DNA from: Sunxiuqinia indica
GTDB lineage: Bacteria; Bacteroidota; Bacteroidia; Bacteroidales; Prolixibacteraceae
DNA length: 64,000 nt
NCBI RefSeq assembly: GCF_009847015.1
Contig: NZ_WVEM01000003.1
Location: 310,001-374,000 of the forward strand
Direction of reading: 5' to 3'
Part shown: positions 1 to 64,000 of the stretch, piece after piece
Position numbering within the stretch: the stretch's first letter is position 1
How the letters are laid out: each line of letters begins with the position of its first letter
The notes under the pieces: generated by a model
What the model saw: only the letters and a program-made list of their open reading frames with translations
Databases searched by the model: none
What the model was told of the DNA's origin: nothing
Made by a program: the position numbers and the translations under genes

Positions 1-217
1 CACGCTTTTATCACTTAGGCGGAACTCTATTCCCTTGTTTTCTAATCATAACCCTCGTAGACCGCGCTTTTCGCCTTTCGGCGAAGTGGGGGACTTAGCG
101 TCGATCTGAACATCTGAAAATCGCTGATCGTCTGAATAACCGAAAATCCGATAATCCAATCATCGGGCTATCCGGCTATCCGATCATCCGATCATCCGGA
201 CTCTTGTTGCTACACGG
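1..217. repeat. Intergenic repeats downstream of ugd
   Basis: No gene is visible here. The stretch contains one copy of a hairpin repeat (TTCGCC at 70-75, GGCGAA at 80-85, four-base loop) followed by GTGGGGGACTT, the same block seen near 2591, 4184 and 4652. It then runs into short degenerate tandem words of the type GGCTATCC and GATCATCC (about 164-199). It lies directly 3' of the ugd stop codon on the minus strand, so it could form a hairpin at the end of that transcript, but no U-tract makes it a classical terminator. Confidence 0.6.
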
Positions 218-1669
218 CTAGCCTTTCCCGATGCTCTTCAATTCAAAACCGATTTCTGCCAGTGTTTCCCGATCGAGGATATTCCGTCCGTCAAAGATAA
301 AGGCAGGTTTCAGCATTTGGTTGTACACTTGTTGCCAGTCGTATGTTTTAAACTCGTCCCATTCGGTGAGGATGGCTACGGCATGGGCGTTGGTGATGGC
401 TTCGTAGGGATCGTTGTGAACGGTGACGAGATTTTCAATCTCTTTAGTTGTTAGCGGAGAGACGTCCTGTAGGGTGTCAGTACGTCTGTGGCTCTGCAGG
501 TACTCGATATCTGCAATGATACGTGCTTGGGTTACTTGTGGGTCGTACACGTGAATTTCGGCGCGATCTTGCAGGAGCTCGTCAGCGACATAAATGGCGG
601 CTGATTCGCGGGTGTCGTTGGTGTCTTTTTTAAAGGCCCAACCCAGAAAAGCGATTTTCTTTCCGGACACGGTGTTGAACAGGCTGTCGATAATTTGCTT
701 GGCAAAACGGTGTTTTTGGTAGTCGTTGAGCTTAACCACCTGTTCCCAATATTCGGCTACCTCGGGCAGGTTAAAATGATGACAGAGGTATACGAGGTTT
801 AAAATGTCTTTCTGAAAACAAGAGCCCCCAAAGCCCACCGATGATTTCAGGAATTTAGAACCGATACGGGTATCCATTCCAATGGCACGGGCTACTTCAT
901 CGACATCGGCTCCGGTACGTTCGCACAGGGCGGAGATGGAGTTGATGCTGGAGATGCGTTGTGCCAAAAAGGCGTTGGCTGTTAGTTTCGATAGTTCGGA
1001 CGACCAGATGCGGGTGGTCAGGATCTTTTCGCGCGGAATCCAGTTGGCATAGATGTTGGCTAAAGCCCGCTCGGCTTGTTTCCCGGCTTCGGTGTCTTCG
1101 CTGCCAATGAGTACCCGGTCGGCATTGTGCAGGTCGGGAATAGCTGTTCCCTCGGCTAAAAACTCGGGGTTGGACAGCACCGCAAATTGTGGAGGTGTTC
1201 CTTGTTTTCCCTTGGCATTGTCTAAGATGGTACGGATGGCCTGGGCAGTACGAACGGGCAAGGTGGATTTCTCGACCACAATCTTATTGCCGGTAGATAC
1301 TTCGGCGATCTGACGGGCGCAGAGCTCCACGAACTTCAGGTCGGCAGCCATGCCTTTACCTACGCCATAGGTTTTGGTGGGGGTGTTCACCGATATAAAG
1401 ATCATTTGCGACTCTTTGATGGCTCCTTCCACATCGGTGGAGAAGAACAGGTTGCGGCCCCGTGCTTCAGCGACCACCTCGGGAAGCCCGGGTTCGTATA
1501 CCGGCAGCTTGCTGAGGTCTTCATCATTCCAGTCGGCTATGCGTTGTGGGTTGATATCAACGACTGTTACTTTAATGTGTGGGCATTGTTGGGCGATGAC
1601 CGCCATGGTTGGCCCTCCGACGTATCCTGCACCAATGCAGGCAATTTTTGTTATTTCAGTTGGAAACAT
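218..1669 (-). CDS. ugd: UDP-glucose 6-dehydrogenase (long, animal-type form)
   Basis: It oxidises UDP-glucose to UDP-glucuronate with two NAD+, a cytoplasmic step feeding uronic acid into capsule or exopolysaccharide. The 483-residue protein opens with the Rossmann motif GAGYVGGP (residues 13-20). It has the conserved SVNTPTKT segment, the KSTLPVRT loop (about 134-141) and the catalytic-cysteine motif [10 protein letters not shown] with Cys284. The N-terminus and the overall length resemble animal UGDH more than the roughly 390-450-residue enzymes common in bacteria. It is the last gene seen in the minus-strand export locus, separated from the wzz-like gene by about 1.1 kb of repeats. The start is the only sensible ATG before the Rossmann fold. 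Function is secure; its pairing with this polymer is inferred from context. Confidence 0.96.
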
Positions 1670-1888
1670 ATTTGTGTGTTTTGAGTTGAGTTTTCGAGTT
1701 TCGAGTTTTGAGTTTCGGGTTTTGGGTTGTTTGCTTTTGATTATCGGTTGTTGGTTGTTTGTTCTTTTGTTTTTAGCCCCTGTATTTCCTGAAGGGGACT
1801 TAGCGTCGATCTGAAAAATCCGATCGTCTGAAAATCTTGGTTCTAATATCTAATGTCTAATGTCTTGTTCTCTTTTCCCCAAACCCCA

Positions 1889-1920
1889 ATTACTTTTTTG
1901 TCTTGATACCAAAAAGTAAT
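1889..1920. repeat. Perfect inverted repeat, TTGTCTTGA-loop family
   Basis: The arms ATTACTTTTT (1889-1898) and AAAAAGTAAT (1911-1920) are perfectly complementary around a TGTCTTGATACC loop. A related hairpin with different arms but a similar loop lies at 1959-1988 (CCTGATTTTTGT / ACAAAAACCAGG; its single mismatch becomes a G-U pair in minus-strand RNA). The arms differ while pairing is kept. Confidence 0.6.
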
Positions 1921-1942
1921 CAAAAAAGATCAAGTCAAAGTT

Positions 1943-2177
1943 GTCTTTTCAGGCGGAACCTGATTTTTGTCTTGACACAAAAACCAGGAAAAAAAGTCAA
2001 GGCTGACGATGCTTTTGAAAGAAACGAACATGAAATTTAATCTGCGATATTTCACAAACAAGCATGATTAAATTTCATCGGGAGTTCCATACGTTACCAT
2101 TGAAAATAAAAAATATAAACGGATGAAAACCGGCGGGTCAGTCACTTCCCGAAAACCAAACTCCTCCTTGCAGTCGT
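1943..2177. repeat. Long intergenic repeat, copy A
   Basis: About 235 bases nearly identical to parts of copies B (2241-2751) and C (4300-4812). It carries the stem-loop ATGAAATTTAATC (2030-2042) / GATTAAATTTCAT (2066-2078) around a 23-base loop containing CACAAACAAGCAT, then a promoter-like module with TACCATTG (2095-2102) ending in GGATGAAAA. No reading frame is conserved between copies, so it is not coding. The rest of the 1670-2763 gap holds GT-rich low-complexity sequence next to the ugd start. Confidence 0.85.
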
Positions 2178-2240
2178 CATTTGTTTATTTGTTTGTTTAC
2201 TTGCGTGAGTTAGTAAACTCATGCCATCGTTCTTAATGCT

Positions 2241-2751
2241 TGTGTTGGGGCGTTGCCCTAAACCCCGGTTATGTTTTTGTCTTTTCAGGCGGAACCTGAT
2301 TTTTGTCTTGACACAAAAACCAGGAAAAAAGGTCAAGGCAGACGATGCTTTTGAAAGAAACGAACATGAAATTTAATCTGCGATATTTCACAAACAAGCA
2401 TGATTAAATTTCATCGGGAGTTCCATACGTTACCATTGAAAATAAAAAATATAAACGTATGAAAACTACGGGTCAGTCACCTCCCGAAAACCAAACTCCT
2501 CCTTTCAGTCGTCAAACAAGGTTTTCTTAGCAAGTGCCATTGCTGTTTCCTTCCCTTGTTTTCTAATCAAAACCCTCGTAGGCCGCACTTTTCGCCTGTT
2601 GGCGAAGTGGGGGACTTGGCTGTCCCAAGCGATAGAGTCGTCATCCTGAACTTGTTTCCGGATCTTTTAGCGGATTGCCGTTATCTCACCATCCAACCCT
2701 CTGGTCATCCGAAAATCTGATTGTCTATAAATCTTGATTCTGGTATCTTGG
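2241..2751. repeat. Long intergenic repeat, copy B
   Basis: About 510 bases matching copy C over nearly full length with scattered substitutions and small indels. It contains the conserved stem-loop (arms 2366-2378 and 2402-2414), the promoter-like module, and the GGCGAA hairpin at 2591-2606. It ends just before the stop codon of the wzz-like gene. A one-base indel after the ATG relative to copy C breaks the reading frame, arguing against a small gene. Confidence 0.85.
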
Positions 2752-2763
2752 ATCTAATTCTCC

Positions 2764-3885
2764 TTACTCGTTCCAGCGTTGTTTGATGGTGCTCATAAAT
2801 TGTCGTCCGAAGACGATGCCAACACCAATGATGCCTCCCAGGAAGATCCAGATGAACAGGATGAGTGGTCGGTTTGGTTTTGACTTCTCGAGAGGAACAC
2901 GTACCGGTTCTACGATGGTGAGTACCGGCGCATCTTCTTTCACCTTAATTTGTGCTTGCTCCAATTGTTTGGCCAGTTCAGAATATACCGAAAAGGCAAT
3001 GTTGTATTCACTTTGCAGGCGTTCGACTTCTGTTTGCGCCATGGCCGAGGATACGTTTTTATTTTGATCGCGAAAGCGGGCCAACCGTTTTTGAGCCTCT
3101 AAAAACTCTTCTTTCTTTTCCTGGTAACGATCTTTGATGAAGTCGAGCTGCTCCTGTGCTTTTTGGATTCGGTAGGTGGTGATGTATTTTTGCAAAAGAA
3201 CTTGCGCTTTATGGGCTACCTGAGCTGCCAACCGGGCATCAGGAAAGTTGGACGAAAGGGTCAGTATCCCTTCTTTATCATTGACCTCTAATGACAATTG
3301 TTCATTGAGAGATTTGATGACTTCGTCTTCCTCTTCGGATAATGTAATAAGCTGGTTATCGGTTATTGGTTGTTGGTCGTCGGTTGTTGGTTTTAGAGCG
3401 CCGATGATGACTCCGGGTAAACCGATTGTATATTTCTTGACATTGCTCAATACGCCTGCCTTTTTGTATTCGGTGTAGTATTCGAATAAGGTAACCGGTT
3501 GATCGATGCCGTCAATTTGAAAGCTGCTGTTCATTAATTCGAGTCGAAAAGGAACGGACTGCATGATTTTCGGATAGACCATGGGGGAGAGCGTTTCTGT
3601 ACCGCTGCTCATATCCATGTTAAATCCGGCCATTGCAGCTAGCGAGGACAGGCCTCCTAATTTTGATCCTCCGGACTGGGCACTTTGCGGAACCATGGTG
3701 GTTTGTACCGTGTACTCCTTGGGTGTGAGTATGGCAATAAGCAGTCCCAGTACCGCACCAATAAGGATATACGTGATGATGGTACGGCGGCCATCCCAAA
3801 GGTCTTTTACCAGAGCAATCAAGTCGATTTCGTCGTTGTTGGCAGCTGACTGTTGTGTGGGCGTGTTTTCTTGATTTGTTGTCAT
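2764..3885 (-). CDS. Wzz/GumC-type polysaccharide co-polymerase
   Basis: An inner-membrane chain-length-determinant protein of the Wzz family, expected to control polymer length and to couple synthesis to the outer-membrane SLBB exporter. The 373-residue protein has a short cytoplasmic N-terminus rich in Gln/Asn, a first membrane segment at about 35-53, a periplasmic domain with a long charged coiled coil (about 230-320), and a second membrane segment at about 340-360. It is preceded by the family's proline-rich PLEKSKPNRP. There is no tyrosine-kinase domain, so any BY-kinase must be encoded elsewhere. An odd low-complexity stretch (PTTDDQQPITDNQ, about residues 166-180) is encoded by DNA that resembles the intergenic GT-rich repeats. 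It sits between the second exporter and ugd in the same direction. Confidence 0.9.
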   Translation of the reverse strand: MTTNQENTPTQQSAANNDEIDLIALVKDLWDGRRTIITYILIGAVLGLLIAILTPKEYTVQTTMVPQSAQSGGSKLGGLSSLAAMAGFNMDMSSGTETLSPMVYPKIMQSVPFRLELMNSSFQIDGIDQPVTLFEYYTEYKKAGVLSNVKKYTIGLPGVIIGALKPTTDDQQPITDNQLITLSEEEDEVIKSLNEQLSLEVNDKEGILTLSSNFPDARLAAQVAHKAQVLLQKYITTYRIQKAQEQLDFIKDRYQEKKEEFLEAQKRLARFRDQNKNVSSAMAQTEVERLQSEYNIAFSVYSELAKQLEQAQIKVKEDAPVLTIVEPVRVPLEKSKPNRPLILFIWIFLGGIIGVGIVFGRQFMSTIKQRWNE

Positions 3886-3967
3886 GTTGGTTATTTGATG
3901 TCTGTTGTTTGCTGTTGTTGGGACGTTGCCCCAAAACCCATTTCATTTCTTTTCCGATGAATCGAAA

Positions 3968-4124
3968 GATCCATATAATGCCATTAAAATAAACAATAGA
4001 ATTATATGAAAAGAAACGAAACGAACATGAATTTTAATCTGCGATATTTCACAAACAAGCATATTAAAATTCATCGTGAGTTACATCGAATGCAAATGAA
4101 ATAAGCAATTTTAATGAGATGAAA
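3968..4124. repeat. Divergent copies of the stem-loop/promoter-like module
   Basis: The stem-loop has arms ATGAATTTTAAT (4027-4038) and ATTAAAATTCAT (4063-4074), with the same CTGCGATATTTCACAAACAAGCAT-type loop as copies A-C. Compared with those, one base in each arm has changed so that pairing is preserved. A second partial match to the promoter-like module (CCATATAATGCCATT...) lies at about 3970-4012, next to the start of the wzz-like gene. Confidence 0.7.
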
Positions 4125-4183
4125 CAAAGAAAAATCAAGTCAAACCGAACCCTCGGCCGGGCGTTTTGAAGGCCCTCGCGCTT

Positions 4184-4262
4184 TTCGCCTTGCGGCGAAG
4201 TGGGGGATTGACTGCCCCAAGATTATAGTGCCGGGCCCTTTCTCCTCCTATTTAAGGAGGAG
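4184..4262. repeat. Two intergenic hairpins (GGCGAA and GGAGGAG types)
   Basis: The first hairpin is TTCGCC (4184-4189) / GGCGAA (4194-4199), followed by GTGGGGGATT. The second is CTCCTCCT (4242-4249) / AGGAGGAG (4255-4262) with an ATTTA loop, followed by a GGGGGAGGTGG tail. The second type resembles dispersed REP-like elements often seen in Bacteroidota genomes; this is a recollection, not a search result. Confidence 0.6.
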
Positions 4263-4299
4263 TACCCAAGCGTAGCGCCGGGGGAGGTGGTTGTTTCCT

Positions 4300-4812
4300 T
4301 GTGTTGGGCCGTTTCCCCAAACCCCGGTTATGTTTTTGTCTTTCCAGACGGGACCTGATTTTTGTCTTGACACAAAAACCAGGAAAAAAAGTCAAGGCTG
4401 ACGATGCTTTTGAACGAAACGAACATGAAATTTAATCTGCGATATTTCACAAACAAGCATGATTAAATTTCATCGGGAGTTCCATACGTTACCATTGAAA
4501 ATAAAAAATATAAACGGATGAAAACCGGCGGGTCAGTCACTTCCCGAAAACCAAACTCCTCCTTGCAGTCGTCAAACAGGGTTTTCTTAGCGAGTGCCAT
4601 TGCTGTTTCCTTCCCTTGTTTTCTAGATCAAAACCTTCGTAGGCCGGGCTTTTCGCCTGTTGGCGAAGTGGGGGACTTGGCTGTCCCAAGCGATAGAGTC
4701 TTCATCCTGAACTTGTTTCCGGATCTTTTAGCGGATTGCCGCTATCTCACCATCTCACCATCCAACCCTCTGGTCATCCGAAAATCTGATTGTCTATAAA
4801 TCTTGATTCCAG
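4300..4812. repeat. Long intergenic repeat, copy C
   Basis: Near full-length copy of repeat B. The stem-loop arms are at 4425-4437 and 4461-4473, and the GGCGAA hairpin is at 4652-4667. It ends about 46 bases before the stop codon of the downstream-located exporter gene, the same kind of position as copy B holds relative to the wzz-like gene. The repeats therefore sit consistently at 3' ends of minus-strand genes. Confidence 0.85.
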
Positions 4813-4858
4813 CATCTTGGTCTAATATCTTAAATCTGAATATCCGGCTTCTGTTGTT

Positions 4859-7189
4859 TTATCTCAGCACCGCTGTAATGGCAATGGCCAGAGAGGATAG
4901 GGCACTGGTAATTGAAATCCATTTTCCGGTTTGATCCGGGCGATTGTTTTCGGGTTTTCGGGGAACAATGATTTCTGTTCCAGCGTTGACCTCCGGATAA
5001 TTTTTAAACAAAAATCCATGGGTGGAGGCTGTTGTTCCATTAGGGTACTTTACGTAAACTTTCCGCTTGCGTGTATCTTCGTCGAAGCCACCTGCTTTAT
5101 CGACATAATACAATACTGATTTGCCGGGTTCAAAAGTCAGCGATAGTGGATTCAGGACATTACCACTCACTTTTACAGTTTGTAAGCGTTTGGGTATACT
5201 GAGTACATCCCCGTTCATCAAAAAAAGATCGTTTCGGCTATTCGGGTTGTTGATAATCTCTTGCAGCTCAATGCCAACAACCTCGCTGCCCAGGGTCTCG
5301 TTGTTGCGCCTGAAGATAGCTCCTTGTGGAAATGCATCGGGTGTAAGTCCTCCCGCTTTACTTAGCAGGTCGGTAATTCTCATGCCCCGGGTGTTTAGGG
5401 CATATTCGCCGGCCCGTATTACTTCGCCCTGAATGTATACTTCCCCGGGTTGCATGTATCCGGGAGCTGTTGGCACTGAGATGCGGTCGGACGGCTGGAT
5501 CAGAAACCGGCCGGTTGGTGAATCCATGTTCAGCTTGCGGTCTAAGGAGAAATAGAAGGTGTAACGCAGGGTATCACCGTACTCAGCTTCTTTTTCGGGA
5601 CCTAAGCGACGCGATACTTCAATGGCGGTGCTGTCGGCTCCTTCTCTAAATCCGTCGGCCAGGTAAATGACGTCGCGCAAGGTCATCCCATCCATATAGG
5701 AGAAAGATCCCGGGTTGTTGACCTGGCCTGAAACGCGCACGGTCTCCGGCTCTTCCAGTTGGAAGTGTGACTTTATCCGGATCTCATCTTCGGGTTGAAG
5801 AAAAATGTCCTGTGTGCCGTTGAGGATATCTTTGAGTTCAAAAGTAATCAGCTTGGTCGACAGGTCGTCATTATAACGAATAAGATGCCCACCTTTTAAA
5901 TAGGCATCGGGTGTAATGCTGTCGGCCCTGGAGATTAACTCCGAGAGTTTGAAGTTGTTGGTCAGCTCATATTCTCCGGGACGTAGGACGGAACCGCTGA
6001 TGGTTACCCGGTTGGCAAAAGAATTCAGAATTTTTGATGCGATTAACCGGTCGCCGTTTTTAAGTTTCATGGATGAAATCTGATCTTCTGTAAAGTCTTT
6101 GATTTCCATTCCTTCCTGTGTTTTCCGGTAAAGCTTCATGCGGTGGGTATAGGTTTCATCTGTATAACCTCCGGCATAGGTGATTAGCTGTGACAGTTTT
6201 TCATTTTCTTTGAGCTCAAACTGACCGGTTCTTTTAAAAGCCCCATCCACCTGAACTTGCTTGAGAGTGGTTGGAATAAAGATAATATCTTCATCCTGTA
6301 AAATGATATTTTCTGACAGGTCGCCACCAAGCAGGTATTTGTAGATGTCGATGGTTTTAAAAAGCTGGTTGTTTCGTAACAGTTGGATTTCGCGAAATGA
6401 ACCAATGCTGTTGGGGCCGCCCGAGAGGTACAAGGCATTGAAAATACTGGCTGTTGCCGGTAGTGTATATGAACCGGGGGTTTGCGCTTCACCAATGATG
6501 TTGACTTTGATGGAGCGCATTTTGCCTAAGTCGATCTGTGCAAAGGTACTGGGCTTTTGGCCTTTCATATCAGCATAAATGGTCGATAGCTTGCCGGTTA
6601 ATTTTTGTTCTGCATCGGCAAAAGGGAGTCCGGCAATATTAACCGGGCCAATATCGGGGATAATGACCTGCCCGTTTCTATTTACAATCAGTTGATAGGA
6701 TGCTTGCGAGTTGCCCCAAATGACAATCAGGATTTGATCCCCAATGTTAATGCGATAGTTTTTTGGAGTCGGCAGATTGGGGTTGGGCTCAAAACTAACA
6801 TTACTTCTCCTGAAAAGGAACGCACCAAACCGGGTGTTCCGGGGAGTGTTGATCGCAGCCTTTTGGGTGGTTGTTGTCTCTTCATCTGCCGTGTTTTCTT
6901 CTACACCTTCTTCCAGCATTTGCGAGTCGTCCATCGGTGATTGTTGGTTGTCCAGACCGTCCATCCTGTTGAGCATATCCTGAATCTGTTGCTCACTGGC
7001 TCCTTTTTGTCGGGCCACCTCAATAGCGGCTTCGCGCGACAATCCACTCTGATCAAGCGTTTCTTTGGCTTTCTTGACTTGGTCATTGCTCAGCTCCTTC
7101 ACATTAATATTTTGAGGAACCTCTTGCCCTTTCAATTGAATAGCAAAGCAGATAAATACCAGAAATAGGAGAGATGACAAGAATTTCAT
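4859..7189 (-). CDS. SLBB-domain polysaccharide export outer-membrane protein (Wza-like)
   Basis: A large Wza-family exporter predicted to form the outer-membrane/periplasmic conduit for the polymer. The 776-residue protein has a signal peptide (MKFLSSLLFLVFICFA...LKG/Q), then a short helical repeat region (about 25-75), a Poly_export domain starting near NYRINIGDQILIVIWGN (about 145-230), several SLBB beta-grasp repeats (visible as repeated VSGxVxxPGxY...L.DLI..AGG units), and a C-terminal hydrophobic/amphipathic helix (ITSALSSLAIAITAVLR). The last is comparable to the membrane-spanning helix of Wza. It lacks the lipobox cysteine of E. coli Wza. It is a paralogue of the 802-residue exporter at 9421-11829 with the same architecture. 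Confidence 0.93.
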   Translation of the reverse strand: MKFLSSLLFLVFICFAIQLKGQEVPQNINVKELSNDQVKKAKETLDQSGLSREAAIEVARQKGASEQQIQDMLNRMDGLDNQQSPMDDSQMLEEGVEENTADEETTTTQKAAINTPRNTRFGAFLFRRSNVSFEPNPNLPTPKNYRINIGDQILIVIWGNSQASYQLIVNRNGQVIIPDIGPVNIAGLPFADAEQKLTGKLSTIYADMKGQKPSTFAQIDLGKMRSIKVNIIGEAQTPGSYTLPATASIFNALYLSGGPNSIGSFREIQLLRNNQLFKTIDIYKYLLGGDLSENIILQDEDIIFIPTTLKQVQVDGAFKRTGQFELKENEKLSQLITYAGGYTDETYTHRMKLYRKTQEGMEIKDFTEDQISSMKLKNGDRLIASKILNSFANRVTISGSVLRPGEYELTNNFKLSELISRADSITPDAYLKGGHLIRYNDDLSTKLITFELKDILNGTQDIFLQPEDEIRIKSHFQLEEPETVRVSGQVNNPGSFSYMDGMTLRDVIYLADGFREGADSTAIEVSRRLGPEKEAEYGDTLRYTFYFSLDRKLNMDSPTGRFLIQPSDRISVPTAPGYMQPGEVYIQGEVIRAGEYALNTRGMRITDLLSKAGGLTPDAFPQGAIFRRNNETLGSEVVGIELQEIINNPNSRNDLFLMNGDVLSIPKRLQTVKVSGNVLNPLSLTFEPGKSVLYYVDKAGGFDEDTRKRKVYVKYPNGTTASTHGFLFKNYPEVNAGTEIIVPRKPENNRPDQTGKWISITSALSSLAIAITAVLR

Positions 7190-7337
7190 GATGGTGTTAA
7201 TTTAAGGGGACGTGAATAGTATATTGATAAAGTTTCGATTCGATATCTTTTATGAGTTTACTTTGTTGCTTTTTTATTGTGTGAAACGAGCGGGTAAAAC
7301 CGGACACATACGGAACGATTATACCTGAGTTTCCTGT

Positions 7338-7351
7338 CTTTCAATTGAAAG
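7338..7351. promoter_or_regulatory. Perfect 14-base palindrome upstream of the exporter
   Basis: CTTTCAATTGAAAG is a perfect palindrome about 150 bases upstream of the exporter start, in the 7190-7458 gap. The surrounding bases (GAGTTTCC ... ATTGAAAGATATAAATTATAAACGAATG) weakly resemble the promoter-like module of the intergenic repeats. It could be an operator or part of a promoter; nothing else is seen in this gap. Confidence 0.35.
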
Positions 7352-7458
7352 ATATAAATTATAAACGAATGCAAGTTAATCCTGACTGAAAATTAATGAC
7401 GCAGCTTGTGAAAATCTGAAAATAAACATCCGGTTTTTTCATGCGGTGTATTTTTCCT

Positions 7459-8292
7459 TTAACGTCCGGGTGCCCATGGCATATAATAGTTGCTTTGTTG
7501 TACCGGGTTCGATAGCGGAACTGTCACGCCTACTTTGAGTCGGGTAATCAATGTTTTCGCATGGTTGCGATCACCTTTGCTTGTGTAATTATGCACGGCA
7601 TCCATTACATCCGAATTGATCAGGTCCAGGTTGAAGGATAAAAAAAGGTTCCAGTTGTGTTTGAAATTAATTAATGTTCCTGCTCCTGTCGTATATTGGG
7701 CCGAACTGCCGGGCAGCGGGTTATAGCCTTGTCCTTTCTTGAAAATGTTCGGTGAATCTTCCCCCGCCGGAACTTCGTCATAATTTAACTGGGTTTTGAA
7801 TTGGTTTCCTCCAATACCCATTTCGACAAAGGGGTCAATGCGGATGTTGTTTTTGCTCAGGCTGATAAACTCCCTGAAATAATAACGGATGAATGCGTAG
7901 AGCGATTTGCTTTCGGTTTCGTAGTTTACGGGTGCCTGGTATAAGCTTAAAAACGCAGCATGATTTCCAAATGCTGAAAAATCAGGAAGCTCGCTGGAGC
8001 CTTTTAGCTTGCTAAGTGTGAGATTGGCTCCTGTTTCCCAGTGTTTTCCCAATGTGTGAGAAAGTGCAAGATCAAACGAAAACGTCGGATCATGACTAAA
8101 TTCATTTTCGAGAAAGCTAAGGGATGGTGTAAACTCAGTGAAAATTCTATTTATGCCCGGTTGGAAAGAAATGATCCATTGGTTTTGGCCGATTTCTCCG
8201 GGTGGATTGCTTTTTGCTATTCCTGAGCAGCAAAGGATTAAGCCGGTTAATAGCATTCTTATTTTGATCCTCGTCGGATTGATTGGAAACAT
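7459..8292 (-). CDS. Predicted outer-membrane beta-barrel protein of the export locus
   Basis: I do not recognise a named family. The protein has a signal peptide (basic n-region then LLTGLILCCSGIAKS/N), followed by alternating amphipathic strands rich in aromatic and polar residues with short turns, typical of an outer-membrane barrel. The chosen ATG (8290-8292) gives a normal n-region; an open frame continues up to an ATG at 8404-8406, which would add an odd 38-residue extension and overlap the preceding gene by 26 bases. Another ATG is at 8254-8256. It lies between the regulator and the second exporter, so a role in polymer secretion or surface anchoring is likely but unproven. Confidence 0.7.
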   Translation of the reverse strand: MFPINPTRIKIRMLLTGLILCCSGIAKSNPPGEIGQNQWIISFQPGINRIFTEFTPSLSFLENEFSHDPTFSFDLALSHTLGKHWETGANLTLSKLKGSSELPDFSAFGNHAAFLSLYQAPVNYETESKSLYAFIRYYFREFISLSKNNIRIDPFVEMGIGGNQFKTQLNYDEVPAGEDSPNIFKKGQGYNPLPGSSAQYTTGAGTLINFKHNWNLFLSFNLDLINSDVMDAVHNYTSKGDRNHAKTLITRLKVGVTVPLSNPVQQSNYYMPWAPGR

Positions 8293-8380
8293 ATTGATTG
8301 AGTATGAAATTGGATTGATTTTCAGATCGGACTTTGTGCTCGCGTCAACTAATTTGGCTTCTTTTTCTCTAAATCTACTT

Positions 8381-8926
8381 TTATTCTTTAGGAATTGATT
8401 GATCATTGGTCCATATCAATAGCGTTGGGGTGTTTTTCAGGTAATCATTCATTTCCTCTTTCTGAATGGTAATGTAACGTATTTTTCGGTCTATTATTTT
8501 CTCTGCCTTGTTGATGTAGTTGTTAATCAAGTTGCTGTCGATCTGATTTCCAATCAGTATGATATCGATTATTTTGGAGTCGATGCCCTGTGCAAAATTA
8601 CCGGACAGGTATGCAGCATCAACATTTTTTAACCGTTGTGCAATGTTTTCAATGATGGTATCAATTCCCACCATTTTTAAAATGATACTATTGATATCAT
8701 TAAACAAAGGGTGCTCTGTATTTGCCTGAAAATACTTTTTATTACCATCAAAATAGCTTTTTAGCAACCCCGCTTTTTCAAAACGGTTTAGCTCAATTCG
8801 GATGGCATTGGATGATTCACCGAACTCTTGTTCCATGCTTCGCAAGTAACTCTTGTTCGTCTTGTTCAGGAAGAACTTGAGTAATATTTTAATTCTTGTT
8901 TTTGAGGTGATTAAGGCTTCGAGCAT
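8381..8926 (-). CDS. Winged-helix regulator with nucleotidyltransferase-like C-terminal domain
   Basis: The N-terminal 75 residues form an ArsR/MarR-like winged helix (SKTRIKILLKFF...SSNAIRIELNRFEKAGLLKS...NKKYFQANTEHPLF). The C-terminal part has a fold signature like MNT-type nucleotidyltransferases (YLSGNFAQGIDSKIIDIILIG, about 106-126), where the usual GSxAxGxxxxxSDID acidic pair is only partly kept. It is therefore probably not catalytic. Similar proteins occur near Bacteroidota capsule genes, so it may control this locus. Its promoter region is homologous to that of the exporter upstream (9421-11829), suggesting co-regulation. Confidence 0.72.
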   Translation of the reverse strand: MLEALITSKTRIKILLKFFLNKTNKSYLRSMEQEFGESSNAIRIELNRFEKAGLLKSYFDGNKKYFQANTEHPLFNDINSIILKMVGIDTIIENIAQRLKNVDAAYLSGNFAQGIDSKIIDIILIGNQIDSNLINNYINKAEKIIDRKIRYITIQKEEMNDYLKNTPTLLIWTNDQSIPKE

Positions 8927-9162
8927 GTGCGTGTGTTATTAGGGGTAATGAGCGTTGGTCTTTGGTTGCCGGTTTTCGGTTATCAGTTAATAATTGTCGA
9001 TAATCTCGTACGTTCGTGATTTTGTTCTTTCGTTTTCATCCCGATATCTCCTGAGGGGGGACTTTAGGGTCGGCTAAGATCGCTGGGGTGTGAATGTTGG
9101 TTATTGGTTTTCAGTTCTCGTGCGTTCGTAAGTTCTTGTCTTTGTGATGTGCCGACGTTTCA

Positions 9163-9196
9163 CAGCTCCGCCTCCTCAGTCCCAATTTGCTGAGTT
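9163..9196 (-). promoter_or_regulatory. Conserved leader element, regulator transcript
   Basis: On the minus strand this reads CTCAGCAAATTGGGACTGAG followed by GAGGCGGAGCTG. CTCAG and CTGAG can pair as a small hairpin. A related element (CTCTGCAATTGGGTCTTCAG...) lies in the leader of the upstream exporter at 12064-12095, about the same distance (57 versus 53 bases) downstream of the -7 element. It may be an RNA-level control site such as an antitermination signal. Confidence 0.4.
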
Positions 9197-9250
9197 TGGC
9201 TTCGATTGAAAATAGACAACGCCTATAAGAAAACAGACGTTAATGAGTAG

Positions 9251-9371
9251 CAAAATTACTCAATATGTTTAAATGTATGTTAGCTTAACGTAAAATTTAA
9301 TGAACGATTCATTTTTTTTTATGAACGAAGTGCTCCACTCATGAACGAACATTTTGGGGTTTTATTTCTTC
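9251..9371 (-). promoter_or_regulatory. Promoter/operator region of the regulator gene
   Basis: The -7 element TAATTTTG (minus strand, 9251-9258) fits TAnnTTTG. Shared landmarks with 12145-12267 follow at the same spacing: CTAACAT 19 bases upstream, then CATTAAATTTTAC, then GTTCATGAG about 80 bases away and a run of ATAAAACCCC. The plus strand shows three ATGAACGA words at 9300, 9321 and 9341 (21 and 20 bases apart, about two helical turns), plausible binding sites. No good -33 TTTG is seen. The implied leader is about 320 bases. The rest of the 8927-9420 gap is low-complexity sequence. Confidence 0.5.
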
Positions 9372-9420
9372 GTTTTTTAACCGAATTTGATTTTATTCGG
9401 TGGTTGAATTCGGTCAGGTT

Positions 9421-11829
9421 TTATCGTAATAAAGCGGCTACGGCTACGGCAAGTGATGAAAACGTACTGGCAATAGCCAGCCATTTTGAGGTGTTGTCTC
9501 CTTGTGGTCGTTCGGGTTTTGAGGGAACAACAATCTGGCTGCCGGGCTCCGGTTTGGGGTAACTTCTGTTAAACAGTCCTTTGGTGACCTTGGTTGTTCC
9601 ATCGCTATAAATAACGAATACCTTTCCTTTTTTTGCATCGCTGCTAAATCCGCCTGATCGGTTGATGTAATATTTCAGCGATTTGTTGGGTTGATAGGCC
9701 AGCCCAATCGGATTGAGCACTTCGCCCGAAATGCTTACTTCCTGCACTTCCTCAGGGACAATGATCTGGTCGCCTTCACGCAAAATATAATCGTACAATG
9801 ATCCCGGATTTGCCATGATGTCTGCTAAACGGAGTTCCAGTTTCCGGTAGCCAGTGAGTTGTTCCTGTGCTTTTTCAGTCAGGCTGTCGTCCAGAGCCGC
9901 ATGGATCGACTGCTTGACAATCTCTTCTTCCATTTGCTGCCGCTGTAATATCGCCCCTTTGCTAAACGCTTGCGGTGTTAATCCTCCCGAACGCTTAATC
10001 AAATCGGAAATTCGTTCTGTTTTGCTGCGGAGACTATAGGGGCCGGGATAAACAACTTCGCCCTGAATTGTGACGGTTCGTTGTTGGTTGTACGAAGGAG
10101 CTTTACGTACGTAGATGTAATCGAAAGGCTTTAATTCGAAAGTGGCATCATCCTGGTCGAGCTCCAAATCCCGGCTAATGTCGAACTGGAAGAGCGATGA
10201 CAGCTGGTTGGTTACCGTTGCCGCGGTTTCGTGATCGTGGCGACGTGCCAGCTCGATGAAAGATGAACTGGCCGCTTCGGTAAAGCCTCCTGATAAAAAG
10301 ATGAGATCTTTCAAGCTCATTTGCTCCAGGTATTCGTATTCGCCCGGATTTTGCACTTGCCCAAAGATCCGGACAAAACGGCTTTCGCGCATACTGAAAA
10401 TATCCTTGATGATCACCTGGTCTTCACGCTTTAGCGCGATGTCAGTATCACCACTGACGATCTCTGAAACGTTGAAGGCGGTGGTTTGTGGCGTGAGGTC
10501 GGCTCCCAAACGCAGAAGTACTCCACGGTTGCTGAATACATTTTCTTTTACGCCGTCAGCTTTTCTGATTAGGTCAGACAGCTGCATGCCATCGGTAAGG
10601 GCATAAGTGCCGGGACGGAAAACAGCCCCTTCGATGCTCACCCTGTTTTCATAGCGATCGATAATTTCTCCGGCTTCAATCAGGTCTCCATTCTGAAGGA
10701 TGAAATGATCAAAATTATCGCGGGTTACATCCACTACTTTTAGTTCGCGACCCGTTGTTCGGGTAATGGTCAGTCGTTCCTGGTAGGCCTGGTCAGTAAA
10801 CCCGCCGGCATAGCTAATCAGGTCGGCCAAAGTCTCCTGTTCAGTAAGCTCAAAGTAGCCTTCCCGTTTAAAGGCACCCGATAGTTCAACCCGCTTTTCA
10901 TAGGTTGGAATTAAAATCAGATCCTGATCACGTAGAGAAACATTGTTGCTGATTTTGCCATGAATCAGAAAGTTGTATACATCGATAGTGGCTACCTCCT
11001 TATTTTGACGCAGCACTTTAATTTGGCGAAATGACCCGTTCTCGTTCGGTCCACCGGAAAGGTATAGCGCATTAAAAGCACTTGCAGTAGCAGGAAGCGT
11101 ATAGGTTCCGGGAGCATTAACTTCGCCAACAACGTTGACCTTTATCGAGCGCAGGTTATTGATACTTACGCTGGCAAAGGTATTCGGGTTTTCACCGCTC
11201 ATCCCACTATAAATGGCTTGTAAGCGTTGGATGATCTTTCTTTCGGCCTGGTTGAAGTTCATTCCGCCAACATGCACGGGGCCGAGGTCGGGAATTTGGA
11301 TGTTTCCGTTGCCATCAACCCGAAGTTGGTAGGTTTGCTGACTTGCTCCCCAGATGTTGATGGTCAGTTGGTCGCTATTGCCAACCACATAATTGTCGGG
11401 TGCCGGTATGTTTATTGAAGGTTCAAAGGTCAGGTTGTTCGCGTTGAACAAGTTAAAACCATAGATCTTTTTGTTTTTATCCGTCGCCTGAATGTTCGTT
11501 TTCGTTGAAATGCTATCGGAACTGTATGTTGTATGATCACTCGCCTGGTTGGTCGATGGTTCTGTCAGTTCGCTGCCACCCATTTGTAGTTTTTGAATCC
11601 GGGACTGTAACTGGTCGATTTGAAGGGAGGAGGCTCCGCGTGCTTTAGCTAACTGTATCGCTTGCTCCATCGTTAAGCCACGGCTGTTTATTTCTTCTAC
11701 AATTTGCTCTACTTGTTTATCGCTTAATTTATCAACCTGAATATTGGGCTGAACTTGTGCCGTTGATAATAGGTGAATGAGTAGTAGCGTGAGCGTAATG
11801 GTTGCTTTACAGGTTTGTTTTAGATGCAT
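9421..11829 (-). CDS. SLBB-domain polysaccharide export protein, second paralogue
   Basis: First gene of the export locus in transcription order. The 802-residue protein has a signal peptide (KATITLTLLLIHLLSTA/Q) and an N-terminal helical region (NIQVDKLSDKQVEQIVEEIN...) that matches the one in the 776-residue paralogue (NINVKELSNDQVKKAKETLD...). It then has a Poly_export domain (NYVVGNSDQLTINIWGAS...), repeated SLBB domains, and a C-terminal helix (LAIASTFSSLAVAVAALLR). It is predicted to form an outer-membrane polysaccharide channel. Two such proteins against one Wzz-like protein is unusual; they may serve two polymers or form a mixed channel. Confidence 0.93.
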   Translation of the reverse strand: MHLKQTCKATITLTLLLIHLLSTAQVQPNIQVDKLSDKQVEQIVEEINSRGLTMEQAIQLAKARGASSLQIDQLQSRIQKLQMGGSELTEPSTNQASDHTTYSSDSISTKTNIQATDKNKKIYGFNLFNANNLTFEPSINIPAPDNYVVGNSDQLTINIWGASQQTYQLRVDGNGNIQIPDLGPVHVGGMNFNQAERKIIQRLQAIYSGMSGENPNTFASVSINNLRSIKVNVVGEVNAPGTYTLPATASAFNALYLSGGPNENGSFRQIKVLRQNKEVATIDVYNFLIHGKISNNVSLRDQDLILIPTYEKRVELSGAFKREGYFELTEQETLADLISYAGGFTDQAYQERLTITRTTGRELKVVDVTRDNFDHFILQNGDLIEAGEIIDRYENRVSIEGAVFRPGTYALTDGMQLSDLIRKADGVKENVFSNRGVLLRLGADLTPQTTAFNVSEIVSGDTDIALKREDQVIIKDIFSMRESRFVRIFGQVQNPGEYEYLEQMSLKDLIFLSGGFTEAASSSFIELARRHDHETAATVTNQLSSLFQFDISRDLELDQDDATFELKPFDYIYVRKAPSYNQQRTVTIQGEVVYPGPYSLRSKTERISDLIKRSGGLTPQAFSKGAILQRQQMEEEIVKQSIHAALDDSLTEKAQEQLTGYRKLELRLADIMANPGSLYDYILREGDQIIVPEEVQEVSISGEVLNPIGLAYQPNKSLKYYINRSGGFSSDAKKGKVFVIYSDGTTKVTKGLFNRSYPKPEPGSQIVVPSKPERPQGDNTSKWLAIASTFSSLAVAVAALLR

Positions 11830-12063
11830 TATGTCCCTTTTTCTATGTGTGTTAATCGTGTAAAATTGACTTATTTATTGTTCGTGTGAAATGAAGCTGC
11901 GCAACGTTGTTGTTTGTATTACAGTGTATGATGTTTTTAACCGATAAAGGTTGCTCTTTCGTGGTGAAAAATAGATATCTGTTTGCCTTTTTGGAGGTTT
12001 CTGTTGTTTTCAACCGATTTGTGTGTTTTACTTTTCATATTCGCAGATGTTAACTTTTCAAAA

Positions 12064-12095
12064 CTGTGCTTCCTGAAGACCCAATTGCAGAGTTC
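12064..12095 (-). promoter_or_regulatory. Conserved leader element, exporter transcript
   Basis: Minus-strand CTCTGCAATTGGGTCTTCAG then GAAGCACAG, matching the element at 9163-9196 in base content and in position downstream of the -7 element. It lies in a predicted leader of about 315 bases before the exporter start codon. Confidence 0.4.
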
Positions 12096-12144
12096 GTTTT
12101 TTTTATCATCTATTGAGATTGATACAGCTGCAAGAACCAGCGAA

Positions 12145-12267
12145 CAAAAGTACTTAATTATATTAAGTTAATGTTAGGAGAGTGTAAAGTTTGATGAGTT
12201 GCTTGTTTTTCTACATAAACAAGCCTTTTTAGCTCATGAACGGTGTTTTTTGGGTTTTATTTTTTAA
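12145..12267 (-). promoter_or_regulatory. Promoter/operator region of the first exporter
   Basis: The -7 element TACTTTTG (minus strand, 12145-12152) matches TAnnTTTG. Upstream lie CTAACAT (12171-12177), CATCAAACTTTAC (12184-12196), and GTTCATGAG (12233-12241) followed by an ATAAAACCC run, all in the same order and spacing as at 9251-9371. In addition an inverted repeat GCTTGTTT / AAACAAGC (12201-12224, eight-base arms) is present only here. The remaining 12268-12658 stretch shows no gene or clear element. Confidence 0.5.
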
Positions 12268-12658
12268 GACTGAATACCGATTGGAAGATGTCATGGGTTC
12301 GTATTTATCTTTTTAGTATGAAGTGGCAGCTAATGATTCTGAAATCACGATTAGTGGGGACTGATGTGTGTTGATTTTGACTCTGGCTTTGTCGTTTATA
12401 ATCACTCTGAATAACGATTTGAAATAATAACAAGAATCACCCTGTTTTTAGTTGGTTTCTGAGCATTGTTTATTGGACCCGATACAGAGCGGGCGGATGT
12501 AATGGTTAAAGCCGGAGAAGAAACAGTTGTTCGGTATATTTTTGAGAAGTAGGGGAATGACGGATCGGTAGAGGTTATTGCAAACGGAAGTCAACTTGGA
12601 TGTGTATTGAAATGTGAAACCGGATATCAGTTGCCGGTTAGTGTGTTGCCGGTTAAAT

Positions 12659-13843
12659 TCAGGTCTTTGGCAGGACTGAACGGATACCAAAGCTCAGCAT
12701 GAGAAGGTTTGCCAAATGGATAATCAGGATCGGATAAATCCACGAACCTGTATGGTCGTAAGTAAACCCCAGGAATACTGGTCCTATGGCTGCGAGAGAA
12801 TATCCTGCGGCTTGCGCCATTCCTGATAATTGCGTGGCTTGCTCCGGGTCTTTCGATTTTAAGCTGATAATCAGGTAGGCCAGGCTGATACTTCCTCCGG
12901 TTGATAAACCGATCAATGCAATGGAGCTAATCAGCAAGCTTGTTTGATGAAAGACGATTAGTCCGGCAAATCCCAACAGATTAATCAGTCCGATGACCGC
13001 GACAGACATCCACATTCGTTTTAATTTTAAGGCGACGATTGGCGAGAGGAAAGTTGCTGGCAGCCCGATGATCTGTACGAATAGCAGCATCCAACCTGCC
13101 GTTTGTTCATTCATTCCTTTATTGAGCAGGATGGCGGGAAGCCAAGCCACGACACAGTAGAAAATGAATGACTGAAAGCCAAAGAAGATACTGACTGCCC
13201 AGGCTGCATTTGATTTCCAGATCGAACTTACAGGAGGAGTTTCAGCGTTAACTGTTGCGGGCTGGTGACGATGTTTTAGTTGTGGAATCCAGAGCAAAAG
13301 ACCGATCAGTGCTAAGAGTCCCCATACTGCCAGTGCTTTTTCCCATCCCAAACCGGCTCCGTTGGCCAGGGGTACGCTAACTCCAGAAGCCAAGCCGGCC
13401 ATGCTACACATGGCGGTGGTGTATACGCTGGTCATTAACCCGATACGTTTCGGAAAATCAGCTTTAATAATGCTTGGGAGTAAGACATTCATAAAAGCAA
13501 TTCCGGAGCCAATGATGAGCGTTCCGAAATAGAAAATCCAAAGGTTATCAGAAAAGCGAACCAGGATTCCGATGAGCAAAGCGAGCAGCGAAAAGAATAA
13601 GGTTCGTTCGTTTCCCCAGCGTTGACTAATCCTGGCGACAAACGGAGAAAACACAGCAAAGGCGATTAGCGGGATGGTTGTAATGAATCCTGCTTTCAGG
13701 TTGTTAATACCCAGGCTTTCCTGAATGGTGGCAATCAATGGCCCAACTGAGGTAATCGCAGGGCGCAGGTTAAAAGCCAGGAAGATAATTCCGGCAATCA
13801 GAAGCAACCGTTGTTGGAACCAGTCGTTTTTTTGTCGATTCAT
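12659..13843 (-). CDS. MFS transporter, CynX/NimT type
   Basis: An inner-membrane major facilitator of 394 residues with about 12 hydrophobic segments. The opening NLRPAITSVGPLI (about 25-37) and the following helix pattern are characteristic of the cyanate permease-like CynX/NimT subgroup, which moves small anions or drugs such as nitroimidazoles. There is no neighbouring cyanase, so the substrate is unknown. It follows the terminator of the beta-propeller gene and is probably its own transcription unit. The start codon follows a short A-rich upstream region without a clear SD. Confidence 0.85.
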   Translation of the reverse strand: MNRQKNDWFQQRLLLIAGIIFLAFNLRPAITSVGPLIATIQESLGINNLKAGFITTIPLIAFAVFSPFVARISQRWGNERTLFFSLLALLIGILVRFSDNLWIFYFGTLIIGSGIAFMNVLLPSIIKADFPKRIGLMTSVYTTAMCSMAGLASGVSVPLANGAGLGWEKALAVWGLLALIGLLLWIPQLKHRHQPATVNAETPPVSSIWKSNAAWAVSIFFGFQSFIFYCVVAWLPAILLNKGMNEQTAGWMLLFVQIIGLPATFLSPIVALKLKRMWMSVAVIGLINLLGFAGLIVFHQTSLLISSIALIGLSTGGSISLAYLIISLKSKDPEQATQLSGMAQAAGYSLAAIGPVFLGFTYDHTGSWIYPILIIHLANLLMLSFGIRSVLPKT

Positions 13844-13933
13844 CCTGGCATTTTTATGGGGTGTGCAAAAGAATAGAAAATTTTATTCTCTTACAACGAA
13901 TGCTTTTACTTATTGTTGACCGAATCTGTTGTC

Positions 13934-13975
13934 AAAAAAAAAAGGATGGCCTCTTTGGCAAAGGCCATCCTTTTT
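13934..13975 (-). terminator. Rho-independent terminator of the PUL operon
   Basis: A stem of AAGGATGGCC-type arms (13942-13953 with 13961-13973) with a short loop, flanked by A and T runs on both sides. On the minus strand it is followed by a run of about ten T, right after the stop codon of the 442-residue beta-propeller lipoprotein. Confidence 0.85.
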
Positions 13976-13979
13976 AGTT

Positions 13980-15308
13980 TTATAATCCGACCTCCAATAT
14001 TCCGACGGGTTGAGGTGGCAGCGAAATGGTTGTTTCTGCCTGCCCTTGCGCCACGCGCTGAAAATACAAATGAAGCTTGTTTTGTTTTTTTAGCAACTCG
14101 CTGTCGTAGGAAGGTTCCCAGCGGTCAACAGGGTGAGGACTGATCAGCTGAGAAGTCCAATTCAATTTATTGCTTAATGATGAAGTTGCCAGCACGATAT
14201 TGTTTTCAACCTCTTCATCCCGGTATACCAGTGCCAACTGCTTTGAGTTTCCGTTTTTCAGAATCACTAGCTGGGGGCGGCTAATGGGAATACTCCGCGA
14301 GCCAACACCGCCCAATTCAAAATCCAGCGTGCGCGATGTTGCGGTTGACGATTTCCATTGTCCTTCGTGTAAATAAATGACATGGAACTGGGTGCATGAA
14401 TCGCCTGCTTCCTTATAATAAGTTGCGATGTAGGGATTGCTGTCTTCATCCGCAGTCATTGACGTTTGGTTGATCAGGTTGCTTCCTTGGGGTATTTTTT
14501 TGACGACTTCAGCGGTGGCTTTTCGAATCGGAAGTTCATACTTTTCACCGGTCGATTTTTCCCAATTTTGTCCGCCATCTTTCGAGCAGGCATAACACAT
14601 GTCGTTATTGGAGTGCACATCAGGTGTTTCGCGCCATACCCATGAAGCATGAATGGTTCCATGTTGGTCGACATGCATTTGCCAGTAGGCGTTGCGCTGA
14701 CCTTCGCCGTCAATTAAATTCGTTTGAAGACGCGACCAGGTTTGGGTGTGCTGATCGTAGCGGTTTAGTACGAGGTTTCCGTTTCCCGAACCACCATCAC
14801 GATAGGCGAAAAGCAGACCTCCATCGGCCATGGCATAAAACTCAGGGTAGGAGACCACCTGCTCGTCCTCTCCAACCATTGGCATCATTTCTCCCAGTTC
14901 TAACCCTTCTGCTTGCAAACTTCGGCAATAATGCAGTGGATTGTTGTGATGATCCCAGCTCATGTGCAGGTAGCCATCACCATCGACCATAATGCTGATG
15001 ACGTTATGGGCATCGCGAATATTCCCGGTATAGCGTGTTTGTTTCATTGTCCAATTGTTACTGCCATGTTTACGACGAGCCAACACAACATGCGCAGAGC
15101 TGTCGTAATAAGCCACAAACTGATAATTGTCGGAGGAGACGACTGAGTTTTTTCGGAATACAGTGGCATTGATGCTATTTTCGGCCCACCCATTTCCAAT
15201 TGTTGAAAGTTGTGTTTTGGGTGTTATTGCAGGCTGGCTCTTTTGTGCGCATGATGCAAGCAGCGTCGCAATACTTATTATGCAATAAATTCCGATTAGT
15301 CGTTTCAT
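13980..15308 (-). CDS. BNR_4-type beta-propeller lipoprotein (PL24/PL25/GH145-like)
   Basis: A secreted lipoprotein: starting at the ATG at 15306-15308, MKRLIG...LLASC gives a lipobox with Cys20. The body has propeller strands and the BNR_4-like block DGDGYLHMSWDHHNNPLHY, whose paired histidines resemble those important in PL24/PL25 ulvan lyases and GH145 rhamnosidases. Which of these reactions it performs cannot be decided from the sequence. Directly upstream lies GH88, which removes unsaturated uronic acids, making a lyase attractive. The stop codon is next to the terminator, so it is the last gene of the unit. An in-frame ATG 24 bases upstream is less likely because it would shift the signal peptide. 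Confidence 0.78.
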   Translation of the reverse strand: MKRLIGIYCIISIATLLASCAQKSQPAITPKTQLSTIGNGWAENSINATVFRKNSVVSSDNYQFVAYYDSSAHVVLARRKHGSNNWTMKQTRYTGNIRDAHNVISIMVDGDGYLHMSWDHHNNPLHYCRSLQAEGLELGEMMPMVGEDEQVVSYPEFYAMADGGLLFAYRDGGSGNGNLVLNRYDQHTQTWSRLQTNLIDGEGQRNAYWQMHVDQHGTIHASWVWRETPDVHSNNDMCYACSKDGGQNWEKSTGEKYELPIRKATAEVVKKIPQGSNLINQTSMTADEDSNPYIATYYKEAGDSCTQFHVIYLHEGQWKSSTATSRTLDFELGGVGSRSIPISRPQLVILKNGNSKQLALVYRDEEVENNIVLATSSLSNKLNWTSQLISPHPVDRWEPSYDSELLKKQNKLHLYFQRVAQGQAETTISLPPQPVGILEVGL

Positions 15309-15339
15309 GTTGAGGTTTTTAAAATGTGCCATTTCCCAA

Positions 15340-16551
15340 CTAGTTCGTTGCCAATTTCTTTTTCATCCGCATCAATGCTTCTACATAATAGTAATCAGCA
15401 TAAGTTAGCGGCACATCGATTTCGGTGCCGTTTGGCATGTGCCCAACACTGTGTTCCAGAATGAAGTTGCCGTTTTCACCCAATTCGGCCCGGTAAGCGG
15501 GCGAACTTAAACTACGCAATTGCGTTTCGGCAACGGCTAGATATTCTTTTGCTTTTTCTGCCGGAACATAACCGCTCAACTCAATCAAAGCAGAACATAT
15601 CAACGCTCCGGCTGATGCATCGCGTTTGGCATCAGGAATGTTCGGTGCATTAAAATCCCAATAAGGAATTTTGTCAGCTGGGAGGTTGGGATGAGTTAAG
15701 ATAAAATCAGCGATTCCCTCAGCTTGTTTCAGATAGGCTTCATTTCCGGTCTCGCGGTACATCATGGTGTAGCCATACAGTCCCCATCCCTGCCCGCGAG
15801 CCCAGGCCGAGTCGTCGGAATAGCCCTGTGCCGTATTTTTACGTTCCACTTCACCGGTGATGGTGTCATAGGAAACCACATGGTAACTGCTGTAATCATC
15901 GCGAAAATGATTTTCCATGGTGGTATTGGCATGTGTTTCGGCGATATGACTGTAGGTTGTGTCTTCAAAGGTTTTCGCTGACCATTCCAGCATTTCAAGG
16001 TTCATCATGTTATCGATGATGACCGGAAACTGCCATTGCTTACTCCAGGGGGCCGAATCCCACGAACGAATACAGCCGACGGTGGGATTGAAACGGGTGA
16101 TCAAGGAATTGGAAGCGGTGTGGATGACTTCTTTGTATGCTGAATCACCGGTCAACCGAAAGGCATTACCAAAGCTACAGAAGATCATAAATCCAACATC
16201 GTGGTTGTCAGTCGTATATTTTTGATCTTCTACACGCAGCGTGTAGTTGATGGCCCAGTTTTTCAAGGAGTCAGAAGGATTGTTTTCGTACAAATACCAA
16301 AGTACGCCCGGAAAAAAACCACTTACCCACCAGTCGGAGCTGCAGGTGACCAGCTTGCCTTCGTCGTCGATCGTTTGTGGTAAACGATCCGGCTGATCTT
16401 TCAGTGATTCGGCCATCAATAAACTTTGGTGGGTGGCAAAGTCGAGCGACTCATTAATGACTTGTTCCAACGCTTTTTCTTTCGGTTCAGGAGCCGTACA
16501 GGCAAACAGGGTTGCCAGGGCTAGTATTACGATCGATAGTTGTTTAAGCAT
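15340..16551 (-). CDS. GH88 unsaturated glucuronyl hydrolase, lipoprotein
   Basis: It hydrolyses the unsaturated 4,5-uronic acid that polysaccharide lyases leave at non-reducing ends, by hydrating the double bond. The 403-residue protein has a lipobox (LATLFAC, Cys18), the (alpha/alpha)6-barrel family signature SSDWWVSGFFPGVLWYL (about 71-87), and two aspartates in the expected settings: NHDVGF (Asp118) and VIIDNMMNLEML (Asp180). They match the pair known from Bacillus UGL. ARGQGWGLYGYTMM is another family block. Its neighbours are two BNR_4 propeller proteins; all three likely act in the periplasm or at the inner face of the outer membrane on oligosaccharides. Confidence 0.93.
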   Translation of the reverse strand: MLKQLSIVILALATLFACTAPEPKEKALEQVINESLDFATHQSLLMAESLKDQPDRLPQTIDDEGKLVTCSSDWWVSGFFPGVLWYLYENNPSDSLKNWAINYTLRVEDQKYTTDNHDVGFMIFCSFGNAFRLTGDSAYKEVIHTASNSLITRFNPTVGCIRSWDSAPWSKQWQFPVIIDNMMNLEMLEWSAKTFEDTTYSHIAETHANTTMENHFRDDYSSYHVVSYDTITGEVERKNTAQGYSDDSAWARGQGWGLYGYTMMYRETGNEAYLKQAEGIADFILTHPNLPADKIPYWDFNAPNIPDAKRDASAGALICSALIELSGYVPAEKAKEYLAVAETQLRSLSSPAYRAELGENGNFILEHSVGHMPNGTEIDVPLTYADYYYVEALMRMKKKLATN

Positions 16552-16588
16552 GATTTGTTGATGTTTGTGTGTTTGATTTATAGATGTA

Positions 16589-18445
16589 TTATTTTTCAGA
16601 GAGCTTTTTGATTTCGGTGTAATTCAACTTGCGGTTATAGACTTTGTAATCGTTGGTTTTCAGGATCAGCTTCTCAAGGTTTACTTGCTTCACAGACCAC
16701 TCATCCAGTTCCATCACCTGATCGATTAGTCCATTGATATAAGTGATTAATGTCCCATTTGCAAAAACCAATGTCAAGCGAATGGAGGTGTACTTCACCG
16801 GATTATACCAAACACCGCCTGTTGAGCGATTAGCTGTTTTCCAGCGATCGGAGTTACCCAGTATATTGTTACTGCTGGCTACTTGTTCGTCATAACGAAG
16901 GTATGGTTTCGCGGTTTCGGTACTCAATCCGTACTCAAATTTGTTGCTTGTCAGCAATGCTCCGGAGTAATTCGCTGTATCCAAGCTGATGTTCAGAAAA
17001 ACGGAAAACTCCTTCGAATCCGGGAGTTTAACTGTTTGGTTGGTTAGCGAATCATCAGAGACTAAACCCTTGTTCAACGCAACATCCTGGGTCAGGTTAT
17101 AGTCTGCAAAAATAGATGTGCAGAATCCCAACGGGCGCTTTTTGCTTACAATCCAATCGTAATAGTTACCGTTCATCCACGTCAATTTCAATGGAGAATC
17201 GGCCCTGTTGGAAACAATAAACGGGCGTACATTATTTAACTCCGAATCGTTGGTTAATGTATCGGTGTGACTGATGGCACCCGATTCGTCGATGGTGTAT
17301 TTGATCAACTCGTAAACTTCGCCGTGTTTACCATCAACGGGCACGGAGCAATAAATTTCGTTCGGATTTTGATCATCAATAGCCATGCCCCCACTGTAGC
17401 ACTTTTCAATGTCCGGCGATTGGTGAAAATGCCCGCCGCCATTGCTTAGGAACGTCTTCCGCCATTCCGATCCGGTCCACTTGGCATAGTAATAGTCATG
17501 TGAGCTTTTGTCCTCACTGATCTGCACCATGGCGACTCCCGGGTGTTCATTTTCGTCCAGCACTACTTGCCAAAGCCAGTCCCGAAGTTGTGTCTGATCA
17601 ACTACAGCCTGACCATATTTTTGTTGATAGGCTTCTGTTGCGGCAACCTGGTGCAGCTCATCCCCAATTTTTGCGAGTACTTTACCATTGATGTCCTTGA
17701 GCTCCATTTTATCAATGTCGATGTAGTTCAGATACAGGTAGTTTGGCATCGTCGGATCAGGATGCCCGGTGGTATAGGCCATGTAAATTTTATCTTTGCC
17801 GTTGCTGACATACTTGGCATAAGGCCTGGAAGCAGTGGACTGAACGATTTGGGTTGGCCCGTCGACTAGTTCAACCTGTCCTTCCTGGTCGGGGATCGAT
17901 AATTTGGCGATGGTTGGATGCCAGCTAATGCCCCGCCAGCATAAGTAAAAATGTTCCGGATCGTCGGAAAGGATAAAAGGGGAGGGGTAGGTGGTGTTGT
18001 ATTTTGTTTCAATTTTTAGTTCCGGGCCCAGATCAGTGATATCTCCGGGATTGTTGGATACCCGATAGTAAAAGCAAGGCTCATCAGTATGTCGGGAGTA
18101 GAAGACCATCACCCGCTCATCGGGCAGTATTAAAAAGGTTGGATTGTTATGATCGTCCGGCTGAAACCAGGATCGGATTAATACCTCTTGTGTTTGCTTG
18201 CTTATAAAATCGTGCTGCGTTGCTTTAATGTTGCCATGAATATCGATATAGCCGATAAACGTTTTATTAATCGTTCCCGCTTCATTTTCATAGTGGATGG
18301 CACGCGGATCGGCAAACCAGCACCAGGCTCCTTCTTCGGCTACTACGTATGGTGTTGTTTGTTGCTTCTCCTGCTTTTCTGTGGTTTTTGAACAACTTAC
18401 CAGAATGAAAGTTGCGACCAACAAGCTCAAAATATTTTTATTCAT
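16589..18445 (-). CDS. BNR_4-type beta-propeller with C-terminal lectin-like domain
   Basis: A 618-residue lipoprotein (lipobox FILVSC, Cys18). Residues about 35-470 form a BNR_4-like propeller with the blocks GAWCWFADPRAIHY and DDHNNPTFLILPDERVMVFYSRHT. Residues about 480-618 look like a concanavalin-type (LamG/GH32C-like) beta-sandwich (SVFLNISLDTANYSGALL...), possibly carbohydrate binding. Related propellers act as polysaccharide lyases or rhamnosidases on uronic-acid polymers; the reaction here is unknown. It is the first gene after the terminator at 18805-18848, followed by GH88 after 37 bases, so these three genes probably form a separately started unit. Confidence 0.75.
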   Translation of the reverse strand: MNKNILSLLVATFILVSCSKTTEKQEKQQTTPYVVAEEGAWCWFADPRAIHYENEAGTINKTFIGYIDIHGNIKATQHDFISKQTQEVLIRSWFQPDDHNNPTFLILPDERVMVFYSRHTDEPCFYYRVSNNPGDITDLGPELKIETKYNTTYPSPFILSDDPEHFYLCWRGISWHPTIAKLSIPDQEGQVELVDGPTQIVQSTASRPYAKYVSNGKDKIYMAYTTGHPDPTMPNYLYLNYIDIDKMELKDINGKVLAKIGDELHQVAATEAYQQKYGQAVVDQTQLRDWLWQVVLDENEHPGVAMVQISEDKSSHDYYYAKWTGSEWRKTFLSNGGGHFHQSPDIEKCYSGGMAIDDQNPNEIYCSVPVDGKHGEVYELIKYTIDESGAISHTDTLTNDSELNNVRPFIVSNRADSPLKLTWMNGNYYDWIVSKKRPLGFCTSIFADYNLTQDVALNKGLVSDDSLTNQTVKLPDSKEFSVFLNISLDTANYSGALLTSNKFEYGLSTETAKPYLRYDEQVASSNNILGNSDRWKTANRSTGGVWYNPVKYTSIRLTLVFANGTLITYINGLIDQVMELDEWSVKQVNLEKLILKTNDYKVYNRKLNYTEIKKLSEK

Positions 18446-18500
18446 TTTTTCGATTTATTATTTCTAAAGAATCATTAGTGTCCGGTTAAAATCTTAAATG

Positions 18501-18570
18501 ATGGGCTAAAGCCCGCGTCATATCTGGCATTCACTAGTCATCGCACCAGAGCGTCCGGGCTTTAGCCCAT
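18501..18570. repeat. REP/MITE-like inverted repeat
   Basis: The arms ATGGGCTAAAGCCCG (18501-18515) and CGGGCTTTAGCCCAT (18556-18570) are perfectly complementary over 15 bases and enclose 40 bases. Each arm also contains a near-palindrome (GGGCT-AA-AGCCC). This looks like a dispersed small repeat rather than a terminator. Confidence 0.6.
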
Positions 18571-18676
18571 AATTCCATCTTGTAGAATATCAACTGTTCT
18601 ATTTTCATTCGTTTCTCGCATCACCCAAGTTTTTCTTTTTCCCGGACAACACTGATTTCTAAGGAATGGTAAAATT

Positions 18677-18699
18677 CATGTGTTTCAAAATTACACATG
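18677..18699 (-). promoter_or_regulatory. Inverted repeat around a -7 element
   Basis: CATGTGT (18677-18683) and ACACATG (18693-18699) form a perfect seven-base inverted repeat that encloses and overlaps a minus-strand TAATTTTG (18686-18693), a good match to TAnnTTTG. It is about 240 bases upstream of the propeller gene at 16589-18445 and downstream of the preceding terminator. It could be an operator-controlled promoter; no -33 TTTG is visible. Confidence 0.4.
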
Positions 18700-18804
18700 C
18701 CTTTTGATTAATCTAGTTTTTTAAACCTATATATTTTATGACGTATAAAAGCCTTGTCTACCCTCAAAAAAAAAGCAATATTTCTTAGAATACCTTATAA
18801 AAAA

Positions 18805-18848
18805 CGTAAAAAAAATGGGAGAATGGCCAATGCGGTCTTCTCCCATTT
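18805..18848 (-). terminator. Rho-independent terminator after the discoidin lipoprotein
   Basis: The arms AAATGGGAGAA (18813-18823) and TTCTCCCATTT (18838-18848) pair perfectly over 11 bases; on the minus strand they are followed by a run of eight or more T (18805-18813). It ends the SusC/D unit and separates it from the propeller/GH88 genes. Confidence 0.85.
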
Positions 18849-18871
18849 CTAAAAAAAGCTATTTAGTTGTT

Positions 18872-19744
18872 TTATAACTCCGGATCATAAGTTTCAATTT
18901 CGATGTCATACAAACGGAACTCCGCCATATTGAAGTAATTTTTACTCCCATAAGTTTGGACAACATTGTATCTGAAATACGTAAATGAGTGATTCATTCG
19001 GAAAATTTGAGATGTATAATCGGCGCCACCACCTGATGGTAGTCCGGCACTAATTGTTTGAACTGTTTCCCAGCTTTCTCCATCGTTGCTAATTTGCACT
19101 TCGGCAATCTCGGCACCAACCTGCGACCATTCTCTGTTCACAAAATAGAACTGAAAATTGTCTATTGGCTCATTCAAGTCGATCTGGATATATTGTGGCA
19201 TTGGAATTTGCGGAGAACTCCAGCGGGTATGAAAAAAGCTGCTGTTATTTCCGTCAATCAAGTTCGCAATTGGTCCTTCTGACGGTTCCTGGTTGTTTGT
19301 GCTCAGTTGATCGGCAGTTAAGGCAATCTCAGTCGTTGTAATGGTCTCGGTTGCCGGGGTAATGCCCGACAACGCTTGTATTGTCGACGCAGCGCTAGCC
19401 TTGTTGTTCTGGTTAAATGTTTGAAAAGTAAATTCATACTCTCCGAACTTGGCGCGTGTATTATCAATCACCAAAGAGTCTTCATAAACCGAAGCGACTT
19501 TAAAAACTTCTCTTTCCGTTAGGTAATCGTAGTAATTAATTTTTAAAAGATAGTAATTCGAATCACTGGGTACTTTCCAATGTAATACGATTTGTCCGGG
19601 CAATGAATCAGCGGTAATTGATTCAACTTGTGACGGTGTTCCGGTAGTTGCGCCGGACTCCTCAATCACTTCAAAGTTTTTATCGCAACTTGCTGCTGCA
19701 ATTGTAACTATTGCAACGGCGACATATATCAATAAACGTTTCAT
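18872..19744 (-). CDS. Surface glycan-binding-type lipoprotein with discoidin (F5/8 C-like) domain
   Basis: Starting at the ATG at 19742-19744 gives MKRLLIYV...AAASC with the lipobox Cys20, a better signal than the ATG eight codons earlier that abuts the SusD stop. Residues about 30-130 look like an Ig/FnIII-type module (GQIVLHWKVPSDSNYYLLKINYY). Residues about 145-290 are a discoidin/CBM32-like beta-sandwich (NLIDGNNSSFFHTRWSS...QYIQIDLNEPI...FRYNVVQTYGS). The place right behind a SusC/SusD pair and the lack of catalytic motifs fit a surface glycan-binding protein. The ligand is unknown. Confidence 0.78.
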   Translation of the reverse strand: MKRLLIYVAVAIVTIAAASCDKNFEVIEESGATTGTPSQVESITADSLPGQIVLHWKVPSDSNYYLLKINYYDYLTEREVFKVASVYEDSLVIDNTRAKFGEYEFTFQTFNQNNKASAASTIQALSGITPATETITTTEIALTADQLSTNNQEPSEGPIANLIDGNNSSFFHTRWSSPQIPMPQYIQIDLNEPIDNFQFYFVNREWSQVGAEIAEVQISNDGESWETVQTISAGLPSGGGADYTSQIFRMNHSFTYFRYNVVQTYGSKNYFNMAEFRLYDIEIETYDPEL

Positions 19745-19768
19745 AAATTCAATTTTAAAGGTTACCAA

Positions 19769-21451
19769 TTACCAACCTGTATTTTGAGTCAGGTTCGGAT
19801 TTTTGCGTATTTCGCTGTCCGGAATCGGGAAGAAGTACATTTTGTCATCCCATGATCTCGGTATCGTAATACGTGTGTAACTATACGACTCATCACCGAT
19901 TTTCCTAATCTTCATTCCGGTGATGCTGCTAAATTTATCGCCTTCTTTCCAGCGTCTGACATCCCAGAAGCGATGTCCTTCAAATGCTAACTCAACCATA
20001 CGCTCATTTTCGTATTTCTTGGCAAAATCATCGTTGCTCAATCCTATCTCGAGTGCCGGCATTGCTACATCAGAACGCTGACGAATAACATTTACGGCTT
20101 CTGTAGCCGACATCGGAAAGTCGGCATTCGTAGCATCGGCGGAACCCAGGTAGTTGAAAACAGCTTCAGCATAGTTCAGGTAAAACTCACCTAAACGATA
20201 AGTTATCCAAGAATGTCTTTTGCTATTTGAACTGTTCGGACGCAAATCTACCGAAGGGTCTAAGTACTTTTTCAAATAGTAACCGGTTTGCGTAGCTCCC
20301 GAAAGTGGTGCACCGTTTAGTCCGCCAACATAAGTTTGAATCTCATTGGAGTTGTAACCGGGCCACCCCAGGTCACCGTTTTTAACGATTGTCATTGCAA
20401 AACGAGGATCTTTGCCTTCATAGGGACTGTTCGGATCATATCCGCTGCCTGGTTCATTCCATAACAAGCCTGTTGCTTTCATTTCATAGGCATCAACCAA
20501 CGTTTGAGTCGGGCAGTTACCGGAATGTCCTCCTTCAACACCGACAGGATAATTAAGTGTTTCCAAAGCATTTAAATCCCCAAGGCGTCGAGTAAGAATT
20601 ATTTCGGCGGCTTTGTAATTATCGGTTCCCCACAGATCAGTGTAAGCCCCGAGTGTTATACCATATTCAGCACACGAATCAATGACTGCTTTATTAGCCA
20701 AAGCAGCTTCTTTCCATAGCTCACTGCTATTTGCAGTATTGAATAAGGGGCTCGCCTGATACAATAGAGTTCGCCCTTTTAAAGCTAAGACCGCGGCGCG
20801 GTTGATACGTCCGGTTTCAGAGTAGGCTAAATCACTATAGGATGAAGGTAAGCGATTGACAATATCATTGCATTCGGTGATGATGAAATCGAATACATCG
20901 CTGGCAGGCGTTCTAGACAATGAATTTGCCTCTTCTTCGGTCAGTGCCGACGTTGTAAACGGCACATCGCCATATTGACGTACCAGGTTGAAATAGAAGT
21001 ATGCTCTTAAAAAGCGCACTTCGTGCTGGTAGCGGCTAAAACGCTCCATTTGTTCGTTGTAATCCTTATTGTACTTAAAATCATCGTACGTTTGCCCTTG
21101 CGATGCTTCCAGGAAAAAATTTGCAGCACGAATTCCGGCATACATGTTAGACCACATAGCTGCCTTTGGATTCGTTGCACTCCAAGCTCCATTGTAGAAG
21201 TCGTGAATGCCCGACCAGGACCAAACGTAATCGGCTTCATCGGTTGCCGACGCCAACATCGCTCCACTATAATTTCCAAAGTCGCTATCCAAATAGCTGT
21301 AAATGTTAGTTACATAGTTCATTGTTCGGTCGAAGCTGGAAAATACCTGCTCCTGATTGTAGCTAACAAATTCATTGTAATTCATGTCTTCCTCACAAGC
21401 GGAGACCGATAAGAGAAGAAATGAGCTTATTATTATATTCTTTATTTTCAT
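19769..21451 (-). CDS. SusD/RagB-family glycan-binding lipoprotein
   Basis: A 560-residue outer-membrane lipoprotein (lipobox LLSVSAC, Cys19) that caps the neighbouring SusC channel and captures oligosaccharides. The SusD features are an N-terminal tetratricopeptide-like helical part (AMWSNMYAGIRAANFFLEA...FLRAYFYFNLVRQYGDVPF) and the C-terminal block ELAFEGHRFWDVRRWKEGD...FPIPDSEIRKNPNLTQNTGW, which is the family's usual end. It lies 30 bases downstream of the SusC at 21482-24484. Confidence 0.96.
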   Translation of the reverse strand: MKIKNIIISSFLLLSVSACEEDMNYNEFVSYNQEQVFSSFDRTMNYVTNIYSYLDSDFGNYSGAMLASATDEADYVWSWSGIHDFYNGAWSATNPKAAMWSNMYAGIRAANFFLEASQGQTYDDFKYNKDYNEQMERFSRYQHEVRFLRAYFYFNLVRQYGDVPFTTSALTEEEANSLSRTPASDVFDFIITECNDIVNRLPSSYSDLAYSETGRINRAAVLALKGRTLLYQASPLFNTANSSELWKEAALANKAVIDSCAEYGITLGAYTDLWGTDNYKAAEIILTRRLGDLNALETLNYPVGVEGGHSGNCPTQTLVDAYEMKATGLLWNEPGSGYDPNSPYEGKDPRFAMTIVKNGDLGWPGYNSNEIQTYVGGLNGAPLSGATQTGYYLKKYLDPSVDLRPNSSNSKRHSWITYRLGEFYLNYAEAVFNYLGSADATNADFPMSATEAVNVIRQRSDVAMPALEIGLSNDDFAKKYENERMVELAFEGHRFWDVRRWKEGDKFSSITGMKIRKIGDESYSYTRITIPRSWDDKMYFFPIPDSEIRKNPNLTQNTGW

Positions 21452-21481
21452 GATTCTGTAGATGTTAAATTTAAGAATTCA

Positions 21482-24400
21482 TCAAAATCCAAAAGCAAAA
21501 CCAATATTCAAGGAGCGGGTCATTGGATAGCCTACGCCAATTGATTCAGGATCGGATATATCGATATGGTCAAAGCTTAACAAGTCAACGCCTCTGACAT
21601 ACACTTTACCGTTTTTCATTCTGATTTTAGAAAGGAAGTTAACCGGCAGTTTATAGTACACTTCACAATTTCGTAATTTCAGATAGGAAGCATCAGCCAA
21701 CCAAACCGAATTGGTTTTAAAGTTATTGTCGTTAACTTCAGTTGTCAATCGGGGGTATCTGGCAAACGGAGTTTCAGGAGTCCAACGATTGTTGTAGTAG
21801 TGTTCTGAGATGTTCGCATCGCCAATTAACGGGATGTAAATACTTTGAGTACCCAGAACAGCAGTATAGTTTGTTACTCCTTGAAAGAGGGCATTTACTC
21901 CAAGCCCTTTCCATTCCAGCCCTAAGTTGAATGAATAATATACCTCGGGAACCTCGGTGTTATAGCCCAACGCAACCTGGTCATATTCATTAACAATGCC
22001 ATCGCCATTTTGATCTTTATACTTAATGTCACCAGGTTTTACCTCGCTAAACTGTTGAGCCGGACTATTGGCAATATCTGCTTCATCAATAAAAAATCCT
22101 GAAGCCTGATAGCCGAATATTTGTCCAACGGGATTCCCTGTTCTTCGCAAGTAGTCGTAGGCACGCGGCGTTTCCAACATTTCTTCGATTTCGTTTTTCG
22201 ATAGTGTAAATTTACCACCTACCGACATTGCCAAATCGCCAATTTGCTTGTTGTAGTTCAGGCCGGTTTCAATCCCCCAGCTATTTACAATTCCACCGTT
22301 TGCATATGGTGAAGATGCTCCAAGAACAGCCGAGTTCGCACCTCCTGCTGACACCCAGATGTCTTTGCGTTTTTCGTAGTAGGTATCAACAGTAATGTTT
22401 AAACCCTTAAGCATAGAAGCATCGATACCGAAGTTATACTTAAACGCTTTTTCGTTAGTCGAATTCATGCTGGCGAGTTGCCCTTCCATGGTACCTCCAT
22501 ACCAGTCGTAGTTACCTCCTAAAAAATAACCGCCTCCATCACTAAAACTTTGTTCCCAGTAGTCTTCGGCCGGAATGTTGTCGGAGTTGATTATGCCAAA
22601 TGATGCCCTCATTTTTAAGAAATCAATGAAATTAGCTGAAGCCATAAAATCTTCTTCAGACAAGATCCATGCAGCTGATACTGTTGGTGAATAATTCCAT
22701 TTATGGCCCGGAGCCAATTTATTCGATCCGCTTGCAACAAGCGTCAAGTCTGCAATATATTTTCTGTTGTACACATAGTGCCCATATGCAGCGATATTCT
22801 GACGATAGTAGGTGTTGTTCTGGTTGTTTAGTATATGGTTATCATATGAATAGATCAATGAAGTTAGCAGTTTGCTTTTTTCAAAAGCTGTTTCATAGTC
22901 AACACTCCCGATGAAATTCATATGCCGATCTTGCCAATCCAGTTTATCACCATATCCCAGTTCACTATCTGCTCCGGCGGTGTATCTGTTAATTTCGACC
23001 GGTTCGCCATTTTCCCATGAAGTAACTACATCGCTGGCATAAGCATAATCGCGATTATGTCCTTCCCAGTATGCTGCAATGTTATCGTAGCCCAAATGCA
23101 AAGAGGCACTCAAGCCTTCTGTAATAACATCCAGTTTTTGAGTCAGTTTGAAGTCGGCATATAACGACCGGGTGTGTCCGGTTGAGTAACCTCTGGCCTG
23201 CGTTAACGCAACAGGGTTCATATTTGCTCCCCAGGTTTCATTGCCTCCCCAAATACCATCGCTGGTTTTAATTGGGAATGCCGCTGCCGGAACAGTATAC
23301 AGTTTATTCATCAAGTTGTCTGATAAAAGTCCCGGTCTGGAAAACTCATTCAAAACTCCCATCAGGTTAACTTGCGCAGTTGTCGTTGAAGTCACATCAA
23401 TATCCAAATTCGTTCGGATGTTGGCTTTTGAATATTTCTCTTGGGTTGAATAGCCTTCATTCATTTCCGAATTCCGAATGAACCCTTCGTTTCCCTGTAG
23501 GTTGAACATTGTAAAGTAGCGCATTTTTTCGCCACCACCACGGAAGTTCACGTTATAGATATTGGATGATCCATGATCGCGGAAAACTTCGTTAACCCAA
23601 TCGACATTCGGATATAAATTGGGATAGTTTCCGCTTTTAAATGCATTCAGGTCATTTTGAGAATAACGCGTATCTATGCCATCATTCGTTAATGCCTCAT
23701 TCACTGCATTTGCATAAGTATAGCTACCGACAAATTCGGGCTTCCGTGTTTGCCAATTGATCGCATGATCGTAACTAACATTGATTTCGCTGGTTTTGTA
23801 TTTACCACGTTTTGTCGTAATCGAAAGAATGCCGTTGATCCCTCGATATCCATATAATGCTACTGCTGCAGCATCGCGTAAAACAGACACCGAAGCAACT
23901 TCTTCGGGTGTAATATATCTAATATCCCGTTCGAGGCCATCAACTAAAACCAAAATGCTGTTATTGGATGTTGTTTGTAATCCGCGGATAATCATGGTAG
24001 CTGAGGCATCCCAAACAGCACCACTGTTTTGTAATGCTGTTAAGCCCAGCGCATTCCCGAAAAGTGAGTTTGCCACGCTAAACGAAGATCGCTTATTCAC
24101 ATCCTCAGATGAGGAGTATGAAATAGCACCTGTTGATTCGGATAATGGTTGCTTAAATCCAAAGCCCATATCGCGCGTTTGTGAAACAAAATCCATGACA
24201 ACGGTCACCGGGTCTTCCGATGCATTCAACTGAATCGTTTTGATTCCCTCATCGGTTGTTGCAATTTTCAACAGACTCTCCTCCGATGCAGAAATCTGAA
24301 ATGTACCATCCGAGGCCGTTATAGCTATCTGATCCGGATGCTCAACAACGGATATCAAAGCTCCGGAAACAGGTTCGCCCTTGTGGTTGATAACCGTTCC

Positions 24401-24484
24401 CTTTATTTCCTTGTTCTGAGACCAACCGCTTAAGCTGAAAAGCATAAACAGGGTCAAAACTGTTATTTTATGTATGATATGCAT
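21482..24484 (-). CDS. SusC-like TonB-dependent receptor (pair 2)
   Basis: A 1000-residue outer-membrane receptor that imports oligosaccharides with energy from TonB. Features: a signal peptide (ITVLTLFMLFSLSGWS/Q), a carboxypeptidase-regulatory-like domain (EIKGTVINHKGEPVSGALISV, about 25-105), a plug with ILVLVDGLERDIRYITPEEVASVSVLRDAAAVALYG (about 180-215), and a 22-strand barrel ending in RSLNIGFAFGF. The segment between the first domain and the plug lacks the usual VVGYG-type sequence, so it is a divergent SusC. It is paired with the SusD that follows. Confidence 0.95.
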   Translation of the reverse strand: MHIIHKITVLTLFMLFSLSGWSQNKEIKGTVINHKGEPVSGALISVVEHPDQIAITASDGTFQISASEESLLKIATTDEGIKTIQLNASEDPVTVVMDFVSQTRDMGFGFKQPLSESTGAISYSSSEDVNKRSSFSVANSLFGNALGLTALQNSGAVWDASATMIIRGLQTTSNNSILVLVDGLERDIRYITPEEVASVSVLRDAAAVALYGYRGINGILSITTKRGKYKTSEINVSYDHAINWQTRKPEFVGSYTYANAVNEALTNDGIDTRYSQNDLNAFKSGNYPNLYPNVDWVNEVFRDHGSSNIYNVNFRGGGEKMRYFTMFNLQGNEGFIRNSEMNEGYSTQEKYSKANIRTNLDIDVTSTTTAQVNLMGVLNEFSRPGLLSDNLMNKLYTVPAAAFPIKTSDGIWGGNETWGANMNPVALTQARGYSTGHTRSLYADFKLTQKLDVITEGLSASLHLGYDNIAAYWEGHNRDYAYASDVVTSWENGEPVEINRYTAGADSELGYGDKLDWQDRHMNFIGSVDYETAFEKSKLLTSLIYSYDNHILNNQNNTYYRQNIAAYGHYVYNRKYIADLTLVASGSNKLAPGHKWNYSPTVSAAWILSEEDFMASANFIDFLKMRASFGIINSDNIPAEDYWEQSFSDGGGYFLGGNYDWYGGTMEGQLASMNSTNEKAFKYNFGIDASMLKGLNITVDTYYEKRKDIWVSAGGANSAVLGASSPYANGGIVNSWGIETGLNYNKQIGDLAMSVGGKFTLSKNEIEEMLETPRAYDYLRRTGNPVGQIFGYQASGFFIDEADIANSPAQQFSEVKPGDIKYKDQNGDGIVNEYDQVALGYNTEVPEVYYSFNLGLEWKGLGVNALFQGVTNYTAVLGTQSIYIPLIGDANISEHYYNNRWTPETPFARYPRLTTEVNDNNFKTNSVWLADASYLKLRNCEVYYKLPVNFLSKIRMKNGKVYVRGVDLLSFDHIDISDPESIGVGYPMTRSLNIGFAFGF

Positions 24485-24512
24485 AGTAATCTTTTTAAAT
24501 GTTGTTTGCCTG

Positions 24513-26402
24513 TTACCATCCTGGATTCTGAGTTAATCCATATCCTTTATTGACCTCGACGGGCGGAAATGCTGACAGATACCATTTTGGATCGAAGCTG
24601 GTCCACCATGTTCTGGACGAATTTGTCAGTTTGAATATTTCATAGGTAAAATCCGTTGGGTGATCTCCTCTTGTTGCAGGATCTTTGTCCGACCACGAAC
24701 CATCTTTTCCGTCAGCGCGGTAAATCCTCAAACCATGAAGTTGTCTCTGGAAAAGATCGGCTCTTTTATTTCGAACCATATCAAAAAAGCGAACATCTTC
24801 TAATCCGAGTTCACAAGCACGTTCCCGCAGAATTTCTTCCATCAGTATGTCTTCGTCTAACATGTCTTTATCCGGATTACTTTCTACCAACCCCATCATG
24901 CCAACACGAGCACGGATTGCATCTACCTGAGCGATAGCATCGGCCATGCGTCCTTTTTTCATTAGTGCTTCAGCATAAATGAGGTAGATCTCAGAAATTC
25001 GCAAATAAGGCCATAGCGTTGGTTGGTTTAAGTTAGCCGACCTGTCAAGAATGTATTTGAAATTAGCATATCCTGTGGCAAATTCGCCAGTTTCCTGTGC
25101 CGGGTTTTGTTGGGCTTCCCGTCCTCCAACCCATAGCTCAGCCTGACGGCCCTGATAGTTGGCACCATTCACCAAAATAGTCTCGAATAAGCGAGGGTCA
25201 CGGTCAGTAAACATTTTGGCAACATCGTCAGGATCATTCCAATCAAAAGGAGTACCATCAGCCATCGGGAACATTTCAACATATTCTTGAGTTGGTGTAA
25301 TTGCTCCATTTGCACATGATTGCGGAAAATAGTAGTTCCACTGACCATTGTAACCGTAAGTATAACGCACGCGGGTTGAAATAAGCAGTTCTGTGTTAGC
25401 ACCTCCGCTACCACGCGTAAAATAGGCTTTTCTATAAGCATCGCGGTAGTCGCTGGTTGTTGATCCGGCAGCTTGAACTAGTCCATAAATACCATTGGCA
25501 TTTAATGCGGTGAAAAACTCTTCACATGCTTGCAAGCACTCGTCCCAAAGCTCAGGCTTGTAACCACCGTACCAAACCTGATGGTTTGTTACTGCATCCT
25601 GAGGGCTGGCAGTGCTGTAGGGATCGCTATCGTTAAACAAGGGACTGGCAGCAAAAAGCAGAACTTTACATTTTAATCCCATTGCAGCGGCTTTTGTGAA
25701 ACGCCCGTCCCAGTTTGAAATGTCGGCGGCACTTAGCGACCAAGGTAAATCGGCAGCTGCTTCATCCAGGAGGTTTGTTATGAAGATTACTGTTGAATCA
25801 ACAGTCGCACGTTCAGTATAGTAGGCATTAGCATCGTTGCTTACTTCAAAAGCATGGTCGACGATTGGCAAACCACCGAAGTGACGGAAAAGATCAAAAT
25901 AACGCGAAGCAATAATGACTTTGGCTTCTGCTTTTAGCCGTTCCTTTTCGCTATCCTCCATATCAGGAACACGATCTACATTTTCAATAAAAATCCATGA
26001 TTGACGAACAGCTTCCCAAACTTCTTCTTTGGTGTAACCAAATTTGGTTGCATCCGATGATTCTTCTACTCCGGCGCTGTAGCTGCCTGAATAATAGTGG
26101 CGATTAACACCATCCCAACTTAAGTGACTATGCCAACAATCCGACAGGGTTTCAAAAACCCCCATGTTCATGCGGTTATCGATGCTGTTCCAATATACGG
26201 GTAGTCCGTAGTAGAGTTTACTGTAATCGTTCCATAGAAACCTACGGGTGTATTCGGCATTGCTAAAAACAGTGTCCTGAGTTACATCAACTCCCGGCTG
26301 TTTTTCCAGGAAACTGTCACCCACTGCAATATCATCCACACAAGAAGTCCAAACAGCACCTCCTATTAAAAATGATAGTATATAAATATTAATTTTTTTC
26401 AT
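24513..26402 (-). CDS. SusD/RagB-family lipoprotein (pair 1)
   Basis: A 629-residue SusD homologue (lipobox GGAVWTSC, Cys21). The helical SusD core is visible (SWIFIENVDRVPDMEDSEKERLKAEAKVIIASRYFDLFRHFGGLPIV), and the C-terminus has ERACELGLEDVRFFDMVRNKRADLF and the typical end KGYGLTQNPGW. Larger than pair 2, likely because of insertions in the glycan-binding loops. It lies 24 bases downstream of the frameshifted SusC, with which it would form the transport pair. Confidence 0.96.
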   Translation of the reverse strand: MKKINIYILSFLIGGAVWTSCVDDIAVGDSFLEKQPGVDVTQDTVFSNAEYTRRFLWNDYSKLYYGLPVYWNSIDNRMNMGVFETLSDCWHSHLSWDGVNRHYYSGSYSAGVEESSDATKFGYTKEEVWEAVRQSWIFIENVDRVPDMEDSEKERLKAEAKVIIASRYFDLFRHFGGLPIVDHAFEVSNDANAYYTERATVDSTVIFITNLLDEAAADLPWSLSAADISNWDGRFTKAAAMGLKCKVLLFAASPLFNDSDPYSTASPQDAVTNHQVWYGGYKPELWDECLQACEEFFTALNANGIYGLVQAAGSTTSDYRDAYRKAYFTRGSGGANTELLISTRVRYTYGYNGQWNYYFPQSCANGAITPTQEYVEMFPMADGTPFDWNDPDDVAKMFTDRDPRLFETILVNGANYQGRQAELWVGGREAQQNPAQETGEFATGYANFKYILDRSANLNQPTLWPYLRISEIYLIYAEALMKKGRMADAIAQVDAIRARVGMMGLVESNPDKDMLDEDILMEEILRERACELGLEDVRFFDMVRNKRADLFQRQLHGLRIYRADGKDGSWSDKDPATRGDHPTDFTYEIFKLTNSSRTWWTSFDPKWYLSAFPPVEVNKGYGLTQNPGW

Positions 26403-26426
26403 AATTAATCGCTTCTTTGAATTAGA

Positions 26427-28490
26427 TTAAAATCCTACTTTCAGTCCTATGTTGAAGACTCTTGTGAGGGGATACTGAGGACGAGAGCTGGTTCGTGATT
26501 CAGGATCGCCATATTTAAAGCTTGTAAAAGTCAGTAGGTTGTATCCACTAACGTAAACACGGCAGTTGTCAACACCAATGGTGTCAAAGGCAGGAATATT
26601 CAACTTGTAGCCTACTTCAATATTCTTTAGGCGCAGGTAGCTCGCGTCTTTCAGGAATAGATTAGAACTCTTATAATTATTGCTTCTATGATCCAGAGAG
26701 GCTCGAGGTAACTTCGCAGTTGAGGCGGTCTCGGGAGTCCATCTTTGTTCATACTGATAGAGTAATAAACCTTTTGTGTAGGTATCGCCCATTGGCTCTC
26801 TGAAGGTTTCTTCGAGCAAGCGGGAAGTATTCCATGCACCGGTCCATTGCATGCTGAAGTCGAGGTTTTTCCATGACAATCCCATGTTTGCTCCGACCAC
26901 ATATTCGGGGGTGTCGGTAAATCCAGACTTGGTAACATCGTCATTGTCGATTACCCCATCTTTATTCAAGTCGACATAAACTGCATCCCCAGGTAAAAGT
27001 CCCCCGGCATGTTCAGCAATATCCTGACCGTACTGTGCCTTGTATCTGTCATTCGCTGTTTCGTCATAGAATCCCCAAAACTGGCTGATAATTCGAGAAC
27101 CAATCGGACGACCAGTTTGCCACATATAATCTTCGTTTGGAGCAACCTCTCCCATTTCCACAATTTTGTTTCGTGCAAAAGAGAAGTTTCCTTTAACCCA
27201 GTATCTAAACTCATCGGTCAGCTGTTCATTCCACTCCATTGAGAATTCGTAACCGTGGTTGTCTACAACACCAAGATTAATTACCGGGAGGCTCGCGCCA
27301 ACAATTGCGGGGACGGTTTTGGACTGGACTAAGATATCTTCACGATGTTCTTTAAACACATCCACAGTCAATTTGAAACGTTCCCTCAAAAAGGCAAAAT
27401 CGACACCGTAATTTTGTTTGTAAGCTTTTTCCCAGGTCACATTTGGGTTTGATTTAGCGCTTTCATAAGCTCCTGGTTGATCAGATCCGACATTGGTGCC
27501 GAAGTTATAGCCGGATCCTCCCAGAACATATGAATCCGGTAAATACAAGAAACGTGAGTCTCCATATTTGTCATTTCCAACCACACCATAAGAGACTCTT
27601 ACCTTCATGTAATTAATCACATTTTTCAGATTAGCCATGAACGGTTCTTCAGAAATAACCCATCCCAAAGACCCCGCCGGGAAAAAGCCATATCGTTTTC
27701 CCGGAGCAAAGTTTTCAGATCCGTTGTATCCCATGTTGAACTCGGCCATATAACGTGTCTTATAATCATAGGTAATACGTCCGACCATTCCCACATACCC
27801 TGATGGAATATCAGTATATTGTTTCGGATAATACGTTTTGGACTGGGTGTACAATGCTAAACCACCAATGGTATGATCTCCAAATTTGCGACCGTAGTTA
27901 AAACTTGCTTCCGCATACCAGTTACGGCCTCTACCGTAGCTTTCGCCATATCCTAGTTGGGAGTCATCACCACTTTTCCGATACTCAATTGCGCCTGAGC
28001 CTGTTAAAATTGGAGTGTAATAAGGTAGGGTTGAACTTCGTGTTTTCGTATGGTCATAGCTACTATTGTACGAACCTTTTATTTTAAACGATAATCCCTC
28101 TGTCACAAAATCCAGTTTTTGGTTTAGGATCAGGTCAAGGTTTAACACATTCGTAGATCTTGCATTATAACCTTTTCCGTAAAAAGGATAAAGTCCATCA
28201 ACCCCTGGATCGTTAATATCTTCAGGATTTGTTACAACCCGATTTCCATCAATAATACCTGCACCACCAAAAGGAGTGGCCCAATAAAGCTGACGGAAAA
28301 GCTGGTTTTGGTCTTCGTTTGAAATCGGAGTATTTTTGGCTTCAATACGTCCACCTAGATTAATCGATAGTAAAGTTGATTCTGAAACATCAAAATCAAG
28401 ATTCGAACGGTAATTATAACGATTGTAGTTAAAGTTAAAATCGTAACCTGCATTAAAATGTTTTAAAAAGCCCCTCCTGTGTATAAACAC
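26427..28490 (-). pseudogene. SusC-like receptor, C-terminal part after a frameshift
   Basis: A 687-residue reading frame that contains only the barrel part of a SusC receptor (NYNRYNYRSNLDFDVSESTLLSINLGG onward, ending in TRVFNIGLKVGF). Its first codons (MFIHRRGFLK) are an out-of-frame reading of the sequence that encodes VYTQEGLFK in the upstream fragment; true homology begins at KHFNAGYDF. Joined to 28453-29619 by removing one A of an AAAA run (minus strand, 28461-28464), it gives a normal SusC of about 1070 residues. As written it has no signal peptide or plug and could not work alone. Confidence 0.85.
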
Positions 28491-29619
28491 CTAAAGAGAC
28501 GAAATACCGAATCTTTTCAACACCCCCGGAAATATTCACGTTATGCTGGGTTTGCTTGGCACCATTCTTCAACAGATAGTCCATCCAGTCTACGTCTGGG
28601 TATAAGATCGGATTCGAATGCGTTCTAAAGGCTTCTAAAACCTCTGGCTTAAATTTGTAACTTGAGGCATCGACGCCATCGTTGGCTTGCGACTCGTTGT
28701 AGAAGGAGGCATACTGGTAGCTGTCGGCAAATTCCAACAGTTTAGTCGGCACCTGCACGCCGAAAGAAGTTGAAGCTGAAATTTTAGCCTGACCTTCTTT
28801 TCCTCGTTTTGTCGTAATTAAGATGACACCGTTAGCCCCTCGAACCCCGAAAACTGCTGTAGCCGAGGCATCCTTTAATATGGTAACACTTTCAATTTCA
28901 TTGGGATCGATTTGAGTGAAGTCCCGTTCAACACCATCAACCTGAATCAGCGGAGAAGTGCTATTTAAAGAAGCCATACCACGAATATAAATGTTTGCAG
29001 CATCGGCTCCGGGCTCTCCCGAATATTGTACTGATGATAATCCGGATACAGCTCCCGACAGAGCGTTCGAGATGGAACCGGTTGGTGTTTTCAATAATTC
29101 ATCACCACCGATGGAAGAAATCGCTCCGGTAACTGTCACCTTCTTTTGAGCTCCATATGCCACCGCTACGATCTCATCCAGACCGATAGATGATTCTTCA
29201 AGAACGACATTAATCACTGTTTGGTCATCAATTGGAACTTCTTTTGTTCCTAATCCCACAAATGAAAACAATAAAGCTTCTGCATCGATGGGGGCCGAAA
29301 GGGAGTAGTTTCCGTCAATGTCGGTCACTGTCCCGGCATTGACACCTTTAATCACAACCGTTGCTCCTGGAATTCCCATGCCTGTTTGATCAGTAACCTT
29401 CCCGTTAATAGTTCTTTTTTGTTGAATTTGATTAGGTTCTGAACTTTTGAGGTTAACAGCATCGAGCTGATTTTCGGTCATCTTACTCCCGGGCAAATCT
29501 TCAGAAGCCCAAGATGTAACCATATTGCTCATGACAAACAGGCAAAGCAAGGTCATGCGCAATAAGGACTTAGCAAAGCTTTCCGGCGGAAAGCACTTCC
29601 TTGTGCATTTTTCTTTCAT
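28453..29619 (-). pseudogene. SusC-like receptor, N-terminal part before a frameshift
   Basis: 388 residues: a long N-region and signal sequence (LLRMTLLCLFVMSNMVTSWA), a carboxypeptidase-regulatory-like domain (INGKVTDQTGMGIPGATVVIKG), the SusC signature DEIVAVAYGAQKKVTVTGAISS, and the plug (LIQVDGVERDFTQIDPNEIESVTILKDASATAVFGVRGANGVI). It ends early at QEGLFKTF followed by a stop. The reading frame resumes one base further on as KHFNAGYDF in the next fragment, so a single-base insertion in a TTTTTAAAA run separates them. A sequencing error, a real mutation or slippage are all possible. Confidence 0.88.
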
Positions 29620-29704
29620 AGATTAAATTTGTTTTTATGTTTACAATTTCACAGATTAGCTCTCAGGTAAAGAGCTTCGCGATAGCTGTTGTTATTATGT
29701 TTTG

Positions 29705-30646
29705 TTATTGGTATATCCTGACATAATCAACTTCGAAAGTGATTGGGAAATCAGGATCATATGGGATTCCGCCATTCGAACCAATCGCCAGATTTAAGAG
29801 AAGATAAAACTTTTGAGAACCGACAAACGGATTGTGCTTGTCTGCATTCAAGGTTTTACGGAGGTCAACTTCGTTCAATAATTCATCATCGACATAAAGT
29901 CGTATATAGTCTTCATTCCACATCATCGACCAGAGATGAAATTTGTTTGACCAATCAGGATCTTGAGAGGTGAGATCTGAGTATAATTTCTTTGCACCAT
30001 CCCAGGCTGCGTTATGTTTCTTCGCTGTCCCCCAGGCAACGTTTGCCAATAAGTATGGTTCGTCGTCGATTGGGTAATATTCCATCATATCAATTTCTCC
30101 ATTTTCCGGCCACGATCCTTCTGTTCCTAATAGCCAGATAGCTGGCCAGGCTCCTTTGGTTACATCAATTCGGGCACGAACTTCATAGTAGCCTCCGGTG
30201 GACCACTCCTGCAAGCCTCTTGTGATTAAACAAGAAGAAGTATAGGATGCAACCTCTCGTATATTTCGCCAATCGGAACTCGCGGGACTATAGTTTGGGT
30301 TCTCAACGGTCTCCCGTTTCCCTTCAATAATCAGTCGTCCGTTTTTACAAATGGCGTTTTGAGATTGGTACCACTGTAACTCCTGATTTCGGACAAAGCC
30401 ATATTCGTAATTCCAATTTTCAGCGTTTGGGGCACCATCTTCTGAAAATTCATCATTCCAAATCAGAACAAGCCCCTTTTTCTTCTGAGGAACTATTTGT
30501 TCTGACTTGAAGCTTTTTTTGTGGCTAATGCTCATTGCCCGGATATTTCGGTGCCCTAATAGGAGAACAAAACAGAAAACCAGAAGAAATCGGCAAAGGA
30601 AGAAATCCAGTTTCTGGAATCGGTATAGACCAGCGTTTTTTTGCAT
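29705..30646 (-). CDS. GH16-family endo-glycanase
   Basis: A secreted retaining endo-beta-glycanase of 313 residues. After an N-terminal signal segment (FFLCRFLLVFCFVLLLG) the jelly-roll domain runs from about 58 to the end. The active-site strand GEIDMMEY holds nucleophile Glu184, Asp186 and acid/base Glu189 in the bulged E-x-D-x-x-E form typical of laminarinase/agarase-like GH16 groups. WPAIWLLG (about 168-174) and HLWSMMWNEDYIRLYVDDE support the family. It could cleave beta-1,3-glucan or beta-1,3-galactan, and the latter fits an arabinogalactan locus. It is the first gene of the minus-strand PUL unit, divergent from the hybrid sensor. Confidence 0.92.
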   Translation of the reverse strand: MQKNAGLYRFQKLDFFLCRFLLVFCFVLLLGHRNIRAMSISHKKSFKSEQIVPQKKKGLVLIWNDEFSEDGAPNAENWNYEYGFVRNQELQWYQSQNAICKNGRLIIEGKRETVENPNYSPASSDWRNIREVASYTSSCLITRGLQEWSTGGYYEVRARIDVTKGAWPAIWLLGTEGSWPENGEIDMMEYYPIDDEPYLLANVAWGTAKKHNAAWDGAKKLYSDLTSQDPDWSNKFHLWSMMWNEDYIRLYVDDELLNEVDLRKTLNADKHNPFVGSQKFYLLLNLAIGSNGGIPYDPDFPITFEVDYVRIYQ

Positions 30647-30964
30647 AAACTTAGTTTGTTTTGGAATCGGAGTTCAAGTGTACGTTTTATATAAGAAAGG
30701 CACAATACAAATTTGACTTACATTAAGTTGAGACGCTTGAATAAATTCGATTTTGACTGTTAATAAATCACAATGACTAGTACACACTTGAAAAATAGTA
30801 GCACAAATTCAAAATTTTATTTCAAGAGATAGTAGATTGTAAATCTATGGATTTGTGATAAATTGCTGTAGGTGAGTGTGTAATAGGTATTGAGGAGGAA
30901 ATGAACCACGAAAGCGAGCAGATCTGAAAATTGTTAGCCATATGTAATGTTAGAAAAGGATTTG

Positions 30965-30972
30965 TTACTTTG
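30965..30972 (+). promoter_or_regulatory. Possible -7 element of the hybrid sensor
   Basis: TTACTTTG differs from TAnnTTTG at one base and ends 42 bases before the sensor's ATG at 31015. The divergent gap (30647-31014, 368 bases) is AT-rich and must hold both this promoter and that of the GH16 operon. No clear minus-strand element was found. Confidence 0.3.
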
Positions 30973-31014
30973 ATGAAGGAATAAATAAACAAGAATCAGA
31001 TAAAAGCTTTGACG

Positions 31015-34000
31015 ATGCGAGTTAATATCCTGTTATTATTATTGTTAGTTGTTGTTCCTAGCCTGTTGGTTGCGCAAAACCAAGTCCATTTTTCGCATCT
31101 GGGGATGGAGGACGGTTTCACCAACAGCAAAGCAAATACAATTATTCAAGATAGAAAAGGCTTTATTTGGGTTGGAACATGGAATGGATTGAATCGGTAC
31201 GATGGATACACCTGTACCACTTTTCAACCAATTTTTCACGATTCAACTGCGATTTCAAATCGGGAGATTGTGGAATTAATGGAAGATTCAAAGGGTAATA
31301 TCTGGATTGGAACTTCAAGCGGCTTAAATTGCCTGAATCCGAAAACAGGGCATTTGAGAAATTTTCCATTTGGAAGCCGTATTCTTTCATTGTGTGAAGA
31401 TCTTGACAACAGTATTTGGATTGGGACATGGAATGGGGGATTGTTCAACCTAATTCCTTCGACCGGCGAAACGAAACACTATTTAGCAAGCGATATTGTT
31501 AGCGATGTTCATGTTGACTCCCGCGGAATTTTGTGGGCAGCGACCTACTATGGTCTGGTAACGGTGAACCGTGAGAATGGAGCTTTCCAGCGCTATTTGC
31601 CCGGTGCATCCGCAAATTCGCTAAGTAATTCAACAATCACACAAATCACGGAGTCACATTCAGGGCAACTTTGGGTGGGTACCTGGGGAGGCGGGCTCAA
31701 TAGGTTAGATGTTTCTGATGACGGGAATGAAATTCATATTACCCGCTATCCGACCCGGATCGGAGAGGGGAGTCCCGATGCAAACGTCATTTCAAAACTT
31801 TACTACGATCAATTTGATAACCTTTGGATTGGCACGTGGAACGATGGATTACGCTTACTAAAAGCAGATCAACAAAACTTAGCTCCGGAACGGGCTCATT
31901 TCATAAGTTACATGGAAGAGCCGGACAATCCAACAAGTTTGTCCGGTGATGGCATTTCATCAATCTTTGTCGACCGAGGTGGTATTTTATGGGTGGGGGC
32001 ATCAACCATTGACCTGACGCCAATTGTTGAAACGGGGATTAGCCGTTATTCACTTCCGACCGATCAAGATGATTCGTCAACAAAATTATTTGTAAAAGCT
32101 TTTGCGGAATTTGGCAATCAGCTCTGGATTGGAGCAAACAGCACGCTGTTTCAATATGAGCTTATAAAGGGGGAATACGTTCTCCGAAAAAAATATGGTC
32201 GTCTCGAATATAAAATCGACCAGATAACTTATTTCCCGAATTCCATTCTTGATTTAGCTGCTGATTCAACGGGCTTATGGATAGGTACCGAAGATGCCGG
32301 GGTGATTCGCTATTCTTTTACCTCGGATTACTTGCTTGATCAAAACAAAAAGTTATTTTTTAACCAACAAACAACGCCGGCAATTCCTGGAAATAAAGTA
32401 TCGAGTCTCTCTGTTTCAGATAAATATCCGGGAGTCGTTTGGTTAGGAACTTTGCAAAGCGGTTTTGCCAAGCTGTTTCAAAAAGAAGATGGAAATTATA
32501 GTACTGAAATTTACTATTCTGGAAATTCACCCCAATATAGTACTGACAATAATATTCGTGCGATTTTCGAGGATCATTCGGGAAAAGTTTGGATTGGAAC
32601 ACAACACGGCCTCAATCGCTTTGATCCTGACAGCCACCTGTTCGAACACTATTTCTATTCTTCTTCGAACGCCAGTTCTATTAATGACAATGTAATCAAT
32701 ACAATTAGCCAGGATAGCTATGGAAATATATGGGTTGGCACGAATTCCGGACTCAACAAAAGAATAACAATTGCAACTCAAAATGGAAAGCAAAGAAGCG
32801 CATTTGTAGGTTACCCAGATGTCAATCACTTAAGTAATGAAATTGTCACAAACCTGCTCGAAGACGGAGCTGGTCACCTGTGGGTTCGTTTGTATCGCGG
32901 ATTTGTAAAACTCAATATCGAAACCGATAGTATTTTAGGAAAATATTTTACTAAAGATTACGAAAACATTCGTTTCGAACGAAATTCAGCATTAAAACTT
33001 AACAGCGGTCAATTTGTTCTTGATGGCCAAACCGGATTCCTGACTTTTTTCCCGGACAGTATCTTAAAAACCTCTATCGCCCCGAAAGTTGTGATTACGG
33101 ACTTTCAGATTTTCAACGAAAGTATAAGTGATAAGTCGGCAGTCTTTTCAAAGAATAAACTGACCAAGACCATTCCCTTTTCCGATAGACTAGCCTTATC
33201 TTATAGAGATAAAATGATAACATTTGTCTTTTCTGCAATGGATTATAAAAATCCTAACAAAAATTCCTATTTCTATAAACTGGAAGGCTTTGACGATCAA
33301 TGGAACGATATTGGAGCGAGAAATTCTGCCACCTATACCAATCTACCTCCGGGGGATTATATTTTCAAGGTTAAAGCTCGAAACAGTGATGGATTCTGGA
33401 GCAAAGAGGAAGCACAACTCAACTTATCCATTTCGCCACCCTGGTGGAAAACTATTTGGGCTTATTTGTTTTATGGTATTTTTGTTGCCGGGATACTTTT
33501 CTTTTTTAATAAGTACTCGTTCATCAAAGCTCAGGAAAAGAGTAACCTTGAGTTTGAAAAATTGAAAACAGAGGAGATGACCCGATTAAATGAACTCCGC
33601 TCCTTCTTTTTTACAGACATTACGCACGAGCTAAAAACTCCTTTAACTCTTATTCTTGGTCCGGCTCAGGATTTGGCAACCAATAAGGAGCTAAGTTCTT
33701 ATGCGGTGAAACAAGTGGAATTAATCAAAAACAGTGCTTACAAGCTGCTTAGGCTGGTCAATCAGCTCATGGAATTCCGAAAAATTGAGAAAGGTATCAT
33801 GGATGATTTTTTTGTGCAACGCTGCGACATTAACCAAATGATTCAAGAAGTGTTTCGTTTCTTTAAGCCGATGGCCGAGTCCCAAAACGTCAATCTTTCT
33901 ATGGAAGCAAGCGAGGAGCCTATTGTTGCTTATGTAGATCCTGATAAACTGGAGAAAGTTATGTTCAACCTCGTTTCGAATGCTTTTAAATACAACAAAG

Positions 34001-35166
34001 ACAATAGTACAATAAGCGTTCGTACTAAATTGGAACCCGATGGCAGTAATAAGTCGGTTGTTATTGAAGTAGAAGACAGTGGTATCGGGATTGCTGAAGA
34101 GCACATGGATAAAATATTTGAACGCTTTTATCAAGTCAATCAAATTAGGACTCAAAGTACCGGAGGAATTGGCCTTTATATGGCGAAAGCTCTGGTTGAA
34201 CAGCACGGTGGGACGATAGCTGTTGAAAGCACAGTGGGGAGAGGTAGTTGTTTTAAGGTAACCATCCCTATAAATCCAAGTCTGCTAAAAAATGCATCAA
34301 CAAGTATAAAAGCTCTGGATGCGACTGAAGAACGAATGGTTAATACGAATTTATCGGAAGCGATAAAAAAGGAGATTGAAAGTCCGCAGAGTGATGCCAA
34401 GAAAACAAGCGTTCTGATTGTCGAAGACGATGGCGAATTGAACGATTTTTTGGTGTCTGGCTTGATTTCTGATTTTAAGGTTAACCGAGCGTTTAACGGA
34501 AAGGAAGCATTGGAAAAAGCAAGAAGCGAGAATCCTGATTTGATTCTGTCAGATATTATGATGCCAGAAATGGATGGTTTTGAGTTTTGCAAAATCATGC
34601 GCAATGATATCAATATCTCACATATTCCGGTAGTCTTTCTGACTGCGAAAACGATGCAGGAAGATGAAATTAGAGGACTTAGACTGGGAGCTGTAGATTA
34701 TATCTATAAACCGTTTAACCTGGTTTCCTTAAAACTGAAAATTCAAAATATTCTTTCGGCTCAAAAACAGATACGGGAGCGTATTCGTAAAGACCAGATT
34801 CTCCAACCCGAGAAGATTCAATTATCGTCATTAGACGAAATCTTCTTGAAAGAGGCTGTTGATTCGGTACAAAAAAACTTAGATAATTCTAATTTTGATG
34901 TTGAAGCTTTTAGCAATGATTTGAAAATGAGTGCAAATCAGGTTTACCGAAAAATAAAAGCACTAACAGGTCAAACAGCAAAAGAATTTATTCGGAGTCA
35001 ACGTCTCAAAATTGCGGCAAATATGCTTGTGCAACGTAAGAGATCTATTTCGGAGGTAATTTACATGGTTGGTTTTACCAGTCCGTCCTACTTCACAAGA
35101 TGTTTTAAAGAATTCTACGGCTGTACACCCAAAGAATATATTGATAAAAACTCCGAAAAGGGTTAA
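31015..35166 (+). CDS. Hybrid two-component system sensor/regulator (HTCS)
   Basis: A 1383-residue one-protein signalling system that senses oligosaccharides in the periplasm and activates PUL genes. Order: signal peptide (LLLLLLVVVPSLLVA/Q), about 14 propeller repeats of the type IWVGTWNGLNRYD (to about 680), a Y_Y_Y domain (YKLEGFDDQWNDIG...LPPGDYIFKVKARNSDG), a membrane helix (about 790-815), a HisKA domain with His871 in DITHELKTPL, a HATPase domain (DSGIGIAEEHMDKIFERFYQ), a receiver with Asp1180 in ILSDIMMPEMDG, and an AraC-type HTH at the end (VYRKIKALTGQTAKEFIRSQR). The ATG at 31015 is preferred over a TTG two codons earlier. Divergent placement suggests it controls the GH16-SusC/D unit. 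Confidence 0.97.
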   Translation: MRVNILLLLLLVVVPSLLVAQNQVHFSHLGMEDGFTNSKANTIIQDRKGFIWVGTWNGLNRYDGYTCTTFQPIFHDSTAISNREIVELMEDSKGNIWIGTSSGLNCLNPKTGHLRNFPFGSRILSLCEDLDNSIWIGTWNGGLFNLIPSTGETKHYLASDIVSDVHVDSRGILWAATYYGLVTVNRENGAFQRYLPGASANSLSNSTITQITESHSGQLWVGTWGGGLNRLDVSDDGNEIHITRYPTRIGEGSPDANVISKLYYDQFDNLWIGTWNDGLRLLKADQQNLAPERAHFISYMEEPDNPTSLSGDGISSIFVDRGGILWVGASTIDLTPIVETGISRYSLPTDQDDSSTKLFVKAFAEFGNQLWIGANSTLFQYELIKGEYVLRKKYGRLEYKIDQITYFPNSILDLAADSTGLWIGTEDAGVIRYSFTSDYLLDQNKKLFFNQQTTPAIPGNKVSSLSVSDKYPGVVWLGTLQSGFAKLFQKEDGNYSTEIYYSGNSPQYSTDNNIRAIFEDHSGKVWIGTQHGLNRFDPDSHLFEHYFYSSSNASSINDNVINTISQDSYGNIWVGTNSGLNKRITIATQNGKQRSAFVGYPDVNHLSNEIVTNLLEDGAGHLWVRLYRGFVKLNIETDSILGKYFTKDYENIRFERNSALKLNSGQFVLDGQTGFLTFFPDSILKTSIAPKVVITDFQIFNESISDKSAVFSKNKLTKTIPFSDRLALSYRDKMITFVFSAMDYKNPNKNSYFYKLEGFDDQWNDIGARNSATYTNLPPGDYIFKVKARNSDGFWSKEEAQLNLSISPPWWKTIWAYLFYGIFVAGILFFFNKYSFIKAQEKSNLEFEKLKTEEMTRLNELRSFFFTDITHELKTPLTLILGPAQDLATNKELSSYAVKQVELIKNSAYKLLRLVNQLMEFRKIEKGIMDDFFVQRCDINQMIQEVFRFFKPMAESQNVNLSMEASEEPIVAYVDPDKLEKVMFNLVSNAFKYNKDNSTISVRTKLEPDGSNKSVVIEVEDSGIGIAEEHMDKIFERFYQVNQIRTQSTGGIGLYMAKALVEQHGGTIAVESTVGRGSCFKVTIPINPSLLKNASTSIKALDATEERMVNTNLSEAIKKEIESPQSDAKKTSVLIVEDDGELNDFLVSGLISDFKVNRAFNGKEALEKARSENPDLILSDIMMPEMDGFEFCKIMRNDINISHIPVVFLTAKTMQEDEIRGLRLGAVDYIYKPFNLVSLKLKIQNILSAQKQIRERIRKDQILQPEKIQLSSLDEIFLKEAVDSVQKNLDNSNFDVEAFSNDLKMSANQVYRKIKALTGQTAKEFIRSQRLKIAANMLVQRKRSISEVIYMVGFTSPSYFTRCFKEFYGCTPKEYIDKNSEKG

Positions 35167-35405
35167 GGTTTTAATAATGAAGCTAGCTTTTGCATTTAAA
35201 AAAATGCGCACTTCCAGCCTTGATAAGCGTGTTTGTTGTTTTTTAATCGAATTTGTGCAAGCAAGTTTCGAATTTCGGCAAGCCATACTTCCTCTTTTGA
35301 TACTATGTTTGTTCTGAAAGAGAGCGAAGAGAATATTTAGTTGATCGAAAATCACATCAAGCAATATTCTCCCTTAAGTCAAACAAAAAAAGAGATAGAA
35401 CGAAG

Positions 35406-36578
35406 ATGAAGAAGAAACCAGCAGTAACATCAAAGAAATTATATCTGTCACTGTCACTATTAGCCATAGTTGCACTAGCTAGTTGTAAATTCAAAGAACA
35501 GGAAGCGAAATACAACCATAGTTTCAAGCCTGGCAAGATTTGGGTTGACACAGACAGTCTTCACATTAATGCCCATGGTGGAGGTATTTTGTATTATGAC
35601 AATACCTACTATTGGTTCGGAGAGTTTAAGACTGCCGGGCCTGATGGAAACTCGGCACAGGTAGGTGTAAGCTGCTATTCATCAACCGACCTGTATAATT
35701 GGGAGAATGAAGGTATTGTTTTACCTGTCTCTAATGAAGCCGGATCTGATATTGAGAAGGGAAGTGTGATTGAACGTCCGAAAGTGATTTACAATGAGAA
35801 GACGGGTAAGTTTGTGATGTGGTTTCACCTTGAGTTGAAGGGCCAGGGCTACGGCGCTGCAAGAACAGCTTTGGCAGTGAGCGACAATGCTGTCGGTCCA
35901 TACACATTTGTTAAGTCATTGCGCCCGAATGCTCAGCAATGGCCAATGGATTATTCTCAGGAATTGAGAACGAAAGCGTATGATCCTGAATTGAAATGGT
36001 GGACACCAAGTTGGTACAAAGCCATTGACCAAGGTATGTTTTTACAGCGGGACTTTGAAGGAGGACAAATGTCGCGCGATATGCAGCTTTTTGTGGATGA
36101 TGACGGAAAAGCATATCACATTCACTCATCGGAAGACAATCTGACTTTACATATTTCGGAACTCACGGATGATTTCCAGGGGTTTACAGGCAGATATACC
36201 CGCATCTTTCCTGCGGGACATAACGAAGCTCCTGCACTTTTCAAAAAAGATGACATCTATTATCTAATGGCTTCTGGTTGTACTGGTTGGGAGCCGAATG
36301 AAGCCCGCATGTTCGAAGCAAGATCAATATGGGGGCCATGGGATTCTTTGGGTAACCCATGTGTTGGCGAAGATGCTCATCTGACCTTTCATTCGCAAAG
36401 CACTTATATTTTGCCTGTTCAAGGTAAAGAAGACGCTTTCATTTATATGGGTGACCGATGGACTCCGGAAAATCCGATTGACGGCCGTTATATTTGGCTA
36501 CCCATTCAGTTCGATGAAAGCGGAAAGCCAGTTGTCAATTGGTACGATGAATGGAATTTATCCATCTTTGATAATTAA
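35406..36578 (+). CDS. GH43-family lipoprotein (exo-beta-1,3-galactanase-like)
   Basis: A 390-residue lipoprotein (lipobox VALASC, Cys27) with a five-bladed propeller. The first blade reads INAHGGGILYYDNTYYWFGE, close to the AHGxGIL...YYWxGE block of GH43 subfamily 24/34 proteins, in which the usual catalytic-base aspartate of that blade is absent. SVIERPKVIYNE carries the conserved glutamate/arginine of blade 2, and PAGHNEAPALFKKDDIYYL the likely acid. By analogy it may remove galactose from a beta-1,3-galactan, but subfamily assignment is from memory of motifs. It lies between the sensor and the third SusC/D unit, in the sensor's direction. Confidence 0.85.
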   Translation: MKKKPAVTSKKLYLSLSLLAIVALASCKFKEQEAKYNHSFKPGKIWVDTDSLHINAHGGGILYYDNTYYWFGEFKTAGPDGNSAQVGVSCYSSTDLYNWENEGIVLPVSNEAGSDIEKGSVIERPKVIYNEKTGKFVMWFHLELKGQGYGAARTALAVSDNAVGPYTFVKSLRPNAQQWPMDYSQELRTKAYDPELKWWTPSWYKAIDQGMFLQRDFEGGQMSRDMQLFVDDDGKAYHIHSSEDNLTLHISELTDDFQGFTGRYTRIFPAGHNEAPALFKKDDIYYLMASGCTGWEPNEARMFEARSIWGPWDSLGNPCVGEDAHLTFHSQSTYILPVQGKEDAFIYMGDRWTPENPIDGRYIWLPIQFDESGKPVVNWYDEWNLSIFDN

Positions 36579-36619
36579 AAGCTGATTGTTTAGTTAGATT
36601 TCACATATAATCATTTACG

Positions 36620-36655
36620 AACTCTCATCGCCGACGGGCTTTGGGAGTTTTTTTT
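36620..36655 (+). terminator. Rho-independent terminator after GH43
   Basis: AACTCTC (36620-36626) pairs with GGGAGTT (36643-36649, one G-U pair) and is followed by eight T. It lies 42 bases after the GH43 stop codon. Confidence 0.75.
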
Positions 36656-36882
36656 GATCTCATCAGTTTCATTGATACGGATTGGTATTTGTTCTTCGAG
36701 TCCGAAACTCCGGAGATTATCTGACAGCCTGTTGAATCGTTCTCTGAAGCGTAAGAATTATTTCTCAGAATACCTGATTTCCCAGACTCTTTGCTGGTAG
36801 CAAAATAGGACATGTACAAGGAAACGGACAGAGGTTTGCTTAACTTCCAAAATTGGAATAATTAAGCCAAAACGGCAACGAA

Positions 36883-36915
36883 AGAAAGGCTATCCGACAC
36901 GCAGATAGCCTTTCT
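36883..36915. terminator. Bidirectional hairpin between convergent genes
   Basis: AGAAAGGCTATC (36883-36894) and GATAGCCTTTCT (36904-36915) are a perfect 12-base stem with a nine-base loop. T-rich tails are short on both sides. It lies 67 bases beyond the SusD stop, so it most likely ends that minus-strand unit. Nothing coding is supported in the 36579-36981 gap. Confidence 0.7.
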
Positions 36916-36981
36916 TTTCTCTAATTTATTTTGATAATGCTTTTCTGCAAGTTCATGCAATCAGCTCGTTTCTCAAAATCA

Positions 36982-38697
36982 TTAATTGTATCCCGGGTTT
37001 TGTTCCCATTGTACATCTTTGTTGCGCTGTATTTCGCTTAATGGAATCGGTAACAACAGAAGTTTTGGATCAAGTCCGCTGATTTCTCCCTTAATTGAAC
37101 TATCGGTATTTAATTTAGCACGTTCAATCAACGTTCCGGTACGCATCAGTGTTATCCGACGGTTTTCTTCAGCGAATAGCTCACGTGCGCGTTCGTCGAG
37201 GATAAAGTCCATTGTAATATCAGATGAGGTCACTTTCCCCAGGTCAGCGTTTCCACTTTCCTGACGAGACATTTTAAATGCCCTGTCGCGCAATACGTTA
37301 ATATCGTCTGCAGCACCAGATGAATTACTTTGCTTGAAACGAGCTTCGGCCCGAAGCAGGTAAGTTTCACCCAAACGCATCATTGGGAAATCTTTGATAT
37401 TCGTCCAACCCCACTGGTCAGTAGGATCGAATGAATCCCATTTGCGTGTATAAGGGTACGCGACTTCCAAAGTATCACTAGCGGCAATAATAGCTGTATC
37501 ACCTTCCTGAACCTCTATCACTTTAACAGCGTCAGGAGAGTCAGCAGCAACTCTAAATCCGTTGGCATCAATACCAACTGTTGCACTAAAGCCCGGCGCG
37601 TTATAATAAAAGGTTCTTGTTATGTTATTTTCTGAATTACGGATATCACCGTCTTCGTACAACTGGTATTTTACCCAATTACTTGGTCTCATCCGACCGT
37701 TACCCCGACCGCCATAAGGATGTACAAAATCATCACCTACACCATCGTAAACATAAGTCATGCCAGGCAAATTATGGTATGCAGGCACCCAATTACGTCG
37801 TTGCTGAGGAGCTTCGGTAAAACCACCGGAAATACCACCCTTGTTGTATTCCAATTCAAAAGTCCAGATTGTTTCAGTATTTCCCTGAGAACGTCGTTGG
37901 TTACCGAATTTGAACATGTCGCTGAAATAATCGCCATTGACGCCTAACGCAACGCCATAGCGTTCCTCAACAAGTGAAAAAGCTTCACTAGTAATAATTT
38001 CGCTTAGTATCGGTTCTGCTAATTCTGGTTTATCTATTCGCAAATAAGCTTCACCTAAACATTGCATAGCCATGTATTTGTTCGCACGGCTTTCGTTAAC
38101 AGCTTCATCAATACCCGGTAGGTTATCGGCAGCATATTTCAAATCTTCAATGATTTGATCATTGACTTGTTCAACAGGTGTACGAACAAGGTCGGTTCGT
38201 GCTGAGGATGTTGGCTCAGTAAGCAGCGGAACATCTCCGTAAAGCGTGGCCAAAATATTGTAGCAGTACCCCCGGAAGAACAATGCTTCGCCAATTTTTG
38301 CGGGATCGCCATCTTCTCCAATTGCTTTTAAAGCGGTGTTGGCGTTGTTGATGATTAAAAAGCACCTTTCCCACATCCGGCTAACGGCTTGATTCTCCGA
38401 GTTTAGTTCTTCATATTTAAAGAAAGGAATTTCAACTCCTTCTATTCCCCCCGGCGAAGCTACGTCGGTTCCTTCCTGCCAGACAGCATTCCAGCCCTGG
38501 CGCCCTGCCCAGGTCCATATTGTTCCAAAATTATAATGTAATCCTTTTAATGCGGCTTCTATACCAGCTTCATCAGATAACGTTTCTGGTGCATACGACG
38601 ACATTGGTGTCTCATCTAAGAAATCTTCGCTACATGAGACGGCAATCAGCGTAAATGCCATCAATAATAATAAGATGTGAATTTTATTTGTCTTCAT
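36982..38697 (-). CDS. SusD/RagB-family lipoprotein (pair 3)
   Basis: A 571-residue SusD homologue (lipobox TLIAVSC, Cys22, followed by SEDFLDETP, the commonest SusD N-terminus). RMWERCFLIINNANTALKAIGEDG...ALFFRGYCYNILATLYGDVPLL is the helical core; FILDERARELFAEENRRITLMRTG and the end VQWEQNPGYN are also typical. It is paired with the STN-domain SusC 11 bases upstream and should sit on top of it in the outer membrane. Confidence 0.97.
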   Translation of the reverse strand: MKTNKIHILLLLMAFTLIAVSCSEDFLDETPMSSYAPETLSDEAGIEAALKGLHYNFGTIWTWAGRQGWNAVWQEGTDVASPGGIEGVEIPFFKYEELNSENQAVSRMWERCFLIINNANTALKAIGEDGDPAKIGEALFFRGYCYNILATLYGDVPLLTEPTSSARTDLVRTPVEQVNDQIIEDLKYAADNLPGIDEAVNESRANKYMAMQCLGEAYLRIDKPELAEPILSEIITSEAFSLVEERYGVALGVNGDYFSDMFKFGNQRRSQGNTETIWTFELEYNKGGISGGFTEAPQQRRNWVPAYHNLPGMTYVYDGVGDDFVHPYGGRGNGRMRPSNWVKYQLYEDGDIRNSENNITRTFYYNAPGFSATVGIDANGFRVAADSPDAVKVIEVQEGDTAIIAASDTLEVAYPYTRKWDSFDPTDQWGWTNIKDFPMMRLGETYLLRAEARFKQSNSSGAADDINVLRDRAFKMSRQESGNADLGKVTSSDITMDFILDERARELFAEENRRITLMRTGTLIERAKLNTDSSIKGEISGLDPKLLLLPIPLSEIQRNKDVQWEQNPGYN

Positions 38698-38708
38698 CGT
38701 TGTAAGCT

Positions 38709-41700
38709 TTATAATGTTAGATTAATTCCGAATACTATTGTTCTCACACTCGGGTAATTGATTTCCCAGTTATCAGAACCACGTCCAATGCTTCTTTCTT
38801 CAGGGTCCCATCCAATCCAGTCGGTGAAAGTGTAGAGGTTACGTCCGCTAACATACAAACTTAAAGCGTTCAATCCTGCTCTGTCTAGTATCCTTTCAGG
38901 AACATCATAATTAAGTGTTATATCTTTTATCCGGGTAAAGTTGTTTTTTACAGGGAATCGATATCCATGAGGATTGGAATTCTTATTCAATGAACGCCAT
39001 TCGTTGCTTTGATTTTCCGGAGTCCAGTATCCGATTTCAACAAAACTGTTCCTGCGTTCTATTTCGTCTGAAGCCATACCAATATGGGCATTGTTACGCA
39101 TGGCGCCTTGCACGGTCTGTATAAAAACATTTAAAGTGAAGTTTTTGTAAGTAAAGGTATTGGTTAATCCGCCTGTCCATTTTGGAGCAGTTTGCCCAAG
39201 AATTGCACGGTCGTCATCTGTGATAACGCCATCTGGTACTCCATCAGGACCGCTAATGTCTTCTACTTTTACATCACCAGGCTTGGCGATCGGATCCCAA
39301 TCTAAGTGGTCACCGTTGGCAATTTCGTCTTCCTGCCAGATACCTGACATTTTATAATCGCGGATCACCCCAATAGGTTCACCGATAAACCAACCACTAC
39401 CTAAGTCATCTTCTCCATCTCCATATAGCTCGACGATCTCAGATCTATTGGTAGAAAAGACGATGGAACTGTTCCAGCGAAAATCATTTGAATTGACATT
39501 AACCGTGTTCAAAGTAAGTTCAATACCCTTAGTCGAAGTTTCACCAATATTGGCGGTTACCTCAGGAAAACCTGAAGCCGCAGGTAGTTTTCGAGACAGT
39601 AGCAGATCCGTGTTTGTGGCAGAATATACATCAAGTGTTCCGTTAATGCGGTTATTGAAGAAACCGAAATCCAATCCAAGGTTGAAGCTTTCTTTTGTTT
39701 CCCAACTTAAGTCGCTGTTACCTAGTCGGTCAGTAACCATGGCTATGTTGGTTGCTCCGCCAAACGGTATTTGCACGTCGCGCATGGTTGTAAATGTCCG
39801 GTATACTTGAACAGCCTCGTTACCAGCCTTCCCGTATGATAGTCTGAGTTTTAGGTTAGTGATATTGTTTGCGTTACTGAGGAAATTTTCATTTCGCATA
39901 TTCCATCCCAGTGCTACTGATGGAAAGACACCATACTTTAGATCTTGTGAAAATACAGATGAACCATCACGGCGAACGGTAAAGGTAAACAGGTAACGGC
40001 TATCAAATGAGTAATTCAAACGTCCCATTTGTGATACCGCAGCATACCGGTCGGCATAAGAACTTACAGCCGAACTTGCACCAGCCTGCATTCTGTTCCA
40101 CTCCAACTCGTCGTTAACAAAATCGCGTGCCTGGGCCCAGTTATCCTGGTAATTACGTTCCTGAGAAGAGTAAACAGCGGTGATGTCAAAATGATGCTTA
40201 TTGATGTCGCGGTTGTATTGCAAGATGTTTTCAATCGTATAAGCCTGAGTCTCATAATGGTGAATCTCGGCTGTTCCTAGTAGGTCGTTTTGTGATTGCC
40301 CACTATAGGTGTTGGTACGTCTGGGGTTGAAAGTATAGCCTGCATTCAGTTTATAAGTTAATCCTTTTAATGGTTTCCAGATATCACCAAACGTTACGTT
40401 GGCAAAACCATTCAAATTGACATTGAACTCGCGGCGTTCAGGGTCTCTGGTTGTGGGAAGCAAAGGGTTTGCCCACAAGGTTTCGCCAAACATTGGGTAA
40501 ATCGTATACGATCCGTCTTCTTCGTACATTCTGCCGTATGGACTCATGGCTTCCGCGTTTAATAGATTGGCCCGGCCTCCATCTCTGTTGTGTGCGACAA
40601 CTGAAGAATTTGTTCCTACCTTTAGATAATTGGTAACCTGAGCGTCAATGTTTGTTCTAAAAGAATAGCGTTTGTAATTATAGCCTTTTACAACACCTTT
40701 CTGGTCTAAAATGTCTCCTGAAACATAGTAGTTGATGTCTTCGTTACCTCCTGAAATGCTGACATTGTGATTTTGCTGAATACCTGTTCGGGAGACTTCA
40801 TCAATCCAGTCAATCGTATGACCGTTTGCGTAATTTTCCACTTCGTATTGATATTTAACAGGCGCTTCGTATAACGGAGAACCATTGATCCGGTTTCCCT
40901 CTGCATAGCGCTCAAGCAACCCTTCCGGTGACACCATCTCGGGGACATGGGCAAATTCTTCAACACCGAAATATCCTGAATACCTAATCTGAGGTTCAGT
41001 CGTCCCTCCGCTTTTTGTTGTAACAAGAATAACTCCGTTTGCTCCGTTCATCCCATAGATCGCAGTTGCTGATGCATCTTTCAGAATTTCGATCGATTCA
41101 ATATCATTTGGGTTAATGTCGTTGATTGAGCCACCCATTTTTGAGATAGGGATACCGTCAACGACAACATAAGGATCGGTTTTGGCAGTAAGAGATCCTC
41201 CGCCCCGAACCAAGATCGAAGGGGCTTCACCGGGTATAGAAGACACTTGCTGAATGTTAACCCCGGAAACAGAACCTTGCACTGCTTGCATCACATTAGA
41301 TACTGGTATTTTTTGCAGGCGTTCTTTCGAAACTGAAGTTACTGATCCGGTGATGTCTGATTTTTTCTGGGTACCGTACCCCACGACAACAATCTCATCA
41401 ACCCCAATTGCTTCTTCGTTCAGAGTTACGGAAACATTCTGTTTGTCTCCTACCAGAATTTCCTGGCTGGCCATTCCGACAAATGAGAAGATTAACACAT
41501 CGTTAGAAGCCGCTTCAATCGAGTAGTTTCCATCAAAGTCAGTAATTGTTCCAACAGTGGTTCCTTTAATAACAACTGTAACTCCGGGGAGAGAATTGCC
41601 TTCTGAATCAGTTACTTTACCCGTAATTTTAGCTTGTTTTGTAACTGTTTGTTCCTGAGATTTTTCGGGAGTAATAATAATTTGGCGATCCATCACCATG

Positions 41701-42029
41701 TATTTGACATCTTCTCCCTGAAAGAGTTTGTCGAGTACCTCTTCAATACTCTTGTTTGAAATTTTAACACTTACGGTTTTGTCAACGTCAACCAAGTCGT
41801 TGTTGTAAAGAAAGTAGTAGTTTGTTGTGTTTTCAATTTCTTTCAGAGCATATTTAATCGAAGTCTGATTAAGGTCCAAAGAAATCTTTGAACTTTGCGA
41901 GTAGGTTCCGGAAGCGATGCTACTCAAGACAGAGAAGCATATAAAAAACACGGTTAGTTTCATAATAATAAAAACTCTTAAGCGGACGATCTTTTGCAAG
42001 AAGCCCCGCACATTTACATTTTTTTCCAT
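38709..42029 (-). CDS. SusC-like TonB-dependent transducer with STN domain (pair 3)
   Basis: An 1106-residue receptor that both imports glycan fragments and signals. After the signal sequence (MKLTVFFICFSVLSSIASG) comes an STN domain (ISLDLNQTSIKYALKEIENTTNYYFLYNNDLV, about 48-125), which in this family touches the FecR anti-sigma factor. Then a carboxypeptidase-regulatory-like domain (ITGKVTDSEGNSLPGVTVVIKG), the signature DEIVVVGYGTQKKSDITGSV, the plug and the barrel. The STN domain together with the sigma/FecR genes just upstream means expression is likely switched on through trans-envelope signalling. Its leader is overlapped by the predicted antisense RNA at 42043-42135. Confidence 0.97.
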   Translation of the reverse strand: MEKNVNVRGFLQKIVRLRVFIIMKLTVFFICFSVLSSIASGTYSQSSKISLDLNQTSIKYALKEIENTTNYYFLYNNDLVDVDKTVSVKISNKSIEEVLDKLFQGEDVKYMVMDRQIIITPEKSQEQTVTKQAKITGKVTDSEGNSLPGVTVVIKGTTVGTITDFDGNYSIEAASNDVLIFSFVGMASQEILVGDKQNVSVTLNEEAIGVDEIVVVGYGTQKKSDITGSVTSVSKERLQKIPVSNVMQAVQGSVSGVNIQQVSSIPGEAPSILVRGGGSLTAKTDPYVVVDGIPISKMGGSINDINPNDIESIEILKDASATAIYGMNGANGVILVTTKSGGTTEPQIRYSGYFGVEEFAHVPEMVSPEGLLERYAEGNRINGSPLYEAPVKYQYEVENYANGHTIDWIDEVSRTGIQQNHNVSISGGNEDINYYVSGDILDQKGVVKGYNYKRYSFRTNIDAQVTNYLKVGTNSSVVAHNRDGGRANLLNAEAMSPYGRMYEEDGSYTIYPMFGETLWANPLLPTTRDPERREFNVNLNGFANVTFGDIWKPLKGLTYKLNAGYTFNPRRTNTYSGQSQNDLLGTAEIHHYETQAYTIENILQYNRDINKHHFDITAVYSSQERNYQDNWAQARDFVNDELEWNRMQAGASSAVSSYADRYAAVSQMGRLNYSFDSRYLFTFTVRRDGSSVFSQDLKYGVFPSVALGWNMRNENFLSNANNITNLKLRLSYGKAGNEAVQVYRTFTTMRDVQIPFGGATNIAMVTDRLGNSDLSWETKESFNLGLDFGFFNNRINGTLDVYSATNTDLLLSRKLPAASGFPEVTANIGETSTKGIELTLNTVNVNSNDFRWNSSIVFSTNRSEIVELYGDGEDDLGSGWFIGEPIGVIRDYKMSGIWQEDEIANGDHLDWDPIAKPGDVKVEDISGPDGVPDGVITDDDRAILGQTAPKWTGGLTNTFTYKNFTLNVFIQTVQGAMRNNAHIGMASDEIERRNSFVEIGYWTPENQSNEWRSLNKNSNPHGYRFPVKNNFTRIKDITLNYDVPERILDRAGLNALSLYVSGRNLYTFTDWIGWDPEERSIGRGSDNWEINYPSVRTIVFGINLTL

Positions 42030-42036
42030 AGATTTG
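42029..42036 (+). promoter_or_regulatory. -7 element for a predicted antisense RNA
   Basis: TAGATTTG matches the Bacteroidota -7 consensus TAnnTTTG exactly, on the strand opposite to susC and overlapping its first base. A clear -33 TTTG at the right spacing is not seen. The predicted start is about position 42043. Confidence 0.45.
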
Positions 42037-42042
42037 TAACGT

Positions 42043-42135
42043 ATTAGTTAATACAATTTTAAACTGACCTGAATTTGTGGTTCAGGTTAAAGATCTGAAG
42101 CAGGGGAGTGCGCCAACACTTTCCTGTTTTTTTTT
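42043..42135 (+). ncRNA. Predicted antisense small RNA in the SusC leader (DonS-like)
   Basis: Between the FecR gene and SusC the plus strand shows a full small-RNA layout. It has the -7 element, a hairpin ACCTGAA / TTCAGGT (42067-42087), and a strong terminator: CAGGGGAGTG (42101-42110) pairs with CACTTTCCTG (42117-42126, two G-U pairs in plus-strand RNA) and is followed by nine T. The RNA would be about 93 bases and complementary to the SusC leader. Bacteroides fragilis DonS-type RNAs sit at the same place in sigma/anti-sigma-controlled PULs and repress SusC expression. The 5' end is an estimate. Confidence 0.55.
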
Positions 42136-42184
42136 ATCAATTAGTTTACATAGGCAAGTTCATTAATAGTTATAGCAATTGAGT

Positions 42185-43204
42185 TTATTTTCTTGATAAA
42201 ACGACTTTCTGTTTGTTCTCATCGGATTTAACAAAGTAATAGTCTATCGGTGACATCAGGCTCAGGAGATGCAACACCTGTTCTAAGGAATTATCCCGGA
42301 ACGTGCCTGTAATGTGTTCCTTCAATAGTTCTTTATCTTTTACTTCGATTTTTATATTATACCAGTTTCCTAAGCGGGAAACGACCTTTTCGATCGGATC
42401 ATCAAAAAAAACGATTAATCCTTCACGCCAAGCTGTGTATCGATCAAGGTCTGTTTCTTTCAAGTGTAGAATTTTGTTGGTATTTCGTTGGTAAGTGGCC
42501 ACCTCTAAGGGATCAAGGTCGAGTACATGTTTCGAACTGCCATTGGTCGTTTTTAACAGGCTGACTTTTCCTTCTTTCAGAGCAACCGTTATTTCATCTT
42601 CATTTTCATAAGCATTGACATTGAACGAGGTTCCCAGTACTCTAACATCCAAGCGGGAGGTAGAAACGATGAACGGGTGCTTGCTGTCCTTGGTGACCTC
42701 AAAGAATCCTTCACCCACCAGCGTTACTTTGCGTTGTTGCTGATTTTCAAATGAAGTTGGGAAACTCAGTCGGCTGCCAGCGTTTAGCCAGACCGTCGTT
42801 CCATCGGCTAGTTGAAGTTGGGTTTGTGTCCCATAAGCCGCTTTCACTTCCTGGTAAATAGCTTCGTCTTCGTTTTGATCCAGCCGGGTGAGAAAATGGA
42901 AGGCAGAGGCTATGAATACCGATAAAACCAAAACCGCTGCGGCCTGCTTCCAATAAGTTAGCCAATGTGTTTTTCGGTTGAACTCAGGAATATCCTTTTT
43001 TGATTCTTTTAAGGCAAGTTCTGTATCAATCTTATCGTTTAAAGTCAGCAGTCTGGAGTCTTTCCATAGTTTCCGGTAAGCCTCAAATGATTTTTTATTG
43101 GCTGATGATTGATTGATCCAGTTGGTTATCTTTCGTTTCTCTTCTGGGGTTGAATGACCAGAAAAGTCTTTAATTATTAATGATTCGATCTGCAATTTCT
43201 CCAC
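42185..43204 (-). CDS. FecR-family anti-sigma factor
   Basis: A 339-residue inner-membrane regulator. The N-terminal cytoplasmic part (MEKLQIESLIIKDFSG...) would hold the sigma factor, a single membrane helix lies at about 86-105 (AAAVLVLSVFIASAFHFL), and the periplasmic FecR domain follows (KAAYGTQTQLQLADGTTVWLNAGSRL...EGFFEVTKDSKHPFIV...VLGTSFNVNAY). The C-terminal part (DNSLEQVLHLLSLMSPIDYYF) resembles an STN-like domain. It lies between the sigma factor and the STN-SusC, the usual order for this circuit. Confidence 0.96.
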   Translation of the reverse strand: MEKLQIESLIIKDFSGHSTPEEKRKITNWINQSSANKKSFEAYRKLWKDSRLLTLNDKIDTELALKESKKDIPEFNRKTHWLTYWKQAAAVLVLSVFIASAFHFLTRLDQNEDEAIYQEVKAAYGTQTQLQLADGTTVWLNAGSRLSFPTSFENQQQRKVTLVGEGFFEVTKDSKHPFIVSTSRLDVRVLGTSFNVNAYENEDEITVALKEGKVSLLKTTNGSSKHVLDLDPLEVATYQRNTNKILHLKETDLDRYTAWREGLIVFFDDPIEKVVSRLGNWYNIKIEVKDKELLKEHITGTFRDNSLEQVLHLLSLMSPIDYYFVKSDENKQKVVLSRK

Positions 43205-43278
43205 GGCTATTCCTTTGTTTTTCTTAAGGACGTTGAAATAGGTGGAGTACCCTAGATTAATTCTTGTTTTTTTATTTT

Positions 43279-43863
43279 TTAGTGAGTTATCCGATAAATT
43301 AAAATGACAATCGGCAGGTAGTCTTGTAGTTTCGAACGAAGCATTTTTAATGATCGACTCATTAATCCTTCCACTGCTTTTACTGAGATGCCCATTTTTT
43401 TTGCTATCTCCGGATAGGTCAGGTTTTCAAACCTGCTGTATTCAAAGGCAATTCTGCAACGGTCGGGCAGTTGGGTAAGTGCCTGCACCAGTTTCTCTTC
43501 AAACTCATGAGAGAGTAATTGTGCATCAGCTTGACGATCGTTGGACTTATTGGCTATAATCTTATTCAATTCATGATGATGTGGCTCTTTACGTATATGG
43601 TCGATGCATTTATTGCGAACCATAAATGATAGATATGAAGATAAATTCTCAATAGTATCGACTTGATTTCGTTTTTCCCAAAATTTTATAAAGCAATCCT
43701 GTACAAGGCTTTGCGCAAGGTCAAGATCATTAAGGTAAATGTTTGCTTGAGCACACAGGGCTTTGTAATACTTTCTGAAGATAAAATCGTAAGCTTTTTC
43801 CTGACCTTCTTTTAAAGCCAGAATTAGAAATGCATCATTCTCTATGAATTTGTTTACCATCAA
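43279..43863 (-). CDS. ECF sigma factor, FecI-like
   Basis: A 194-residue extracytoplasmic-function sigma factor. Region 2 is visible (DLAQSLVQDCFIKFWEKRNQ...YLSFMVRNKCIDHIRK), and region 4 follows (LTQLPDRCRIAFEYSRFENLTYPEIAKKMGISVKAVEGLMSRSLKMLR). It should direct RNA polymerase to the SusC/D unit, and is probably released when the STN-SusC meets its glycan. It is 74 bases upstream of FecR. The start could also be the ATG one codon further on. Confidence 0.96.
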   Translation of the reverse strand: MMVNKFIENDAFLILALKEGQEKAYDFIFRKYYKALCAQANIYLNDLDLAQSLVQDCFIKFWEKRNQVDTIENLSSYLSFMVRNKCIDHIRKEPHHHELNKIIANKSNDRQADAQLLSHEFEEKLVQALTQLPDRCRIAFEYSRFENLTYPEIAKKMGISVKAVEGLMSRSLKMLRSKLQDYLPIVILIYRITH

Positions 43864-43950
43864 GTAACTACTATACGAGTTGGGTCAATTAATTTGAATT
43901 ACAAATAAAGCTAATTTTTGAGTAGGAAGAAACATGATCGATATAGGCAC

Positions 43951-43993
43951 AAAAAAACAGGTCTTCTAAATCTGATAAAATAGAAACCTGTTT
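43951..43993 (-). terminator. Terminator after the four-cysteine protein
   Basis: AAACAGGTCTTCTA (43955-43968) and TAGAAACCTGTTT (43981-43993) form a stem with one bulged base. On the minus strand it is followed by a run of seven T. It lies just after the stop codon of the gene at 44017-44424. Confidence 0.7.
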
Positions 43994-44016
43994 GCAATAA
44001 ATTATAAATTACTTTT

Positions 44017-44424
44017 TTAATCGATACTCTTAAATTCGTTAATGGTTGAATCTGCCAGTTCATAACTCGGTTTGTAGTCATCTAAACGGAAGAATCCGGT
44101 AGTCATGCGGTGAAGTTCTCCATGAATTTGCTCCATGGATTGCGTAATACGCGATCGGAACAAACTGGCACAATTGGTACATGGAGATCCTTGGATATCG
44201 ATCGTTTCGTTAAATGCCGATTTCAACTCATCAATGGAGTCATCATATTGTCGGTCAGCAAAAAAATCTTGAGAATTTAGCAGACATTGATTTATTGCAG
44301 ATCGTTTTTTCGCGCACTTACGTCCGTTATATTGACAGCTGACAAATTGTATCGGTTCACTTTTTAATATTCTTTCACGTTTTCCACTTAGCCGTGAAAA
44401 AATCCATCCCTTCGTTTCTTTCAT
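44017..44424 (-). CDS. Unrecognised four-cysteine protein, copy 1
   Basis: I do not recognise the family. Starting at the ATG at 44422-44424 (aligning with its paralogue) gives 135 residues without signal peptide or membrane helix. The motif set is PIQFVSCQYNGRKC (C-x6-C), DRQYDDSIDELKSAF, SPCTNCASLFRSRI (C-x2-C) and MTTGFFRLDDYKPSY. The four cysteines are shared with the protein at 44768-45181, suggesting a bound metal or a redox pair, which is inference. It probably forms its own transcription unit, ended by the hairpin at 43951-43993. Confidence 0.75.
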   Translation of the reverse strand: MKETKGWIFSRLSGKRERILKSEPIQFVSCQYNGRKCAKKRSAINQCLLNSQDFFADRQYDDSIDELKSAFNETIDIQGSPCTNCASLFRSRITQSMEQIHGELHRMTTGFFRLDDYKPSYELADSTINEFKSID

Positions 44425-44767
44425 TATTTCTATACTAAAATTATCACTAGCACACACTGCTTATCCTTTTCACGAATCGAAAAAATATAGAAATCCCTTT
44501 TGCTATTTTTAATATACGCTTAAAACTAATTAAATATTTGGGAAATATAAAGCGGTATGTTATACAAGATGTTTATAGAAGTGGTAAGGGGCACCCAATT
44601 TTGTTTTAATGATTTTTAACATTTTATCGATTTATAGTAAGAATGTTGTGTCGAATGTGGTCGCTTAGGTCAATTAGCATTAATTACAGGAGTGGAAGTT
44701 TGGTGAACTTATGATTTTTAAAAGCTGAGGGTGAATGTGATAGCCTGATTTCGTTTTGACTGCAAGT
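44425..44767. other. Gap between the two four-cysteine genes
   Basis: About 340 bases of AT-rich sequence with no supported gene, repeat or clear terminator. It probably holds the promoter of the copy-1 gene, but no convincing TAnnTTTG was found. Confidence 0.4.
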
Positions 44768-45181
44768 TCATTTGTTAAGTTGTTTGAGTTCTTCCATCAC
44801 CAAAACAGCATATTGGTAACTGGGTTTGTAACGCCTGGAACCGAATAAGCCTGTTGTCATTTTTCGCAATTCCTGATTTACTTGCTCCATAGATTCTAAA
44901 ATCCGATGCCGAAATAAGTTTGCGCATTGATTGCATGGACTATCTTGCAGATCAAGTGTTTTGTGAAAGGCAGCCTTTAGTTCATCAATGGAATGATTAT
45001 ACTGACGATCTTGAAAGAGTTCGTGGGAGCTTTTGATACTCTTATTGATTTCTGATCGCTGATCGATACAGCGATTCCCTCCGCGCGGACAATTTTCCAG
45101 ATGAATAGGGTTATTTTCATTTGTACTCTGACCACCATTCTTTTTTAAAGAAGAAAATTCCCAGTCTCTTTTATTCGTCAT
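44768..45181 (-). CDS. Unrecognised four-cysteine protein, copy 2
   Basis: A 137-residue paralogue of the protein at 44017-44424; more than half of the aligned residues in the last 80 positions are identical. Shared blocks are NCPRGGNRC, DRQYNHSIDELKAAF, SPCNQCANLFRHRI, SMEQ and MTTGLFGSRRYKPSY. It is predicted soluble and mostly helical. The pair probably arose by tandem duplication. The function is unknown; no named domain is recognised. Confidence 0.75.
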   Translation of the reverse strand: MTNKRDWEFSSLKKNGGQSTNENNPIHLENCPRGGNRCIDQRSEINKSIKSSHELFQDRQYNHSIDELKAAFHKTLDLQDSPCNQCANLFRHRILESMEQVNQELRKMTTGLFGSRRYKPSYQYAVLVMEELKQLNK

Positions 45182-45359
45182 AACTCCCGAATTTTGTAGA
45201 TACTTTCATTTTTTTAGATAAAGACAAAAAACTCTGATATTTGTTTTTGTGAAAATGGGAAAAGAATATCAGCTTTTCTATATCTGTAATATTCTTTGCC
45301 TCTAATTCATAGTAATTTTTTAATATCACGAAATAATTGTTTCTTCGAAAATAAAAAAG

Positions 45360-45560
45360 ATGGAAGGTACAAAACGGAGCAATATACAGCTAGAGAGTCA
45401 TGTTGAAATCGTGCAAAAGCATCATCAACGAACAGGCGAGTTGACCGATGGATACGTGGCACAGATTCTAACGAAATCACCGAATCATCCACATGGAATA
45501 AAGGTAAGGCTGGAGACCGGAGAAGTCGGTCGGGTGAAAAATATTCTCGAAGATGATTAA
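45360..45560 (+). CDS. YwbE-family small protein
   Basis: A 66-residue protein of the YwbE (DUF2196) family, identified from the block GELTDGYVAQILTKSPNHPHGIKVRLETGEVGRV, which is nearly the whole protein and probably forms a small beta-barrel like a KOW or RNA-binding fold. Its role is not established. It is followed 37 bases later by the MOSC gene on the same strand and may be co-transcribed with it. Confidence 0.85.
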   Translation: MEGTKRSNIQLESHVEIVQKHHQRTGELTDGYVAQILTKSPNHPHGIKVRLETGEVGRVKNILEDD

Positions 45561-45597
45561 CGGGTGAGCTGCACTAAATATTACAACTAAACATACG

Positions 45598-46245
45598 ATG
45601 ATAGTACGATCTACCAACATTGGCCAGCCTGTAGAAATCGAGTGGCGCGGCAAAAAAGTAAGAACAGGAATTTATAAATATCCGACGAACTCAGCTCTAT
45701 TATTGGAGCATGAAGATGTAAAAGATGACCATGTGATTGATCGCCGTTACCATGGCGGAGTGGATAAGGCCTGCTACATTTATGGATCAAATAACTATCC
45801 GTTTTGGCAAGAGCGTTACCCGAATGTCGACTGGCAGTGGGGGATGTTTGGTGAAAATTTGACGATTGAAGGAATTGACGAGTCGAATATACATATTGGA
45901 GATATTTACCGACTTGGAGGCGCGTTGGTGCAAGTGAGCCAGCCGCGTCAACCATGTTTTAAACTGGGTGTTCGGATGGAAAGTCAGAAGGCTGTTCGTG
46001 AATTTTTCGAATCTCCGTATCCGGGCGTTTATGTTCGTGTTCTGGAAAGTGGCCTGGTTGCTGTCGGTGATGAAATGATTATTGAACAGTCGGCACCAGA
46101 TAATATGAGTTTGAGTGAGGTATTTGCCCTTTTTACCCACGAAATTGATAACGTGAAAAAGTTGCAACAGGCCATTGAAATTCCTGAACTGGCAACAGCC
46201 TGTCGCAAGGATTTGAAAAAGCTTTTGTCATTTGCCAAAGAATAG
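45598..46245 (+). CDS. MOSC-domain protein (YiiM-like)
   Basis: A 215-residue soluble protein built around a MOSC domain (about 40-165), the fold shared with the C-terminus of molybdenum-cofactor sulfurases. Family marks: HGGVDKACYIY, WGMFGENLTIEG and the conserved cysteine in VSQPRQPCFKL, which may bind the molybdenum cofactor. The YiiM relatives in E. coli take part in reducing N-hydroxylated compounds; the substrate here is unknown. Convergent with the next gene, whose stop codon is four bases away. Confidence 0.92.
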   Translation: MIVRSTNIGQPVEIEWRGKKVRTGIYKYPTNSALLLEHEDVKDDHVIDRRYHGGVDKACYIYGSNNYPFWQERYPNVDWQWGMFGENLTIEGIDESNIHIGDIYRLGGALVQVSQPRQPCFKLGVRMESQKAVREFFESPYPGVYVRVLESGLVAVGDEMIIEQSAPDNMSLSEVFALFTHEIDNVKKLQQAIEIPELATACRKDLKKLLSFAKE

Positions 46246-46249
46246 TGGT

Positions 46250-48280
46250 TTATTCGTTGGTAGCGGTTATTTGTAAAGCCTCCTTTGTGCTTTCAACCGG
46301 GAGCTGGCACGTGTTATTCTGACAAATGTAAATCAGTGTTTTCCCGTTTACAATCCGGTTTTCCAATAACGGAAGCTGCTTATCCGTAGTGCCCGCACAA
46401 AAGAGGCAATTTGGAAGATAATTTTCCTGTAGCTTTTTCAGTTTTTCAATCGCATCCTCGCCGGCTATTACGACCTCAAAATGCTTGTCGGTAAAATCGA
46501 GTGCTACATGAAGCCAGTTGGAATAACCTCCCGGGTAGTTTTTGAAATCATCTATCATTTTTGAAACCGTACGTTCGGCTATTTTCAAATAATCCTGATT
46601 GGCCGTTAAGTGCCCCAAACGAATCAGGTTGTTGGCCATGACCGAATTTGAAGCCGGAATAACATTGTCGTGTACTTCTATACTTCGGTTAATGACATCT
46701 GTTTGAGATTTTGGTGTAAAGTAGAAAATCGATTTTTCGGAGTCGTAAAACTGCTCAAAGGTTTTATTCATCAGTAGTTTGGCGTCTTCCAAATAGGGAA
46801 TGTTTCCAGTCGTTTCAACCAGGTCAAGCAAGGCCTGAATCATCAACGCGTAATCCTCCAGAAAACCATCTATTTTACTGATGTCATTTTTATAAGAATG
46901 CTTTAGAGTGCCATCGCTACTCATTTGTTTCTCTTTCAAAAATTGCATGTTTTTTTCGGCCAGCTCCAAAAACTCGGTATTGCCCAATGCCTGATGCGAA
47001 TCAACCAAGCCAGATATTGCCAGCGCATTCCACGAGCTTAATATCTTATCATCCAGCCCCGGCCTGATGCGTGATTCACGTTCTTTTAACAAGGTTGTTT
47101 GCCAGCTTTTTACTTTATCTTTTAAGTCGCTTAAACTTAGCATGTTTTCGTTGGCAAAAGTCTCATCTGTATGACGACGTAACAAAATGTAATTGCCGTC
47201 TTCCCAATAACCGGTTGCATTGATATTGTAATACTTACTAAACAGCTCGAATTCGTCCTTCAGCAGTTGTTGCAATTCCTGCTTCTTCCACACATAAAAC
47301 TTGCCTTCCTCACCTTCGCTATCAGCATCCAACGAAGAGTAAAAACCATGTTCAGGCGAACGCATTTCCCGTTTTAGAAAGTCAATGGTTTGATTGATTA
47401 CTTCAGCATATAATGGATTTTTCGTCTTTTTGAATGCCTGAGCATACACGCTAAGCAGCTGGCCATTGTCGTAGAGCATTTTTTCAAAATGAGGGACTTT
47501 CCAATTGGCATCAGTTGAATAACGGGCAAATCCTCCTCCAACTTGGTCATAGATTCCGCCCATTGCCATTTTACTCAAGGTCGTTTCGACGTATTCCAAT
47601 ATATCAGCATCATTGGCTTGATGTGCCCATCGCAATAGAAAACTAAGGTTATTGGGCATCATAAATTTAGGAGCTCCGGCACTGCCTCCTTCCTGATAAT
47701 CAAGGTTCGACTGCCAATGTTGAACAGCTTGTTTTAAGTGCTCAATAGTAATGTCTTGACCTTCTTTGCTAATCGGAATTAGATTGCTATCGCTTATTCC
47801 TTGTTTTAGTCGTTCGGCGTATTCAACTGTTTTATCAGGATTTTCCTGATGGAAGTTGTGCACTTGCAGCAGTGTATTCATCCAGACATCCTTCATGAAA
47901 TAAGTACCGCCCCAAAATGGTCGTCCATCAGGCAGAGCAATGACATTGAGTGGCCAGCCGCCACGTTGCGTCATTAGCTGCACGGCTGTCATATAAATCT
48001 GGTCAATGTCAGGCCGTTCCTCCCGGTCAACTTTAATGCAAACGAAATAATCGTTCATTACCTGAGCAATAGCTGTATCTTCGAACGATTCGTGCTCCAT
48101 GACATGGCACCAATGGCAGGCGGCATAGCCAATACTGATGAGCAGCAGTTTGTTTTCTTTTTTTGCCTTTTCAAGTGCTTCGTCTCCCCATGGCATCCAG
48201 TTTACCGGATTGCGAGCATGTTGTAGCAGATAGGGCGAAGTTTCGTGAATTAGTTGGTTGGTATATTGATGTTTTTTCAT
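46250..48280 (-). CDS. YyaL/SSP411-type thioredoxin-domain protein
   Basis: A 676-residue protein of the DUF255 family. The N-terminus has a thioredoxin-like domain ([21 protein letters not shown]-type opening, then [23 protein letters not shown] with a CHWC motif at about 50-53). The remainder is an (alpha/alpha)6-barrel resembling N-acylglucosamine epimerases ([47 protein letters not shown]). The real start is the ATG at 48278-48280 in front of [12 protein letters not shown]; the longer reading frame is not needed. No signal peptide. The biochemical role of this family is poorly known. Confidence 0.93.
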
Positions 48281-48439
48281 CCTTTTCCGATTTTGTGAAT
48301 GACAACTTGTTGTGCTCCATGTAAATAGCACGACGAGCCATTTCAGATTTGATCTTATAACTAGTGAAACAAGAACGGAATAGGAAAGTTTTCCTTTATG
48401 TGTTAGGATGAAAGAAGACGAAGTTTTTAGAATCTCTGC

Positions 48440-49222
48440 TTAAACAAAGATTTCGCCCCGGAGGTAAGTTTTGGCTTTGCCGGCGATTAAAACGCGATCG
48501 CCTTTTACGATGCACTGAAGTTTTCCTCCGCGTTCAGAAATTTGCTTTGCCGACAATTCCTTTTTATCCAGTCTGTCAGCCCAGTATGGAGTGAGTGTTG
48601 TGTGCGCTGATCCGGTAACCGGGTCTTCATCGATGCCAACTCCGGGCGCAAAGAAACGGCTCACAAAGTCAACCTCTTTTCCGGGGGCAGTGATGATAAT
48701 TCCGCGAGCTCCGGTTTTTGATAAAGTTCCAAAATCGGGATTCACTTGCTCGATGTCTTCTTGCTTTTCGTAAATAAATAGATAATCTGTTTTGCCTAGA
48801 AAGCACTTTTGGGGTTTCAATCCAATAGCATGGGTTAAATCGGTTGGTTCAGCTATTTCATTGATATGATCAGCGGGGAAATTTAATTCCAACAATTCAT
48901 CTTTTTTCACCACTGTAAGTTCACCACTTCGGCTTCCAAAGGTGATTTTGTTAGACGGGTAACTGGCTTCGTGAAAAATGGTGTGTGCCGTGGCCAAGGT
49001 CGCATGTCCGCATAAGTCAACTTCGGCTTTTGGAGTAAACCATCGAATTTCGAAACCGGCTTTCGTTGGAACAAAAAAGGCCGTTTCAGACAAGTTATTT
49101 TCCAGCGCGATGGATTGCATCAACTGATCGGGTAACCAGTTTTCAAGAGGAACTACGGCTGCCGGATTTCCTTGAAACAGTTCTTCAGCAAAAGCATCAA
49201 CTTGAAAAATAGGAAGCTTCAT
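48440..49222 (-). CDS. PhzF-family isomerase/epimerase
   Basis: A 260-residue two-domain protein of the PhzF family. The catalytic glutamate sits in NNLSETAFF (Glu46), and FTPKAEVDLCGHATLATAH and DEDPVTGSAHTTLTPYW are the two conserved half-site motifs. Members include isomerases of phenazine precursors but most have no known substrate; no phenazine genes are here. Its start is four bases from the stop codon of the TonB-dependent receptor, so it is probably co-transcribed. Confidence 0.94.
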   Translation of the reverse strand: MKLPIFQVDAFAEELFQGNPAAVVPLENWLPDQLMQSIALENNLSETAFFVPTKAGFEIRWFTPKAEVDLCGHATLATAHTIFHEASYPSNKITFGSRSGELTVVKKDELLELNFPADHINEIAEPTDLTHAIGLKPQKCFLGKTDYLFIYEKQEDIEQVNPDFGTLSKTGARGIIITAPGKEVDFVSRFFAPGVGIDEDPVTGSAHTTLTPYWADRLDKKELSAKQISERGGKLQCIVKGDRVLIAGKAKTYLRGEIFV

Positions 49223-49226
49223 CTCA

Positions 49227-51644
49227 TTAAAATTTAATTGATAATTTCAAATTTAGTTTTCGATTGGTCAGGTAGTTTGGTACAGCATACATATCGCCGG
49301 TGTTGCTGGACACCCAAAAATAGGAAACGGTGTTGTTGATGCCGAGTAAATTGAGTACTTCCAGGCTAACCCACATGTTTTTTACTTTGCTGAGTAACTT
49401 GCTGCCGTGTTGTGTTTCCGGGCCGATAAGTATTTTTGAAAAGCCAATGTCCAAACGACGATAAGGTGGCATTTTAAAGGTGTCCATATAACGTTCCGAA
49501 TTTGGTGGTCCGGTAGGTAGCCTTGCCCCATAAAAGGCTGCCATGTGCATTTTGTAGCTTGGGTTGCCCGGAAAGTAGTCCTGAAAAAATAAGCTCACAT
49601 TTACTCTTTGATCAGTTGGTCGTCGTATCCAACCATGACCATCGCCAACAACATCTTCCTTGGTTTGAAGTAACGAAACGCTGGCCCATGACTGCACACC
49701 ACTAACGAACTCTCCATTAACTTTAAAGTCCATGCCGGTTGCATATCCGGTAGACTCTTGGTCGCCTAAATAACGAATTTGAACATTCTCAACCTGATAG
49801 GGGACCAGGTGCGAAAAGTTTTTGTAGAAGACCTCTGAAGTCAGTTTAAACGGCCGGTCCCAGGCTCTGAATAAATAATCGGAGCCGAGAACAAACTGGG
49901 TTGATTTCTGTGCTTTCACATCGGAATTTATATTACCGTCACGATCTTTTAGTTCTTTAAAAAAGGCAGGTTGCTGGTAACTACCGCCGGCAATTCGAAA
50001 CGAAATGTTGGTTTCCCAATCGGGGTAGTAATTAAATGCGAAACGCGGGCTTAACAAAAACTCATTACTGAAATCCCAATAATGAAATCGAAGTCCACCG
50101 GTTACATAAAGCTCGCCCCTGTTGATTGGAATAGCGTAGGTGTCTTGAACGTGCCCCGTAATTCGCATGTTTTGCATCTGGTTGTCTGTTGTAACAAATC
50201 TTGCAAGCGTCACTTCTTCATCAGAATATGGCACGCTGTAACCTGTTGAGTCGCGAAGTTCCCATTCATTAATTCGGTCGTTAATATCTTCCAATTGAAA
50301 TTTCACGCCCCAGTTTAGCAGGTGATCGGTGGTGTTGTATGCCCCTTTGTGCGAAAAGCTATAAACGTGCGCTTCTAATTTGTTGCGTGCGTGATTTAAA
50401 AAAGTCCCGATTCCCAGGTTTAGAATACTATCACCAACTGACGCGGATGCCAGGTCTCGCTCTAACTCGTTGAGGTAGTAATCTCCTAAAATATCATAGT
50501 TCACTTCTTCTTTGGTTTGAAATGCTGAAGCAATAAATTTCAGGTTCAGATCATTTGAAGGATGATAGTTTGCAGACAATGCACCAAGCAATGTTTGAAA
50601 CTTATCTTTTTCCTGTCCCTCAAAGTAGACCTTGGTGTTGTAAGCAGTTTCAAAAGTTCCAAAAGATGTTTCGCGGGTTTGAGGAATGAAATTGTAGTTG
50701 TTTTGAGAGACATTTCCCAGAAACGACAAATCAAACTGATCAGAAAAACGATAAGTCACGTAAGTTTGAAGGTCAACAAAATTAGGATTGTATTCTCCTT
50801 TCTCATCCAGACTGCCAAGTAGATAACGATTTGTTTTGTAGCGTACGCCTCCGGTATAACTTAACTTTTTGTTTTTGCTGATATCTTCTACGTGCAAATT
50901 TCCACCCAGCATACTAATAGCGACACTACCGTTAAATTCTGTCGGTTTGCGGTATTTGATGTCCAGAACAGACGCCATTTTATCGCCATACTTGGCATCA
51001 AAGCCACCAGCCGAAAACTCAATACTGGAAACCATGTCGGAGTTAATAAAGCTCAAGCCTTCCTGGCGGCCGGAGCGAACCAAAAACGGACGGTAAATCT
51101 CAATATCGTTCACATAAACCAGGTTTTCGTCGAAATTACCTCCGCGAACGGAATATTGAGAACTGAGCTCATTGTTGGACGAAACTCCCGGTAATGTTTT
51201 TATCAGTGCTTCAACTCCACTGGACGAAGCATCGGGCATAATATTGGTAAATTTTGGATCAATGCGGCTAATATTCCCATTTCCTTTCCGACTTCTTGAA
51301 ACCTGAACTTCTCCAATTTCCTCCGAATTTATTTGCAGTTGCAGGTTTAGTTCGATTCGTTCCTCAGCATTTGCCTCAATTGTTTTTTCTTGCGGCAAAT
51401 AGCCTAAAAGCGAAAATACGATGGTGACTTGTTTTTCAGCGGGGACGCGAAGCAGGTATTCACCTTTTCGATCGGTTACCGTGCCAATCGGGTAGTTTTT
51501 AATTGAAATATTGGCTAATTCAACGGCTTGTCCTTTTTCGCCGGTGACCACTCCATAGATCGTTGCATTATTACTTTGTGCAAGTACCCGGGACGAAGTA
51601 AAAATACAAAGTAGTACGAAGAGTATTAGGTGTCTGGAATTCAT
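49227..51644 (-). CDS. TonB-dependent receptor with carboxypeptidase-regulatory-like domain
   Basis: An 805-residue outer-membrane receptor (signal peptide LILFVLLCIFTSSRVLA/Q). A CarboxypepD_reg-like domain (about 28-110, ATIYGVVTGEKGQAVELANISIKNYPIG) precedes a plug (about 150-250, ALIKTLPGVSSNNELSSQYSVRGGNFDENLVYVNDIEIYRP) and a barrel. It has no SusD partner and lacks the SusC signature, so it probably imports something other than a polysaccharide, for example a metal complex or peptide; the ligand is unknown. Operonic with PhzF. The gap upstream holds the divergent promoter. Confidence 0.93.
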   Translation of the reverse strand: MNSRHLILFVLLCIFTSSRVLAQSNNATIYGVVTGEKGQAVELANISIKNYPIGTVTDRKGEYLLRVPAEKQVTIVFSLLGYLPQEKTIEANAEERIELNLQLQINSEEIGEVQVSRSRKGNGNISRIDPKFTNIMPDASSSGVEALIKTLPGVSSNNELSSQYSVRGGNFDENLVYVNDIEIYRPFLVRSGRQEGLSFINSDMVSSIEFSAGGFDAKYGDKMASVLDIKYRKPTEFNGSVAISMLGGNLHVEDISKNKKLSYTGGVRYKTNRYLLGSLDEKGEYNPNFVDLQTYVTYRFSDQFDLSFLGNVSQNNYNFIPQTRETSFGTFETAYNTKVYFEGQEKDKFQTLLGALSANYHPSNDLNLKFIASAFQTKEEVNYDILGDYYLNELERDLASASVGDSILNLGIGTFLNHARNKLEAHVYSFSHKGAYNTTDHLLNWGVKFQLEDINDRINEWELRDSTGYSVPYSDEEVTLARFVTTDNQMQNMRITGHVQDTYAIPINRGELYVTGGLRFHYWDFSNEFLLSPRFAFNYYPDWETNISFRIAGGSYQQPAFFKELKDRDGNINSDVKAQKSTQFVLGSDYLFRAWDRPFKLTSEVFYKNFSHLVPYQVENVQIRYLGDQESTGYATGMDFKVNGEFVSGVQSWASVSLLQTKEDVVGDGHGWIRRPTDQRVNVSLFFQDYFPGNPSYKMHMAAFYGARLPTGPPNSERYMDTFKMPPYRRLDIGFSKILIGPETQHGSKLLSKVKNMWVSLEVLNLLGINNTVSYFWVSSNTGDMYAVPNYLTNRKLNLKLSIKF

Positions 51645-51739
51645 GCGGACAAAAGTAATAATTCTTTGATCTATATAAACTCATTTTATTTTGATTAATT
51701 GTGCTTATCTTTATATTTCGTTAAACACCAATAGTGATT

Positions 51740-52153
51740 ATGGAACGTCGAGATTACTTGCTGCACCAGATTCAGGAAATGGGCGCATTTTTAGCCCGGC
51801 TGATCTTACGATTGAAGAAGAAAGAACATCAGCCGGCTGCTGCTATTCAAAAAGTGTCATCTGAATTGGAAGATGAACTGGATTTGGTTTTGAAAGATTT
51901 GCTTTTTTTGGAAGATGAGGCTTTTGTTGAACTGTTGCAAGAGAAATTAATATCGCTGGAAAATATGGAGCAGTTTGCCAGTTTATTGGAGCAATTGGGA
52001 GATGTGGCCTTGGTTGATGAAACCTTCTTACGCCAGCAACTGTATTATCATAAAGCAATTGTGCTGCTGGATTTTGCTGAACAGGAAAGCCAAAGTTTTT
52101 CGATGGAACGGCAAGATCGAATAGCCAGCCTTCGCTTGAAACTCAAAGGATGA
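51740..52153 (+). CDS. Uncharacterised helical protein
   Basis: A 137-residue protein predicted to be nearly all alpha-helix, with charged heptad-like repeats (LEDELDLVLKDLLFLEDEAFVELLQEKLISLENMEQFASLLEQLGDVAL). The ATG at 51740 is preferred over the GTG two codons earlier. Tetratricopeptide- or coiled-coil-like; no named domain recognised. Divergent from the receptor gene, convergent with the cysteine-cluster protein. A cytoplasmic location is likely as there is no signal peptide. Confidence 0.72.
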   Translation: MERRDYLLHQIQEMGAFLARLILRLKKKEHQPAAAIQKVSSELEDELDLVLKDLLFLEDEAFVELLQEKLISLENMEQFASLLEQLGDVALVDETFLRQQLYYHKAIVLLDFAEQESQSFSMERQDRIASLRLKLKG

Positions 52154-52177
52154 TTTTTTTTTATTGAGCCTGTTGTT

Positions 52178-52825
52178 CTATCCGTTAAGTACATTTTTCA
52201 GTAGTCCTTCTTCTAAACGAAATTCGGCTATATCAATGCCGTTTTCTTTAAGAGCTGCTATGAACCCTTCATTCATCATTCGGCCGGCCATTAATGGAAA
52301 ATCTAATAGTGCCGGGTAGTTATTTTCATTCTCCGGATTTTGATAAAACTCAATACAACTGATAACATTGGTCGAAAGATAGATGCGGCATGCCATTGGT
52401 CGAGCCTCGTAAGCGGTGCACGAACCATCTTTCAATAATGGGCATGGGCTTTTAAAATTCAACATGTCCTTTTCTTCTAATGCCGAAGTTTGTTTATTCT
52501 TTGCAATTGCTTTTTCCCGAGCCTGATTTTTTTGGTCGCTGCTGAAGTTCTTTTTGATAAAATGATGGAGATAGTGCAACTCGTAGGAGTTGGCAAATAC
52601 CGCCTGACGGCAGCAGTAATCGCACCCCTTTCTGCAATGAATGGCTATGCCTTGCTTTTGAGCCATTGCCGATAACGATTCTATCAGTTGATCGATTGCG
52701 TGGTACATTTGTGCCATGGCTTGGAATAAATCGTCCTCGGCATAATTGTTTTTTGCCGCCTGCAACCCCAGTTGGTAGCCATCGTTGTAAAAAAGCTGTT
52801 CGTGTTCTGATAACCCTTCTGCCAT
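52178..52825 (-). CDS. YkgJ-family cysteine-cluster protein
   Basis: A 215-residue protein with the arrangement typical of YkgJ-type proteins that may bind zinc or an iron-sulfur cluster: HCRKGCDYCCRQAVF (three or four cysteines), then CPLLKDGSCTAYEARPMACRIYLS. The ATG at 52823-52825 (MAEGLSEHEQLFY) is preferred; the open frame upstream adds 52 basic, low-quality residues. The activity of the family is unknown. It overlaps no neighbour; the next gene on the other strand starts 175 bases away. Confidence 0.88.
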   Translation of the reverse strand: MAEGLSEHEQLFYNDGYQLGLQAAKNNYAEDDLFQAMAQMYHAIDQLIESLSAMAQKQGIAIHCRKGCDYCCRQAVFANSYELHYLHHFIKKNFSSDQKNQAREKAIAKNKQTSALEEKDMLNFKSPCPLLKDGSCTAYEARPMACRIYLSTNVISCIEFYQNPENENNYPALLDFPLMAGRMMNEGFIAALKENGIDIAEFRLEEGLLKNVLNG

Positions 52826-53000
52826 GGTAATTTTTTTCGCAAGGTATAAAATTGAACTGTATTTTTTAGTCGGAATCGATCGACAACGTTTTTTATCCTT
52901 CAGCTTGTTTATCGATAAATGGCATGAGTTTGTCGGAAAACTAGCGTGCTTAAAGTTTGGATTGTTTTTATTTGTTAGCATTATCCAAAACTAGAAAACC

Positions 53001-54257
53001 ATGGAAGTGCTGCAATTAACTAATAAGTTTGCTAACATTTGGTATCAGACTAATGATTCGAATGCCAATTTTGGAAATCCCATTGGTGGTTGCGAAAAGA
53101 AGAGTAAGGAAGCTTTTGTTGATCGGTTCTTTATGTCGATGAAGAAATTGGACGACGATGAAATTTCTGCTCTTGCAGAATCCGACTGGTTCGACGAATT
53201 TGTATTGACGCAGTTGCGCGCCTTATTTCAAGATGCATTTTCGTATGAACACAACGAGATCAATTTGATGTTTTCTGCTGAAATGATGAAATCTACAAAG
53301 GCATTTTCGAAACAAGTACGTGATCTTGATCCGGAGTTGCCCGTAGAAAGTGTATTTCAAGCCTGCCGGAACGTTTGGATTATGAACGGCCTGCAGTTGA
53401 TTTTAGGTTATCCGGTTGAGTTGACCCCCTCTGTTTTTGCTTACAGTATGTTGTATCCGTATACCGATAATTATGTGGACGATCCGAGTATTTCAACGTT
53501 CGATAAATATGAATTTAGTCAGCGGTTTGCTAATCGCATTGCAGGAAAGCCGGTTAAAGCAAAAAGCGAGCAGGAGCGGAAGATTTATCACATGATTGAA
53601 TTGATTGAAGGGCAGTTTGATCGTAATGATTATCCGGAGGTGTTCGAATCGCTGTTGGGAATTCATCGGGCACAAACCGATAGTATGCAGTTGCAGCATG
53701 ACGCAGTGACACCAGAGCAAGCATTGAATATTTGTTTGGCAAAAGGAGGAGCATCCGTGTTAGCTGACGGCTATTTAGTGGCCGGAAAGCTTACTGCTGA
53801 GGAGAAGGATTTTCTGTTTGGCTATGGTGCTTACTTGCAGTTGCTGGACGATATTCAGGATGTGAAAGAAGATTTGGAAGGAGGATTGATGACCACCTTC
53901 TCTCTTCTGGCAAAAGATCAAAAGCTGGATGCCATAGTTTATAAAACCTATAATTTTGGTGAGCAGGTGCTGGATTATTCCAAAGAAATATTGGATCGGG
54001 TGGATCTCGATTTTAAAGGACTGCTGCAAAAAAGTATTCTGTTGTTTTTTGTTGAGTCGGTCGTTGTTGATGCTCAGTATTACAGTAAGTCGTTTCAGCA
54101 AGAGCTGGAAACGGTGGCTCCTTTGTCATTCGACTATGTTGAGCGTCGACGGAAATTCTTCATCCCTCAAAAGCATATTTTGCTTGAAAAAATAGAGAAG
54201 CATGCTTTTTCAGTAAAAGAACAAGACAATTGCAAAGAAGAAATGCTGAACAGTTAG
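53001..54257 (+). CDS. Class I isoprenoid-synthase-like protein
   Basis: A 418-residue all-helical protein resembling the class I isoprenoid-synthase fold. Two aspartate-rich motifs are in the right order and about 125 residues apart: YPYTDNYVDD (Asp156, 160, 161), and YLQLLDDIQDVKED with DDIQD at 283-287, very like the second DDxxD of prenyltransferases. A basic/glycine helix CLAKGGASVLADGYL precedes it. Such motifs bind magnesium and diphosphate of prenyl substrates. No terpene genes are adjacent, so the product cannot be predicted; it may also be non-catalytic. No signal peptide. Confidence 0.75.
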   Translation: MEVLQLTNKFANIWYQTNDSNANFGNPIGGCEKKSKEAFVDRFFMSMKKLDDDEISALAESDWFDEFVLTQLRALFQDAFSYEHNEINLMFSAEMMKSTKAFSKQVRDLDPELPVESVFQACRNVWIMNGLQLILGYPVELTPSVFAYSMLYPYTDNYVDDPSISTFDKYEFSQRFANRIAGKPVKAKSEQERKIYHMIELIEGQFDRNDYPEVFESLLGIHRAQTDSMQLQHDAVTPEQALNICLAKGGASVLADGYLVAGKLTAEEKDFLFGYGAYLQLLDDIQDVKEDLEGGLMTTFSLLAKDQKLDAIVYKTYNFGEQVLDYSKEILDRVDLDFKGLLQKSILLFFVESVVVDAQYYSKSFQQELETVAPLSFDYVERRRKFFIPQKHILLEKIEKHAFSVKEQDNCKEEMLNS

Positions 54258-54267
54258 TCCAGCATTT
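54241..54267. terminator. Hairpin shared by convergent genes
   Basis: AAATGCTG (54241-54248) and CAGCATTT (54260-54267) form a perfect eight-base stem spanning the stop codon of the isoprenoid-synthase-like gene, five bases before the stop codon of the DPP IV gene. Short T runs follow; probably a bidirectional terminator. Confidence 0.5.
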
Positions 54268-54271
54268 TCAA

Positions 54272-56515
54272 TTATTTCAAATTGTTATTTAGAAAATCTG
54301 TTATTTTCGTATACAAGTGCATGCGGGTGTTTCCTCCGTGAATTCCATGATTGGCGGTCGTGTATATGGCCATGTCAAATTGAATATTGGCTTGTACTAA
54401 TGCTTCAGCCATTTTCAATGTATTTTGAAGATGGACATTATCGTCAGCCGAGCCATGAATTAATAGCAAGCGCCCGGTAATCCCTTCAGGGTGGTTTAGA
54501 GGGGCATTGTCGTTATAGCCATCCGGGTTTTCAAGAGGCGTGCGCATGTATCGTTCGGTATAAACAGTGTCGTAAAATTTATAATGGGTAACCGGAGCAA
54601 TAGAAACTCCGGCTTTGAAAATATCTCCACCTTTTTCCATGCAAAGCAGTGTCATTTGGCCGCCATAACTCCATCCCCAAATTGAAATATTAGAGGCATC
54701 AACATACGGTAGTGACCCCAGGTATTTTGCGGCTTCAATCTGGTCATCTGATTCGTATTTTCCCAATTGCATGTAGGTTACTTTGCGAAAATCTTCGCCC
54801 CGGGCGCCTGTCCCTCTTGGATCAACACATGCTACCAGGTAGCCTTCTTGTGCCAGGTAGTTGTACCAATCTACGCCCCATTTGTCTAGTACTTCTTGTG
54901 AGTTAGGGCCGCTGTACTGGGTCATTACCACCGGATATTCTTTAGTTTTGTCGAAATTGAGTGGTTTGATCATCCATCCATTCAAACTGATTCCTTCTGA
55001 GGTTTCAAAACTGAAAAAGGATTTTTCAGGAATGGAATAATTAGCCAGTTTATCTTTCAATTCGCTGTTATCCTCTAAAACGCGCACCAAATCGCCATCA
55101 TTGTCGTACAAGCTAAAGGTTTTTGGTGTTGTTAAATTTGTAAATTCATTAATAAAGTATTGAAATCCATTGCTGAAAACAGCTTCATTTATTCCTTCTG
55201 TTGGAGTTAAAATTCCTTGTTTCTTGCCATCCAGGCTGGTGTAATAAACTTCTCGCTGCATTGGAGATTTTTTAGCAGCCTGATAATAGAAGATTTTCTT
55301 TTTTGAGTCGAAACCGTAAAAGTCGGTTACATCGTATTTCCCTTCGGTTAATTGTCGCACCTCAAAGCCTTGACGGTCGTATAAATAAAGATGCGAATAA
55401 CCATCACGCTCACTGTTTACCACAAAATAATCATTGTTGGGCAAAAAGATAAAGTCATCAAGAAATTCCACAGCAAGGTAACGGTCGTTTTTTTCGGTAA
55501 AAAACAAGCGGGTATCTCCCGTGAACGGATTTGCAAATAATACGTCGAGTTTATTTTGACGGCGATTTAATCTGAAAACCGCTAAATCATTAGCGTCAGC
55601 CGTCCATTTCAGACGAGGAACGTAAATGTCTGTTTCTTCACCCAGATCGACTTCAACTTTAGTTTTCGATTTGATCTCGTAGGCAAATACCGAAACGGTA
55701 GCGTTTTTTTCACCTGCTTTCGGATATTTGTAATTATATTCTCCCGGATATTGGGCTTTTTCTGAAAATGAAGAATCTTTCCCTTTATACGTTTGTAGCT
55801 TGAAATTTTTCACTTCCGTTTCGTCAAACCGAACGTAAGCTAAAAATTTACTGTCGGGCGACCAGGCAAAAGCTTTGGTCGAGAAGGGCTTGTCATTTTC
55901 TTGAAAATCAAAGAATTCTTCTTCATAAACCCAATCAGGGACTCCATTTATTATTTCATTTTTTTTACCATCGTGAGTTACCTGGCTTTCAGTTCCAAAA
56001 CGTAATGTTTTTACAAAGATGTTGTTGTCGCGAACAAATGCAATCCGTTCACCATCCGGCGAAAAAGTTGCCTCGCGCTGGTTTCCTTTCGACGAAAGTT
56101 CATTGATTTCTTCGGTCGTTGAATTCCAAACAAAATAGTTAGCGGTGTATGAATGGCGATAAATTTTCTCCTTTTCCGTTGTTAAAAGAATTTTACTTTC
56201 GTCGGAGCTAAATGAATACGCTGAAAAATAACTGATTGGTGCATTTTCTATTTTGTCCAGGTCGAAAACCGTCTCTATCTTTTCCCCATCTTTGTAGCTG
56301 TATTTCACAATGCGTTTTCCGTCTTCCAACGTTGTGTAATACAGTCCATTCGCTGATGATTGAAGCCCGGCCACCTCCTGTTGGCTGAACGTGTTCTTTT
56401 GTTGGAAATCAGCAATTGTTAATTTCTTTTGTGCTATTGAAGGGTTTCCTATTGCGATAAAAAGGAATACTGTTATGAGGATGTTATGCATGATAAAACT
56501 TATTTTAGTCTTCAA
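54272..56515 (-). CDS. Dipeptidyl peptidase IV (S9 family)
   Basis: A serine peptidase of 747 residues that removes N-terminal X-Pro or X-Ala dipeptides from peptides in the periplasm. It has a signal peptide (ILITVFLFIAIGNPSIA/Q), an N-terminal propeller of the DPP IV type (about 40-480, with the substrate-binding glutamates in WVYEEEFF), and an alpha/beta-hydrolase domain. The catalytic residues are Ser616 in GWSYGGQ, Asp in HGSADDNVH and His in TTANHGIHGG. A palindrome AAATACG-TC-CGTATTT (56567-56582) lies upstream and may be regulatory. It is transcribed alone. Confidence 0.96.
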   Translation of the reverse strand: MKTKISFIMHNILITVFLFIAIGNPSIAQKKLTIADFQQKNTFSQQEVAGLQSSANGLYYTTLEDGKRIVKYSYKDGEKIETVFDLDKIENAPISYFSAYSFSSDESKILLTTEKEKIYRHSYTANYFVWNSTTEEINELSSKGNQREATFSPDGERIAFVRDNNIFVKTLRFGTESQVTHDGKKNEIINGVPDWVYEEEFFDFQENDKPFSTKAFAWSPDSKFLAYVRFDETEVKNFKLQTYKGKDSSFSEKAQYPGEYNYKYPKAGEKNATVSVFAYEIKSKTKVEVDLGEETDIYVPRLKWTADANDLAVFRLNRRQNKLDVLFANPFTGDTRLFFTEKNDRYLAVEFLDDFIFLPNNDYFVVNSERDGYSHLYLYDRQGFEVRQLTEGKYDVTDFYGFDSKKKIFYYQAAKKSPMQREVYYTSLDGKKQGILTPTEGINEAVFSNGFQYFINEFTNLTTPKTFSLYDNDGDLVRVLEDNSELKDKLANYSIPEKSFFSFETSEGISLNGWMIKPLNFDKTKEYPVVMTQYSGPNSQEVLDKWGVDWYNYLAQEGYLVACVDPRGTGARGEDFRKVTYMQLGKYESDDQIEAAKYLGSLPYVDASNISIWGWSYGGQMTLLCMEKGGDIFKAGVSIAPVTHYKFYDTVYTERYMRTPLENPDGYNDNAPLNHPEGITGRLLLIHGSADDNVHLQNTLKMAEALVQANIQFDMAIYTTANHGIHGGNTRMHLYTKITDFLNNNLK

Positions 56516-56689
56516 AGCTTTGTTTTTTTTTTCAAAAATGAAAGTTGATTACAATAAAAATTCTCGAAATACGTCCGTATTTTTGCGGAACATTACACGC
56601 AAAATCAGTTATTTTCATTGCAAGTAAAATGTGATTTTGAAAGTGGATGAACAAAATATGAACCGAAAACGGATTTCAGCGATATGAAA

Positions 56690-56776
56690 CGACCATGCAA
56701 GAATGCTTCACAAACAAGCATAATTAAAATGAGGGAGTTATATACAGTAGCTTTGAAATCTTTTAATTTTAATTGG
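56690..56776 (+). promoter_or_regulatory. Promoter related to the intergenic repeat module
   Basis: TCACAAACAAGCATAATTAAAATG...GGGAGTTATATACAGTAGCTTTGAAAT (short pieces) follows the same order as the loop, GGGAGTT and TACCATTG blocks of repeats A-C at 1.9-4.8 kb. Here the -7 element TAGCTTTG (56748-56755) fits TAnnTTTG and the final GGATGAAAA is the actual start of the next gene. A local hairpin ATGCTT-CACAAAC-AAGCAT is also present. Confidence 0.5.
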
Positions 56777-57862
56777 ATGAAAAAAATTGTAGTTCTATTA
56801 ATTATTGCATTTAGCGGACAAATAGCCTCTGCCCAATCTGATGTAACTGAATTTATTAAAGCGGGATCGGTTGATGCCAGTAAAATGATTCAGGGTTATC
56901 TGAAACCTTTTGCATATTCACTTGGCGATGGACTGAATAATGGTTGGTATTACACTGCCGAAACCCATGAGCGGTTTGGATTCGATTTTTCGATGAGTAT
57001 AACTGCGGTTCGTATTCCCGAATCGGCGAAAACGTTTGATCTTGGAAAAATCAGTTTGCAAAATGTGTATTTGGATGATCCTGCAAATAGTATAGCACAA
57101 ACCGTTGCTGGTGCAGAAGAGTGGGGCCCCAAGATTAATATTCTTGATCAGAACGCAACTAACCCAGGTGATACATTGGGGTCGTTTCACAGCCCTCCGG
57201 GAATTGATATGGACAATGTTCCAATTCCGATGGCTCAGTTGAGTTTTGGGCTTTTACCCCATACTGATTTTATGTTTCGCTATGTTCCAAATCTGCATTT
57301 CAACCAAAAGGGTGATGAAGAAGAAGACGTTCGCGTTGGTTTGATTGGAATTGGAGTGAAGAATAGTTTCAGGGATTGGATGCCCGTTTTAAAGAATTTG
57401 CCTTTTGATGCTGCAGTCTTTGCTGCTTATTCTCATATTGATGCGAGTACCGGCGTCGATTTTCAGTTAGAAGATTATCTGGTGAACAAGTCATTTAGCA
57501 CTCCTGACGGATACCAGCCTGATGAAAATCAGGAGTTGGATATCAACACCAATACGATGAAAATAGGTTTAATTGTTTCGAAAAAGATCGCTTTTATTAC
57601 TTTCTTCGGAGGTATTGGAAATAGTTCAAGTAAAACAACTGTCGACTTGCGGGGACGCTATCCTGTTGCTGTCGAAATAGAAGGAAATCAAATTACTGAA
57701 GTCAAGGAAGAAGTTGATCCGATTAATCTCAGCTTTGAGTCGTCGCGTATAAGTTTGGATGCAGGTTTGAGAATGAAACTAGGCTTTTTCAACGTTTTTG
57801 GCTCTATTAATAAAGCGGAGTATACTTCGTTAAATGCAGGAGTTTCATTAAGTGTGCGATAA
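56777..57862 (+). CDS. DUF6588-like envelope protein
   Basis: Starting at the ATG at 56777 gives 361 residues with a clean signal peptide (MKKIVVLLIIAFSGQIASA/Q). The longer open frame upstream runs through the promoter and is not used. The body has the pattern TEFIKAGSVDASKMIQGYLKPFAYSLGDGLNNGWYYTAETHERFGFD and ends as amphipathic strands (LRMKLGFFNVFGSINKAEYTSLNAGVSLSV), like an outer-membrane barrel. It resembles the Bacteroidota DUF6588 family; function unknown. Confidence 0.75.
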   Translation: MKKIVVLLIIAFSGQIASAQSDVTEFIKAGSVDASKMIQGYLKPFAYSLGDGLNNGWYYTAETHERFGFDFSMSITAVRIPESAKTFDLGKISLQNVYLDDPANSIAQTVAGAEEWGPKINILDQNATNPGDTLGSFHSPPGIDMDNVPIPMAQLSFGLLPHTDFMFRYVPNLHFNQKGDEEEDVRVGLIGIGVKNSFRDWMPVLKNLPFDAAVFAAYSHIDASTGVDFQLEDYLVNKSFSTPDGYQPDENQELDINTNTMKIGLIVSKKIAFITFFGGIGNSSSKTTVDLRGRYPVAVEIEGNQITEVKEEVDPINLSFESSRISLDAGLRMKLGFFNVFGSINKAEYTSLNAGVSLSVR

Positions 57863-57897
57863 TAATTTTAATTAGATTGATGTGTAAAATAGATCGG

Positions 57898-57927
57898 GAG
57901 GTGCTTTGATGCGCCTCTTGTGTTTTT
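57898..57927 (+). terminator. Terminator after the DUF6588-like gene
   Basis: GAGGTGC (57898-57904) pairs with GCGCCTC (57911-57917, one G-U pair), loop TTTGAT, followed by TTGTGTTTTT. Confidence 0.7.
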
Positions 57928-57953
57928 ATTGACTTTTAAATTATTGGCTAACC

Positions 57954-57986
57954 CTTGTCGCTATCAGTTAATAATAATTATCTTTG
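57954..57986 (+). promoter_or_regulatory. thrS: Promoter of the thrS operon
   Basis: The -7 element TATCTTTG (57979-57986) matches TAnnTTTG exactly, and CTTG (57954-57957) lies 21 bases upstream, at the place of the -33 TTTG. The predicted leader before the thrS ATG at 58020 is only about 27 bases, so there is no T-box. Confidence 0.7.
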
Positions 57987-58019
57987 CACCCTGAAAATAA
58001 AATCCATAATTCGATACTG

Positions 58020-59969
58020 ATGATTAAAATAACATTACCTGATAACAGTGTTAGGGAATATGAAAGTGGAGTTACCGGAATTGAGATCGCCAAATCGATT
58101 AGTAACCGCTTGGCAAAAGAGGTTTTAGCAATTACTGTAAATGGTTCTGTGTGGGATTTAAACCGTCCGGTTACAGAAGATGCCCGTATTAAATTGCATA
58201 CTTGGGATGACCGCGAAGGAAAAGAAACCTTTTGGCACTCTTCGGCTCACTTAATGGCAGAAGCTATAGAAAGCTATTTTCCCGGAACGAAATTTGGTAT
58301 TGGTCCCACAGTAGATACAGGATTTTATTATGATGTGGATCTTCCTGAGGGAAAACAACTTTCAGAAAAAGATCTGGAAAAGATTGAGAAAAAAATGATT
58401 GAGCTGGCGCGTCAAAAAAATGAGATTGTCCGTCAGGATATATCGAAAGATGCAGCCATTCAGATGTTCACCGAAAAAGACGATGAACTGAAACAGGAGT
58501 TGATCAGTGAGCTGGAAGACGGAACAATCACATTATATAATCAAGGAAATTTTACTGATTTGTGCCGTGGCCCTCACTTGCCAAATACCAGTTATATCAA
58601 AGCGGTAAAGCTAACCTCTATTGCTGGAGCATACTGGCGTGGTGATGAGAAGAACCAAATGCTTACTCGGGTATATGGTGTGACTTTCCCAAAGCAGAAG
58701 TTTTTGGAAGAGTACCTGGTTATGCTTGAAGAGGCAAAGAAACGAGATCACCGGAAAATTGGTAAAGAAATGGAACTGTTTACTTTCTCGCAGGAAGTGG
58801 GACAGGGTTTGCCAATGTGGTTGCCTAAGGGCGCAATGCTCCGCCAGCAATTGGAAGACTTTTTGAAAAAAGTACAAAAGAAATTTGGTTACGAACAGGT
58901 AATTACTCCGCATATTGGAGATATCAACTTATATAAAACTTCGGGGCACTATGCCAAGTACGGAGCTGATTCATTTCAAACGATAAAAACTCCGGCAGAA
59001 GGCGAGGAATACATGTTGAAACCAATGAACTGTCCTCATCACTGTGAATTATATAAATTTAAACCGCGATCGTACAAGGATTTGCCGGTTCGTATGGCCG
59101 AGTTTGGCACTGTTTACCGTTACGAACAAAGTGGCGAGTTGCACGGATTAACCCGCGTTCGCGGCTTCACTCAGGATGATGCACATATTTATTGCCGGCC
59201 GGATCAGTTGAAAGACGAGTTTAAAAAGGTAATTGATATCATCTTTATTATTTTTAAGGCATTGGACTTCGAAAATTTCACAGCACAGATATCATTGCGT
59301 GATCCTGAAAAACCTGAAAAGTATATCGGTTCTTCTGAAAATTGGGATAAAGCGGAGCAGGCGATTATTGAAGCCGCTGAAGAAAAAGGATTAAACACAG
59401 TTACTGAATTGGGAGAAGCCGCTTTTTATGGTCCGAAGCTTGATTTCATGATCAAAGATGCATTAGGTAGAAGCTGGCAGCTGGGAACCATTCAGGTTGA
59501 TTATAACTTGCCCGAGCGTTTTAAATTGGAGTATATTGGCGCTGATGATAATCGTCACCGTCCGGTTATGATTCACCGTGCACCGTTTGGATCGATGGAA
59601 CGTTTTGTGGCTGTGTTAATTGAACATACTGCCGGAAAATTCCCATTGTGGTTAACTCCAGAGCAGGTTGTTATCTTACCAATCAGCGAAAAGTACAATG
59701 AATACGCAGAAAATCTTTCAAATTTTCTAAATAATTCCGATATTCGCACCCTAATTGACGACCGGAATGAGAAAATCGGCCGTAAAATCCGGGATAATGA
59801 GTTGAAACGTATCCCGTATTTATTGATAGTTGGAGAGAAAGAAGCAGAGTCGGGAGCGGTTGCCGTGAGAAAACAAGGAGAAGGAGATCAGGGCACAATG
59901 ACCAAAGAAGAGTTTGCTGAATTCATCCAAAAAGAAGTTAAAGAACAATTAGCATCATTTTATAACTAA
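58020..59969 (+). CDS. thrS: Threonine--tRNA ligase
   Basis: It charges tRNA-Thr with threonine in the cytoplasm. The 649-residue enzyme has an N-terminal TGS domain ([20 protein letters not shown]), an editing domain ([14 protein letters not shown]-type block, [10 protein letters not shown]), the class II catalytic core with zinc-binding Cys/His ([14 protein letters not shown]), the motif [27 protein letters not shown], and a C-terminal anticodon-binding domain. The ATG at 58020 is preferred over a TTG 12 codons upstream because the latter lies inside the promoter -7 element. First gene of the thrS-infC-rpmI-rplT operon. Confidence 0.98.
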
Positions 59970-59978
59970 AAAAGAAAT

Positions 59979-59984
59979 AGGAGG
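59979..59984 (+). promoter_or_regulatory. infC: Strong Shine-Dalgarno that decides the infC start
   Basis: AGGAGG, eight bases before the codon ATC at 59993. Such a strong SD is rare in this window and marks ATC as the infC start rather than GTG at 60032. Confidence 0.75.
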
Positions 59985-59992
59985 TTTTTCAT

Positions 59993-60553
59993 ATCGCAAT
60001 AAAAAAACGCCCATATCGAGGAGGACGAAGAGTGGACACGGGTCCACAGCACAACATTAATCAACGTATACGTGCTCAGCAGGTACGTTTAGTTGGAGAG
60101 AATATTGAAGAACAAGGAGTTTATTCATTGTCTGAAGCATTAAAAATTGCGGATTCAATGGAACTTGACCTTGTTGAAATCTCACCAAACGCTGATCCTC
60201 CGGTTTGTAAAGTTATAGATTACCAGAAGTTTCTTTATCAACAAAAAAAGAAACAGAAGGAAATGAAAGCCAAAGCAGTTAAGGTTGTGGTTAAAGAAAT
60301 TCGTTTCGGACCGAATACGGATGATCACGATTTTGAATTTAAGTTAAGGCATGCTGAGAAGTTTTTAAAAGAGGGAGCTAAAGTGAAAGCTTACGTGTTC
60401 TTTAAAGGGCGCTCAATCTTGTTTAAAGAACAAGGTGAAATTTTGCTTTTGCGTTTTGCAACCGAATTGGAAGATCTTGGAAAGGTAGAGCAAATGCCCC
60501 GCCTGGAAGGGAAACGAATGACGATGTTTATTGCACCTAAAAAGAAGAAGTAA
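59993..60553 (+). CDS. infC: Translation initiation factor IF-3 (likely AUC start)
   Basis: IF-3 binds the 30S subunit and checks the start codon. The coding frame upstream of the GTG at 60032 is open and conserved-looking: [20 protein letters not shown], a normal IF-3 beginning, preceded by ATC at 59993 and an AGGAGG eight bases upstream. The length is then 186 residues. The N-domain ([22 protein letters not shown]) and C-domain ([20 protein letters not shown]...[19 protein letters not shown]) are complete. A rare AUC/AUU start is the known autoregulatory device of infC in E. coli (AUU); here it is inferred. Confidence 0.93.
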
Positions 60554-60578
60554 TTCTTCGATATAAAATTAAGACAAG

Positions 60579-60776
60579 ATGCCAAAAATGAAGACGAAAT
60601 CCAGCGCAAAAAAACGGTTTAAATTAACCGGCTCTGGAAAACTGAAAAGGAAGCATGCTTTTAAAAGTCATATTTTGACTAAAAAAAGCACCAAGCAAAA
60701 AAGAAACCTAACCTATTGGGGTTCGGTTGATAAAGCTGATGAGAAAAATGTGAAGCTGATGCTTAACATGAAGTAA
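60579..60776 (+). CDS. rpmI: 50S ribosomal protein L35
   Basis: A 65-residue basic ribosomal protein; [20 protein letters not shown] and [21 protein letters not shown] are the family's hallmarks. It lies 25 bases after infC, followed by a structured gap and rplT, the standard order. Confidence 0.97.
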
Positions 60777-60815
60777 CGAATAATTCCTTTTCGAAAGTAA
60801 TTTAAGTAAAAAAAC

Positions 60816-60864
60816 AGAGGGTATAGCTGTAAAGATTCCGTAAAAGTCGGGACGCTAGCCACTC
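60816..60864 (+). promoter_or_regulatory. Possible L20 autoregulatory leader
   Basis: The 102-base gap between rpmI and rplT can form a nested hairpin: outer pairings GAG/CTC, GG/CC and TAGC/GCTA, inner stem TTCCG (60836-60840) / CGGGA (60848-60852) with loop TAAAAGT. L20 represses its own operon by binding mimics of its 23S site in other bacteria; this structure could be the equivalent here. Confidence 0.3.
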
Positions 60865-60878
60865 ACAAATTAAAGATT

Positions 60879-61223
60879 ATGCCAAGATCAGTAAATCATG
60901 TAGCATCTCGGGCTCGGAGAAAAAAAATCCTCAAGCAAACTAAAGGATACTGGGGTGCCCGTAAAAATGTTTGGACAGTTGCAAAAAATGCACACGAAAA
61001 AGCGTTAACATACGCTTACCGTGACAGAAAAACAAAAAAGAGAAACTTCCGCGCTTTGTGGATTCAACGTATTAACGCTGCAGCACGTCAGGAAGGGTTA
61101 AGTTATTCTCAATTAATTGGTTTGATGAAAAAGAGCAACATTGAGATTAACCGTAAGGTTTTAGCAGACTTAGCTTTGAACCAGCCTGCGGCTTTTAAAG
61201 CTGTAGTTGAAAAAGTAAAATAG
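60879..61223 (+). CDS. rplT: 50S ribosomal protein L20
   Basis: A 114-residue basic protein with the usual long helical N-terminus ([37 protein letters not shown]) and the globular end ([40 protein letters not shown]). It is essential for early 50S assembly. Last gene of the operon, followed by a terminator. Confidence 0.98.
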
Positions 61224-61252
61224 ATTAACAATCATCAGGTGTGATAGATATA

Positions 61253-61281
61253 GAAAACCTCGCAATTTGCGAGGTTTTTTT
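61253..61281 (+). terminator. Terminator of the thrS-rplT operon
   Basis: CCTCGCA and TGCGAGG (61258-61274) form a perfect seven-base stem flanked by AAAA and a run of seven T. It also lies 13 bases from the stop codon of the convergent oxidoreductase gene and may serve both strands. Confidence 0.9.
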
Positions 61282-61293
61282 ATGCCCTATATT

Positions 61294-62289
61294 TTACAAT
61301 GAAATAGTCTGCTTTTTCTTCGAACTTTCAATAATTGCATCAATAACTTGCATGTTTCCGATAGCATCGGTTAACGGTGTTGGAACTGGTTCGTTGCGAA
61401 GAATCGCATTCGAAAATGCATCACCTTGTATTGTGTACTGGTCGATTGGTTCGAATGTAAACGTTTCGGTCTTTTCCTTTGTGCGCAGTGTTATTCTGGT
61501 TTTTTCTTCAGGTGGGGCGTTCACCGGAATTTCAACAACAATATGGCCCTGATTTCCTAAAATATTGGTCTGCTGATGTGGCATGAGTTGAGTAGCACAA
61601 GTAAAGCTGCTGGTTTTCCCGGACGGGAAAGATAGTAGGCCGGAAGTTAAACGATCCGTCTTTAAAGCCGGATCAAAATCCATTTGGCCAGTAACTTCTG
61701 AAGGCTCTTCGTCAAATAAAAAACGAGGGAAAGAGATACAGTAACAACCAATATCCATTAATGCACCACCTCCAACATCAGGTTTGTTACGAATGTTGTG
61801 GGGATCAACATTGTAATAGGAAAAGAAGGATTGAACTGTTATTACGTTCCCGATTGCGCCACTTTGTATGAGCTCGTAAGTTTTTTCCCACTGTGGATGA
61901 AACCGGTACATAAATGCTTCCATCACTTTTAACTCAGGATATTTCTTAACTGCATCAGCTAATGCCTTAGCCTCATCGGCATTCATGCCAATCGGTTTTT
62001 CACATAACACATTTTTTCCGGCCTCGAGTGCTTTCATGGTCCAGTAAACATGCATGTGGTTGGGCAGGGGGTTGTAGATGGCATCAATCTCAGGATCAGC
62101 CAACAAATCTTCATATGAGGCGTAGCGCTTTGGAATGTCAAGTTGATCTGCTGCCTGGTTTGCCTTTTCGATATTGCGAGAAGCTATTGCGGTTACTTCA
62201 CAATACTGGCCTTTTTGCATTGCCGGAATGACTTTGGTAACTCCAATTTTGGCTGTACTCAGTATTCCCCATTTAATTTTTGCTTGCAT
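61294..62289 (-). CDS. Gfo/Idh/MocA-family oxidoreductase
   Basis: A 331-residue NAD(P)-dependent oxidoreductase, related to dihydrodiol/xylose dehydrogenases. The N-terminal Rossmann part reads KWGILSTAKIGVTKVIPAM (GxxxxxxxG variant), followed by YNPLPNHMHVYWTMKALEAGKNVLCEKP with the family's catalytic EKP lysine at about 95. The C-terminal domain has MEAFMYRFHPQWEKTYELI and GGGALMDIGCYCI. The substrate, probably a sugar or polyol, cannot be told. It is followed eight bases from the cupin gene start-to-stop, so the two likely form an operon. Confidence 0.93.
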   Translation of the reverse strand: MQAKIKWGILSTAKIGVTKVIPAMQKGQYCEVTAIASRNIEKANQAADQLDIPKRYASYEDLLADPEIDAIYNPLPNHMHVYWTMKALEAGKNVLCEKPIGMNADEAKALADAVKKYPELKVMEAFMYRFHPQWEKTYELIQSGAIGNVITVQSFFSYYNVDPHNIRNKPDVGGGALMDIGCYCISFPRFLFDEEPSEVTGQMDFDPALKTDRLTSGLLSFPSGKTSSFTCATQLMPHQQTNILGNQGHIVVEIPVNAPPEEKTRITLRTKEKTETFTFEPIDQYTIQGDAFSNAILRNEPVPTPLTDAIGNMQVIDAIIESSKKKQTISL

Positions 62290-62297
62290 ATCCTTTT

Positions 62298-62747
62298 CTA
62301 TTTCTGATATTTTTTAATCACTAAATATTTGAGCTCTGTGTCACCAATATTCTCAATGCCATGTTCAACTCCCGATGGACAATAGAAGCTTGAGTAAGCA
62401 GCGGCTTTTGTCGTTTTCCCATCCAGATAGAATTGAGCCTCACCTTCCAGAACAAAGAAGAACTCATCCTCTGCGTGTCTGTGTGGGGCATGAGTTGCCT
62501 GATGAGGAGCAACAACGCTCATTTTTAACGTTCGCCCATCGAGAAATTCTTTATCAACAAACCAATACTGATATCCAACACTTGTTTTATCAATTTTATT
62601 CATGTCGAACTTATTCACGCAATTTTCAATGGTAAATTGATTTTCTACAAGAGGTTTGCCTTCCGTATTTTGTTGGGCGTCGGACTCAATTGACAATACG
62701 GATAATAGCAGAAGTGCTAGAATTGGTAAGTAGTTAAGCTTTTTCAT
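62298..62747 (-). CDS. Secreted cupin-domain protein
   Basis: A 149-residue protein with a signal peptide (MKKLNYLPILALLLLSVLSIESDA/Q) and one cupin barrel. The metal-binding motif 1 is HAPHRHAEDEFFFVLEGEAQF, giving two His and a Glu; the second motif holds GVEHGIEN. It may be a sugar or aromatic-ring isomerase/dioxygenase-like protein or a binding protein, no substrate can be assigned. Located upstream of the Gfo/Idh/MocA gene in the same direction. Confidence 0.88.
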   Translation of the reverse strand: MKKLNYLPILALLLLSVLSIESDAQQNTEGKPLVENQFTIENCVNKFDMNKIDKTSVGYQYWFVDKEFLDGRTLKMSVVAPHQATHAPHRHAEDEFFFVLEGEAQFYLDGKTTKAAAYSSFYCPSGVEHGIENIGDTELKYLVIKKYQK

Positions 62748-62856
62748 CTTTAGTTAGAGAGTTAAGTTATTGAATGATCGGAAAATCTCAATTTTGAATT
62801 GTTAAGTTAGTAAAAAAACTGTTGGTAATTAAACTCAACAAACATCGCGATCTGAC

Positions 62857-63396
62857 TTAGAATAATTTTCTTTGAACAGGCTGACCATTCAGTGAGGGAT
62901 TAACATGCTTTTGTAAAATAATTTCAAAAAGCTTTACAGTGGCCAAGGCATCTCCTCCGGCGCGGTGTCTTCCATCAATCTTTATACTAAGATCATCGCA
63001 TAATTTTCCGAGCGAGTACGAAGAATGGCCTGGTAGATATTTGCGACTAAGTTTTACAGTACACATTGTTTTACGCTTATACTCGTATCCTAACCGTAAA
63101 TATTCCTGCTGAATAAATTTGTAATCGAAACTAACATTGTGCGCTACGAAAGTTGTTCCTTGGGTTATCTCCACAACCTTTTTGGCAATCTCAAAAAATT
63201 TGGGGGCGTTGGCAACCATTTGATTGTCAATCCCGGTAAGTTTTGTGATGAAATAGGGGATGTGACATTCCGGGTTAACCAAGGTGCTATAGGAGTCAAT
63301 AACCTTGGTTCCATTGTGCACGTAGATGGCAATTTCAGTGATTTTTTCTTGCTGCGCACGCTGTCCTGTTGTTTCTATATCGATAATACTGAACAA
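62857..63396 (-). CDS. DnaQ-like 3'-5' exonuclease
   Basis: A 179-residue DEDDh exonuclease domain: ExoI motif IIDIETTG, ExoII motif FVAHNVSFDYKFI, and ExoIII motif HRAGGDALAT. Similar to the polymerase III epsilon subunit or PolC exonuclease. It lacks the GIY-YIG extension found in some Bacteroidota relatives, so it could be either a proofreading-like or a stand-alone nuclease. Divergent from the outer-membrane gene at 63606. Confidence 0.93.
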   Translation of the reverse strand: MFSIIDIETTGQRAQQEKITEIAIYVHNGTKVIDSYSTLVNPECHIPYFITKLTGIDNQMVANAPKFFEIAKKVVEITQGTTFVAHNVSFDYKFIQQEYLRLGYEYKRKTMCTVKLSRKYLPGHSSYSLGKLCDDLSIKIDGRHRAGGDALATVKLFEIILQKHVNPSLNGQPVQRKLF

Positions 63397-63605
63397 ATTT
63401 TTTATTTTTTATTTGGTGAAAGTAATAAAAATGCTTTAGTTTTATTAAACGAAAAATGCATGGTGGTGCTGATTGGTGCTGAATTGAATTCAGGTTTGAG
63501 CATTTTAGTATTGTGTTAAAACATATTTTCATTAAGCTTGTTGTTATTAACAATAACAGAAAATTTGAAATATTTATTAAAAACCATTCATTTAATTAGT
63601 ACACT

Positions 63606-64000
63606 ATGAAAAGAATATTTTTACTTTCCTTTTTTATAAGCATGGGATTATTGCTTCAAGCACAAACAGCTGATAAAAAGTGGGCTGTTGGACTTGGTGG
63701 TGGAGCCTATTACGGTAACACGCTTGAGGGTACCGGCATTATGACCGAGTTTTATTTGAGCAGGTACTTGAACTCGTCATTTGATTTGATGCTTTTAAAC
63801 AATTTGGGCTTGTCAAATTCAGAAGTTGATAACACGCTTGATATTAGCGGAACATTCCTTAATTTAAGGTATAAGTTGAACAATGGCTATATTCTGAATG
63901 AAAACAGTGGCATTCAGCCATACCTTTATGGGGGCCCAGGTCTGATTCAGGATAATGAGGTTTCCGGATTTAACTTCGATGCAGGCGCAGGCTTTAAATT
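63606..64000 (+). CDS. Outer-membrane beta-barrel protein, N-terminal part (cut by window edge)
   Basis: An open frame runs from the ATG at 63606 off the end of the window, at least 131 residues. It starts with a signal peptide (MKRIFLLSFFISMGLLLQA/Q) and continues with barrel strands (KKWAVGLGGGAYYGNTLEG...YLSRYLNSSFDLMLLNNLGL...GIQPYLYGGPGLIQD). This matches small outer-membrane barrels, some of which carry an OmpA-like C-terminus that would lie outside the window. Upstream is an inverted repeat TGTTATT-AAC-AATAACA (about 63542-63558). Confidence 0.8.
   Translation, partial: MKRIFLLSFFISMGLLLQAQTADKKWAVGLGGGAYYGNTLEGTGIMTEFYLSRYLNSSFDLMLLNNLGLSNSEVDNTLDISGTFLNLRYKLNNGYILNENSGIQPYLYGGPGLIQDNEVSGFNFDAGAGFK

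Follow-up and report, generated by a model that had tools for sequence, protein, structure and literature searches.

A predicted DonS-like antisense RNA at the start of a FecR-linked susC gene in Sunxiuqinia indica, and the recurrence of its layout in other Bacteroidota

The stretch of Sunxiuqinia indica DNA analysed here (64,000 nucleotides, hereafter the window) carries, on the minus strand, genes for an ECF sigma factor (43279-43863; Sigma70_ECF domain), a FecR anti-sigma factor (42185-43204; FecR and FecR_C domains), a SusC with an N-terminal STN domain (38709-42029) and a SusD (36982-38697), all recognised as open reading frames and assigned by domain searches. This SusC, the presumed target of the RNA described below, has its closest relative, among the matches listed, in a Sunxiuqinia MAG (86% identity). 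The gap between FecR and susC measures 155 nt, and the antisense layout lies on the plus strand, opposite both genes. Convergent to susCD, a hybrid two-component regulator and a GH43 gene occupy 31009-36578 on the plus strand, so that the PUL may be under two kinds of regulator. Upstream of the sigma factor gene, two adjacent minus-strand ORFs (44017-44457 and 44768-45181) code for proteins that resemble each other (146 and 137 aa; CTNCASLFR and CNQCANLFR stretches), and a SusC-like gene at 26430-29415 on the minus strand, which gave a two-piece match with three internal TAA in one piece, is probably broken.

At the beginning of susC, the plus strand reads TAGATTTG (42029-42036), an exact match to the -7 box whose first T lies opposite the A of the susC ATG. 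Taking the box as positions -12 to -5, a rule described for Flavobacterium psychrophilum in passages of PMC9723704, places the predicted +1 at G42041 and delimits a predicted antisense small RNA of ~95 nt (42041-42135, plus strand). It would begin at the predicted +1 with a small 5' hairpin (GUAUU-AGUU-AAUAC, 42041-42054), which is fully paired in seven of nine aligned sequences and absent from their RNAalifold consensus, continue with a middle hairpin with a CCTGAA/TTCAGG core (42065-42089), supported by folding, aligned relatives and RNAalifold, and end in an intrinsic terminator (42097-42135) with a 14-pair stem, a 6-nt loop and nine T at 42127-42135, found by folding and by a terminator scan (hairpin at 42097-42130, plus strand). 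The exact -7 match, a hairpin and the nine-T terminator opposite susC had been picked out in a sequence-only reading of this DNA, and their positions hold to the base; the plus-strand RNA of about 90 bases proposed there becomes one of 95 nt here, likewise a prediction. A sigma-70 promoter scan was disregarded, the model being unsuited to Bacteroidota. Of the two elements of a sigma-ABfr promoter, the -7 box (TAnnTTTG) is exact in the window and recurrent elsewhere, and no conserved -33 element (TTTG) was seen over 35 loci from the same genome; according to passages in PMC7366714, a -33 element is likewise not identifiable in Flavobacterium johnsoniae.

The predicted RNA folds with -31.9 kcal/mol (z -4.75; none of 200 shuffles equally good), and the reverse strand of the same stretch with -18.1 kcal/mol (z -2.12). 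A search of the window against Rfam returned no family at gathering score, and weak matches (SprD, GibS and others), far under the cut-off, were taken as chance. The RNA is complementary to susC positions -12 to -106 and leaves the AUG uncovered. Very probably, judging from these features, the DNA upstream of susC yields an opposite-strand RNA of ~95 nt that is able to pair with the importer message.

The best reading of this layout, to which we give a probability of roughly three in four, is a cis-antisense small RNA of the DonS kind that would be transcribed from the opposite strand, pair with the susC leader and act as a releasable brake on SusC. A housekeeping-sigma promoter with its -7 box overlapping the susC start codon would drive the RNA, whose 5' end would lie ~12 nt upstream of the AUG and whose 3' end would lie at the intrinsic terminator, ~106 nt upstream. 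Perfectly complementary to whatever of that stretch the susC mRNA contains, it would pair with the leader, masking the region upstream of the AUG and/or sending the message to decay. Bacteroidota ribosomes are thought to need this region, and we propose that leader pairing would thereby keep SusC low without glycan. A signal through the STN-type SusC and FecR would free the ECF sigma factor and raise sense transcription, which would swamp the RNA and overrun the antisense promoter, and so, as we propose, release the brake. A brake acting in the uninduced state is proposed because the paired RNA would occupy the leader just ahead of the AUG and because the sense polymerase has to cross the antisense promoter. 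The analysis shows the sequence, its register, the terminator, the strand of the structure and the recurrence; the production of the RNA, the reach of the susC leader, the pairing, the repression of SusC and its release we infer.

The extent to which the susC mRNA overlaps with the RNA depends on the susC 5' end; one susC leader in Bacteroides thetaiotaomicron is 77 nt long, as taken from figures in PMC11697453. Computed with the unfolding cost left out, cognate pairing between RNA and leader amounts to -121 to -203 kcal/mol, and non-cognate pairing with other susC leaders has a median of -32 and a minimum of -89 kcal/mol, values that, taken without a shuffled control, speak neither for nor against action in trans. 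Among PUL-associated antisense RNAs of B. thetaiotaomicron, both correlation and anti-correlation with their susC are indicated in a figure legend of PMC10994844, which we counted against the brake.

The layout recurs throughout the genome of S. indica. FecR_C gave 52 matches in it; 12 of them, in open frames of 523-1152 aa and mostly STN parts of SusC, did not count as FecR; 35 of the 40 FecR genes are directly followed by a SusC gene, and the other five (L029, L032, L037, L039 and L040), with no adjoining SusC, were dropped. A strict antisense TAnnTTTG, placed so that its first T faces the A of the susC ATG, is found at 29 of these 35 loci (at L019, the box was counted at a later in-frame ATG), and a box with at most one mismatch at 34. 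A stem with T-tail is present at 31 loci (10 shuffled sets average 1.5), and the strict box and a terminator-like stem occur together at 26. The four loci without the relaxed joint signature are L004, with neither box nor stem, and L006, L011 and L014, where the box is present and the strict stem count failed. Lengths predicted for the RNA at 31 loci, the window included, range from 69 to 113 nt (<78 nt in 11). The 35 loci give the consensus TTTTTTTTTCAT-AAATTTG, and 74% of them have a purine at the predicted +1. On the sense strand, the pattern CAAANNTATGAARAA has 29 matches genome-wide, 27 of which are FecR-linked susC starts, the remaining two being an unrelated gene and a 7-codon frame.

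With the box located at the start codon, CAAANNTATG could also be the translation-initiation context of susC and no antisense promoter. Bacteroidota rarely use Shine-Dalgarno sites, which we counted in favour of this explanation, and two of 17 SusC genes without FecR in the same genome (L203 and L206) have the one-mismatch form of the box. The strict form, in contrast, occurs at none of these 17 genes and at none of the 29 other window ORFs of at least 200 aa (one-mismatch form: 1/29), TA and TTTG are less variable than the two N positions when frequencies are taken from all 35 loci rather than from loci preselected for the box, and a terminator lies on the antisense strand at a matching distance downstream. 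Together, these observations make an initiation context very improbable as the explanation of the box.

The 17 control genes derive from 18 SusC genes without FecR, with L214 excluded for a broken frame. Three of them have a stem with T-tail, L206 included, and given the boxes of L203 and L206 the relaxed signature is not fully specific. The signature of L206 (C36 of the same genome), a one-mismatch box at the ATG and an upstream stem with T-tail in a gene without FecR, may be either chance or an antisense RNA beyond the FecR loci. Among 81 ORFs of at least 150 aa in the loci of the same genome, the strict box occurs at one and a box with at most one mismatch at three, and the one-mismatch box is found at 146 of 5572 ATG triplets, susC starts counted in. 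We also inspected 24 of the 49 SusC homologues listed. In seven, the match to the query begins no later than residue 30 and therefore covers the STN domain; five of these carry the strict box (L041, L042, L047, L052 and L066) and two the one-mismatch box (L069 and L070). No box, even with one mismatch, was found in the 17 homologues that match from residue 86 or later, which include four from Draconibacterium with 78-80% identity to the window SusC and in which the absence of STN was judged from the match start, not from a domain search.

Ten other genomes were surveyed in the same way: two Parabacteroides, a 'Bacteroides sp.' MAG, Segatella copri, Draconibacterium, Carboxylicivirga, Galbibacter, Niastella, Hufsiella and Rufibacter. 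Their 80 FecR loci, chosen as high-scoring FecR_C matches and not at random (for instance, 20 of 52 in G188 and 10 of 68 in G192), came down to 74 with the removal of six without SusC (L136, L175, L176, L180, L188 and L191). The strict box stands in the same register at 33 of the 74 loci, and 33 are without the joint signature of relaxed box and stem. Over all 109 loci in the 11 genomes, the strict box is present at 62, a box with at most one mismatch at 86, a stem with T-tail at 79, the relaxed box with a stem at 72 and the strict box with a stem at 55. A single offset, overlapping the ATG, holds 62 of all 82 antisense TAnnTTTG matches; six of these 62 (L019, L124, L133, L157, L164 and L190) count from a later in-frame ATG with the motif, to which we shifted the start. 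Every one of the 11 genomes, which we take from their genus names to represent the Prolixibacteraceae, Marinilabiliaceae, Tannerellaceae, Bacteroidaceae, Chitinophagaceae, Sphingobacteriaceae, Hymenobacteraceae and Flavobacteriaceae, has at least one locus with the box (at most one mismatch), stem and T-tail, which bears out the earlier expectation that the layout would extend to another lineage than Bacteroides.

In two genomes of Segatella's family, the strict box and the stem with tail are each found at 9 of 19 loci in G199, and at 0 and 1 of 15 loci, respectively, in G201, where gaps are mostly short (L250, L251, L260, L262, L264 and L272 of this set are without SusC, and the start of L282 was moved to a later in-frame ATG with the motif). 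Given this partial presence, and the lack of the strict box in G201, the layout is widespread but not universal. A restriction to the family of S. indica, suggested by CAAANNTATGAARAA over 148 genomes of the phylum (at most eight matches each, except for the 29 in the genome of S. indica), was later refuted; it was wrong because the pattern is too narrow, partly owing to its Lys-Lys codons.

The number of susC-start motifs tracks that of FecR_C matches across 41 mutually related genomes, those of S. indica and 40 relatives (Pearson 0.98, Spearman 0.86; reversed-motif control, 0.27 and 0.25). FecR_C also matches some STN domains, so the axis stands for the whole system and not for FecR alone. 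Single genomes hold between 0 (G185) and 76 (G170) copies of the motif, as if the module multiplied along with the PULs. The fixed register amounts to a sequence rule, with the box at the susC ATG and the end of the terminator hairpin ~66-108 nt after the predicted start (10-90% range), that allows RNAs of this kind to be predicted from the DNA sequence alone, to be tested locus by locus.

The stems themselves indicate which strand carries the structure. They were counted with a strand-symmetric search in gaps of 60-260 nt, which kept 96 of the 109 loci, and 82 of the 96 stems, those with at least eight Watson-Crick pairs, entered a strand test that ignored the outer three pairs. Inner G-U pairs on the antisense strand number 93 against 2 A-C (62 against 1 by locus; sign test p ~1e-17, uncorrected for relatedness), and a T-tail is found on the antisense side of 79 of the 82 stems and on the sense side of 9. 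The G-U excess and the T-tails on the antisense side therefore identify the antisense RNA as the folded one, the one seen by selection.

A DNA search with this stretch of the window matched 53 of 140 genomes of the family, that of S. indica included, and the short matches listed fall mostly into two blocks, which correspond to the box (query ~19-56) and to the terminator (~97-137). From the 20 related loci tried, L307 gave no box and was left out of the alignment. The nine closest sequences, window included, all retain box, middle hairpin and terminator; in them, 93.5% of cells are paired (91.1 in shuffles) and three pairs have changed on both sides, a number reached by 8 of 500 shuffles and including one change from U-G to G-U. 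The covariation score is 0.140, compared with 0.097 in shuffled and 0.026-0.085 in slid versions, and further pair types do not exceed those in shuffles (11 vs 10.6). Support from covariation thus appears real but not large, limited because many pairs never vary. With RNAalifold, the nine sequences give the middle hairpin and the terminator, and a set of 19 gives the terminator alone.

The hairpin might instead act in the sense susC mRNA, where it would serve in attenuation or affect stability, or in the DNA, as a palindrome that overlaps the ECF promoter. Such a role would fit with the composition of the arms: 74 of the 82 stems have a G-rich antisense 5' arm and 4 a C-rich one, and among the nine sequences the one-sided changes in the terminator stem are mostly G/A in the 5' arm, with the 3' arm, CACTTTCCTG, nearly invariant. 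Against it, the sense strand has A-C mismatches wherever the antisense strand has G-U (93 vs 2), its fold in the window is the weaker one and its T-tail is mostly missing, and we therefore regard such a role as highly unlikely to account for the hairpin; a second, sense-strand constraint on the terminator stems is possible. An ECF -35 element (GGAA) within the sense arm, present in only 30 of 82 arms, was unsupported.

The conservation pattern also bears on whether the RNA matters at all or is a by-product of transcriptional interference, in which a polymerase bound to the promoter across the susC start would block or collide with the sense polymerase. The position of the promoter is fixed and the sequence of the RNA is not, with the stretch between box and terminator diverging widely among the loci of S. 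indica, as interference would allow. The retention of the terminator and the middle hairpin, with some compensatory changes and strand-specific G-U, in contrast, exceeds what a roadblock would need, and the loops on the mRNA side are enriched for YUNR, if modestly (25 of 65 vs 11.9 +- 3.0 in shuffles; antisense side, 17 vs 12.4). We thus consider interference an improbable explanation, and the DonS-like RNA remains the preferred reading.

DonS-like RNAs are linked to PULs with an ECF sigma/anti-sigma pair, and DonS of Bacteroides fragilis reportedly goes back to Cao et al. in 2016. Like the window RNA, DonS and its kin are small, antisense to susC and present several times per genome; they belong to Bacteroides, whereas the window RNA comes from another lineage, and the likeness is one of layout. 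Passages in PMC7366714 describe DonS-like RNAs as 78-128 nt long and divergent to susC, with ten detected in B. thetaiotaomicron, among which BTnc009, -055, -077, -249 and -123 were validated by Northern blot, and a passage in PMC9723704 gives antisense RNAs at 15 PULs. According to passages in PMC11697453, DonS represses its PUL by a mechanism left open, and translation of SusC is repressed by FopS close to the start codon. The predicted RNA lies on the opposite strand, over the upstream part of susC, in the context of an ECF sigma factor, FecR and an STN-type SusC, its predicted 95 nt fall within 78-128 nt, and it has an intrinsic terminator of its own. In layout, strand, size and gene context, the DonS-like interpretation offered by the sequence-only reading is thus in agreement with published descriptions, and is supported at the sequence level.

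The PUL-associated antisense RNAs of B. thetaiotaomicron share their orientation to susC with the window RNA and differ from it in that their expression was shown, that of the window RNA being predicted. The FopS/GibS family of Bacteroides likewise comprises short RNAs; FopS belongs to a sequence-conserved paralogous family with 14 members (four antisense RNAs) and many targets, according to passages in PMC11697453, whereas the window RNA would owe its complementarity to the opposite strand, and the GibS model (Rfam RF04182) scored 18.5 bits, below its gathering cut-off of 115. The kind of RNA is thus already known, reported as DonS-like RNAs from gut Bacteroides in the literature searched. 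With respect to that literature, two points are new: the RNA is predicted for further lineages, and its -7 box is locked to the susC start codon, a lock that may already show in DonS.

Outside the RNA, the window carries on the sense strand the conserved element GCCTATGTAA (42146-42155, minus strand), identified by motif counts. Between the FecR stop and the terminator, GCCTATG occurs on the sense strand in 23 of the 64 gaps with room for it, against 0.13 in shuffles (loci include L013, L020, L024, L122, L124, L126, L140, L156, L164 and L199), and 23 of 34 occurrences in 113 gaps are followed by an in-frame stop within two codons, whereas the two other frames give 4 each and shuffles 5.4. On a plain reading, GCCTATG plus stop is a candidate start-stop mini-ORF of the FecR-susC region; a literature search for such start-stop elements in Bacteroidota found none. 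A second GCCTATG in the window (20485, minus strand) was set aside as probably coding, judged from the sequence read there, without annotation.

The mini-ORF could be the third part of a leader module shared across Bacteroidota by ECF sigma/FecR/STN-SusC systems, in which the antisense promoter would be fused to the susC start codon, a single DNA word serving both starts, and which would act as an on/off switch of SusC, with sense transcription erasing its own brake, and be copied with every new PUL, to dozens per genome in some species. We put this joint proposal forward tentatively, as doubtful in its entirety. If the signature holds, antisense control would be built into sigma/anti-sigma glycan sensing in many Bacteroidota, with tens of copies in some genomes.

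A further short element, TTAATA, is found close to the 5' end of the antisense RNA at 21 of 72 loci, against 4.6 in shuffles; in the window, it lies at 42048-42053 on the plus strand, overlapping the 3' half of the 5' hairpin.
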